Of a stretch of DNA of 33,650 nucleotides, positions 1 through 33,650 are shown piece after piece. Made by a program: the position numbers and the translations under genes. Source of the DNA: a virus. How positions within the stretch are numbered: position 1 is the stretch's first letter; the number at the start of each line of letters is the position of its first letter. The stretch is taken from the IMG/VR virus record IMGVR_UViG_3300032282_001580, positions 1-33,650 of that record; one strand, written 5' to 3'. Under the pieces are notes generated by a model that did not search any database, was not told the origin of the DNA, and was given only the letters and a program-made list of their open reading frames with translations.

Positions 1-123
1 AAAGTCGCTTGCGTTCCACATCGGACACCTCCACGGTTTGTTCAGGTTTTGCCCAAAACGGGGCTGGTGCTGCCTTTGGTGTTGCCAGGCCGCGGGTAAG
101 GGCTGCCATTTGCGCCAAACGGG
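1..123. repeat. Terminal direct repeat, left copy (circular join)
   Basis: Bases 1-123 are identical to 33528-33650. The DUF1376 gene reads through the join without a break, with its stop codon at 33523-33525. The window is therefore a circular or circularly permuted genome of 33,527 bp opened at an arbitrary point. An exact repeat of this length is what a graph assembler leaves on a circular contig. A real short terminal repeat cannot be excluded, but the P22-like packaging genes argue for circular permutation. Confidence 0.93.
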
Positions 124-760
124 CTTCTGACGCGGTTTTCTTGGCCGCCTGTTGCCGACGTACCCAATTGCGCCAGGTGGCCGTCCAATCGGTTTTTACG
201 CCTTTTTGGCCAGGCTGCGCGATCCAGTAGTCGCGGAACCCTTCAAACGTTTCCCGCGGATCCAGTTCGGGCCGGTGTTGGCGACAAAAAGAAACCCATT
301 CATCGGACAACGGAAAGTCAGGGGCCAAGCGCGTCCCGCGCTGGCTCTCTCTCTTTGGTTTACTGGTTAGTGGTTGTTGGTTAGTGGTTAGTTGCACATC
401 CGTTGAACAATCGTTCAACACCTGTTCAACATCCGTTGTGCTATTGTGCTTCCGACGTTCAGCGGATGCGCGACCGGCGTTGGATTTTTTCTCCAGGAAT
501 GCGCGGTACTCTGCAATTTCCTGATCGCAACGTGTGTGATGCCATCCGTTTTCGGCCAACCAAAAAAACGATTCCAACAGCAATTCCGTTTCTTCAACGG
601 TTGCGCCGATCTGAAAAGCCAACACCCTGGTGTCAGGCTTTAAAGGTTTTTCATTGTCGTAATACATCCACAACAGCCGCAAATAGGCCATTGATTGGCT
701 GTCGGTCAGCCTGGCGGTGGCCTTGATAAAGTCACCTATATGGTGCTGGTAATAGTGCAT
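1..760 (-). CDS. DUF1376-type replication initiator (lambda O-like), crosses the window join
   Basis: Translating leftward from the ATG at 760-758 gives an open frame to base 1, which continues at 33527 and stops with TGA at 33525-33523. The product is 254 residues. The N-terminus (MHYYQHHIGDFIKATARL, then YLRLLWMYYDNEKPL) matches the DUF1376 domain of phage replication proteins. Residues 106-133 form a polar linker. The C-terminal part (about 148-205) carries DFPLSDEW and a DWTATWRNWV motif typical of replisome organisers. A strong ribosome site (TGAGGA) precedes the ATG. Known members sit where lambda O does and probably bind the origin and recruit the helicase loader; the next gene (33159-33548) may be that partner. 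The linker-coding DNA holds tandem repeats that look like iterons. The family call is firm; the initiator role is inferred. Confidence 0.85.
   Translation of the reverse strand, partial: MHYYQHHIGDFIKATARLTDSQSMAYLRLLWMYYDNEKPLKPDTRVLAFQIGATVEETELLLESFFWLAENGWHHTRCDQEIAEYRAFLEKKSNAGRASAERRKHNSTTDVEQVLNDCSTDVQLTTNQQPLTSKPKRESQRGTRLAPDFPLSDEWVSFCRQHRPELDPRETFEGFRDYWIAQPGQKGVKTDWTATWRNWVRRQQAAKKTASEARLAQMAALTRGLATPKAAPAPFWAKPEQTVEVSDVERKRL
364..445. repeat. Tandem 7-bp and 11-bp repeats, candidate replication origin
   Basis: Bases 364-391 are four tandem heptamers: TGGTTAG, TGGTTGT, TGGTTAG, TGGTTAG. Bases 391-445 are five tandem 11-mers: GTTGCACATCC, GTTGAACAATC, GTTCAACACCT, GTTCAACATCC and a degenerate GTTGTGCTATT. 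GTTGAAC (402-408) and GTTCAAC (413-419) also form an inverted repeat. A pyrimidine run (345-356) borders the array. Neither period is a multiple of three, so the repeats do not reflect repeated amino acids and point to selection on the DNA. An iteron array in the middle of an initiator gene is the layout of the lambda origin inside gene O. Confidence 0.65.
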
Positions 761-822
761 ATTTTCCTCACGCTGTCCCACTCAAAAAAGGAAATCACGG
801 CGGGCGGGTGGGCTCGCTTTTC

Positions 823-843
823 GGTTGGGTAATTAGTCCAACC
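823..843. repeat. Inverted repeat between cro-like and replication genes
   Basis: GGTTGG (823-828) and CCAACC (838-843) pair across a 9-base loop in the 103-bp gap between the cro-like gene and the DUF1376 gene. In leftward RNA it forms a hairpin in the leader of the replication gene. No T-run follows, so it is not a standard terminator. It could be a protein-binding site or an RNA control element. Nothing else was recognised in the gap apart from the ribosome site of the DUF1376 gene. Confidence 0.35.
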
Positions 844-863
844 TAGCCGGATTCCAAACAATT

Positions 864-1022
864 CTAGCCTTTAAACCATTTCGGACGCAACGCTTTCAAC
901 TGCCACACCCGCGCCGGTGGAACATCGTTCCCCCATTGGCTGACGGCCGCCCTGGTGATTCCCAACAGTTCGGCAAGCGCCTTGGCCGATCCAGCCAGTT
1001 TGATTGCTTTTTCTTTGTCCAT
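864..1022 (-). CDS. cro: P22-Cro/YdaS-like small HTH repressor
   Basis: A 52-residue protein running from the ATG at 1022-1020 to the TAG at 866-864. Residues 10-35 form a helix-turn-helix: AGSAKALAELLGI, then TRAAVSQWGNDVP, then RVWQLKAL. The AVSQW..xVP pattern is the hallmark of the P22 Cro family, and the length is near that of P22 Cro (about 61). It should act as a DNA-binding dimer that represses the early promoters. Four palindromes of the P22 core type (TTAAG-N4-CTTAA or variants) lie at 1032, 1079, 1115 and 2013. The -10 box of its own promoter ends six bases before the ATG, so the message is probably leaderless. No partner repressor gene was found. The function is firm; which palindromes it binds is inferred. 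Confidence 0.82.
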   Translation of the reverse strand: MDKEKAIKLAGSAKALAELLGITRAAVSQWGNDVPPARVWQLKALRPKWFKG

Positions 1023-1028
1023 CTTCCG

Positions 1029-1057
1029 ATGTTAAGCGGCCTTGCGTTGTGTGTCAA
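1029..1057 (-). promoter_or_regulatory. Leftward promoter for the cro-like gene
   Basis: On the minus strand TTGACA (plus 1052-1057) and TAACAT (plus 1029-1034) are separated by 17 bp, close to the sigma-70 consensus. Six bases (CGGAAG) separate the -10 box from the ATG, so the predicted start site falls on the A of the cro start codon. A palindrome at 1032-1045 overlaps the first three bases of the -10 box. Confidence 0.75.
1032..1045. promoter_or_regulatory. Operator-like palindrome in the leftward promoter
   Basis: TTAAG-CGGC-CTTGC: one perfect half-site and one with a change in the last two bases. It sits between the -35 and -10 boxes of the cro promoter, overlapping the -10 by three bases, where a bound repressor would block RNA polymerase. 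Confidence 0.6.
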
Positions 1058-1078
1058 GCGCAACAAATCCCCTCAAAG

Positions 1079-1092
1079 TTAAGGGGGCTTTA
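1079..1092. promoter_or_regulatory. Operator-like palindrome between divergent promoters
   Basis: TTAAG-GGGG-CTTTA, preceded by AG so that the left half reads AGTTAAG, which fits the ANTNAAG half-site remembered for P22. No promoter overlaps it. In arrangement it resembles the middle operator of a lambdoid right-operator region. Confidence 0.5.
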
Positions 1093-1102
1093 CAAATAGT
1101 TG

Positions 1103-1131
1103 TTGCAAGGGTTGTTAAGTTGGCTTAATAT
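1103..1131 (+). promoter_or_regulatory. Rightward early promoter 1
   Basis: TTGCAA (1103-1108), a 17-bp spacer, then TAATAT (1126-1131). The predicted transcription start is A1138, which is the A of an ATG. It drives the rightward operon beginning with the LPD29 gene at 1181. A perfect operator palindrome (1115-1128) lies inside the promoter, so repression is expected. Confidence 0.75.
1115..1128. promoter_or_regulatory. Operator-like palindrome in early promoter 1
   Basis: TTAAG-TTGG-CTTAA is a perfect 5+5 palindrome with a 4-bp centre. It fills the spacer of early promoter 1 and overlaps the first three bases of the -10 box, the same geometry as at 1032-1045 and 2013-2026. Confidence 0.7.
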
Positions 1132-1137
1132 TCAGCC

Positions 1138-1183
1138 ATGCCCTAGCGAATTGCACGGGGTCTTTTAAAAGGAAATCAAAATG
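1138..1183 (+). promoter_or_regulatory. Early leader copy 1 with a two-codon ORF
   Basis: From the predicted start the leader reads ATG-CCC-TAG, then a short spacer, GGGGTCTTTTAAAAGGAAAT and the ATG of the LPD29 gene. The same layout recurs at 2036-2072. AAAAGGA is the ribosome site and lies within the palindrome CTTTTAAAAG (1162-1171). Confidence 0.55.
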
Positions 1184-1729
1184 TCAAACGTTCAATATCT
1201 CTCTTGTGCCGAAACCGCAAAATTGGTTCGCGCCGCCCTCAAAGAATCTTTCCCTGGTGTCAAGTTCAGCGTCAAGTCCAGCGTCTATTCCGGCGGCGCC
1301 AGCATCAACATCCGTTACGAAAACGGCCCAACATACAACCAGGTCAAAGCCGTTGTCGGTATGTTCGAAGGCGCTTATTTCGACGGCATGACAGATTACA
1401 AAGGCTTGAATTACGGCAGCCTGGACGGCAACGAAGTTCGATTCGGCGCTGACTTCATTTTTGTGAATCGCAAGTTCACCAAAGCATTCCTGGAAGGTGC
1501 GGTCGAAGCGGCTTGCAAATACTACGGTTATGCAATGCCAGTTGTCACCGACGGTTACGACGGCGCTTACATCGCCGACCGGCTCGATTACGAAACCAAC
1601 CGCCGCGTCATGGCCAAGGTTGAGGAAATTAGCCTTTGCGATACCAAGGAAAGCGCCACATTGGCCCGCGTCGGCTTCCTGGGCGACGACGGTTACGGTT
1701 GGAACGCTGTTGGCCGCAAGGCCGCATAA
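1181..1729 (+). CDS. LPD29-domain protein, first early gene
   Basis: A 182-residue soluble protein. The N-terminal stretch (YLSCAETAKLVRAALKESFP, then KFSVKSSVYSGGASINIRY, then MTDYKG near residue 70) matches LPD29, a 'large polyvalent protein associated' domain. In its best-known setting LPD29 is one part of long multidomain proteins of phages and conjugative elements that are thought to enter the cell with the DNA and counter host defences. Here it stands alone with about 100 further residues of unknown type. It is preceded by AAAAGGA and is the first gene behind early promoter 1. The domain call is good; the molecular activity is unknown. Confidence 0.75.
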   Translation: MSNVQYLSCAETAKLVRAALKESFPGVKFSVKSSVYSGGASINIRYENGPTYNQVKAVVGMFEGAYFDGMTDYKGLNYGSLDGNEVRFGADFIFVNRKFTKAFLEGAVEAACKYYGYAMPVVTDGYDGAYIADRLDYETNRRVMAKVEEISLCDTKESATLARVGFLGDDGYGWNAVGRKAA

Positions 1730-1739
1730 GGGGAACGCC

Positions 1740-1838
1740 ATGAACCGCGAACCAACCGATTGGGAAGTTGTTTTGATGGCGCTGGTGGCAGCACCGGCCA
1801 TCTATGTGTTGATATGGCTTGCAATGGCCATCTTTTAA
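1740..1838 (+). CDS. Small single-span membrane protein
   Basis: A 32-residue protein starting at the ATG at 1740 behind a ribosome site (AAGGGGAACGCC). After a short polar N-terminus (MNREPTDWE) nearly all the rest is hydrophobic (VVLMALVAAPAIYVLIWLAM), one membrane helix. It lies 10 bp after the LPD29 gene and 10 bp before the next, with the same AGGGGAACG spacing signal before both, which supports real translation. The function is unknown; tiny early membrane proteins of phages often act on host envelope functions, but nothing here shows that. Confidence 0.6.
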   Translation: MNREPTDWEVVLMALVAAPAIYVLIWLAMAIF

Positions 1839-1848
1839 GGGGAACGAA

Positions 1849-2016
1849 ATGACAGTACGAATCACCAGGGTGCATCGCGGGGGCCGCGTGTTCTACGCCG
1901 CCACCGTCAGCGGCGTTTACCTGGAACGCGCCAGCCTGGCCGAATTGCGTGAAGCCATCGCGGTTCGTGAAAGTTTTTTAAGAATTTTTGCGGAACCCGT
2001 TGACACCGCAAGTTAA
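1849..2016 (+). CDS. Small early protein of unknown function
   Basis: A 55-residue protein with its start at 1849 behind AAGGGGAACGAA. It begins MTVRITRVHRGGRVFYAATV and is rich in basic residues, with a predicted beta-hairpin followed by a helix (LAELREAIAVRESFLRIF). It was not recognised as a family. Its last codons contain the -35 box, and its TAA stop lies inside the operator palindrome, of early promoter 2, so the coding end and the control signals are tightly packed. Confidence 0.6.
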   Translation: MTVRITRVHRGGRVFYAATVSGVYLERASLAELREAIAVRESFLRIFAEPVDTAS

Positions 2017-2029
2017 GTTGGCTTAAAAT
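2000..2029 (+). promoter_or_regulatory. Rightward early promoter 2
   Basis: TTGACA (2000-2005), an 18-bp spacer, then TAAAAT (2024-2029). The predicted start is A2036, again the A of an ATG-CCC-stop. It would drive the second part of the rightward operon from 2070, including the recombination genes. A perfect operator palindrome occupies the spacer. Confidence 0.75.
2013..2026. promoter_or_regulatory. Operator-like palindrome in early promoter 2
   Basis: TTAAG-TTGG-CTTAA is identical in all 14 bases to the site at 1115-1128. The upstream flank is AG, so the left half reads AGTTAAG. It overlaps the first three bases of the -10 box. Confidence 0.7.
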
Positions 2030-2035
2030 CAAACC

Positions 2036-2072
2036 ATGCCCTAACGGGTCTTTTAAAAAGGAAATTGAAATG
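2036..2072 (+). promoter_or_regulatory. Early leader copy 2 with a two-codon ORF
   Basis: From the predicted start the leader reads ATG-CCC-TAA, CGGGTCTTTTAAAAAGGAAAT and then the ATG at 2070. It differs from copy 1 by a shorter spacer and a few bases, but keeps the start codon, the CCC codon, a stop codon (TAA for TAG) and the ribosome-site block. Confidence 0.55.
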
Positions 2073-2324
2073 AATGCAAACCAATCAAACCGCGACATAC
2101 AAATGTATGGCTGCAACTTCCAAGATTTCTTGGAATCCGTTACCGATTCAATCACTTACAAATTAAGCGGCGCCAACATGGTTGTGGCTGGCTTAATGTC
2201 CGACGCCCAGGAACAAATCGCGTTTGGCGATACCGAAAACGCCCGTCAAACATTGAACCGCGCCAAAGGTGTTTTGTTTGCAATTATGGAAGGCGAATTG
2301 AACGCCAGCGGGGTGGCAGCATGA
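2070..2324 (+). CDS. Early protein of unknown function
   Basis: An 84-residue, mostly helical, acidic protein starting at 2070 behind AAAAAGGAAATTGAA. No known motif was recognised. The C-terminal part (DTENARQTLNRAKGVLFAI) looks like a TPR-like helix pair but is too short to call. Its stop overlaps the next start as ATGA (2321-2324), so the two genes are probably translated together. Confidence 0.65.
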   Translation: MNANQSNRDIQMYGCNFQDFLESVTDSITYKLSGANMVVAGLMSDAQEQIAFGDTENARQTLNRAKGVLFAIMEGELNASGVAA

Positions 2325-2533
2325 ACGCCGTCACCATCATCAATCCCAACCAAATCGCAACGTTTGTCAATGCCGAATATGGCATTGCCGCCCTGGTCAC
2401 AAAAATCAGCACGGGTTACGCCGTGACGTTGTGGGACACCGAAGCCGAATTGCCCGTTGGCAGCATCCGCACCTACGGCAGCGCCATGCTGTCGGTAGCC
2501 ATCAACTATGCACAAAAACTTGCCAATGTCTAA
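2321..2533 (+). CDS. Small early protein of unknown function
   Basis: A 70-residue protein coupled to the gene before it by an ATGA overlap. The pattern of alternating strands (YGIAALVTKISTGYAVTLWDTE, then AELPVGSIRTY) followed by a helix (AMLSVAINYAQKLANV) suggests a small beta-beta-beta-alpha fold. It was not assigned to a family. Its end overlaps the next start by 8 bp. Confidence 0.6.
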   Translation: MNAVTIINPNQIATFVNAEYGIAALVTKISTGYAVTLWDTEAELPVGSIRTYGSAMLSVAINYAQKLANV

Positions 2534-2636
2534 CTGGCCGTTTCCACCACCAGGGGGGCCGATCCCCTGGACGCGTAAGCAAGAACGCGATTACCAAAAC
2601 CAACAGCGGGACAACTTGCCACCCGCACCATTTTGA
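2526..2636 (+). CDS. Tiny proline-rich early protein
   Basis: A 36-residue open frame from the ATG at 2526 to the TGA at 2634-2636. The protein starts MSNWPFPPPGGPIPW and continues with a charged tail rich in Gln and Arg. It fills the gap between two better supported genes and overlaps the first by 8 bp, which suits the packing of this operon. No ribosome site is obvious. The function is unknown, and the reading could be chance. Confidence 0.4.
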   Translation: MSNWPFPPPGGPIPWTRKQERDYQNQQRDNLPPAPF

Positions 2637-2647
2637 AAGTTACTGCA

Positions 2648-2968
2648 ATGAAAAAACCAATTCGCATTGATCTTGACGGCCCTTATTACCCCAAACCAAC
2701 GTTTGCACAACGCGTTTGGAATGGGCTTTTGATTGTGTCGCTTGCTGTTGTTGTCGTCGCCTGGTTGACCGGCTGCGCCAACACCAGCGGCAAACAAGAT
2801 TTGGTGTTGGACAAAAACATCCAACCCATGTCGCGGAATGAAGTCGTGTCGGCCATTGGCGATTGCCAGGCCAACGGGCTTCGCGCCGTGTTGATGTACG
2901 GAAAGCGCAAGGTCAACGATTACACCGCTGACGTTGTGATTGACGTTACTTGTGCCCCCAAATGGTAA
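2648..2968 (+). CDS. Putative early lipoprotein
   Basis: 106 residues from the ATG at 2648. A long N-terminal part (1-25) is followed by a hydrophobic helix (VWNGLLIVSLAVVVVAW) and the lipobox LTGC, with Cys43 as the expected lipidation site. Ala and Asn follow the cysteine, so there is no Asp+2 inner-membrane retention signal. The exported domain (44-106) has two cysteines that may form a disulphide and contains NEVVSAIGDCQANGLRAVLMY. Some phage lipoproteins made early in infection block superinfection, but this domain was not recognised. A start 15 bp upstream at 2633 is possible but lacks a better ribosome site. Confidence 0.65.
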   Translation: MKKPIRIDLDGPYYPKPTFAQRVWNGLLIVSLAVVVVAWLTGCANTSGKQDLVLDKNIQPMSRNEVVSAIGDCQANGLRAVLMYGKRKVNDYTADVVIDVTCAPKW

Positions 2969-2979
2969 AGGAAACAATC

Positions 2980-3582
2980 ATGGAAACATCATTCAGCAAA
3001 GTCGCCGCGGCCTTAGTCAAAGCGCAAAAAGAATTCGGCCCCGCGCTGAAATCATCCAGCAACCCGCATTTCAAATCACGCTACGCCGACCTGGCTGCTT
3101 GCGTTGAAGCCGTGATCGAAGGCTTGAACAACAACGGCATCGCATTGACGCAACGCGTCAGTTCATACGACAACGGCGTAATTGTGGAAACCGTGTTCAT
3201 TCACGAATCCGGCGAAGTTATCAATTGCGGCCAACTGCACGTTCCGGCCACCAAACAAGATGCCCAGGGTTACGGCAGCGCGTTGACGTATGCGCGTCGT
3301 TATAGCCTCATGGCAGCCTGTGGAATCGCACCGGAAGATGACGACGGCAACGCGGCCAGCAAACGCCCAACAGCGCCAGCAATCCCGACGCCTGACATTA
3401 CCGACCACCTGGCAGCCATCCAGGCCAGCGCCAACAGCGACGAATTGGCGGCAACATTTAAAGATGCGTTCGACGCTTGCCAGGGCAACCAGGCATTGCA
3501 AGCCAAAGTGATGGCAGCCAAAAAAGAACGCGTGGCTCGTGCCAAAAAAGAACTATCAACCAAAGGAAATGAAAATGTCTGA
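2980..3582 (+). CDS. erf: ERF-family single-strand annealing protein
   Basis: 200 residues from the ATG at 2980, preceded by AAAGGAAACAATC. The ERF core is clear: FKSRYADLAACVEAV near residues 31-45, a beta-rich middle, and the signature DAQGYGSALTYARRYSLMAA at 94-113 followed by GIAPEDDDGN. ERF proteins anneal single-stranded DNA and, in P22, circularise the linear genome after entry, which fits the P22-like packaging genes here. The C-terminal part (130-200) is an Ala/Lys-rich helical tail. The gene overlaps the exonuclease gene by 8 bp, a pairing typical of two-component phage recombination systems. Confidence 0.93.
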   Translation: METSFSKVAAALVKAQKEFGPALKSSSNPHFKSRYADLAACVEAVIEGLNNNGIALTQRVSSYDNGVIVETVFIHESGEVINCGQLHVPATKQDAQGYGSALTYARRYSLMAACGIAPEDDDGNAASKRPTAPAIPTPDITDHLAAIQASANSDELAATFKDAFDACQGNQALQAKVMAAKKERVARAKKELSTKGNENV

Positions 3583-4201
3583 CGAAATCGAACAACGCAC
3601 CGACGAATGGTTTGCCGCCCGCCTGGGCAAAGTCACCGCGTCAAAAGTGGCCGACGTGATGGCCCGCACAAAGTCGGGTTATAGCGCCAGCCGCGAAAAC
3701 TACATGGCCCAACTGGTGGTCGAACAAATCACCGGCACACGCCAGGAATCGTTCACCAACAGCGCTATGCAATGGGGAACCGACCAGGAACCCTTTGCGT
3801 CGGGCGCCTATCAGGCTGCCACCGGCAACATGGTTGACGAAATTGGATTTGTAAACCATCCAACCATTGCGATGGCTGGCGCGTCACCCGACGGCCTGAT
3901 CGGCGACGACGGATGCGTGGAAATCAAATGCCCAAACACGGCCACCATGATCGAAACGTTGCTGACCGGCGCCGTGCCGCAAAAGTATTTTGCACAAATG
4001 CAATTCCAAATGGCTTGCACCGGCCGCGCCTGGTGCGATTACGTGGTGTTTGATCCACGGATGCCAGCCAAGGCGCAACTGTTCATTAAGCGCGTACCGC
4101 GTGACGATGTGTTCATCGCTGACATGGAAGCGGAAATCATCAAGTTCCTGGCCGAAACCGCGGTCAAGGTCGATCAACTTAAAAAAATCATTGGGGAATA
4201 A
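3575..4201 (+). CDS. YqaJ-type (lambda exonuclease family) recombination nuclease
   Basis: 208 residues starting at the ATG at 3575 (a longer in-frame start at 3539 lies inside erf and is less likely). Seen here: QRTDEWFAARLGKVTASK at 7-24, which is the family's N-terminal motif, then GTDQEPFA with Glu72, SPDGL with Asp106, and EIKCP with Glu116 and Lys118. These are the PD-(D/E)XK metal ligands and catalytic lysine. The enzyme should resect one strand of double-stranded ends to give single strands for the annealing protein encoded just before it. SSB follows directly. Confidence 0.93.
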   Translation: MSDEIEQRTDEWFAARLGKVTASKVADVMARTKSGYSASRENYMAQLVVEQITGTRQESFTNSAMQWGTDQEPFASGAYQAATGNMVDEIGFVNHPTIAMAGASPDGLIGDDGCVEIKCPNTATMIETLLTGAVPQKYFAQMQFQMACTGRAWCDYVVFDPRMPAKAQLFIKRVPRDDVFIADMEAEIIKFLAETAVKVDQLKKIIGE

Positions 4202-4204
4202 ATT

Positions 4205-4477
4205 ATGGCCAAACTTATCAACGAAATCACCGTAATCACCGGCACGTACAACAACGCCCAGGGCCAACAAAAGAACCGTTACCAGCGGATTGGTTCAATC
4301 ATTGAAACCAAAAACGGGCCAATGCTCAAAATTGACGTGATCCCTTTGAAGGAAGGCGGTTGGGATGGTTGGGCATACATCAACGAACCACGCGAACGCG
4401 ACGACCAGCCGCAACAGCGACGCGCACCCCAGGGCAGCGGGTTCGACGACATGAACGACGATTTGCCAAACTTCTAA
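4205..4477 (+). CDS. ssb: Single-stranded DNA-binding protein, short OB-fold type
   Basis: 90 residues. The N-terminal two thirds has a strand-rich pattern (INEITVITGTYNNAQGQQKN, RYQRIGSIIE, GPMLKIDVIPL) consistent with a minimal OB fold. A Pro/Gln/Arg linker follows, and the end FDDMNDDLPNF is the acidic tip by which SSBs recruit partner proteins. It lies 3 bp after the exonuclease gene, completing an erf-exo-ssb set. The protein is much shorter than bacterial SSB (about 170), as is usual for phage versions of this type. Confidence 0.8.
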   Translation: MAKLINEITVITGTYNNAQGQQKNRYQRIGSIIETKNGPMLKIDVIPLKEGGWDGWAYINEPRERDDQPQQRRAPQGSGFDDMNDDLPNF

Positions 4478-4487
4478 GGGGCTGGCC

Positions 4488-5000
4488 ATGCAATTGGATT
4501 TTTTTGGCGACGAAGGCGATTACCTGGCGCAAATGAAAACCAACTGGCGGGCCACCATCGAAGGCGACGGGGGCCATTGCCCCTGTTGCGGGAAGTGGGG
4601 CAAGGTAAGCCCCCAGGGCATGAACGAAACACGCGCCCTGGCCCTTCTGTGGCTTTCCCGCGCCCCTTCCGACGTGGATGGTTGGGTCGATGTTCCAAAG
4701 ATTGGCCCGCGTTGGCTGCTGCGTGGCAAAACGCACACAACGTTGCAGCATTGGGGGTTTGTGGAATCAGGCGGCCATGCTGACGACAGCAAAAAATCGG
4801 ATGGCGCCTGGCGCGTGACACCCAAGGGCTTGCACTTTATTGTTGGAACGATTACCGTTCCACGTAAGGCGTACATTTACAACAATGTCGTTGAAGGCTG
4901 GTCGGACGAATGCGTTTCGTTTAGGGATTGCTTTGGCCGCCATTTTGACTATGCCGAAGTGATGGCCGACAATTTCAACTTGAATGCGATCAAACTATGA
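4488..5000 (+). CDS. Zinc-knuckle and winged-helix-like protein
   Basis: 170 residues behind AAGGGGCTGGCC. Residues 30-37 (HCPCCGKW) form a compact Cys/His knuckle that could bind zinc. Residues 46-115 read like a winged helix: ETRALALLWLSRAP, then LLRGKTHTTLQHWGFVE, then the wing WRVTPKGLHFI. This suggests DNA binding. The C-terminal 50 residues have no recognised motif. Its position after ssb suggests a role in DNA metabolism or late control. Family and role are not certain. Confidence 0.65.
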   Translation: MQLDFFGDEGDYLAQMKTNWRATIEGDGGHCPCCGKWGKVSPQGMNETRALALLWLSRAPSDVDGWVDVPKIGPRWLLRGKTHTTLQHWGFVESGGHADDSKKSDGAWRVTPKGLHFIVGTITVPRKAYIYNNVVEGWSDECVSFRDCFGRHFDYAEVMADNFNLNAIKL

Positions 5001-5227
5001 ATTGCTGCGACTATGGCTGCAATCAGGGGCGCAATTGCCCCGCACACGCGACCACGTGGGTTTGTCCCTTCTGCTACGTTAAAGGCTGCCAAACGCCCGA
5101 TAAATGCCGTTCCTTGGCCATTCGCAACCATGTCCTGGATGAAGTGGCTGGCGCGTTTGACAAAATGCGAAGCCTGGGCGACACCGCGGCGTCGTTTGCG
5201 GTGTTTGTCAGGAACATGAAACGTTAA
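4997..5227 (+). CDS. Cysteine-rich small protein, end of rightward operon
   Basis: 76 residues, coupled to the previous gene by an ATGA overlap. The first 40 residues hold eight cysteines (positions 3, 4, 8, 14, 23, 26, 31 and 37), including CPFC and two more spaced pairs, so it likely binds one or two zinc ions. The rest is helical and ends FAVFVRNMKR. The family is unknown. Its TAA stop (5225-5227) overlaps the stop codon of the convergent endolysin gene, so the two operons meet with no spacer. Confidence 0.65.
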   Translation: MNCCDYGCNQGRNCPAHATTWVCPFCYVKGCQTPDKCRSLAIRNHVLDEVAGAFDKMRSLGDTAASFAVFVRNMKR

Positions 5228-5652
5228 ACAAACGGGCGCGTTCCAGTTTTGTCAATAATCAGGGCTTGGCGTCGGGGTTTGTCGCCATCTTTGTTTGTAA
5301 TGCTTACGTGCGTCCAGCGGTCAAATTCGCGGATTACCTGGTCGTACCCAATACCCGACGCAATAATAGCCCGCACCACTTCGTCCGGCGTCATGCCAGG
5401 AATGCGAAGGTCGGCCGCTGCGCCCACCCGATGTTGGCTGGTGTCTTTCGATCCAACCGCATCATTAACGGCCTTGCTGCGAAATGCAGAATTGACCATT
5501 ACCGGCTTGCCGCCCAAAGTTTTTTTGACCGTTTCCAGGAAGTCAGCCAGGCGAACCAGGTTGGCCATTTCCGCGTCATTTGGCGTGTTGTCCAATTCGC
5601 GGTGGTCGGTATGCGTCAATTCTTCCAGGGTGAAATGCTCGGACAAGTTCAT
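5224..5652 (-). CDS. Endolysin, M15-family peptidase
   Basis: 142 residues. The protein has the M15 zinc site: S72-x-H74-x-x-G77-x-A79-x-D81, then the catalytic Glu near 109 and WTH with His115. NSAFRSKAVNDAVG at 54-67 is the usual SxxRS segment. The N-terminus (LSEHFTLEELTHTD) matches the M15_3 type, which cleaves peptide cross-links in peptidoglycan. No signal peptide is seen, so release depends on the holin. It is the last gene of the leftward unit and overlaps the holin gene by 4 bp. Confidence 0.9.
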   Translation of the reverse strand: MNLSEHFTLEELTHTDHRELDNTPNDAEMANLVRLADFLETVKKTLGGKPVMVNSAFRSKAVNDAVGSKDTSQHRVGAAADLRIPGMTPDEVVRAIIASGIGYDQVIREFDRWTHVSITNKDGDKPRRQALIIDKTGTRPFV

Positions 5653-6059
5653 TTTTTAGCCCTCATGTCAGCAAGTTTTTCAACCGTGCGGCCACCAAAA
5701 TAAGCCAGGAAAATAATTTGGCCCCATTGGCCTAGGAGATTTACGTAACTTTCCTGGGCGTTATAGCCAAATGCACTCATCATCGTGAACAAAAAGAATG
5801 CCACAAAAATGGCAATCAATGCCAGCGGCCGAATGTTTTTTGACAACCAGGAATCGGAAGCCATGTCGGCTTTCCATCGGTCGGTCACGTTCACCATTTC
5901 GGTTTCAAACAATTTGGTTTCGTTGGCCATTTTGGCCAGTTCGCCATCCTGGGCCATCTTGGCCAAGTCCAATTGGGCTTTGGCTTTGGCTTCGGGGTCG
6001 GGAATCAATTTGTCAATTAACTTCCCGCCGACGTTCAACAATGCGTCAAGTCCAAACAT
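5649..6059 (-). CDS. Holin, 3TM/GTA type
   Basis: 136 residues. The first 70 are charged and helical (DPEAKAKAQLDLAKMAQDGE, then a stretch with DRWKADMASDSWLSKNIRP), a hallmark of the GTA-type holin family. Hydrophobic helices follow at about 78-98 (LALIAIFVAFFLFTMMSAFGY) and 108-122 (GQWGQIIFLAYFGGR). It should form the membrane lesion that lets the endolysin reach the wall. It is coupled to the endolysin gene by an ATGA overlap. Confidence 0.82.
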   Translation of the reverse strand: MFGLDALLNVGGKLIDKLIPDPEAKAKAQLDLAKMAQDGELAKMANETKLFETEMVNVTDRWKADMASDSWLSKNIRPLALIAIFVAFFLFTMMSAFGYNAQESYVNLLGQWGQIIFLAYFGGRTVEKLADMRAKK

Positions 6060-6060
6060 A

Positions 6061-6414
6061 TCAATCCTTTCCGGTCAGCGTTTTAATTGGTTTTGAAACG
6101 TGAGTTTTTTCTTCTAGGATGGCAATGTGCATCCGGTTTTCCGCGATTTGGTCACGGTTGCGTTGGATTTCCTTTTCCAAATCCTGGCGCAATTTTTCGC
6201 GGGCCAGTTCGGCGCCGGTGTTGCTTGCTTGCTTGTTGTCGCTGGTCACAACCAGGCTGATTTTGCTGTTCAAGATAGTAACTTCGTGCGCCAAATTTGA
6301 CAGCGCCGACATAAGGTAAACCACGCACGAAAACAACAACGGCAGCAAAGCAAACGTGATTTTTTCAATCAATTGCCCTTTGCTTTCCATTGCTTGGATT
6401 TTTTCTTCACTCAT
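6061..6414 (-). CDS. Membrane protein with coiled coil, lysis-module associated
   Basis: 117 residues: a short charged N-terminus, one membrane helix at about 20-42 (ITFALLPLLFSCVVYLMSAL), then a long coiled coil (about 60-105: AREKLRQDLEKEIQRNRDQI). It lies directly before the holin gene. Similar single-span coiled-coil proteins sit beside phage holins and may tune lysis or span the periplasm, but no spanin lipoprotein partner was found, so a spanin call is not made. Confidence 0.65.
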   Translation of the reverse strand: MSEEKIQAMESKGQLIEKITFALLPLLFSCVVYLMSALSNLAHEVTILNSKISLVVTSDNKQASNTGAELAREKLRQDLEKEIQRNRDQIAENRMHIAILEEKTHVSKPIKTLTGKD

Positions 6415-6415
6415 T

Positions 6416-6658
6416 TCAATGGCCCTTCATCCAACTTATTGCAAACCCAACGGCGCTGGACACAAACGACACAAACGCCATTCCAGCCCAAAACCCGCCG
6501 CGGCCCTGGTTGGCTAGGGCGACCAAATGTTCAAGTTGGGTTTCCATCTTGTCCATTTTTTTGTCCATATCGTCAAACCGGCGTTCGTAGTCCTGAACCT
6601 TTTGCCAAAGAACGCCGTATTTCACGGGATCAATTTCGGGTTGTGCCATATCGTTCAT
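6416..6658 (-). CDS. Small coiled-coil membrane protein
   Basis: 80 residues: a coiled coil at about 18-48 (KVQDYERRFDDMDKKMDKME) followed by a glycine-rich turn and one membrane helix near the C-terminus (WAGMAFVSFVSSAVGFAISW). The order, coil then membrane, is the reverse of its neighbour at 6061-6414. It may be a hemolysin-XhlA-like lysis accessory. It overlaps the ejection-protein gene upstream by an ATGA. Confidence 0.65.
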   Translation of the reverse strand: MNDMAQPEIDPVKYGVLWQKVQDYERRFDDMDKKMDKMETQLEHLVALANQGRGGFWAGMAFVSFVSSAVGFAISWMKGH

Positions 6659-9270
6659 TTTTTAATCAAATCTTGGATTGGTACGAAACGCTGTTGCGTG
6701 TTTTCGAATGCTTGTTGCTCTGCCTGGGCTTGCGCTTTGGCTCGCTTGGTGGCTGCGCGTTGGCTCAAAACTTCGTGCGTTACCAAGGCCGGAACACCCA
6801 TGCCAGCGCCGCCGGTCATGGTTTCGGCTGCAACTGCGCCGCCTTTTGTAATCAAGTGTTCTTTGATCTTCGAACCCAATTTTTGTTCGACGTTGATCTT
6901 TTGAACCGCTGCGCCTTTGTAACCGGTGTCGGTGGCCAGGATGTGAACGGCATTGTGGTAATCACGTAGATTGGCCATTTCGTCAGGCGTGAACAAACGG
7001 TTCATCACCTCACGGTTGTCGTTCATGTATTTAGTCAACTGGCGCGGTGTTTTTTGTTCCGCGACGCGGTTTGCAAATTGCGCTTTGATTTCCGAAAGCG
7101 CGGCTGCGGCCTGGGGCTGCAATTGCGGCGGCACATTTCGCAAGGTGTCAACGACGTGCGTGAATTGTTCCACCGGCATATCGGCAATGTTTTGCGCGAT
7201 TTTTTCAATATCAACCTTGCGATTGATTTTGTTTGGCCCTTCGGCGTCCAAAATTTTGGAAATGCCATTTGGGTTGTCCAAAGTGTTTTTGCGAAGGGTC
7301 ACCAATTCGCGGGCTTCTTTGTAAAGCGGCGAATTGGTGTCTAGGTTAGCCAACACGTCTTCGTCAACCGCGGCCTTCAATTGTTTGTGAAGGTTGGCGT
7401 TTTTGCGATCCCAATTTTCATTTAGGAATTTACGGAAGTTTTCGGCCGTCTTGGCATTGGTGGGCAATAGGTTGCCGTCCTTGTCAATCATGCCTAATTG
7501 CTTCATTCGCGCTTCGGCGATCTTGGCCAAACCAATGGTTTCGGTATTGGCCAACGTCAACGATTCGTCTGCCAAAACTTTTTTGATGTTGCTGGCTTCG
7601 ACCGGCACGTTTTGCGCGATGGCATCGCGGTCTGCGTAGATTTTGCGCGTGGCGTTGTCGAAATATGTTTCCAGGTCTTGCAACGGCTTCAGAATAGTGT
7701 TGCCGCGTTTGTAAACGGTGCTTTCGTCCAGGCCAACCGTGCCGCCGGTGTTTTTGACTTGGCGTTCGGCGTAATCGGCCAGGCGCTTTTGTTCGTCAGC
7801 GAACCGTTCTTTCAGAAAATTGCCTGGCGCGGTGTCGGTGTTTGATGTGGCGTAATTAGTGGCGCGTTCTTTGCCTTTGCCTTCGATGGCAGCCAAGTCA
7901 GCCGAATGATCGGCGCCCAAAACACGGTTCAACGTTTGTGCGCGGGCATATTGTTCGTCTAGCGGCAAACCGTTTTCCGCGTATTTGACTTCAGCAAATG
8001 GCGCATCGGGCGTGGTTGGCTTTGCCGTACCTGACACACCAGGGGCGGCTTGTGCTGGCGCTGGCTGGCCTTGCGTGGCTGCCTGGCGTTCGGCTTCATA
8101 ACGCTGGTGTAATTCGTCCACGTTGCGTTTTAGTTCCACGCCAGGCACTTCGGGCGTGACGCCAGGAACGGGTGCTGGCGCGGGTTTTGGCTTAACGTTG
8201 GTAGTGCCAGGCGCAACGGCTTCAACAACGCCACCAACAACGCGCTGGACGGGTTCAGGCGTCACGGCTTTGATTGCCTGGCCAGCATAACCGGCTTCGC
8301 GGCCAATTGCTTGGCCAACCGGTGATTTGATGGCGGCTTTACCGGCTGCGGGCACGGCCAGCGTGGCCGTTTGCATCATGTTTTCAACGTCGGTTTTGGG
8401 CAAACCAGTTTGTTTGGAAATCCAATCCGCGCCCTTTTCCATATTGGCGCCGATGAAATTCATAATTTGCTGGCTGGCTTCACCTTTGTATTCAGGCGTT
8501 TCGGTCACGCCAAAGGCTTTGCCAAACGGTTTGTCAGTTGCGGAAACAACTTGTTGTTGTGTTGCGGCTGCCTGTTCAGGCGTTTGGCCAGCAACACGGG
8601 CGCCAGCATAAGTGACAGCGCCAGCAACGCCAGGAATCACGCCGCCTAGGGTAACGTCTGCCAGGCTTGCGGCTGCGCGTCCTTGGCCGCGTAGGAATTC
8701 GCCAACCTTTCCAACAACGCCGCGTTGCTTTTTTTCTTCGCCAGGCTTTTGCGTAAACGCTTCTTGCACCGCTGCATTGATGTTTTGCGGGTTGAAATCA
8801 GCCAACCCTTGCGGCATTTCCGTGCCGGTCACCTGACCAGGCATCAACACCGCATGAACGGGGTCTTTTTTCCCAAGTGGTCGATGGATGCCAAAGCGGT
8901 TCAAAAATTCTTCGGGAACCTTGCTGGAAATGTCCACCGCTTCGGTGTGAAATGTGGATTGACCTGGTGCGCTGGATGGATCAATCGGCGAATAAACGCC
9001 AGACGTTCCAGCCTTGCTTTGGGCAAACAATTTTTCTTGTTCAGCGCGGGTGCGAACGCCGCTGGTGATTGGCATATCCACGCCGAATTCTTGTTTGTAA
9101 GCCGCTTGGGCTTTTTGCAAATTGGCGGCCAAATTAGGATTCAAGCCCGTCAAATTGACCTGGCTTGGTTGGTTTGATTGATTGGTAGGCTGTGGCGTTG
9201 CTTTTGGCTTGCGACCAAATGCTTCCCCCACCGCATTGTCAATGTCGGCAAGGTTCAATGTTTCCATCAT
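6655..9270 (-). CDS. Large ejection protein with M15-like peptidase domain (P22 gp16 position)
   Basis: 871 residues. Residues 44-145 look like an M15 (VanY-type) domain: LQKAQAAYKQEFGVDMPITS, GVRTRAEQEKLF, then SAPGQSTFHTEAVDI with His108 and Asp113, and DPVH with His139. The spacing His-x4-Asp is two residues shorter than the usual SxHxxGxAxD, so activity is uncertain. Residues 190-360 are Gly/Ala-rich with possible membrane-seeking helices, followed by Pro/Ala linkers and a long helical region. It is the last of three large proteins in the place of P22 gp7-gp20-gp16, which are ejected into the cell to form a DNA conduit. A wall-cutting domain suits that role. Confidence 0.75.
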   Translation of the reverse strand: MMETLNLADIDNAVGEAFGRKPKATPQPTNQSNQPSQVNLTGLNPNLAANLQKAQAAYKQEFGVDMPITSGVRTRAEQEKLFAQSKAGTSGVYSPIDPSSAPGQSTFHTEAVDISSKVPEEFLNRFGIHRPLGKKDPVHAVLMPGQVTGTEMPQGLADFNPQNINAAVQEAFTQKPGEEKKQRGVVGKVGEFLRGQGRAAASLADVTLGGVIPGVAGAVTYAGARVAGQTPEQAAATQQQVVSATDKPFGKAFGVTETPEYKGEASQQIMNFIGANMEKGADWISKQTGLPKTDVENMMQTATLAVPAAGKAAIKSPVGQAIGREAGYAGQAIKAVTPEPVQRVVGGVVEAVAPGTTNVKPKPAPAPVPGVTPEVPGVELKRNVDELHQRYEAERQAATQGQPAPAQAAPGVSGTAKPTTPDAPFAEVKYAENGLPLDEQYARAQTLNRVLGADHSADLAAIEGKGKERATNYATSNTDTAPGNFLKERFADEQKRLADYAERQVKNTGGTVGLDESTVYKRGNTILKPLQDLETYFDNATRKIYADRDAIAQNVPVEASNIKKVLADESLTLANTETIGLAKIAEARMKQLGMIDKDGNLLPTNAKTAENFRKFLNENWDRKNANLHKQLKAAVDEDVLANLDTNSPLYKEARELVTLRKNTLDNPNGISKILDAEGPNKINRKVDIEKIAQNIADMPVEQFTHVVDTLRNVPPQLQPQAAAALSEIKAQFANRVAEQKTPRQLTKYMNDNREVMNRLFTPDEMANLRDYHNAVHILATDTGYKGAAVQKINVEQKLGSKIKEHLITKGGAVAAETMTGGAGMGVPALVTHEVLSQRAATKRAKAQAQAEQQAFENTQQRFVPIQDLIKK

Positions 9271-10919
9271 TTGCCCCCGATCAATTTTTGCATCAATCCA
9301 ATTTTGTTGACCAATTTTTGATAGCCCGCGGAATTCATGCCACCGGCTTGAGTTACAACTTCTTGAATTGCGTCTTTGTCTTTGTTTTGAATAGCATCAT
9401 ACAAACGAATCGCATTGATGCCATCGTTGCCAAGTGTTTGCGACCAACGTTGCTGAAATTCTGCCGCTGAAAATGGATTGCCTTTTGATCGTGTAAACGC
9501 ATTGTCAACACCCTGGGAAAACAAGTCCGTGCCGGTTGAAAGCGCACGATTCACGCGGGCAGTTTGTTTGATGGCGTCAGTTGTCCATTGAGTATCACCA
9601 GCCATTTGGCCACCAATCGCACGTCCAGCATCGGTGTTGGCCAAACCAGTTCCGGCCGTCAATGCTTGCGTTTGCAGCGCCATGTAATGGCCCAACTGTT
9701 GAAGATTAGTGGCATTTTTGCCACCAATTCCAAGGCCATTTAACGCGGCATAACCACCGGTCAAATTAGCAAGTGTTCCGGCGCCTTTACCCGTTGCAGC
9801 CTCGTCAGCCAACTTGATAATTTGGTTGCTGTTGAATTGCTGAATTGGCACTTGTTGCGCCATTTCACGCGTTTTCAAACGCAAATTGGTTGCGGCTTCT
9901 AACGTGGTAGCATTTTCGCCCGCGGGCATCCGCACCGGTGCATTTGTTGGCACGGCTGCGGCTGGCAATGGTTGGCCTTGAACAGCGGGGCGCGGCGCAA
10001 CCGGCTGCGTTTGAACGGGCGCCTGAATGTTATTTTGCGGCAACACGCCACCACCCTGGACGCCAGTTTGACCAGGCATTGCGTTGGCGGCTGCACCGCC
10101 TGGCTGCATGGCTGGATTCGCGCCAGCGGGAATTGTGACTTCGCCCAACAATTCGCCGTTCGGGCCATAAGCCAGGGCGGTTGGATTGTTGTTCATGTCC
10201 ACACGGCCAGTTGCAACATAACGCGCACTTGGGCCAAGTTGGTTGGTTGCCAAAGGCGTTTGGCCAACTTGAATATTTGGCGCTTGGCCAGCAACGGACG
10301 GACGGGTAACGGTCGGCAAGATTTGGGCGCCGGTGTTTAGTGTGCCAGGCTGCGGGCCAAACTGCTGTTCTTGCGTTGAAACTGGCAGTAATGTTTGTGC
10401 GCCCGTGATAGCCAATTGCGACCAGTTTGTGTTTTCCGGCATCTTGTTCCAAATCGTTTTGTACGAATCGGCAAGGCGTCCAAGATCGGGATTGCTAGGG
10501 TTGGTGGCCACCAGGTCGTCCAAGGCTTTCAAATACGTGTCTTTGTTGTTGACACCGGCTTTGCCCAAGATGTTGAAGGTTTGCCCGACCAATGCTTTTT
10601 GGTCTTGCGTCAAACCTTGTTTGGCTTTGTTGGCTTGCGTTTGGGCTGTGCTTAAATCGGCCATGTTTTTCATTACATCGCGGCCAGTAAGCGGGGCAAT
10701 TTTTGGAATTGCAGAATTGACTTTACCCATGTCGATGTTGCCATCGGTTTGGAAGTTTTCAGGATTTGCAAAGAATTCCTGAAGGCCCAGGCGTTCTTTA
10801 TTGCCCTGGCTTTCCTTTTGCAATTGAATGCCACCGCGGCCAATGTTAATCATGTCGGCCAACGACAGATTGGAAACGGGTTTGATTTGATCGGCAACTG
10901 GTGTGATGTTTAAGTCCAT
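9267..10919 (-). CDS. Ejection protein (P22 gp20 position)
   Basis: 550 residues with no clear catalytic motif. The N-terminal half is helical, with a Gln/Asn-rich composition. The middle (about 270-335) is Pro/Gln/Ala-rich and disordered (QPGGAAANAMPGQTGVQGGG and following). The C-terminal part is again helical (ATNLRLKTREMAQQVPIQQF, AFTRSKGNPFSAAEFQQRW). This composition and its place between the gp7-like and gp16-like genes mark it as one of the ejected virion proteins. The assignment rests on position and composition more than on motifs. It overlaps the gp16-like gene by ATGA. Confidence 0.65.
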   Translation of the reverse strand: MDLNITPVADQIKPVSNLSLADMINIGRGGIQLQKESQGNKERLGLQEFFANPENFQTDGNIDMGKVNSAIPKIAPLTGRDVMKNMADLSTAQTQANKAKQGLTQDQKALVGQTFNILGKAGVNNKDTYLKALDDLVATNPSNPDLGRLADSYKTIWNKMPENTNWSQLAITGAQTLLPVSTQEQQFGPQPGTLNTGAQILPTVTRPSVAGQAPNIQVGQTPLATNQLGPSARYVATGRVDMNNNPTALAYGPNGELLGEVTIPAGANPAMQPGGAAANAMPGQTGVQGGGVLPQNNIQAPVQTQPVAPRPAVQGQPLPAAAVPTNAPVRMPAGENATTLEAATNLRLKTREMAQQVPIQQFNSNQIIKLADEAATGKGAGTLANLTGGYAALNGLGIGGKNATNLQQLGHYMALQTQALTAGTGLANTDAGRAIGGQMAGDTQWTTDAIKQTARVNRALSTGTDLFSQGVDNAFTRSKGNPFSAAEFQQRWSQTLGNDGINAIRLYDAIQNKDKDAIQEVVTQAGGMNSAGYQKLVNKIGLMQKLIGGK

Positions 10920-10928
10920 GATCTTTCC

Positions 10929-11678
10929 TTATCCCAAAAGCGCGTACATCATGCCAGCGTTGCCCAATTGGGCCACGGTGTTTCCATAAGCATTTGCCGC
11001 GCCGATTTGACCGGATGCCAAGGCGTTTGCGCCAGCCACGCCTAATTGGCCAATGTTGGTTGCACTTCCCATCATGGTGTTTGCCACGTTGGTTCCCAAT
11101 GTTCCGGCAGCCGCACCGGCGCCAGGCTGCATTTGGCCAATGTTGGCCACGCCTGAAAGGGTGTTGTAAATGTCGCGGCGTTGTTGCATCAACTGTGGAA
11201 GCGCGGTTCCCATCGTGTAATCAATCGCAAACTTTTGACCAGCGCGTTGAACGTTTGATCCACCGCCACCGACATTCATGCCTTGCATGGCGCCGCCGGT
11301 TCCTTGTTTAACGGCAAACTGATAACCTGGCATATTTGCAATGTCGGCTTCCGTAATTTGCGATGTAAGCGATGGCAGCATTTGATTAAGTCGCGTCAGG
11401 CCGCCATAACCGGTTTCCCGATAAGGTTGCCCAAGTTCCAATTGCTTTTGGAACATTTCCTTTTGAAAGGCAATTGAATCAAGCGCGGTTTGACGTTGCA
11501 ATTCGGCCGCATTGCTTGTCGCGCCCGCTTGCATGGCTGCTGCCTCTTTGGCTGTGCTGGCCTGGTTCATACCGCCGCCAACCATGCCGCCGATACCGGC
11601 GCCAATTGCCGCACCGGCCAACGTACCGGCCACACCGTAGCCTAAAGCGCCCCCGATTGCTGCTGCAACGAATGTCAT
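10929..11678 (-). CDS. Gly/Ala-rich ejection protein (P22 gp7 position)
   Basis: 249 residues. The N-terminus is a glycine zipper (IGGALGYGVAGTLAGAAIGA), a membrane-inserting motif. A helical Gln/Glu-rich part follows (ELQRQTALDSIAFQKEMFQK), then LGQPYRETGYGGLTRLNQML, seen in many phage proteins of this type, and a long Gly/Ala/Asn-rich C-terminus. Composition and gene order match P22 gp7, the first ejected protein. No proteolytic-processing site can be called. Confidence 0.7.
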   Translation of the reverse strand: MTFVAAAIGGALGYGVAGTLAGAAIGAGIGGMVGGGMNQASTAKEAAAMQAGATSNAAELQRQTALDSIAFQKEMFQKQLELGQPYRETGYGGLTRLNQMLPSLTSQITEADIANMPGYQFAVKQGTGGAMQGMNVGGGGSNVQRAGQKFAIDYTMGTALPQLMQQRRDIYNTLSGVANIGQMQPGAGAAAGTLGTNVANTMMGSATNIGQLGVAGANALASGQIGAANAYGNTVAQLGNAGMMYALLG

Positions 11679-11679
11679 A

Positions 11680-12132
11680 TCATTCCCCTTCTAATTTTTT
11701 CATTTCGTCAATAATATTTTTCAGTTTATTGCCTGAATCAAACATCGACGTTTCATCCGGTTCGACCAGTTCCAATTCGATCTTGTCCAATTCGGTTTCT
11801 TCCGTCTTGTGGATCGTCACCCCAATCGAATCTTGGGTGGCCAGGGTTACCCGCTTTGTTCCAGGCTTGCATTCAACAACGTCGCCAGCCTGAAGTTTTT
11901 TCATTCCGCTTTCAGTCCACGCAATTATCTCGCCCTTCGCGCATAAAAAGAAGTGGGGGTGCTTGTGAACCTTGCCAACAATCAGCGTTCCCGCCGGACG
12001 AAACACGCGGCGGCAATACATACCTGGCACAAAATAATGCTCGGTCTGCAATTCAACCTGGGGCATCTTGACCATTTCGGCTTGCAGCCGGTCGATTTGA
12101 TCCCGTGTTGGTGATGAAATGACTTCGTTCAA
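11680..12132 (-). CDS. Cupin-fold phage protein in the tail/ejection block
   Basis: 150 residues from a TTG start that overlaps the previous stop as TTGA. After a helical N-terminus, residues 33-105 form a cupin-like barrel: YFVPGMYCRRVFRPAGTLIV, then GKVHKHPHFFLCAKGEIIAW, then LQAGDVVECKPGTKRVTL. HKHPH could supply metal ligands. The C-terminal third is acidic and helical. Proteins of this type recur in phage genomes without a proven role; the position among virion genes suggests a structural or assembly part rather than an enzyme. Confidence 0.65.
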   Translation of the reverse strand: MNEVISSPTRDQIDRLQAEMVKMPQVELQTEHYFVPGMYCRRVFRPAGTLIVGKVHKHPHFFLCAKGEIIAWTESGMKKLQAGDVVECKPGTKRVTLATQDSIGVTIHKTEETELDKIELELVEPDETSMFDSGNKLKNIIDEMKKLEGE

Positions 12133-12413
12133 AATGTGCCCCCGCCAATGCCATTTAAGGCCGTCAAATTTGTAAATTTGCCCGCGGCCGGTGTTGTCAG
12201 GCCAATTGTTGAATTGTTGATTGTTGAATTGTCAATTGTCACGCCGCTAATTTGACCACCAGTAATGATGATGTAAGCAATCGTGGCCGACAGAATGTCG
12301 GGGCTTTGCAACCAAATAATCCATTCACGCGCCGGTCTTCCGGTCGTCGGATCAAGAAACGGCGACTGTGGAAACCGAATGTTTGTAAAGGATGATGGAT
12401 TTGGCGCGACCAT
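12129..12413 (-). CDS. Mini fibre-like protein in the tail-needle position
   Basis: 94 residues. The N-terminal half (PSSFTNIRFPQSPFLDPTTG, REWIIWLQSPD) looks like an attachment part. The rest (SGVTIDNSTINNSTIGLTTP, AAGKFTNL) is a fibre motif that also occurs near residues 46-80 of the large fibre at 18875-21007. Both proteins also end in GGGTF. The gene lies directly after the gp10-like gene, where P22 encodes the tail needle gp26, so a small trimeric plug or needle is possible, but the protein is far shorter than gp26 (233). It is coupled upstream by TAATG. Confidence 0.55.
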   Translation of the reverse strand: MVAPNPSSFTNIRFPQSPFLDPTTGRPAREWIIWLQSPDILSATIAYIIITGGQISGVTIDNSTINNSTIGLTTPAAGKFTNLTALNGIGGGTF

Positions 12414-13882
12414 TAGTTATCCCCTACGGATGCCTTCAGATTTGCCGAAACAATCACGGCTTTGATCGGATCAGTCACGGCCACTTCAAAAATGCGGTCA
12501 CGCGACCAACCCAGGCGGCGCCAAATGGCGCGATTTTGATACTGGCCGATTTTGCCAATCGTGATCCAATGTTCGTTTGACCAGGTGGAACCGCCATCAT
12601 TTGACCAACGCAACATGGCTTGCGGATCGCTTCCTTGGCCAGTAGTCAATCCAACACCAGGTTGAAATTGGATTTGGAATTCCTCAAAAAACTGGCGTTG
12701 TAAGTCCGAAGTCAGGTGAACCGCCCGACGCAAACGACGAATCGTTGAACCGTTTTCGGTGTAAACCGCATTGTCCAGGCTGTAAATTTTGCCGTTTTCA
12801 AAGTCGCCCACCAAATTTTTGCCAGCAAAAAACGCATAACAATTTGATCGGTGACGATAGTAAGTGGCCGCATTGCTGTCCCATGACAACCATTTGTGCC
12901 ATTGTTGGGTGGCCAAGTCATAAACCCATGTCAGGTCAATCGAAGGGAAAGTTACGACATACATTTCGTGGCCTTCGATTTGGTAGGTGTAAGCAATTGC
13001 GTCAGACACGTCCACGCCCACCAGGCTTTGTTCCACCGCGTGGGTGGATGTTCGCACCAGGGTGTAACCGTTCACGGCGCCTATGATGGCCTGGCCGCGG
13101 GTGTCGCGGCTCACAAACATGAACGATTCGCCAAACCTAGCAACCGAATACTTTGCCGCGCAACCATGCTGCATGGTCGTGCCGCTGATCCGCTGGAACG
13201 GAAAAGTTGTCAAACCGGAAATCGTGCTGCCAACATCCACCCAAACTTCGGTGGTGACTTCACCAAGCAAATAAACCTGGCGATGGTCAACGATCAAAGC
13301 CACCAAGGTGTCAGGGGCGCCGTCTTTGCTGCCGTAGTTGCCCGTTGTGGTCACGGCAAGGCCAAGGTCAGTCGCCGCCCAATTTTGCGTTCCTGGCTCG
13401 TTATAAATGATGTACGAATCCACCGTGTCGGTGGAAGTGGCGCCCGACCAAAGGCCATCGGTCGATGGCAGTTGCGTGAACGTATTGGTGCTGGCCACCC
13501 AGGTGTAGCGATTGGGGCCGTCCACAATGTAAGCGGTCAGGCCATTATTGGTAGTCACGTTGTCGGTGATTCGAACCTGGCCGGTGCTGGTGGTCAACGC
13601 GCCGATTTGTGTTGCCACAAAATTGGTGTTGACGCTGTAAACAAGGCTTCCCACAACAACAACCAAATACTGGCTGCCGGACAAAGCCCGCATTCCACGC
13701 ACTTGTCCCGACGTTAATTGAAGTTCCTCAACAAGCCCGGGGGTTGGGTATAGCGCGACAACGCCGCGGCTTCCAGGCTGCTTTGTGGGGTCAATTTCAG
13801 GGTAAAAATTGATGCACTCTTGCGCGTCTTGGTAGATTGACGGGGCTTCGTAAGAAGCGCCCACGAAGCCAAAGTCAGGCAT
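12413..13882 (-). CDS. P22 gp10-like DNA stabilisation / tail accessory protein
   Basis: 489 residues from the ATG at 13882, chosen because it overlaps the upstream stop as TAATG (an in-frame start at 13909 lies inside that gene). The N-terminus [20 protein letters not shown], then QECINFYPEIDP and VALYPTPGL, is the mark of this family. The remainder is a long beta-rich protein with repeated WxxD/GN motifs suggesting a propeller. In P22, gp10 forms the hexameric hub below the portal and gp4 and carries the tailspikes, keeping packaged DNA in the head. Confidence 0.88.
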   Translation of the reverse strand: MPDFGFVGASYEAPSIYQDAQECINFYPEIDPTKQPGSRGVVALYPTPGLVEELQLTSGQVRGMRALSGSQYLVVVVGSLVYSVNTNFVATQIGALTTSTGQVRITDNVTTNNGLTAYIVDGPNRYTWVASTNTFTQLPSTDGLWSGATSTDTVDSYIIYNEPGTQNWAATDLGLAVTTTGNYGSKDGAPDTLVALIVDHRQVYLLGEVTTEVWVDVGSTISGLTTFPFQRISGTTMQHGCAAKYSVARFGESFMFVSRDTRGQAIIGAVNGYTLVRTSTHAVEQSLVGVDVSDAIAYTYQIEGHEMYVVTFPSIDLTWVYDLATQQWHKWLSWDSNAATYYRHRSNCYAFFAGKNLVGDFENGKIYSLDNAVYTENGSTIRRLRRAVHLTSDLQRQFFEEFQIQFQPGVGLTTGQGSDPQAMLRWSNDGGSTWSNEHWITIGKIGQYQNRAIWRRLGWSRDRIFEVAVTDPIKAVIVSANLKASVGDN

Positions 13883-14856
13883 TATGCAAATCCCCCGTCC
13901 ATGATCCAACCGGCATCTTTCGATTTGCCCATCAATAAGGTGTCAGGATAACGCGCAATTTGCGGTGGTCGCATATTTGTGCGTTTGACTGTTGCCTTGG
14001 CCTGGGCTGCCAATGAGTTAATCATAGCCATTTGCACTTGGTTCATCTTGCCGTACATCGGCAAAAGTCGTTCGGCCAAACACCAGCGCAATGCGTTGAT
14101 GTAGCCAGGCGGCAACGCAATGTCGTTGGTCTGCGCGGTGAACGTGCGGAATTGCGTATAAGCAAACAAGTGCATTTCGCCCTGGGCGGGATTTGGCCAA
14201 ACGTAAATTGTGCCCAGGTTTTCGCTGGCCTGGTAATAAACACCTTTTGGCCAAGGGCCGTTCAGTTGTTTCAGGCCGATCATTTCGTACTGTTCCAGGC
14301 TGAACACGGCCACGGGATAATCCAGGCCGCCGCCGTAAATTGGGGCGCCGTTGCTGGTCGTTGTCACACGCACAAACGCGGATTCGATGGTCAGCGGACG
14401 TTCGTAATAACCCTGGATGGCCGTGCTGGCCACGGTTTGCGATTTGCTGACGGTGTACGTGCCGCCTTCGTTGACGTTGCCGCCCCCGCCGGTAACGAAG
14501 TTCACAATCGTGGTTCCGGCTGCAATGCCAGTTCCCGACAGCGTTTGGCCAATCGTAATGGCGCCTGACGTGACACCATTGGCCGGAATCGTCAAGGTTG
14601 TGCCGCTTATCGAACCGGTAAATTGGCAGCCGACCTGGCCACCTGGGCCGATGGTGTATTGCGTTTGGTTTTGAACGACCGGAAAAATGATTTCGGTTTT
14701 GTAAAAAACCATCATGTTTTCGTTCGACCATTGGGCGCACATATCGTTCAACATATCGTAGCCGTCTTGGGCTTCGTCAGCGGTTGGAACCTCACCGGCA
14801 GCCAACGCGCCAATGTCCTTCATGGCGCGGGTGACAATATCAAATGGCGTTGTCAT
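13882..14856 (-). CDS. P22 gp4-like tail accessory factor with a beta-domain insertion
   Basis: 324 residues; P22 gp4 is about 166. The gp4-type parts are the N-terminus ([48 protein letters not shown]) and the later [15 protein letters not shown] and [15 protein letters not shown]. Between them, residues 77-148 are Thr/Gly/Ser-rich ([41 protein letters not shown]), an Ig-like or beta-hairpin module common in virion proteins. In relatives the segment joining YTIGPGG to RPxxIESAF is only a few residues. The protein should bind the portal and begin the tail hub. The start follows AAGGGGAAAAA. Confidence 0.85.
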
Positions 14857-14865
14857 TTTTTCCCC

Positions 14866-17013
14866 TTATTTGGCCAAAAGTTTTTCAACCTGGCTGCGTA
14901 AATATGCGGCTTCCAGCGCCAGGGCTTGTTCGTATCGAATGCCATAACGATTTCCGGCCAATTGGACAACGCGCTTTTCACCGGTTGGGTTTGCACCTTT
15001 GACAACGCTGCCGTCTTCTAAAGTCACGTCAACTTCTTCCAGCACGTCTTGAATGTCATCTTGCCATTCGTCATAGCACAACAAACCATAAGCAAACGCG
15101 TCCAAGCCTTCCGACTCAAACGCTTCTTTAACGCGCTGCGCGATCAAGCCCATGTGCCAACGTGCTTTGTCGCCTTTTTTGGCCACGGCATCTTTGAATT
15201 TGAATTGCGTGTAATTCACTTTTGCCCAGGCTCGCAACACCGTATCATCAATTGCTTGAATTTGATCTTTTTCGCGTTCGTCGGACGTATTGATTGTGCC
15301 GTTTCCAGCATATACAACCGACCAACGATAGGAGGCTGCGCCTAGTGTGTATGCGTTGTCACTTTGAGGCTGAAATCCATTGGCATTCAAAAACACTCGG
15401 TCTGAATCGCCTTGACCAATGTAAAAATTACCATTTAACGGATTGTTAATCCGCATGACTTGGTTGTAAGTCGTCGATGCGCCGCCCCAAGTCCAAAGGG
15501 TTTGATTGTTTGTTTTAAATTCGTTGTAACTATATTGACCACCACCTTTTGCAATGTCAATTGAAAAGTATTGATTAGGATTTGTACCTACGTTTCTTCC
15601 GGCAATACCTTCGCCATTTGCATTCAATTGCAAATCAACCACATTTGCAATCGCGGCGGTTCCTCTGACCAAAGAATAAGTGCCAATTGTGTTCAACGAT
15701 TTGGTGTAACCACGGCTCATGTCAACGGCAAGTGGCAATGCCCCTGTGGGCGCTGGCACGTTATATGTGCTGGTTGCGTCATACCAACCATAAAATTCCA
15801 ACAAGTCGTTTTTATTGGAAACCGAACGGGTGCAAGCCTCAATGGTCAAGCCATAAAACTTGTTATCGGTGCAACTGTAAGTCCCTGAGTTGTAATCCAC
15901 CACAATCGCGGTTGGCGTAAGTGATGGCGCTGTACCGCTGTAAATGCCCTCAAACGAACATCCAACAAATGTATTGGTATCGCCAGCATCAATTTGCAAA
16001 CCAGTATTTGTTCCACTTTCACCAACGCGAACATTGACAAATCTGTTTCGATTGTTACCGGAACCAGGATCACCACCATTTGGAATTTTTAACCAAATAC
16101 CAACTACGGAATTACGAATGTCAATATTGGTGAAGTTGTTGTAGTAGCAATATGAATCTTGGCCAGTCGAAATTCTTGGCCCGCATCGCAAAACAATGGC
16201 TTCTTGAACACTTCTAATTGAAATGTTTGTGATGTTGTTAAATTCAACATCTGTGTGAATTGTTGTTTGACTTTCATCAATTGGTGCAAGTCGAATTGCG
16301 CTAACGTTTGTGTAGCCATTTCCTAAAATTTGAACGTTGTCAATTCCACCATTTAAGCCAACAACACGAAAAACAACCGTATTATTTGCGCCAGCCAAAA
16401 TTAACGTACCAATTTCACTTGCACCATAAATGCGAACACCGGACGGCACATAAATGGCTGTGTTTGATGTGTCGCCGCTTGCACACGTTACTTTGTAAGT
16501 TCCATTGGGAACATATACTCCACCGCCATTTGCTGGCAACGAAGTGATTGCAGCGCGGAATGCTGCGCCACTATCAGCCACACCGGTTGGATCAGCGCCA
16601 AAGTCAATTACGCTGATAATTTGGCGCATTTTTGCTTGCGCGGTTGTAGCAACTGCACCGGTTCCAGCCTGGATAAATCCGATCAATGATGAACCCGTTG
16701 GGGCTGAAAGCGCGGTGAAATCATTGATGCCGGAAATGTTGTCATACGTGCCCAACAAAGTTCCCGACGAATCTTTCAAAACAAATTTGTATGTTTGCGC
16801 CGAAGTAAGCCAAACTTCCTGTGGTGTTCGGCCCGCGGAATCCAAAACAATAGGATTTGAATTTGCGACATTCCCCGCGCTGGTGGTGTAGGTTGTTTGT
16901 GGCGTGGACGATCCAGCCTGGTATGTATAAAGCAAACCACCGGCCAAAGGAACGCCGTCGTTGTTAAAAAATTGCCAACCAGCGCCAGCAAGAATTGATA
17001 AATTTACACTCAT
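14866..17013 (-). CDS. Tailspike: pectate-lyase-like beta-helix with S74 chaperone
   Basis: 715 residues. Residues 1-95 are a virion-binding head (AGWQFFNNDGVPLAGGLLYT, QEVWLTSAQTYKFVL). From about 137 (VIDFGADPTGVADSGAAFRA, then NGGGVYVPNGTYKV) it is a pectate-lyase-3-type right-handed beta-helix continuing to about residue 400. After a receptor-like middle, the C-terminus (about 600-715) is an intramolecular S74 chaperone with SDEREKD (Ser-Asp-x-Arg-x-Lys), which cuts itself off after trimerisation. It should bind, and perhaps cleave, a surface polysaccharide. The DNA of the helix part is visibly more AT-rich than its neighbours. Confidence 0.85.
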   Translation of the reverse strand: MSVNLSILAGAGWQFFNNDGVPLAGGLLYTYQAGSSTPQTTYTTSAGNVANSNPIVLDSAGRTPQEVWLTSAQTYKFVLKDSSGTLLGTYDNISGINDFTALSAPTGSSLIGFIQAGTGAVATTAQAKMRQIISVIDFGADPTGVADSGAAFRAAITSLPANGGGVYVPNGTYKVTCASGDTSNTAIYVPSGVRIYGASEIGTLILAGANNTVVFRVVGLNGGIDNVQILGNGYTNVSAIRLAPIDESQTTIHTDVEFNNITNISIRSVQEAIVLRCGPRISTGQDSYCYYNNFTNIDIRNSVVGIWLKIPNGGDPGSGNNRNRFVNVRVGESGTNTGLQIDAGDTNTFVGCSFEGIYSGTAPSLTPTAIVVDYNSGTYSCTDNKFYGLTIEACTRSVSNKNDLLEFYGWYDATSTYNVPAPTGALPLAVDMSRGYTKSLNTIGTYSLVRGTAAIANVVDLQLNANGEGIAGRNVGTNPNQYFSIDIAKGGGQYSYNEFKTNNQTLWTWGGASTTYNQVMRINNPLNGNFYIGQGDSDRVFLNANGFQPQSDNAYTLGAASYRWSVVYAGNGTINTSDEREKDQIQAIDDTVLRAWAKVNYTQFKFKDAVAKKGDKARWHMGLIAQRVKEAFESEGLDAFAYGLLCYDEWQDDIQDVLEEVDVTLEDGSVVKGANPTGEKRVVQLAGNRYGIRYEQALALEAAYLRSQVEKLLAK

Positions 17014-17024
17014 TTGTTACCTCT

Positions 17025-18554
17025 TTATGGATGGGTTGCTTTGTATTGGTCAAATTCTGACTTCAATTCCTGAATTGCTTTTGCCAAAACAGCAACCAAA
17101 TTTCCTTCGGCAATTCCAAAAAATTCCTCATATACCGCTTGCGTTTTTACATTGCCAATTTCATCGTATTCTGCTGGTGAAATCAAACAATCGTTTTTCT
17201 TCACAATGCTGTTCAAATAAGGTTTGTTGGCCAAAACTTGTTGCATCTCTTGTGCGATAAAACCAACGGTTGGCGTATCGGTCACAAAATTGTGAACGGG
17301 ATGTTTTTTCCAATTGAATTGCACGGGGTTCATGGCCATTACCATGTCCAATGCACCATTCAATGGCTGCACGTTTTCTTTGTAACGGCCATCCGATGTT
17401 GCGATGGTGGCGCTTGTCGCAAAAATTTGACTGTTGACTTGCAAACGATACGCGCCATTGCTGGATGTGTAACCAACCAGGAAATAACCGTTGTAATCAC
17501 ATCTAGCGGTTTCAAGTGGAACGTTGCCGGTTGTGCCGCTAAATAATCCAAGTTCAGCGTAATTGCTGCCACCACCAGGTGAATTAAGGCCACCGACATA
17601 GGCAAACCAACTATTACCATTTGGGTTTTGAGTTCCAATTTGAATCAATGATCCAAAGGCCGATGTCGTGTTACCACTACTTTTTCCCCATAAACGGGCA
17701 ATAGTGACGTTGGATGCCGTTGTTGCTGAAGTGGTTTGTAATTCAAATGGCAAACCTGGGCTGGATGTGCCAAGGCCCAAACGCTTGTTGGTGTTGTCCC
17801 AATAAAAATTGGAATCAGTCGAAAACGATCCAAAATGCACATAGCCAGCCGTGAAACTGGTTTGGCCTGTGCCCCCATTACCAATCGGCAATGTGCCGGT
17901 CACGCCATTGGACAAATCAATTTGCGCCCAGGCTGGATTGTTGCTGGCGCCGGTGTTGGACAAATACCTGGTGGCGGTTGTGTTTTTGGCCAAGCGGGCC
18001 AACGTGTTGGCAGCCGACGCATAAAGCAAATCGCCCTGGGTGGTCAACACCGAAGTGGCCGAAGGCTGCCAGGATGGCGCTGTTGCACCCGCATTGACGC
18101 CCAACATATAGTAGGCCGTGCCAATGGCCAACAACGAAGTTGCGCCAGCGCCCGTTTGATAAGGAACCGATCCGGCTGCACCGCCAGCAATGTTTGTTGC
18201 CGTACCAACGGCCAACGACGATTGCGCCGTCCATTGCGGGGCGCTGCCGCTGCTAGTCAAAACGGTGGTGTTTGCGCCAATCGTCAATTTCGACAGCGTT
18301 GTTCCGGTTGCGTAATAAAGCAAATCGCCCGCGGAATACGAAGTCAAGCCCGTGCCGCCCGCCGTCGTTGGCGTGGTTTTCCAACCAATCACCTGGATGG
18401 CGTTTGCATTGTCTTTGTAAAACAGTTTGCCATCGGTGATGTTGATGGCAAGTTCTGATCCCAACGTGCTGTTGGTCAGATTTCCGGCTGCTGGCGCGTT
18501 TGTGGTCGTGCTGCTGCTGTAAATTAGGATCGGCGTGTATCCGGTTTGGGCCAT
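17025..18554 (-). CDS. Tail fibre with C-terminal S74 chaperone
   Basis: 509 residues. The first 300 residues are repetitive, with Gly/Thr/Ala-rich fibre repeats (TAGGTGLTSYSAGDLLYYAT, LPIGNGGTGQTSFTAGYVHF). These resemble triple-stranded beta fibres. The last 120 residues carry the S74 signature SDGRYKENV (Ser-Asp dyad) followed by NPVQFNWK and VGFIAQEMQQV. A C-terminal coil (LAKAIQELKSEFDQYK) closes it. The protein would trimerise with the help of the chaperone, which is then released. Being the second S74 protein next to the spike suggests two different adhesins. Confidence 0.85.
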   Translation of the reverse strand: MAQTGYTPILIYSSSTTTNAPAAGNLTNSTLGSELAINITDGKLFYKDNANAIQVIGWKTTPTTAGGTGLTSYSAGDLLYYATGTTLSKLTIGANTTVLTSSGSAPQWTAQSSLAVGTATNIAGGAAGSVPYQTGAGATSLLAIGTAYYMLGVNAGATAPSWQPSATSVLTTQGDLLYASAANTLARLAKNTTATRYLSNTGASNNPAWAQIDLSNGVTGTLPIGNGGTGQTSFTAGYVHFGSFSTDSNFYWDNTNKRLGLGTSSPGLPFELQTTSATTASNVTIARLWGKSSGNTTSAFGSLIQIGTQNPNGNSWFAYVGGLNSPGGGSNYAELGLFSGTTGNVPLETARCDYNGYFLVGYTSSNGAYRLQVNSQIFATSATIATSDGRYKENVQPLNGALDMVMAMNPVQFNWKKHPVHNFVTDTPTVGFIAQEMQQVLANKPYLNSIVKKNDCLISPAEYDEIGNVKTQAVYEEFFGIAEGNLVAVLAKAIQELKSEFDQYKATHP

Positions 18555-18557
18555 GTC

Positions 18558-18875
18558 TTAAATCTCCGGTGTGAACACCTGGGGCGCCCAAGGTAGCGGG
18601 GTCACGCGTTGTTTTTTCAGCGCGTCCAATTGTTCGTTCAGGCGCTTTTCAATCATGTTGGCGCCGTCTTGCATTGTTTCGGCCTGAACCCAGGCCACGA
18701 TCATGTCTTCCGTCACGTCTGCAAATGCGACGTTCAGTTTTGGCTCTTGGAACGTCCAAAAACCTTCCGTTTCAACAACCAAATCCTTGTCGCTGACGGA
18801 AGCAAAGTATTTTGCCCTGGTAATCAGTTCACCATCGGATGAATCAATGCCCAGGATTTTCCATTTCGTTGTCAT
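18558..18875 (-). CDS. Small fibre-associated protein (DUF7936-like)
   Basis: 105 residues: a beta-rich first half (WKILGIDSSDGELITRAKYF, LVVETEGFWTF) and a helical second half (DMIVAWVQAETMQDGANMIE) ending in a short PLPWAP segment. The pattern, strands then a helix beginning TEDxxxxWV and a PLPW end, matches small proteins of T4-like and podoviral fibre loci grouped as DUF7936. The role is unknown. It sits between two fibre genes, with TAATG coupling to the first, so a fibre-assembly or adaptor role is plausible. Confidence 0.6.
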   Translation of the reverse strand: MTTKWKILGIDSSDGELITRAKYFASVSDKDLVVETEGFWTFQEPKLNVAFADVTEDMIVAWVQAETMQDGANMIEKRLNEQLDALKKQRVTPLPWAPQVFTPEI

Positions 18876-21007
18876 TAGAATGTGCCCCCGCCAGTTCCAC
18901 CAATCATTGTCATAACGCCCGTTGATGGATTAAATTTAAGTTTAGTTGATGACACCTTCGCGGGCAAGTTTCCCGTCGTGCTGGTCACCCAAACGGGATA
19001 GTAATCAGCGTTTGTTGTGGTGTCGTCGGTGATGCCGATATTCGTTGCGTTTGTTGCGTTTGTTGCACTTCCCGCGCTGCCGTCAATGTTCACGCCGGTC
19101 AATGATTGGCTGGCGCTGCCGCGGTTTAACGCAATGGCAGTCGTGCCAATGTAAACCGTCGAATTGCCCAGGACGCCCGAAGGGATCGTGCCGGTCAGTT
19201 GGCCAGCCGGAACGCTGGTCAGGCTGGCAGCCGATCCGCTGAACACCGTTGCCGACAATGTGCCGGTGGACGGGTTGAATTGAAATTTCGTGCTGCTGAC
19301 GTATTCGGTCGCCAGGTTGCCGGTGGTCTGATTGGCAAAAAGCGGATACCTGGTCGCGTTGGTGGTCGTGTCGTCGGTTACCGTCGCGTAAGCGGTCGGC
19401 GTCACCCAGGACGGGGCCGAAGTCCCGTTCGATTGCAGCACCTTGTTTGCGTCACCGGCTGCGGAAGCCAGGAACGCGGTGACACCCGTTGCCGATTGGT
19501 AAGGGATACTGGCCGCCGCACCGCCAGCCAGGTTTGAAGCCGTGCCGGTGATGTTGATTGCAGCCGTGCCGGTCAGGTTTGTGACTGTTCCGCTGGATGG
19601 CGTACCTAAAGCCCCGCCATTGACCACAAAAGCGCCCGCGCTGCCCGTATTCACGCCCAAGGCTGTAACCACTCCTGTTCCGGTTGTAATCGTGCTAGGG
19701 GCCGCGCCAGCCCCGCCGCCGACTATCAAAGCATTTGCAGCCAAAATGGCCGATGATGCCCAGGTCGTTCCGCTTGAAAAATACGGAATGCCACCGCTGG
19801 TTCCGGCGATTGTCAGCGCCAGCGTTCCTGATCCGGTGATTGGCGAACCGCCAACCGAAATGATGCCGCCGGTAAATGTTTGGGACACCGATGTGACGGT
19901 TCCGGTCGTGGGTGTTGCCCAGGTTGGAACGCCCGCGGCCAAGGTAAGTACCTGGCCATTTGATCCGGCCGCCAGGAATGCGGTGGTATCGGTTGCGCTT
20001 TGATATGGAACCGAACCGGTTGCACCACCGGCCAAGTTTGTGGCTTTTGTGGCCGTGCCAGCGTTGCCGGACACCGAACCGGTGATTGTGTTGGTCACCG
20101 TCAAGTTGGTCAAAGTTCCCAAACCCGTAATTCCGGAGTAAGAACCCGACAACCTGGCGCTGTCAATCGTGCCGCTGGTGATTTGCGTAGCAGCAATCGC
20201 AATGCTGGTGCTTGCCGCCAAGGTCAATTGGCCCTGGGCGTTCACGGTAAACGTGGCCACCTGGGAAGCCGAACCATAAGCGGCTGCGGTCACCGCGGTA
20301 TTGGTGATGCTGAATGTGTTGCCGGTCAGGGTTAACCCTGTGCCAGCCAAATAAGAACCGGCGCCCGAAAACTGCGACCAGGTGATTGGCGTCACGTCAA
20401 TTGTGCCGCCCTGGTTGGATGTGCAAACCCAACCGGTATCACTTAGGGTTGTTCCTGATTCCACAAACGTAAACGCGCTTGGCACTTCGGCCCAGGTGTT
20501 CATGTCGGCGCTGCGCGTCCATCCGCTGGCGCTGGCCACATAAATGCCGTTGGCTGCTTGGTTGGTTTGGCTTTTGACCAGGATGCGGTCGCCCGCGCTC
20601 AGCGTGGCAACCCAATCACCACCAGCCTGGACAGCCAGGCCGGACAATGTAATGTTGTTTGTGGTCGCGTAAACGCATGATGCTTTCACGTCCAAACCCT
20701 GGGCGACGGAATCGACATAGGCTTTGTTGGCAATGTCCAAATCGGCCGACGGGCTGGTGGCCACCTGACCGGTGACGGCGTAAATGCTGGTAAAGTAACC
20801 GGCTGCTGGCGCGGTTCCACCAATCACGGACGAATCAATCGTGCTGTCGGTAATCGTCAATCCTGACTGAATCGGATTGATTGGGGCAAAAAACAAACTG
20901 CCAGCGGGGCCGACAAACGAAATTAAATCAAACGTCGGTTCAGGTTTGAAAAGCCCCTGAACCGGTTTGATGTTCGTCGTGTTCGTAACAGCGGTGCTGT
21001 TCGACAT
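18875..21007 (-). CDS. Large repetitive tail fibre
   Basis: 710 residues. The N-terminal part includes PINPIQSGLTITDSTIDSSV, AAGYFTSIYAVTG and IANKAYVDSVAQGLDVKASC, the latter a common fibre shaft motif. The middle (about 260-640) consists of Thr/Ser/Gly/Ala-rich repeats such as LAGGATGSVPYQSATDTTAF, repeated later as LAGGAAASIPYQSATGVTAF. It ends FNPSTGVMTMIGGTGGGTF with no S74 domain, unlike the two fibres after it. It is the first fibre gene after the coat block and may be the shaft that carries the others. The product type is firm; its place in the virion is inferred. Confidence 0.8.
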   Translation of the reverse strand: MSNSTAVTNTTNIKPVQGLFKPEPTFDLISFVGPAGSLFFAPINPIQSGLTITDSTIDSSVIGGTAPAAGYFTSIYAVTGQVATSPSADLDIANKAYVDSVAQGLDVKASCVYATTNNITLSGLAVQAGGDWVATLSAGDRILVKSQTNQAANGIYVASASGWTRSADMNTWAEVPSAFTFVESGTTLSDTGWVCTSNQGGTIDVTPITWSQFSGAGSYLAGTGLTLTGNTFSITNTAVTAAAYGSASQVATFTVNAQGQLTLAASTSIAIAATQITSGTIDSARLSGSYSGITGLGTLTNLTVTNTITGSVSGNAGTATKATNLAGGATGSVPYQSATDTTAFLAAGSNGQVLTLAAGVPTWATPTTGTVTSVSQTFTGGIISVGGSPITGSGTLALTIAGTSGGIPYFSSGTTWASSAILAANALIVGGGAGAAPSTITTGTGVVTALGVNTGSAGAFVVNGGALGTPSSGTVTNLTGTAAINITGTASNLAGGAAASIPYQSATGVTAFLASAAGDANKVLQSNGTSAPSWVTPTAYATVTDDTTTNATRYPLFANQTTGNLATEYVSSTKFQFNPSTGTLSATVFSGSAASLTSVPAGQLTGTIPSGVLGNSTVYIGTTAIALNRGSASQSLTGVNIDGSAGSATNATNATNIGITDDTTTNADYYPVWVTSTTGNLPAKVSSTKLKFNPSTGVMTMIGGTGGGTF

Positions 21008-21016
21008 GGCGCCCCC

Positions 21017-21358
21017 TTAATCTGCTTGGATGGGGCAAATGTAAAGTGTGTTTGTGCCGCTGCTAATCGCCTTGATGTAGAACGGGCCTTTGGGCGCCGC
21101 AATAACCAGGGGAAAATTCATGCCGCCAGGTAACACGTAAGAACCGGAAGTGCCGGTGGTGGCCACTTTCGGGGTCACCAGGTTGGCCGATTCGGGCGCC
21201 ATTTCAATGGCTGCAACGCCGGTTCCAACATTCAACAAACTGACGTAGTTTGTTTGATCGTTGGTCGATGGAACGATTTGCAAAGCCGCCGACGCTGATG
21301 TTGTCAAGTCAAGCGCATAGGTTGGCCCGCTTGTTCTAATGGCTGATAAATTGACCAT
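21017..21358 (-). CDS. Small beta-sandwich virion protein, unassigned
   Basis: 113 residues, beta-rich (ALDLTTSASAALQIVPSTND, YVSLLNVGTGVAAIEMAPES, FPLVIAAPKGPFYIKAISSG), which suggests a jelly-roll or Ig-like fold. It lies right after the head-module terminator and before the large fibre, and is the first gene of the tail section. Proteins of this size here may be head decoration or head-tail adaptor parts. A strong ribosome site (GGGAAAGGG) precedes the ATG. Confidence 0.55.
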   Translation of the reverse strand: MVNLSAIRTSGPTYALDLTTSASAALQIVPSTNDQTNYVSLLNVGTGVAAIEMAPESANLVTPKVATTGTSGSYVLPGGMNFPLVIAAPKGPFYIKAISSGTNTLYICPIQAD

Positions 21359-21384
21359 TTTTAACCCTTTCCCGTGTTTTGAAA

Positions 21385-21390
21385 ATTATA
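21385..21390 (-). promoter_or_regulatory. Candidate leftward -10 box before the tail section
   Basis: A perfect TATAAT (minus strand) lies 26 bases before the start codon of the 113-residue gene and just after the terminator at 21404-21431. No good -35 box is found 16-18 bp upstream, where the T-run lies, so an activator or a chance match is possible. Confidence 0.4.
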
Positions 21391-21403
21391 GTGCCGACCA
21401 TAG

Positions 21404-21431
21404 AAAAAAAGCCACCCTTTTTGGGGGCGGC
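21404..21431 (-). terminator. Rho-independent terminator after the coat block
   Basis: In leftward RNA a 7-bp stem GCCGCCC/GGGUGGC (one G-U pair) with the loop CCAAAAA is followed by seven Ts (plus 21404-21410). It lies 22 bp after the stop of the gene at 21453-21875, closing the packaging and capsid section and limiting expression of the tail genes. Confidence 0.85.
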
Positions 21432-21452
21432 CTTCTTTCACTTCATGCCATA

Positions 21453-21875
21453 TTAAGGCAAGAATGTCAGGTCGTAACCGTAGATGAACACATCGGCGGT
21501 TGCGGCTGCGCCCTGGGCGGTCGTGTTGCGAATGTAAAGGGGTGTGCCCGATACTGCGTCGGTGGACGTAGCGGCGGTTACAACAACCTTTGCGCTGCTG
21601 CTGTTGCCGGTCAAAGCATAGGCCGACTTGACAGCCGTACCGGTTGCGCCTGGGCCTGTGTAAACGGCCAGTTGGGCCGTAGTCAGGTTGACGGACGCGT
21701 TAGCGACGATGATGCTTTGAACGCTGACGCTACCGGCCACCAGGATGGGGGCGACAGTATCGGCGACTGCGTTCAGGTTCACACCTTGGGCCGATGCAAT
21801 CAGGCGAAGTGCCTGGTTCGTTGCAAGGGGGGTTGGGTGATTCGTTTGGGTTGATGCTGGCCCTGGATTGCTCAT
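21453..21875 (-). CDS. Possible head decoration protein
   Basis: 140 residues, rich in Ala, Thr, Val and Ser with a beta pattern throughout (PILVAGSVSVQSIIVANASV, AQLAVYTGPGATGTAVKSAY, LYIRNTTAQGAAATADVFIY). There are no cysteines and few charges, typical of structural virion proteins. It follows the coat gene and lies before the terminator, with a ribosome site GGAGAAATTAAC. A decoration or knob protein is the best guess; no family was recognised. Confidence 0.55.
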   Translation of the reverse strand: MSNPGPASTQTNHPTPLATNQALRLIASAQGVNLNAVADTVAPILVAGSVSVQSIIVANASVNLTTAQLAVYTGPGATGTAVKSAYALTGNSSSAKVVVTAATSTDAVSGTPLYIRNTTAQGAAATADVFIYGYDLTFLP

Positions 21876-21930
21876 GTTAATTTCTCCAAAATAAGTTTAA
21901 TGAAGGGCGACCGAAGCCGCCCCCGTTTCA

Positions 21931-23175
21931 TTAGGCTGCAACGCGGCAAGCCAATTCGGGGTACAAAGGCGCCCAACCATAAAGAACGTCCAAACGCGTA
22001 GGAATGGAATCGTTATTTATCGTATATTGCCTCACCACACGGATGGAAAGTCCAAGGTCTTTGTCGGACGCACGGCCCGCAAAGTGAACCCCGTCGGGCA
22101 ATTCGAGATCGGCCGTGGCCAAGGTCGCAAAATTCTTGTGAAATACCAAGTTTTGCGGGCTGGTTGTGCCGGTGTTGTTGAACGGTGTCACGGCAGCGGT
22201 GGCGCTGGTGGAAGTCACAACAACGTTTTGGAATTGGCCGCCGGTGATGATCGCGGGCGAAACAGTCACGGCCGTGCCACCAGTTGCGACGGCAGTAGTA
22301 GCCATCACAACGAAGTTGCGAAGTTTGCCGGAACCGTAGGCTGCGCGGTTTTGGGGGTTGACAGCGTAAACGCCAGCAATTTGGATCACGTCGCCCTGGT
22401 TCAAAGTCAATGCTGACGATGCGGTCAAAGTAACGGAACCGAATTGTGCCCAACCGGTAGCAATACCGAAGGATGACGAAGTGGTGTCAACAGTCAGGGT
22501 TTTGCCGCTGTAAGAACCAAAAGTTTGGTTCACAACGTTCTGATCCATGTACCAGTTCATGCCAGCGGAATCGCGGCCCATCATGCCTTTGGTGTATTGC
22601 TTGCCGATCACGTCGGAAGGAACAAACAAACCTTTCAGGCTGTCAACGATGGTTGCGGAAGTGAAGGGTTCCACCACGCAAGAACGGCGACCATCGCGGG
22701 GTGCGCCTTCGCTGTCCAGGTAAGCGCCAGCGGTCAAGTACGTAATCAAGCCGGTGGGCGGTGTGCCAGCCGTGCCGACGATGTTGGCCACGTTGTTTTT
22801 GGCCATAGTCAAACCGTCCAAGTCCATCTTGTTGGCGATGGCAGCAACAGCGGGCTTCAAAATGCGGTCGCTGAACATATCCAAAGACAAGGCCAAATCC
22901 TGGGTCGTGAATTGAGTATCGACGTGGAATTGGGTGGACAAAGTAACTGGCACGGAAGTTTCGTTGAAGTCTTCAACGTTTAGCGCGGGGCCAGTAGTAC
23001 CGATGAATCGGCCAGGACGACGGACGTTCAAAGTGTTACCGATTTTTGCGCCGGTGACAGCAAATTGGTCGTCGTATTCGCGGGTGACGTTGTTAGTGAA
23101 CGTCAATTCGTTTTCCAAAACCATCAACGCTTCGTTGGTGATTTTTGAAATCGTCAGTAAATTATTTCCAGACAT
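21931..23175 (-). CDS. Major coat protein, P22 coat type
   Basis: 414 residues; P22 coat is 430. The N-terminus (ITNEALMVLENELTFTNNVT, then YDDQFAVTGAKIGNTLNVRR), FSDRILKPAVAAIANKMD near 100, and the middle (DGRRSCVVEPFTSATIVDSL, GLFVPSDVIGKQYTKGMM) are typical of the P22 coat family. Residues 210-330 form a beta-rich segment corresponding to the inserted I-domain that sets capsid size and stability in P22. It ends VRQYTINNDSIPTRLDVLYG-type sequence. It assembles into the procapsid on the scaffold encoded just before it. A good ribosome site precedes the ATG. Confidence 0.92.
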   Translation of the reverse strand: MSGNNLLTISKITNEALMVLENELTFTNNVTREYDDQFAVTGAKIGNTLNVRRPGRFIGTTGPALNVEDFNETSVPVTLSTQFHVDTQFTTQDLALSLDMFSDRILKPAVAAIANKMDLDGLTMAKNNVANIVGTAGTPPTGLITYLTAGAYLDSEGAPRDGRRSCVVEPFTSATIVDSLKGLFVPSDVIGKQYTKGMMGRDSAGMNWYMDQNVVNQTFGSYSGKTLTVDTTSSSFGIATGWAQFGSVTLTASSALTLNQGDVIQIAGVYAVNPQNRAAYGSGKLRNFVVMATTAVATGGTAVTVSPAIITGGQFQNVVVTSTSATAAVTPFNNTGTTSPQNLVFHKNFATLATADLELPDGVHFAGRASDKDLGLSIRVVRQYTINNDSIPTRLDVLYGWAPLYPELACRVAA

Positions 23176-23205
23176 TTTGGTTTCCTAATTGAAAAGGGTT
23201 AATTG

Positions 23206-24165
23206 TCAGCGAATCTGCCTGTTTTGGCGGGCCGCTTTCCATTGGGCAAATGTACCGTGAAAATTGCCGTCGGCATCCACGTTATTGTCCGTTTTAGAAA
23301 CGGCGCCGCGAATCGGGCTGATTGGCGCTGGCGCTTTAGATTTCACCGCGGTCGATTTCACTTGCGGTTCGCTGACTTTTGGGGCGGTTTTCTCAAACTG
23401 CGCCTCAAGTCTGCCGATTTGTCGAAGGGCTGAAATTACGGAACCCTCGCCAAGTTTCCTGGCAAAGTCGGGGTTTTCGGCCAAGTGATAAAGGATTTGC
23501 GGCCCCACATCACTATCCATGATCGCGTCGCGCACGGGGTCTGAAATAGACACATCGCTTGACTGAACCATGTCGTCGAAATCCGGCAGTTCGCTTCTCG
23601 CTGCATTCACGCGGTCGGCCCAACTCTTTTCGAATTGAACCCGCTGTTCCGCGGCCTTGCGGTCGGCTTCTTGCCTATCCCGTTCCATCAACTTCTTATC
23701 AGCGGTATATTCGGCCAACGCTTTCGCGTATTCGAACATATCGTTGAATTCTTCAGGCTTGGGTTCGGGGCCAAAATCGTCCTGGGCTTTCGCCTGGGGG
23801 TTCGCTTTGGTTTCCAGTTCCTTCAGCCTGGCTTCCAAATCTTGCCTTGCTTCGCGTTCCTTTTGGGCCTCGGCCCGTGCGGCTTCGCGTTGCTTGGTAA
23901 TCTCTGAAAAGCGCCTTTCGATCTTCGGGTTCGCCTTGCGTTCCTTTTGATCGTCTTCTACGGTCGCCTCATTCCCTTCCCCGTCTGAATCACTCTGATC
24001 GGCCCGATTTTCCGGCTCGTCAGCAACCTGGGTTTCCCCGTCATTTGCTGGCGCCTCGGTGGTTTCCGGCTGCGCGTCAACTAATCCAAGTTTACGGGCG
24101 GTGAATTCCGCTAAATTGTCACTCGTCACCAGGTTAGCGGCGACGCGTTCTTGCACTTCGGACAT
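23206..24165 (-). CDS. Scaffolding protein
   Basis: 319 residues; P22 scaffold is 303. It is highly charged and helical: an acidic N-terminus, a long coiled coil at about 85-125 (EITKQREAARAEAQKEREAR, QDLEARLKELE), a second helical part at 145-185, and a basic, Ala/Pro-rich C-terminus (VKSTAVKSKAPAPISP) ending FAQWKAARQNRQIR. The basic C-terminal helices should bind coat, as in P22. It lies between portal and coat, the normal place. Two inverted repeats precede its start and could control translation. Confidence 0.87.
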   Translation of the reverse strand: MSEVQERVAANLVTSDNLAEFTARKLGLVDAQPETTEAPANDGETQVADEPENRADQSDSDGEGNEATVEDDQKERKANPKIERRFSEITKQREAARAEAQKEREARQDLEARLKELETKANPQAKAQDDFGPEPKPEEFNDMFEYAKALAEYTADKKLMERDRQEADRKAAEQRVQFEKSWADRVNAARSELPDFDDMVQSSDVSISDPVRDAIMDSDVGPQILYHLAENPDFARKLGEGSVISALRQIGRLEAQFEKTAPKVSEPQVKSTAVKSKAPAPISPIRGAVSKTDNNVDADGNFHGTFAQWKAARQNRQIR

Positions 24166-24185
24166 ACGTATCCCTACGAATCAAC

Positions 24186-24224
24186 CCAATGAAAACCCAT
24201 TGGTAGGTTGGTTAATTGTTAACC
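24186..24224. repeat. Two inverted repeats before the scaffold gene
   Basis: CCAATG-AAAACC-CATTGG (24186-24203) and GGTTAA-TTG-TTAACC (24210-24224) occupy the 79-bp gap between portal and scaffold. In leftward RNA both form hairpins upstream of the scaffold start. No T-run follows either, so they are not typical terminators. The remainder of the gap shows only the weak start signal of scaffold. Confidence 0.4.
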
Positions 24225-24244
24225 GGAATCAATCTCATTGTCAA

Positions 24245-26458
24245 CTATTGTGGCATAGCCATCGGTTGTTGCACTTCAGGCGCCATTTGTTGCGGCATTT
24301 GTTGCTGCGGCATTTGGCCAGGAATGCCGGATGCCATGTCCATTTGTCCAATGAACGGGCTGGCGCCCTGGTGAATATCCTGGGCAGCCACTTCGGAAAA
24401 CGCATATTGTTCGGCGTTCATTTGCTCGATGCGACGCAACAAATCTTCCGGCGACATATTGGCCAACAACAGTTTGACCACCGCGTCGATTTCCGTTTTG
24501 TTTTGGCTCGTGATCGACCTGGTGTTTTGGTCGTTGACTTTGACTTCGGCCATTGTTTCGGTGTTGTGCGCCTTGGCAATGCCCTTGATAAGTTCGCGGC
24601 GGGTTTCGCCTTCCTGGCGCACACCTTCTTTGGTGACGCCATACTTTATGTCCAGGCCCATCGCTTGCATTTGCTGCTGCTGGTCTTGAACCATCTTTTG
24701 CAATTGCATCAACTTCATTTGGATCGCTGGTGGAATGTCGATCTTTTCGTCGATCTGCGCCAGCGGATTCATGGCTGCCAGGCGGTCGGCAATTACATCG
24801 GCGCCAGGGAAATCCATGTTGCGGAACAATAGGTCGCCCGCGACTTGGAAAATTTCGTTTTGTGCCATCATTGGCATCATGGCTTCCACGGCTTCCATGC
24901 GCTTGCTGTTGTAGCCTGGGCCGGTGTCCATCACCACGTCGTATTCGCCCACGGTAACATTGTTCAGCACTTCGCCGGTGGCCTTAAGGTCGTTCAGCGT
25001 CACCATGTCGGGTTTGCCATCCACGCCAATGATTCGCAACACGCGTTTGGTGTCGTAAATCTTGGGGATCAAGTCGAGGATGATTTTGCCGGTGTGCTTG
25101 ATCGAACGCGTCATGTTGTCGTAGAAGTGGAAATTGCTCATGTCCACTTGTTGCTGCTGGCCTTGCAAGGCTTTGCCCGACACGTTGCCCATCAATTGCT
25201 GCGCTGGATCAAATATCCCCAACACGGTTTGCAAATCCTGGCCAATTTCGCTGGCCGCTTCCATGATGCCAGTTGGTGGCGGTTCAGGCTGCAAACGCTG
25301 CGGCGGCTGCGGAACCACGCGCCCTTCAATGTCGGTTTGTTTGTAACGCAACACCGGCATCGACTTGATGTTGGCCAACGCCCAATCGTTTTCGTGGCCC
25401 TCGTCCTGGCCTTCGGCCATCAACCATTTGGCTTTTGGCGCCAGGGCGATGGATTCGGTCAGGCTGGTGCGCCAAAAGTTGAACATTCGTTGCGGGTCTT
25501 TGGCGTTGCGAACCAGGCCGTATTTTTTGCGCTTGCCTTCGATGGTCACCTGGGCGCCGTAGCATGGAATGATCGGGATGTAACGGCCAGCCCATTCCTT
25601 TTCCTCCAGGATTTGCATGGCCGTCATCTTGCACCACTTCACCGTCTTGCGATACGAAGGGCGGCGGTAGATCTCGACCACGCCAGCGTCGGCCAGCACT
25701 TCTTTGGGCGGCAGTTTGTCGGCCCATTCCTTTGTGCCGTCGGACAACATCACCAGGTCATGTTTCACGCGGTCGATGTAAAAGTATTCGGCGATGCGTA
25801 TGTCTTCCTTGGTCACCCATTCCGCGGTGCTGTCACCGGTCGCACGGGGCTGGAATCCCACGCCATCGTCGGCGCCTGGATACATTTGACGGAATACGTG
25901 CTTGGGGATAACGCTAGTCACCAGGCATTTTTCAGCGTCGGAACCATCGGGTGACACGCTATTTGGGTCAAAGTAAACGGAAAACGGATCATCGATTGGC
26001 TCGATGTAAATTTCCTGTTCGAACGAATCTTCGCGCACGTAATCGGTCACCACGCGCCAGTAACCCCAACCCATCCGCACGGCATACGAAAACGCGGTGT
26101 CGTAAGCGGTGTCGGCGTTGCTATTGACCTCAATGTGTCGGGTGATGCCTTCGATCACCTGGGCGACCTTTAAATCGCCTTCGTTGTTGACGGGGTGAAC
26201 CTTGATGCGTGGGCGCTGCTGGCGCTGCTGGTTTTCGACCTGGCGGCAATATGCGTCGATCTTGTTGATCGTCAGGCACGGGCGGGCTTCGATGTTGCGG
26301 CTGTTTTGAATCTCAACCGGCCATTGATCGCCCGCGGCGAATTTCAAATCCTGAAGGGCCGACGAACGGTTCATTGAATCGGCTTCACCCACCAGGCGCA
26401 AGAATTTAATCGCGTCCTGGATGCGTGGGTCTTCGGATTGGTCTTGGTAATCTGACAT
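24245..26458 (-). CDS. Portal protein, P22 type
   Basis: 737 residues; P22 portal is 725. The N-terminus (DAIKFLRLVGEADSMNRSSA, LKFAAGDQWP, ARPCLTINKIDAYCRQVENQ QRQ) and the following VNSNADTAYDTAFSYAVRMG, GYWRVVTDY and IDDPFSVYFDP are characteristic of P22-type portals. Residues 560-640 are a Gln/Met/Lys-rich helical region, and the C-terminus (640-737) is Gln/Pro-rich, in the place of the P22 portal barrel. Twelve copies form the vertex through which DNA is packed and released. It lies 22 bp after terL. Confidence 0.93.
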   Translation of the reverse strand: MSDYQDQSEDPRIQDAIKFLRLVGEADSMNRSSALQDLKFAAGDQWPVEIQNSRNIEARPCLTINKIDAYCRQVENQQRQQRPRIKVHPVNNEGDLKVAQVIEGITRHIEVNSNADTAYDTAFSYAVRMGWGYWRVVTDYVREDSFEQEIYIEPIDDPFSVYFDPNSVSPDGSDAEKCLVTSVIPKHVFRQMYPGADDGVGFQPRATGDSTAEWVTKEDIRIAEYFYIDRVKHDLVMLSDGTKEWADKLPPKEVLADAGVVEIYRRPSYRKTVKWCKMTAMQILEEKEWAGRYIPIIPCYGAQVTIEGKRKKYGLVRNAKDPQRMFNFWRTSLTESIALAPKAKWLMAEGQDEGHENDWALANIKSMPVLRYKQTDIEGRVVPQPPQRLQPEPPPTGIMEAASEIGQDLQTVLGIFDPAQQLMGNVSGKALQGQQQQVDMSNFHFYDNMTRSIKHTGKIILDLIPKIYDTKRVLRIIGVDGKPDMVTLNDLKATGEVLNNVTVGEYDVVMDTGPGYNSKRMEAVEAMMPMMAQNEIFQVAGDLLFRNMDFPGADVIADRLAAMNPLAQIDEKIDIPPAIQMKLMQLQKMVQDQQQQMQAMGLDIKYGVTKEGVRQEGETRRELIKGIAKAHNTETMAEVKVNDQNTRSITSQNKTEIDAVVKLLLANMSPEDLLRRIEQMNAEQYAFSEVAAQDIHQGASPFIGQMDMASGIPGQMPQQQMPQQMAPEVQQPMAMPQ

Positions 26459-26480
26459 ATTCGCCCCTTATTTTCTAAAA

Positions 26481-27764
26481 TTATCCCATCCAACCAGCGC
26501 CTTCGGCAACAACCCTTTGTTTTCTGCGCTGCGTCGGCTCTTTAATCATCAATGCGATGTATCGGAATGCGTCGGCGCCGTGCGAATACTGGTCATGTAC
26601 CGGTGATTTGCTGAATTGGCCCGTCGATGGATCGACTTCGTAACGGTAATGGCGAAGGCAATTCAAGCCATCGGCGCAATTCTCGCGGTCGAACCAAAGG
26701 TTGGGAAAGATGGTGCGGGCCGCGTTGATCGAATCGACCACCGGAACCCGCGGCATGATGCTGGTTTTGTATCCCGCGCTTCGCACAATGTCTTCAATCG
26801 TGCGACCGGCTGCGGCCAGCGTTTTGTTTTCGGCATCGTGCGGCAGCCAAATGGTGTCGTACACGTAACCAAACGTTTGAAGTTGTGCCAGGTACGAAGT
26901 CATCGTGCGCTGGCTGCCTTCAAAGTATCGAATCAACCTGGTTTCCATGCCCACAAACTGAACGAACCACCAGGCGGTGGCGTCCGACCAACCCAGGTCG
27001 CAAACGGCGTGAACGGGTTTGGTTGGATCGTAAGGCACGGAAGTCAGGCGGCCATTGTTTTCGGCCAGTTGCATTTCGTTGCCAAACACGGCGCCATCGA
27101 CCGACCGGCGGCACATTCCTTCCCAAACCTGGTTGTATGCAGCCAGGTCGCGTTCCTTCAATGCGTCTTTTTCCAGGCGCAAAGTTTCAGGGAACCAGGG
27201 GTTATCCGACCAGTTGATCCGCATAATGATGCAATCCCGCGGGGGCTTGGCAACAAACCGTTGGTAAGTTTCGTCGGTTTCCAGGTCAGGGTTGAACGAA
27301 ATCCATATCTCGCTGCCCTGTTTGCGGATCGTTGGAATCAACACGTTCCAGGACAACCGGCTGACGGTTTGGGCTTCCTCCACCCAACAAACATCCACAC
27401 CTTCGAATGACTTGATGTTGGTCGGGTTGTTCTTCAGGCCGATGAAGGCGAATTCCGTACCGTTGAAGCCACGGATCGACGTTTGCGTAATCTCGTAAAA
27501 GGGCAGCAAGCCCAGGGCCTCGATTTGGTCGCATAACAGTTTGTGGACGGAATCCTTAATGCTGGCCTGGAATTCCCGCGCACACAAAATTCGCATTGGG
27601 CTTTTGGCCCCCAGGATCAACAAGGCGCGGGCGATTCCCCAGGATTTTGCACCGCCGCGGCCGCCCAGGCAAATTTTATATCGCGCCTTTTTGAACAGTC
27701 CTTGCAACTTGACCGGAAATTCGGCCTTTGCAATGGCGTTTTCAATTGTCGGGGTTTGTTCCAT
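26481..27764 (-). CDS. terL: Terminase large subunit
   Basis: 427 residues. ATPase: Walker A GGRGGAKS at 34-41, then FIGLKNNPTNIKSFEGVD and Walker B VDVCWVEE at 123-130, with WISFNP (coupling motif) at 154-159. Nuclease (RNase H fold): Asp256 in VCDLGWSD, Asp310 in LPHD, and Asp398 in HGADAFRY. It drives DNA into the prohead through the portal and cuts the concatemer. The motifs fit the PBSX-type terminase family found in P22-like and related headful phages. It overlaps terS by 23 bp. Confidence 0.94.
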   Translation of the reverse strand: MEQTPTIENAIAKAEFPVKLQGLFKKARYKICLGGRGGAKSWGIARALLILGAKSPMRILCAREFQASIKDSVHKLLCDQIEALGLLPFYEITQTSIRGFNGTEFAFIGLKNNPTNIKSFEGVDVCWVEEAQTVSRLSWNVLIPTIRKQGSEIWISFNPDLETDETYQRFVAKPPRDCIIMRINWSDNPWFPETLRLEKDALKERDLAAYNQVWEGMCRRSVDGAVFGNEMQLAENNGRLTSVPYDPTKPVHAVCDLGWSDATAWWFVQFVGMETRLIRYFEGSQRTMTSYLAQLQTFGYVYDTIWLPHDAENKTLAAAGRTIEDIVRSAGYKTSIMPRVPVVDSINAARTIFPNLWFDRENCADGLNCLRHYRYEVDPSTGQFSKSPVHDQYSHGADAFRYIALMIKEPTQRRKQRVVAEGAGWMG

Positions 27765-28281
27765 CGGGCGTCACAAATGTCACTTGGATGCCAGCAAAGG
27801 CGGCGCCGTCCTTACCGGTAATTTCCTGTTCGATCTTGTCGCGCCAGCCTAAAACGTTCTTGGCCGTAAAGATGGCAAACGTGCTGTTGTAAGCGCCCGC
27901 TATCGTGCCTTCCACCAAGTTTGCTTCCTGTAAATCCTTGGCCCTTTTATAGGCGTCGGAAAATTCGGGGTGCTTTAGTTCGCCTGTCTCAATATGCTTG
28001 GCTGTTGCCCAATCGTGAAGGGTGTGTTTCGTCACCCCGATGTTTGTGGCAAATCGCGCCAGCGTAGGGAAAACCCCAGGTAGGGTTTGCGTGGATTCGT
28101 TGCCCTTGGCGTCGCGGTTGGTCACTTCCCTGGTGGGCGCTTGGCTGAAAAATTCAATCAACATATCCACAAATTCGTCACGGTAAACCGTGGGTCGTCC
28201 AACTGGACGCTTGACGGGCGCGGCAACACCCTTGGCGGCTGCCTTGGGCTTTCGTTTCTTGGGTGCTGCTGCGTCGGTCAT
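27742..28281 (-). CDS. terS: Terminase small subunit
   Basis: 179 residues. A basic Lys/Ala tail (1-25) and VGRPTVYRDEFVDMLIEFF are followed by the helix-turn-helix LARFATNIGVTKHTLHDWAT (about 75-95), then HPEFSDAYKRAKDLQEANLV and TFAIFTAKNVLGWRDK, the usual pattern of HTH-type small terminases. It should bind the packaging start site, which in P22-like phages is inside this gene. Here it overlaps terL at the end and is coupled by ATGA to the small gene before it. Confidence 0.9.
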   Translation of the reverse strand: MTDAAAPKKRKPKAAAKGVAAPVKRPVGRPTVYRDEFVDMLIEFFSQAPTREVTNRDAKGNESTQTLPGVFPTLARFATNIGVTKHTLHDWATAKHIETGELKHPEFSDAYKRAKDLQEANLVEGTIAGAYNSTFAIFTAKNVLGWRDKIEQEITGKDGAAFAGIQVTFVTPDGTNPDN

Positions 28282-28439
28282 TTTTTCTTTGGGGTCGGTT
28301 TCTTGCCCGCTGCCTTTTGGGCTTCGCGCTTTTCAGAATAAGCAATGGCCACCGCTTGTTTGACGGGTTTTCCGGCCTTTACTTCGGCTTTGATGTTTGA
28401 CTTAAACGCCTTCGGCGACATTGACTTGATTAGCGGCAT
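28278..28439 (-). CDS. Small basic phage protein (DUF6496-like)
   Basis: 53 residues from the ATG at 28439 with a strong ribosome site (GAGGGAAGACG). The sequence MPLIKSMSPKAFKSNIKAEV, then KAGKPVKQAVAIAYSEKREA, is a small phage-protein pattern (KP.KQAVAIAYS) seen next to terminase genes in many phages; the end is Lys/Pro-rich. It may bind nucleic acid, but no role is known. It overlaps the preceding gene by 38 bp and terS by 4. Confidence 0.7.
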   Translation of the reverse strand: MPLIKSMSPKAFKSNIKAEVKAGKPVKQAVAIAYSEKREAQKAAGKKPTPKKK

Positions 28440-28587
28440 CGTCTTCCCTCTTTTCGACGCTGGCCTGGGCCAACACGTTTTGGTATTCCTGGATCGCGCC
28501 GCTGATTTGCAAAAGGATGGCTTCGTGTTGCTTGGCCATCCCTTGCAATTCTGCAATGCGGGCATTGATTTTGTCGGCTGTCAGCAT
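28402..28587 (-). CDS. Small coiled-coil protein
   Basis: 61 residues, mostly one coiled-coil helix (INARIAELQGMAKQHEAILL, QISGAIQEYQNVLAQAS) with an acidic end. AAGGAACCCGCA precedes the ATG. Small coils of this kind are common in phage genomes near structural genes, without known function. Its 3' end overlaps the DUF6496-like gene in another frame. Confidence 0.65.
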   Translation of the reverse strand: MLTADKINARIAELQGMAKQHEAILLQISGAIQEYQNVLAQASVEKREDDAANQVNVAEGV

Positions 28588-28597
28588 TGCGGGTTCC

Positions 28598-29002
28598 TTA
28601 TGCTTGGCCGTGGATGATGGCGAAATTCAAAATCACGGCTTCGGCCAATGCGCCACCAGTCAGGTTTCGCAATGTCAAAACAGCGGAACCAGCGGTCATG
28701 CTTGACACGTAAGTGGTGTAAGCGGCTGCTGTGCCGCCACCGGACACGTTGATGATGATTGCGTCGTTTGTTGAAATTAGGCTGTTGGTCAAAGTGAATG
28801 ACACGGCGGTGTTTGCAGCCAATGAAGCGGCGTTCATGGTGATGCGGCCAGCGGATTTGTTCAAAGTCACGCCGGTGGATTTGTCGGTCGCTTGGGTAAC
28901 TGTACCCTGGGCGGCGGTTGAGTAACCTAATTGCTCGGTTACAAAACAGGTACTAAATTCGGGGTCGTTATAAGCGACGCCGGTTGCAATTGAATTTGAC
29001 AT
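28598..29002 (-). CDS. Beta-sandwich structural protein
   Basis: 134 residues. After an N-terminal 30 residues (SIATGVAYNDPEFSTCFVTE), the rest is a beta domain: TQATDKSTGVTLNKSAGRIT, AANTAVSFTLTNSLISTNDA, LRNLTGGALAEAVILNFAII. This module recurs as a terminal knob in phage fibre and decoration proteins. AAAGGAAATCAAA precedes the ATG, a strong ribosome site. It lies well away from the fibre genes, upstream of terminase, so a decoration or minor virion protein is likely. Confidence 0.65.
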   Translation of the reverse strand: MSNSIATGVAYNDPEFSTCFVTEQLGYSTAAQGTVTQATDKSTGVTLNKSAGRITMNAASLAANTAVSFTLTNSLISTNDAIIINVSGGGTAAAYTTYVSSMTAGSAVLTLRNLTGGALAEAVILNFAIIHGQA

Positions 29003-29027
29003 TTTGATTTCCTTTAAAAAAAGTTGT

Positions 29028-29306
29028 TTAACAGTTCCAGGTTTTTAGGCTGGCTTTGGCCCGTTCAGCGGGGCCTTTCGCGTTCTTAACCACCCCTTCC
29101 ATCCTGGCACAAAACGACGCTTTTCTACCGGCGTCGGCTTTTGTTTTCGGGTTTGGTGCTGGCGGTTTCAAATTCGAATTATTCTTACGGTTATATTCTG
29201 CACGTCCTTTGGCTGTCATGCCAGCCCCCTGTTCCGTCGGGTTGTAGGTCTTACCTTTGCCCGTGGTTTTATGGGGAATTGGTTTGTCGTGTTTTTTGGT
29301 AGCCAT
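29028..29306 (-). CDS. DUF6321-like basic protein
   Basis: 92 residues, very rich in Lys. KGKTYNPTEQGAGMTAKGRA is followed by a flexible stretch and RKASFCARMEGVVKNAKGPA with SLKTWNC at the end; the SFCARM ... LxxWxC pattern is that of DUF6321, a protein found in T4-like cyanophages and many other marine and freshwater phages. The function is unknown; two conserved cysteines may bind metal. It is coupled upstream by TAATG. Confidence 0.75.
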   Translation of the reverse strand: MATKKHDKPIPHKTTGKGKTYNPTEQGAGMTAKGRAEYNRKNNSNLKPPAPNPKTKADAGRKASFCARMEGVVKNAKGPAERAKASLKTWNC

Positions 29307-29473
29307 TATTTTTTCCTGGCTGTCTTTGCTGACTGTTTGAAGGCTTCAGCGGTCGGGGCGCCCTTTGTGCCAGGCTTTCGCATTCTCTCGACCGGCTGGC
29401 CCTCGGCCTTTTCCCGCTTGATGCGTTCTTGTTTGGCGTGGATGTTGGCGTAAAGCCCAGGTTTAGTTGCCAT
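29306..29473 (-). CDS. Small basic phage protein (KPGLYANIHAK type)
   Basis: 55 residues from the ATG at 29473 to the TAA at 29308-29306. It starts MATKPGLYANIHAKQERIKR and continues with MRKPGTKGAPTAEAFKQSAK. The pattern 'GLYANIHAK..RI...MRKPG.KGAPT...F..SAKTA' is widespread in phage small proteins and identifies the right frame over a longer alternative in another frame (29269-29487), which has no such likeness. The stop overlaps the next start as TAATG. The function is unknown. Confidence 0.75.
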   Translation of the reverse strand: MATKPGLYANIHAKQERIKREKAEGQPVERMRKPGTKGAPTAEAFKQSAKTARKK

Positions 29474-29476
29474 GAT

Positions 29477-29737
29477 TCATTCCTCAATGATGCAAGCCAC
29501 GTCGCCTTCCTGGATCAACTGGTGGTCTTCACCGTCGATTTTGTGGACGGGCCAATCCAGGTACGTGCCATTTCCGTATTTGATGCGTTCGCCGACTTTC
29601 ACGTCGTGAACCTTGGGGCCGATGGCCACAATCGTGCCTTCGTTAAATTTTTCCTTGTTTTCCACGATCAAAACGTCCGACAAACTTCGAACAATTGGTT
29701 TGACCAGGACACGATCATGCAGCGGTGTTACCAGCAT
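29477..29737 (-). CDS. groES: Phage GroES-like co-chaperonin
   Basis: 86 residues; bacterial GroES is about 97. The start VTPLHDRVLVKPI is the GroES signature, followed by a short mobile loop with DVLIVENKEKF, then NEGTIVAIGPKVHDVKVGER, IKYGNGTYLDW and LIQEGDVACIIE, all matching the GroES beta-barrel order. The VLI/LIV tripeptide in the loop can serve as the hydrophobic contact to GroEL. No GroEL is encoded, so it would work with the host's, as T4 gp31 does for its coat protein. It lies among small genes 1.5 kb upstream of terS. Confidence 0.9.
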   Translation of the reverse strand: MLVTPLHDRVLVKPIVRSLSDVLIVENKEKFNEGTIVAIGPKVHDVKVGERIKYGNGTYLDWPVHKIDGEDHQLIQEGDVACIIEE

Positions 29738-29954
29738 CTTTAGGCTTCCTTCCAGGTTTCTTAGGGGCGGGCATCGTGGCTTCGATGGTGGTGTCCGTCA
29801 TAATGTCGTACACCGGCAGCGTCACCATTTTGATTTTGTGTTCGCCGCACCAATCGTTTTGGTGCTTGTTTTGCGGCGCCGGATACCGGCGGCAAGTCCC
29901 CATAACCTGGGCGTTGCGGAAAAATTCGCACGATAGACACGTCGGATCAACCAT
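29715..29954 (-). CDS. Cysteine-rich small protein
   Basis: 79 residues. Cysteines at 6, 9, 21 and 36 in CLSCEFF, GTCRRYPAPQ and DWCGEHK form a likely zinc site; such 'CxxCxFF...C..P......WCG..' proteins are common in phages and prophages, without known activity. The C-terminus is basic (PAPKKPGRKPKDAG) and may touch nucleic acid. It overlaps the GroES-like gene by 23 bp. Confidence 0.7.
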   Translation of the reverse strand: MVDPTCLSCEFFRNAQVMGTCRRYPAPQNKHQNDWCGEHKIKMVTLPVYDIMTDTTIEATMPAPKKPGRKPKDAGNTAA

Positions 29955-30129
29955 TAGGTAATTCCCCTTTTTGCACGGCTTCGTTCAAACCGCGGGCAAT
30001 TGCTTCGGCCATTGCGGTGGCCTCGGCTTCGTTCCTACGGTTTTCCCGATGCTGCGCGGGCGTAATCCGCTGTTCCTCGGTAAATGGCGTCACTAATGGC
30101 GCCTGACTTTTTGGCTCGTTCAAGGGCAT
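29947..30129 (-). CDS. Small protein overlapping the end of the kinase gene
   Basis: 60 residues starting inside the 3' end of the zeta-type gene (95-bp overlap in another frame). A good ribosome site (AGGAAAGGATTACAAG) precedes the ATG. The C-terminal half is a helix (RRNEAEATAMAEAIARGLNE). It ends overlapping the next start by 8 bp. The family is unknown. A small helical protein encoded at the end of a toxin-like gene could be a partner, but nothing shows this. Confidence 0.55.
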   Translation of the reverse strand: MPLNEPKSQAPLVTPFTEEQRITPAQHRENRRNEAEATAMAEAIARGLNEAVQKGELPNG

Positions 30130-30952
30130 CTTGTAATCCTTTCCTCACTTCATTTTCCTTCAGTTTAGGCAACTTGTCAAGGCTGCTTAACTGGGCTTTG
30201 CCCGCGCCACGACTGTTGTCAATAACGCGGATTTGAACCTGGGGGCTGTTGCGGTACTTGGCTGCAATCTGTTCGATCACCTGGCGGGCGCCCAGGTGCG
30301 TTTTCATGTGTTCGGAAAGTGGGACGGTGCGGCCGGTTCCCATCGTTTCTTCCATGCGTTTGGCCCGCTTCAATGCGCCGTTTTCCAAGGCTTCAACTGG
30401 ATCGCGATAGGTGTAAACAATGTCCACCTTGCGTTTGGCGTCCAATGCCTGGCGAATCTTTTTGTCTGCCGAATCAAACGAATTCATGTTTGTGTCGTAC
30501 ACCATTTCCGCTTTGCCCAAACGCGGATCGACCTTTTTGGCCATTTCCATGCCGCTGGTTTTGCCCGCGCCCGTGCCGCCAGCCGTAAAAACTACGGTTG
30601 CGTGGCGATCTTTGGGCGTAGGGTTGGCCAGTTTTTCGGCATATAAGCGTTTAACAAACGCGCTGGATGGCTCATGCACATCGGCCGACTTCGTGCGGTC
30701 GGCGCGGTAATGTTCGGACAGTTCACGGGCCACGTCGGTGTTCAACGTGCGCCCCTCGTCCGATTCCATCAATTGTTGGTACTGCTGTACCAGGCCAGGA
30801 TAGTCGTTTTGCAGCCGCCCAAAATATTCCTGTTCAATAGGATTTTCAGGTTGGTCGCCCATTTGCGGCTGCGGCGCAAGCGCGGAAAGCCGGTTCCCGA
30901 CCGGCATTTGCCCTGGCTGCACCGCTGCCATTGCTGACAGCGGGGTGGCCAT
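30035..30952 (-). CDS. Zeta-toxin-type P-loop kinase
   Basis: 305 residues from the ATG at 30952 (TAATG overlap). Residues 1-85 are a Gln/Pro-rich tail and a helical part. From about 118 the zeta-type kinase fold begins: VVFTAGGTGAGKTSG with the Walker A at 124-132, MVYDTNMNSFDSADKKIRQA at about 150-170, and VDIVYTYRDPVEALENG. Zeta toxins phosphorylate UDP-N-acetylglucosamine and block wall synthesis; phage homologues within virion gene blocks are common, and their targets are unproven. No epsilon antitoxin was found. The longer start at 30985 lies within the preceding gene. Confidence 0.82.
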   Translation of the reverse strand: MATPLSAMAAVQPGQMPVGNRLSALAPQPQMGDQPENPIEQEYFGRLQNDYPGLVQQYQQLMESDEGRTLNTDVARELSEHYRADRTKSADVHEPSSAFVKRLYAEKLANPTPKDRHATVVFTAGGTGAGKTSGMEMAKKVDPRLGKAEMVYDTNMNSFDSADKKIRQALDAKRKVDIVYTYRDPVEALENGALKRAKRMEETMGTGRTVPLSEHMKTHLGARQVIEQIAAKYRNSPQVQIRVIDNSRGAGKAQLSSLDKLPKLKENEVRKGLQDALERAKKSGAISDAIYRGTADYARAASGKP

Positions 30953-31167
30953 TACATTTTGCCGCTGCGGCTGTGTGTGTAGCAAACGCCGCTGCTGCGG
31001 CCGCCGTCAAACTTTTTGTCGGCGCCAGTTGCATCGGCCTTGCCCATCGCAATACCGTTTTTAATCATACCCTTGCGTTCGCCACCGGCGTCGCTGGCTT
31101 TTACGCCCGAAGGTTCTTTTGCATTGCTGCCGTAGCCGTAGCCTTTGGGTTGGTTCATTGCTGACAT
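30952..31167 (-). CDS. Small basic protein before the kinase gene
   Basis: 71 residues from the ATG at 31167, preferred over the ATG at 31182 because GAAAGGG precedes it. The sequence is Gly/Lys/Ser-rich (NQPKGYGYGSNAKEPSGVKA, GERKGMIKNGIAMGKADATG), probably disordered, with YTHSRSGKM at the end. It is coupled to the zeta-type kinase gene by TAATG, so the two are co-translated. It is basic, unlike the acidic helical epsilon antitoxin. The function is unknown. Confidence 0.65.
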   Translation of the reverse strand: MSAMNQPKGYGYGSNAKEPSGVKASDAGGERKGMIKNGIAMGKADATGADKKFDGGRSSGVCYTHSRSGKM

Positions 31168-31178
31168 GGTTTTCCCTT

Positions 31179-31538
31179 TCATTTGAGGAATCGTAGTTTA
31201 TACAACGTGGAATTGATAAGGTCGGCGATTTCGTCAACCAAATTTTGCAATTCCGAATCTTGTGGCAAATCCTTGCGGGCTTCCTCCACAAAATCTTTTA
31301 GGCTGGTCATGTATTCCACGGGGTCTTTAGCGTTGTGAAATTCTTGTGGCCAGGTTTTAATCTGTTTGTACCGGCCCATGAACGCTTCCGCATATTCATC
31401 AACCAGGTCAATGATTTCGGTGTAATACGTGTTCAGGGCTTGGTGAACAGAAAACGAATCCGTACTCAGGTGCATGAAGTGTGCAACTGTTCCTGAATGC
31501 AGCAACGCCGCGATAAATTCGGATGATTCGTCTTCCAT
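31179..31538 (-). CDS. Helical DUF5856-like protein
   Basis: 119 residues, all helical: FIAALLHSGTVAHFMHLSTD, SFSVHQALNTYYTEIIDLVD, EYAEAFMGRYKQI. The spaced His, Asp and Glu residues in helical pairs are a ferritin/Dps-like four-helix pattern, and the sequence resembles DUF5856 of T4-like and other phages. Whether it binds metal is unknown. It is the first gene after the terminator at 31557-31581, and its ribosome site is weak. Confidence 0.7.
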   Translation of the reverse strand: MEDESSEFIAALLHSGTVAHFMHLSTDSFSVHQALNTYYTEIIDLVDEYAEAFMGRYKQIKTWPQEFHNAKDPVEYMTSLKDFVEEARKDLPQDSELQNLVDEIADLINSTLYKLRFLK

Positions 31539-31556
31539 ATTTGCCCATGATAATGG

Positions 31557-31581
31557 AAAAAAGCGGGGGCCGTAACCCCCG
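31557..31581 (-). terminator. Rho-independent terminator after the replication block
   Basis: In leftward RNA CGGGGG (from plus 31581-31576) and CCCCCG (from 31569-31564) form a 6-bp stem with the loop UUACGG, followed by C and six Us. It lies one base after the stop of the HNH gene and separates replication and recombination genes from the middle section. Confidence 0.87.
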
Positions 31582-31582
31582 A

Positions 31583-31963
31583 TTAAGGCAACGGCTCAAA
31601 AAGCCGTTCCCATTCTGCATCATTTGGGATTGGCACGTCAACTGGCCATTGGCCGCTGTCAACCAAACAATCAATGGTTTTTTTGTGCGCCACCCACCAG
31701 GCTTGTTGGCGTTCCCGCTTTGACCATTGGGCGCCCTGGTCAATGTCGTGATGGCACGACGCGCACAATGCGGCCGTCAGGTTGTCGTCAGATTTGATGC
31801 CGCGGCCTTTGCCGCCTCCCCAATTACTGTGCGCGGCCTGGACAAAATGCCCGCTGCCGCACAATTGGCAATCCAGGCTGGCCACCAGGCGCAACAACTT
31901 TTTGCTTCGAACGTAGGGGTGCTTTGGAATTTGCATAATTTGTTTCTTGCGCCAGCCGGTCAC
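31583..31963 (-). CDS. HNH-type nuclease-like protein (DUF968/Ref-like)
   Basis: 126 residues from a GTG that overlaps the NinB stop as GTGA. The zinc/HNH core is CQLCG (Cys32, Cys35), QAAHSNW (His45), then SDDNLTAALCASCHHDIDQG (Cys67, Cys70, His71, His72). Spacing and the AAHSN...K.DD...LC..CHH pattern match the small HNH proteins of lambdoid nin regions. They may nick or resolve recombination DNA. Together with NinB and the VRR-type nuclease before it, it makes up a recombination cluster. The gene ends at a strong terminator. Confidence 0.83.
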   Translation of the reverse strand: MTGWRKKQIMQIPKHPYVRSKKLLRLVASLDCQLCGSGHFVQAAHSNWGGGKGRGIKSDDNLTAALCASCHHDIDQGAQWSKRERQQAWWVAHKKTIDCLVDSGQWPVDVPIPNDAEWERLFEPLP

Positions 31964-32361
31964 GCTTCGATCCCCTTTTCAGCACACCAGGCCAACAGCC
32001 ATTCAATGAATTCGGTGGCGTCGGGAATGGTGAATTTGTGCGTTTGCCAACCCAACTGAACGACGCGCTGGCCATCCAGGCTTGGCGACACTTTGCCAAT
32101 TTTGCGGTCAGTTTCATGTGCCCATTGGTCAATCAACAGTCGTTTCCAATCGTCGGCCGACCAGGTTGAACCGGCCACGCGCATGGCCAAATAAATTTGG
32201 TGGATGATTGCGTGGAACATATCGTTTTGATCCGACGACCTGGTGGCCCGTTTGATTTCCAGGCGCATTTTGTGGCCAGCCATCAAATTGTTTTTGACTT
32301 CCGGCCAAATGTTATCCATCAAAACTTTGGCTTGCTGCGCGTTGTGTAGTTCATAAATCAT
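31960..32361 (-). CDS. ninB: NinB-family recombination protein
   Basis: 133 residues; lambda NinB (Orf) is 146. Characteristic segments are KRATRSSDQNDMFHAIIHQI near 38-57, WSADDWKRLLIDQWAHETDR at 67-87 and TIPDATEFIEWLLAWCAEKG near the end. NinB binds single-stranded DNA and SSB and substitutes for host RecFOR in lambda. It lies between the VRR-type nuclease and HNH genes with 4-bp overlaps on both sides. Confidence 0.9.
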   Translation of the reverse strand: MIYELHNAQQAKVLMDNIWPEVKNNLMAGHKMRLEIKRATRSSDQNDMFHAIIHQIYLAMRVAGSTWSADDWKRLLIDQWAHETDRKIGKVSPSLDGQRVVQLGWQTHKFTIPDATEFIEWLLAWCAEKGIEA

Positions 32362-32645
32362 TTTAATACCCCCAACATTCGCAAAGCCGCGTCAGGCCCA
32401 TCCACAATGGCCAGGGCGCCCCCGCGCCAAGCACCATGCCATTTGATTTGGTCTTCCGTCAATTTACGCGCTGACGGCGTTTTGCGGCCATCCTTAACTT
32501 CCATAAGCAATGTCTTGCCCTGGAATCCAACAAGCAAATCCGGTACGCCCTTGCCAACACCAGCCAAAGATTGAACCGAAGCGCCAGCCGCCCGTAATGT
32601 CGAAACAACTTGTTCATGGTTTGCGTCTATTTTGGCTGCTCTCAT
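32358..32645 (-). CDS. VRR-NUC-type nuclease
   Basis: 95 residues. The small PD-(D/E)XK fold shows GVGKGVPDLLVG with Asp36, MEVKDG with Glu49 and Lys51, and the downstream KLTEDQIKWHGAW, where the Gln and aromatic residues are usual for VRR-NUC. These stand-alone phage forms act as structure-specific nucleases or Holliday junction resolvases. It overlaps its neighbours by ATGA at both ends, inside the replication/recombination block. Confidence 0.85.
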   Translation of the reverse strand: MRAAKIDANHEQVVSTLRAAGASVQSLAGVGKGVPDLLVGFQGKTLLMEVKDGRKTPSARKLTEDQIKWHGAWRGGALAIVDGPDAALRMLGVLK

Positions 32646-32898
32646 GTTTGGCCTTGTTCATATCTTGCCGCAATATATGCGCTGCACCAGGGCCGCGGAT
32701 TTTCTCGATTTTCGTTATCGTGTCCAACCACCAGGCATTCGCCAGCCTGGTTCCCCTCTCGCGTTGGTGAATCTTGAACCGGCGCAACCAATCCCTGGCT
32801 TCGCATTCCCGCCGCCAGGCTTCCGACCAGGTTGGTTTCTCGCCATCCAGCAAGGTCGCCTGTTGCGATAAGGGCTGCGGTGATTTGATCGAAATCAA
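32614..32898 (-). CDS. DUF7696-like protein in an overlapping frame
   Basis: A 94-residue open frame, from a TTG at 32898, covering most of the gene at 32642-32953 in another frame. Its middle (TWSEAWRRECEARDWLRRF, then WWLDTITKIEKIRGPGAAHI and LRQDM) is close to a common small phage protein with the pattern 'ECEAR..L......YL..V.K.RG..AA..L...M' (DUF7696). It has no evident ribosome site, and its end overlaps the nuclease gene by 32 bp. Either both frames are used, or a frameshift joins them, or one likeness is chance. Confidence 0.5.
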   Translation of the reverse strand: MISIKSPQPLSQQATLLDGEKPTWSEAWRRECEARDWLRRFKIHQRERGTRLANAWWLDTITKIEKIRGPGAAHILRQDMNKAKHESSQNRRKP

Positions 32899-32953
32899 AG
32901 GTTTGTCCCTCTTTTATTTTGTTCAACAGTAAATGGCCATCTTCCCGCGTCAT
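32642..32953 (-). CDS. Small protein in the replication block, frame supported by coupling
   Basis: 103 residues. The frame begins at 32953 with an ATGA overlap to the gene before it and ends at 32642 with an ATGA overlap to the nuclease gene, which supports it strongly. The N-terminal part (MTREDGHLLLNKIKEGQTFD, FDQITAALIATGDL) looks like real protein. The second half (PTREGNQAGECLVVGHDNEN) is less so and coincides with the DUF7696-like sequence in the other frame. The function is unknown. Confidence 0.55.
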   Translation of the reverse strand: MTREDGHLLLNKIKEGQTFDFDQITAALIATGDLAGWRETNLVGSLAAGMRSQGLVAPVQDSPTREGNQAGECLVVGHDNENRENPRPWCSAYIAARYEQGQT

Positions 32954-33162
32954 TGAATTCGACCTCTCATTGCTGCAATATGCACCCTTTGTTGATCGAT
33001 CAATTCATCACGTTGATGGCAAACTTGTTGATACAAGTTGTATAAAGTTTCAACGCCATAAGACAATCGCCGAAGTTCGGCAGCCGCACGACATTGGGCT
33101 TCCAGGCTCGCATCGTTGCATTCAAGGTAATCGCATAATTGCAAAAGTTCTTCGCGTGTCAT
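32950..33162 (-). CDS. Small helical protein in the replication block
   Basis: 70 residues, helical throughout (TREELLQLCDYLECNDASLE, AQCRAAAELRRLSYGVETLY, QQVCHQRDELIDQQRVHIAA), with several cysteines. It overlaps both neighbours by ATGA, so it belongs to the coupled replication operon. No family was recognised. Confidence 0.65.
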   Translation of the reverse strand: MTREELLQLCDYLECNDASLEAQCRAAAELRRLSYGVETLYNLYQQVCHQRDELIDQQRVHIAAMRGRIQ

Positions 33163-33548
33163 TTTGGAAACCTCATTTTTTCTGTCATTTCGCGCAACTT
33201 GGCCAATGCTTCCTGTTTAGCCTTTTCTGTGGCAATTCGTTCGTGAACGGTCGGCTGCCTGGTTATCATCGTTTCGGGCTTGTCAGGAATGCGCGGGCCA
33301 TCGTTTAACAGTTTTTTAAATGCCAAGGCCGACGGCGGCCGGTCAGGGTTCATGTGCTGCAACGCGTAATCCATCTTTGGCCGGTATGTCAGGCCGCGGC
33401 CACATTCGTCAATCCACACCTGGCGAATCAGGTTTGGATCAACGTCGCGCCAATGGTTGGCAAACGTGGCGCCATAAATCGCGTTCATTTTGCTGAACAC
33501 GTAATCGAAGCCGCTTTCGGCATCACAAAAGTCGCTTGCGTTCCACAT
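33159..33548 (-). CDS. Possible helicase-loader-like (lambda P-type) replication protein
   Basis: 129 residues from the ATG at 33548 with a strong ribosome site (GGAGGTG). The sequence VFSKMNAIYGATFANHWRDV, then NLIRQVWIDECGRGLTYRPK and RPPSALAFKKLLNDG, resembles the N-terminal domain of phage P-type replication proteins ('F..M.AIYG..F...W......ELW...L......I......P..P.FL.L'). The end is a Lys/Glu helix. The protein lies directly after the DUF1376 initiator, overlapping its stop by 26 bp, exactly where lambda P follows O. It is short for a loader, so the assignment rests partly on position. Confidence 0.6.
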   Translation of the reverse strand: MWNASDFCDAESGFDYVFSKMNAIYGATFANHWRDVDPNLIRQVWIDECGRGLTYRPKMDYALQHMNPDRPPSALAFKKLLNDGPRIPDKPETMITRQPTVHERIATEKAKQEALAKLREMTEKMRFPK

Positions 33549-33650
33549 CGGACACCTCCACGGTTTGTTCAGGTTTTGCCCAAAACGGGGCTGGTGCTGC
33601 CTTTGGTGTTGCCAGGCCGCGGGTAAGGGCTGCCATTTGCGCCAAACGGG
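33523..33650 (-). CDS. DUF1376 replication gene, 3' end (second copy of joined segment)
   Basis: This is the same gene as the one starting at 760. The segment 33528-33650 repeats bases 1-123, and 33523-33527 supplies the last codons and the TGA stop (33525-33523). The encoded end is PEQTVEVSDVERKRLL. It is not an additional gene. Confidence 0.85.
   Translation of the reverse strand, partial: RLAQMAALTRGLATPKAAPAPFWAKPEQTVEVSDVERKRLL
33528..33650. repeat. Terminal direct repeat, right copy
   Basis: Identical over 123 bases to the start of the window; see the left copy. Removing either copy gives one continuous circle. Confidence 0.93.

Follow-up and report, generated by a model that had tools for sequence, protein, structure and literature searches.

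The record of phage P22 gives the operator OL1 as TTAAGACTTCTTAA; on the PL strand, where the promoter is TTGACC-17-TAAATT, this operator lies over the first three positions of the -10 box. P22 has erf on its leftward side, which we liken to the Erf-type recombination gene of the phage described here. Between cI and cro of Pseudomonas phage LC3I3, which has cI, TTAAGACAGCTTAA carries the same core as the operators treated below. Cro-like genes in virulent phages are already known, and a Cro-only control region lacking an integrase or CI has precedent as well. Virulent Streptococcus thermophilus phages, judged lytic and without an integrase, keep a cro-like regulator (PMC5338259); they differ from our phage in host and phage type, and the likeness consists in a cro-like gene that goes without an integrase. 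In the cultured Pantoea phage PdC23 (NC_071008), an Erf operon and a Cro-like gene diverge, DUF4373 and P-like genes come after the Cro-like gene, and no CI gene is annotated in the 7-kb stretch examined. Its Cro is about 51% identical to ours over 45 residues, and there are no TTAAG operators between its operons. Furthermore, P22 Arc and the E. coli prophage protein YdaS, the latter considered a Cro counterpart (PMC5917428), resemble small regulators that relatives of our phage, not the phage itself, carry at the same locus. A small, partial literature search found no paper on this phage group. What is new here is a CI-free module in P22-like freshwater phages, with a predicted leaderless cro, in which regulator and operators are swapped together.

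The window, i.e. the whole stretch of DNA analysed, is an entire virus record of 33,650 nucleotides. Its terminal 123 bases are identical at both ends, which indicates a circular genome of ~33.5 kb that is probably complete. PHROGs matches include portal, scaffold, coat, Hc3 head closure, ejection protein, NinB and terminase, and on sequence the phage is a P22-like podovirus from freshwater. The early region has a lambdoid layout, with cro, a DUF1376 primosomal gene and a P-like gene on the minus strand, and an LPD29 gene, small genes, Erf and a YqaJ exonuclease on the plus strand (Table 1). The phage and P22 immC are alike in the family and fold of Cro and in the TTAAG-N4-CTTAA core on divergent early promoters, and both phages have an O-like replication gene behind cro and P22-like virion genes. 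Unlike P22, our phage is without c2, c1 (CII) and integrase, its two operator clusters have no intervening gene, and it repeats the operator at an internal second promoter. In the late region, a GroES-like co-chaperonin gene is located at 29477-29737 (PHROG 3188), and a late-gene start region at 28989-29020 (minus strand) is similar to the ribosome-binding region of the gene at 1181. No Rfam family reached its gathering score in a scan of the window.

Table 1. Features of the early control region and its flanking genes, in positions of the window. P- and P+2 were also recovered by promoter scan; P+1 was read from the sequence.
Feature	Positions	Strand	Basis
P-like helicase loader, next gene of cro operon	33159..33548	-	PHROG 109, E 3e-4
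Primosomal/O-like replication gene (DUF1376), behind cro, crosses circular junction	2..760	-	Pfam/PHROGs
cro-like regulator gene, 52 aa (MDKEKAIKLAGSAKALAELLGITRAAVSQWGND...)	864..1022	-	Pfam, predicted structure, profile search
Predicted cro promoter P-, TTGACA(1057-1052)-17-TAACAT(1034-1029)	1029..1057	-	promoter scan and reading
Operator O1, TTAAGCGGCCTTGC, 2 mismatches, over cro -10 box	1032..1045	.	motif scan and relatives
Operator O2, TTAAGGGGGCTTTA, 1 mismatch, within no predicted promoter	1079..1092	.	motif scan and relatives
Predicted early promoter P+1 (PL-like), TTGCAA(1103-1108)-17-TAATAT(1126-1131)	1103..1131	+	read from sequence; conserved in relatives
Operator O3, TTAAGTTGGCTTAA, perfect, over first three bases of P+1 -10 box	1115..1128	.	
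5' leader hairpin GCCC..GGGGUC, then UUUU and ribosome-binding site	1140..1162	+	covariation
LPD29-domain protein, 182 aa, opens plus-strand operon	1181..1729	+	Pfam LPD29, E 2e-23
Predicted second early promoter P+2, TTGACA(2000-2005)-18-TAAAAT(2024-2029)	2000..2029	+	promoter scan and reading
Operator O4, TTAAGTTGGCTTAA, perfect, over P+2 -10 box	2013..2026	.	
P+2 leader hairpin GCCCUAACGGGUC	2038..2050	+	
84-aa protein, first behind P+2, without assigned function	2070..2324	+	Pfam/PHROGs scans
Erf single-strand annealing protein	2980..3582	+	Pfam ERF, E 7e-24
YqaJ-type exonuclease	3575..4201	+	Pfam YqaJ, E 7e-32

The 52-aa product of cro scores 49.1 bits against Pfam P22_Cro (PF14549; cut-off 30.2), and a profile search of the PDB with it reaches 1rzs at E 4e-9. 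An AlphaFold2 model with four helices (pLDDT 91) has as its best PDB folds in Foldseek the DNA-bound N15 Cro 6on0 and P22 Cro 1rzs (TM 0.77; rmsd 1.0 A over ~45 residues), at E values of 0.03-0.06, which are modest for a 52-residue protein. The score above the family threshold and the like fold bear out the assignment to the P22 Cro type made in a preliminary description of this DNA, drawn from its letters. The gene is under strong constraint: over 39 usable pairs, each compared with the window, the median dN/dS of cro is 0.077, and purifying selection of this kind makes decay unlikely. A prophage search of 84,980 bacterial and archaeal species genomes gave no close relative of this Cro; relatives of the terminase are present in several genomes and bins, where the matches to the Cro-family HMM are of other types.

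Pfam and PHROGs scans likewise agree with the earlier remark that the phage has neither a C2/CI gene nor an integrase. Neither integrase (PF00589) nor S24 (PF00717) domains occur in the window or in 23 relatives, where HTH_3 matches are at sub-threshold scores only, and in the window itself there is no PHROG match that suggests a serine integrase, nor one to a repressor besides Cro. Among the PHROGs matches of the scanned window ORFs there is no CII/C1 activator, and the domain and PHROGs scans found no partition gene, CI-type C-terminal domain or antirepressor. A 119-aa protein at 31179-31538 matches a 'starvation-inducible transcriptional regulator' in PHROGs but DUF5856 in Pfam; we did not take it for a repressor. 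In 30 further records from all three regulator classes described below, integrase or S24 is found in two only and absent from 28, bearing in mind that many records of relatives are contigs of unverified completeness. These two (G063 and G064, with the loci L341 and L345) are more distant relatives with this Cro type, temperate and equipped with a full CI-Cro switch; together with L340 they carry OL-like sites, CI (218 aa), OR-like sites, cro, O and P in lambdoid order. The temperate relatives have one-mismatch versions of the TTAAG core. The arrangement in the window equals the lambdoid order minus the CI segment, with the two operator clusters joined; either direction of change fits this, and a Cro protein tree has too few columns to order the temperate and Cro-only forms.

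With at most one mismatch, the whole window has four copies of TTAAG-N4-CTTAA where 0.27 are expected (60 shuffles gave no more than 2), and the count of three within 1001-2100 was reached in 0 of 3000 shuffles. When two mismatches are allowed, the window count is ordinary (8 sites, 6.0 expected), and O1 is therefore not significant alone; it is supported instead by conservation, since 58 of 91 distinct relatives have it at the same offset (10) from the cro ATG. The preliminary description had listed the sites O1 to O4, perfect at 1115 and 2013 and as variants at 1032 and 1079, had called them P22-type, and had noted an identical geometry at three predicted promoters. The positions hold, with one mismatch at 1079 and two at 1032, each -10 box indeed shares exactly its first three bases with the site, and OL1 of P22 has an equal core and an equal overlap with the -10 box of PL when the sequences are compared. 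It had also named conservation of the palindromes as a check, and the intergenic regions between cro and LPD29 in relatives hold operators at the same places.

P+1 and P+2 have a common sequence down to the ribosome-binding site, forming a repeated promoter-leader cassette, and as such their matching geometry does not amount to two independent facts. Many relatives retain the second cassette, and in some there are three. In the loci L068, L022, L061 and L009, additional small genes have been inserted between cro and LPD29; one more operator-promoter-leader cassette lies between the inserted gene and LPD29 in L068, L061 and L009. O2 is centred ~52 bp upstream of where P+1 is predicted to start, and its centre and that of O3 are 36 bp apart. 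O2 is conserved in relatives, and the 36-bp spacing is retained in many class A loci, i.e. those with a P22-type Cro. Being located outside any predicted promoter, O2 may have a role beyond simple occlusion. We rejected by eye its being an element of a further promoter, as there is no -35 box at a suitable distance.

The -10 box of cro ends 6 nt ahead of the ATG in the window, compared with ~30 in P22, and this spacing is exactly 6 nt in 84 of the 91 distinct class A loci. A Shine-Dalgarno-like motif is absent upstream of cro in 88 of these 91. Taken together, the short spacing and the missing Shine-Dalgarno sequence lead us to predict that the cro mRNA is leaderless. At class A and class B early promoters, a small hairpin GCC[C/G]..[G/C]GGUC with UUUU occurs within a few bases of the predicted start and ahead of the ribosome-binding site. 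The fourth pair of the leader hairpin, counted from the G-U closing pair, shows covariation, being paired in 83 of 103 sequences compared with 49 in shuffles; the search pattern also collects some unrelated sequences, which dilutes the pair counts. The hairpin could serve for stabilisation of the 5' end or for attenuation.

A search with LPD29 yielded 80 loci, in 64 of which a P22-type Cro lies upstream of and divergent from LPD29, and a Cro profile search of viral contigs gave at least 484 loci. At this one locus three regulators are found: the P22-type Cro (class A), a YdaS-like HTH protein (class B) or an Arc-like protein (class C), where the names of the latter two are weak assignments, as the YdaS and RHH_5 matches are sub-threshold in Pfam. 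The palindrome TTAAGN4CTTAA occurs in 70 of 91 class A loci, at a density of 1.37 per locus versus 0.017 in shuffles, and in none of the 63 class B or 15 class C loci, all counts referring to distinct loci that share common ancestry and are not independent. In turn, TCACAN2TGTGA is present in 60 of 63 class B loci and in none of class A or C, and ATGGTN11ACCAT in 12 of 15 class C loci, two of 91 in class A and one of 63 in class B. Because both of these motifs were read from the class B and class C loci themselves, some of their abundance in their own class is circular; this does not hold for how nearly absent they are elsewhere. Two loci (L010 and L013) have an LPD29 protein 86-87% identical to that of the window, yet they carry a class B regulator, and TCACAN2TGTGA palindromes are found at both of their promoters. 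In L072-L081 an Arc/CopG-like protein takes the position of the regulator, and loci with such a protein have ATGGTN11ACCAT over the promoter that points away from it. Among the computed evidence for action of the regulator through the sites, this pairing of motif with regulator is the strongest. Within class A, no clear pattern of covariation between recognition helix and half-site was seen by eye. Two class B regulator loci (L115 and L139) lie ~6 kb apart on one 33-kb contig (IMGVR_UViG_3300020042_004684), which is either a real duplication or a chimeric contig.

We propose, at a probability of roughly three in four, that the locus encodes a Cro-only, autoregulated shut-off of two divergent early operons in a P22-like lytic podovirus. 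Upon infection, sigma-70-type promoters would fire both ways, one direction giving cro and the replication genes, the other the LPD29 gene and the recombination genes, with the second promoter at 2000. Cro, made from its predicted leaderless mRNA, would build up and bind the TTAAGN4CTTAA sites over each -10 start, barring RNA polymerase from its own promoter and from both plus-strand promoters. With these promoters blocked, the early phase would be shut off and the level of Cro would limit itself. Binding, repression and timing by Cro are what we infer from the arrangement of the genes and sites. The P22_Cro match, the sites and the absent integrase and CI support the Cro-only switch that the preliminary description had suggested for an integrase-less phage. 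Its second suggestion, a separately controlled second promoter, agrees with the position of O4 over the -10 box of P+2 and with the retention of the second cassette in relatives; this cassette would place the recombination genes under the same Cro control.

Could the single regulator instead be an immunity repressor, maintaining a carrier or episomal state, or protecting against superinfection by phages with the same operators? The cI mRNA that lambda transcribes from PRM is leaderless, as is predicted for the regulator mRNA here. Likewise, a leaderless regulator mRNA recalls the near-leaderless c2 mRNA of P22 (P22 record). The operators would block both early operons, replication genes included, and three specificities at one locus are what would be expected if a common specificity were costly. 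However, none of the integrase, partition gene, CI-type C-terminal domain and antirepressor turned up in the scans described above, and the annotated role of P22 Cro is to shut down early gene expression in lytic growth; we consider an immunity repressor unlikely.

The preliminary description had left two alternatives, a timer of early genes or the remnant of an immunity region, and it is the timer that is favoured. A decaying remnant of a temperate region that has lost its repressor, in which Cro and its sites no longer matter, would have a plausible origin in the removal of CI and the joining of the two operator regions, and the temperate counterparts (L340, L341 and L345) fit such an origin. 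Nevertheless, the low dN/dS of cro, the constant offsets of the operators across dozens of divergent phages, the joint exchange of regulator and operators, and the diversity of the Cro-only group, which is more than one deletion mutant, make this very improbable. It is likewise very improbable that the sites are occupied by a repressor of the host, or by a phage protein that went unrecognised, and that Cro has another role: Cro binding is a prediction and several early genes are without a known function, but the motif tracks the regulator class with almost no exception, and its core is that of P22, whose Cro shares the Pfam family. Overall, the circuit has the look of an early-gene shut-off kept by selection, not of a leftover.

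A wider proposal, which we put forward tentatively and hold to be possible rather than probable, is that non-lysogenic phages have an early switch with a single regulator, in which repressor and operators are replaced jointly, among three DNA-binding types. The diversity of specificities would then be kept because the repressor made by a first phage shuts off the early genes of any second phage whose operators are the same, creating superinfection immunity groups in lytic phages.

The lytic half of the lambda/P22 switch is thus found apart from its lysogenic half across a large, diverse phage group, which suggests that early-gene shut-off is worth retaining even without lysogeny. Moreover, the co-swapped regulators and operators offer a ready natural set of orthogonal repressor-promoter pairs, and the role of Cro in the lytic cycle becomes a directly testable question.
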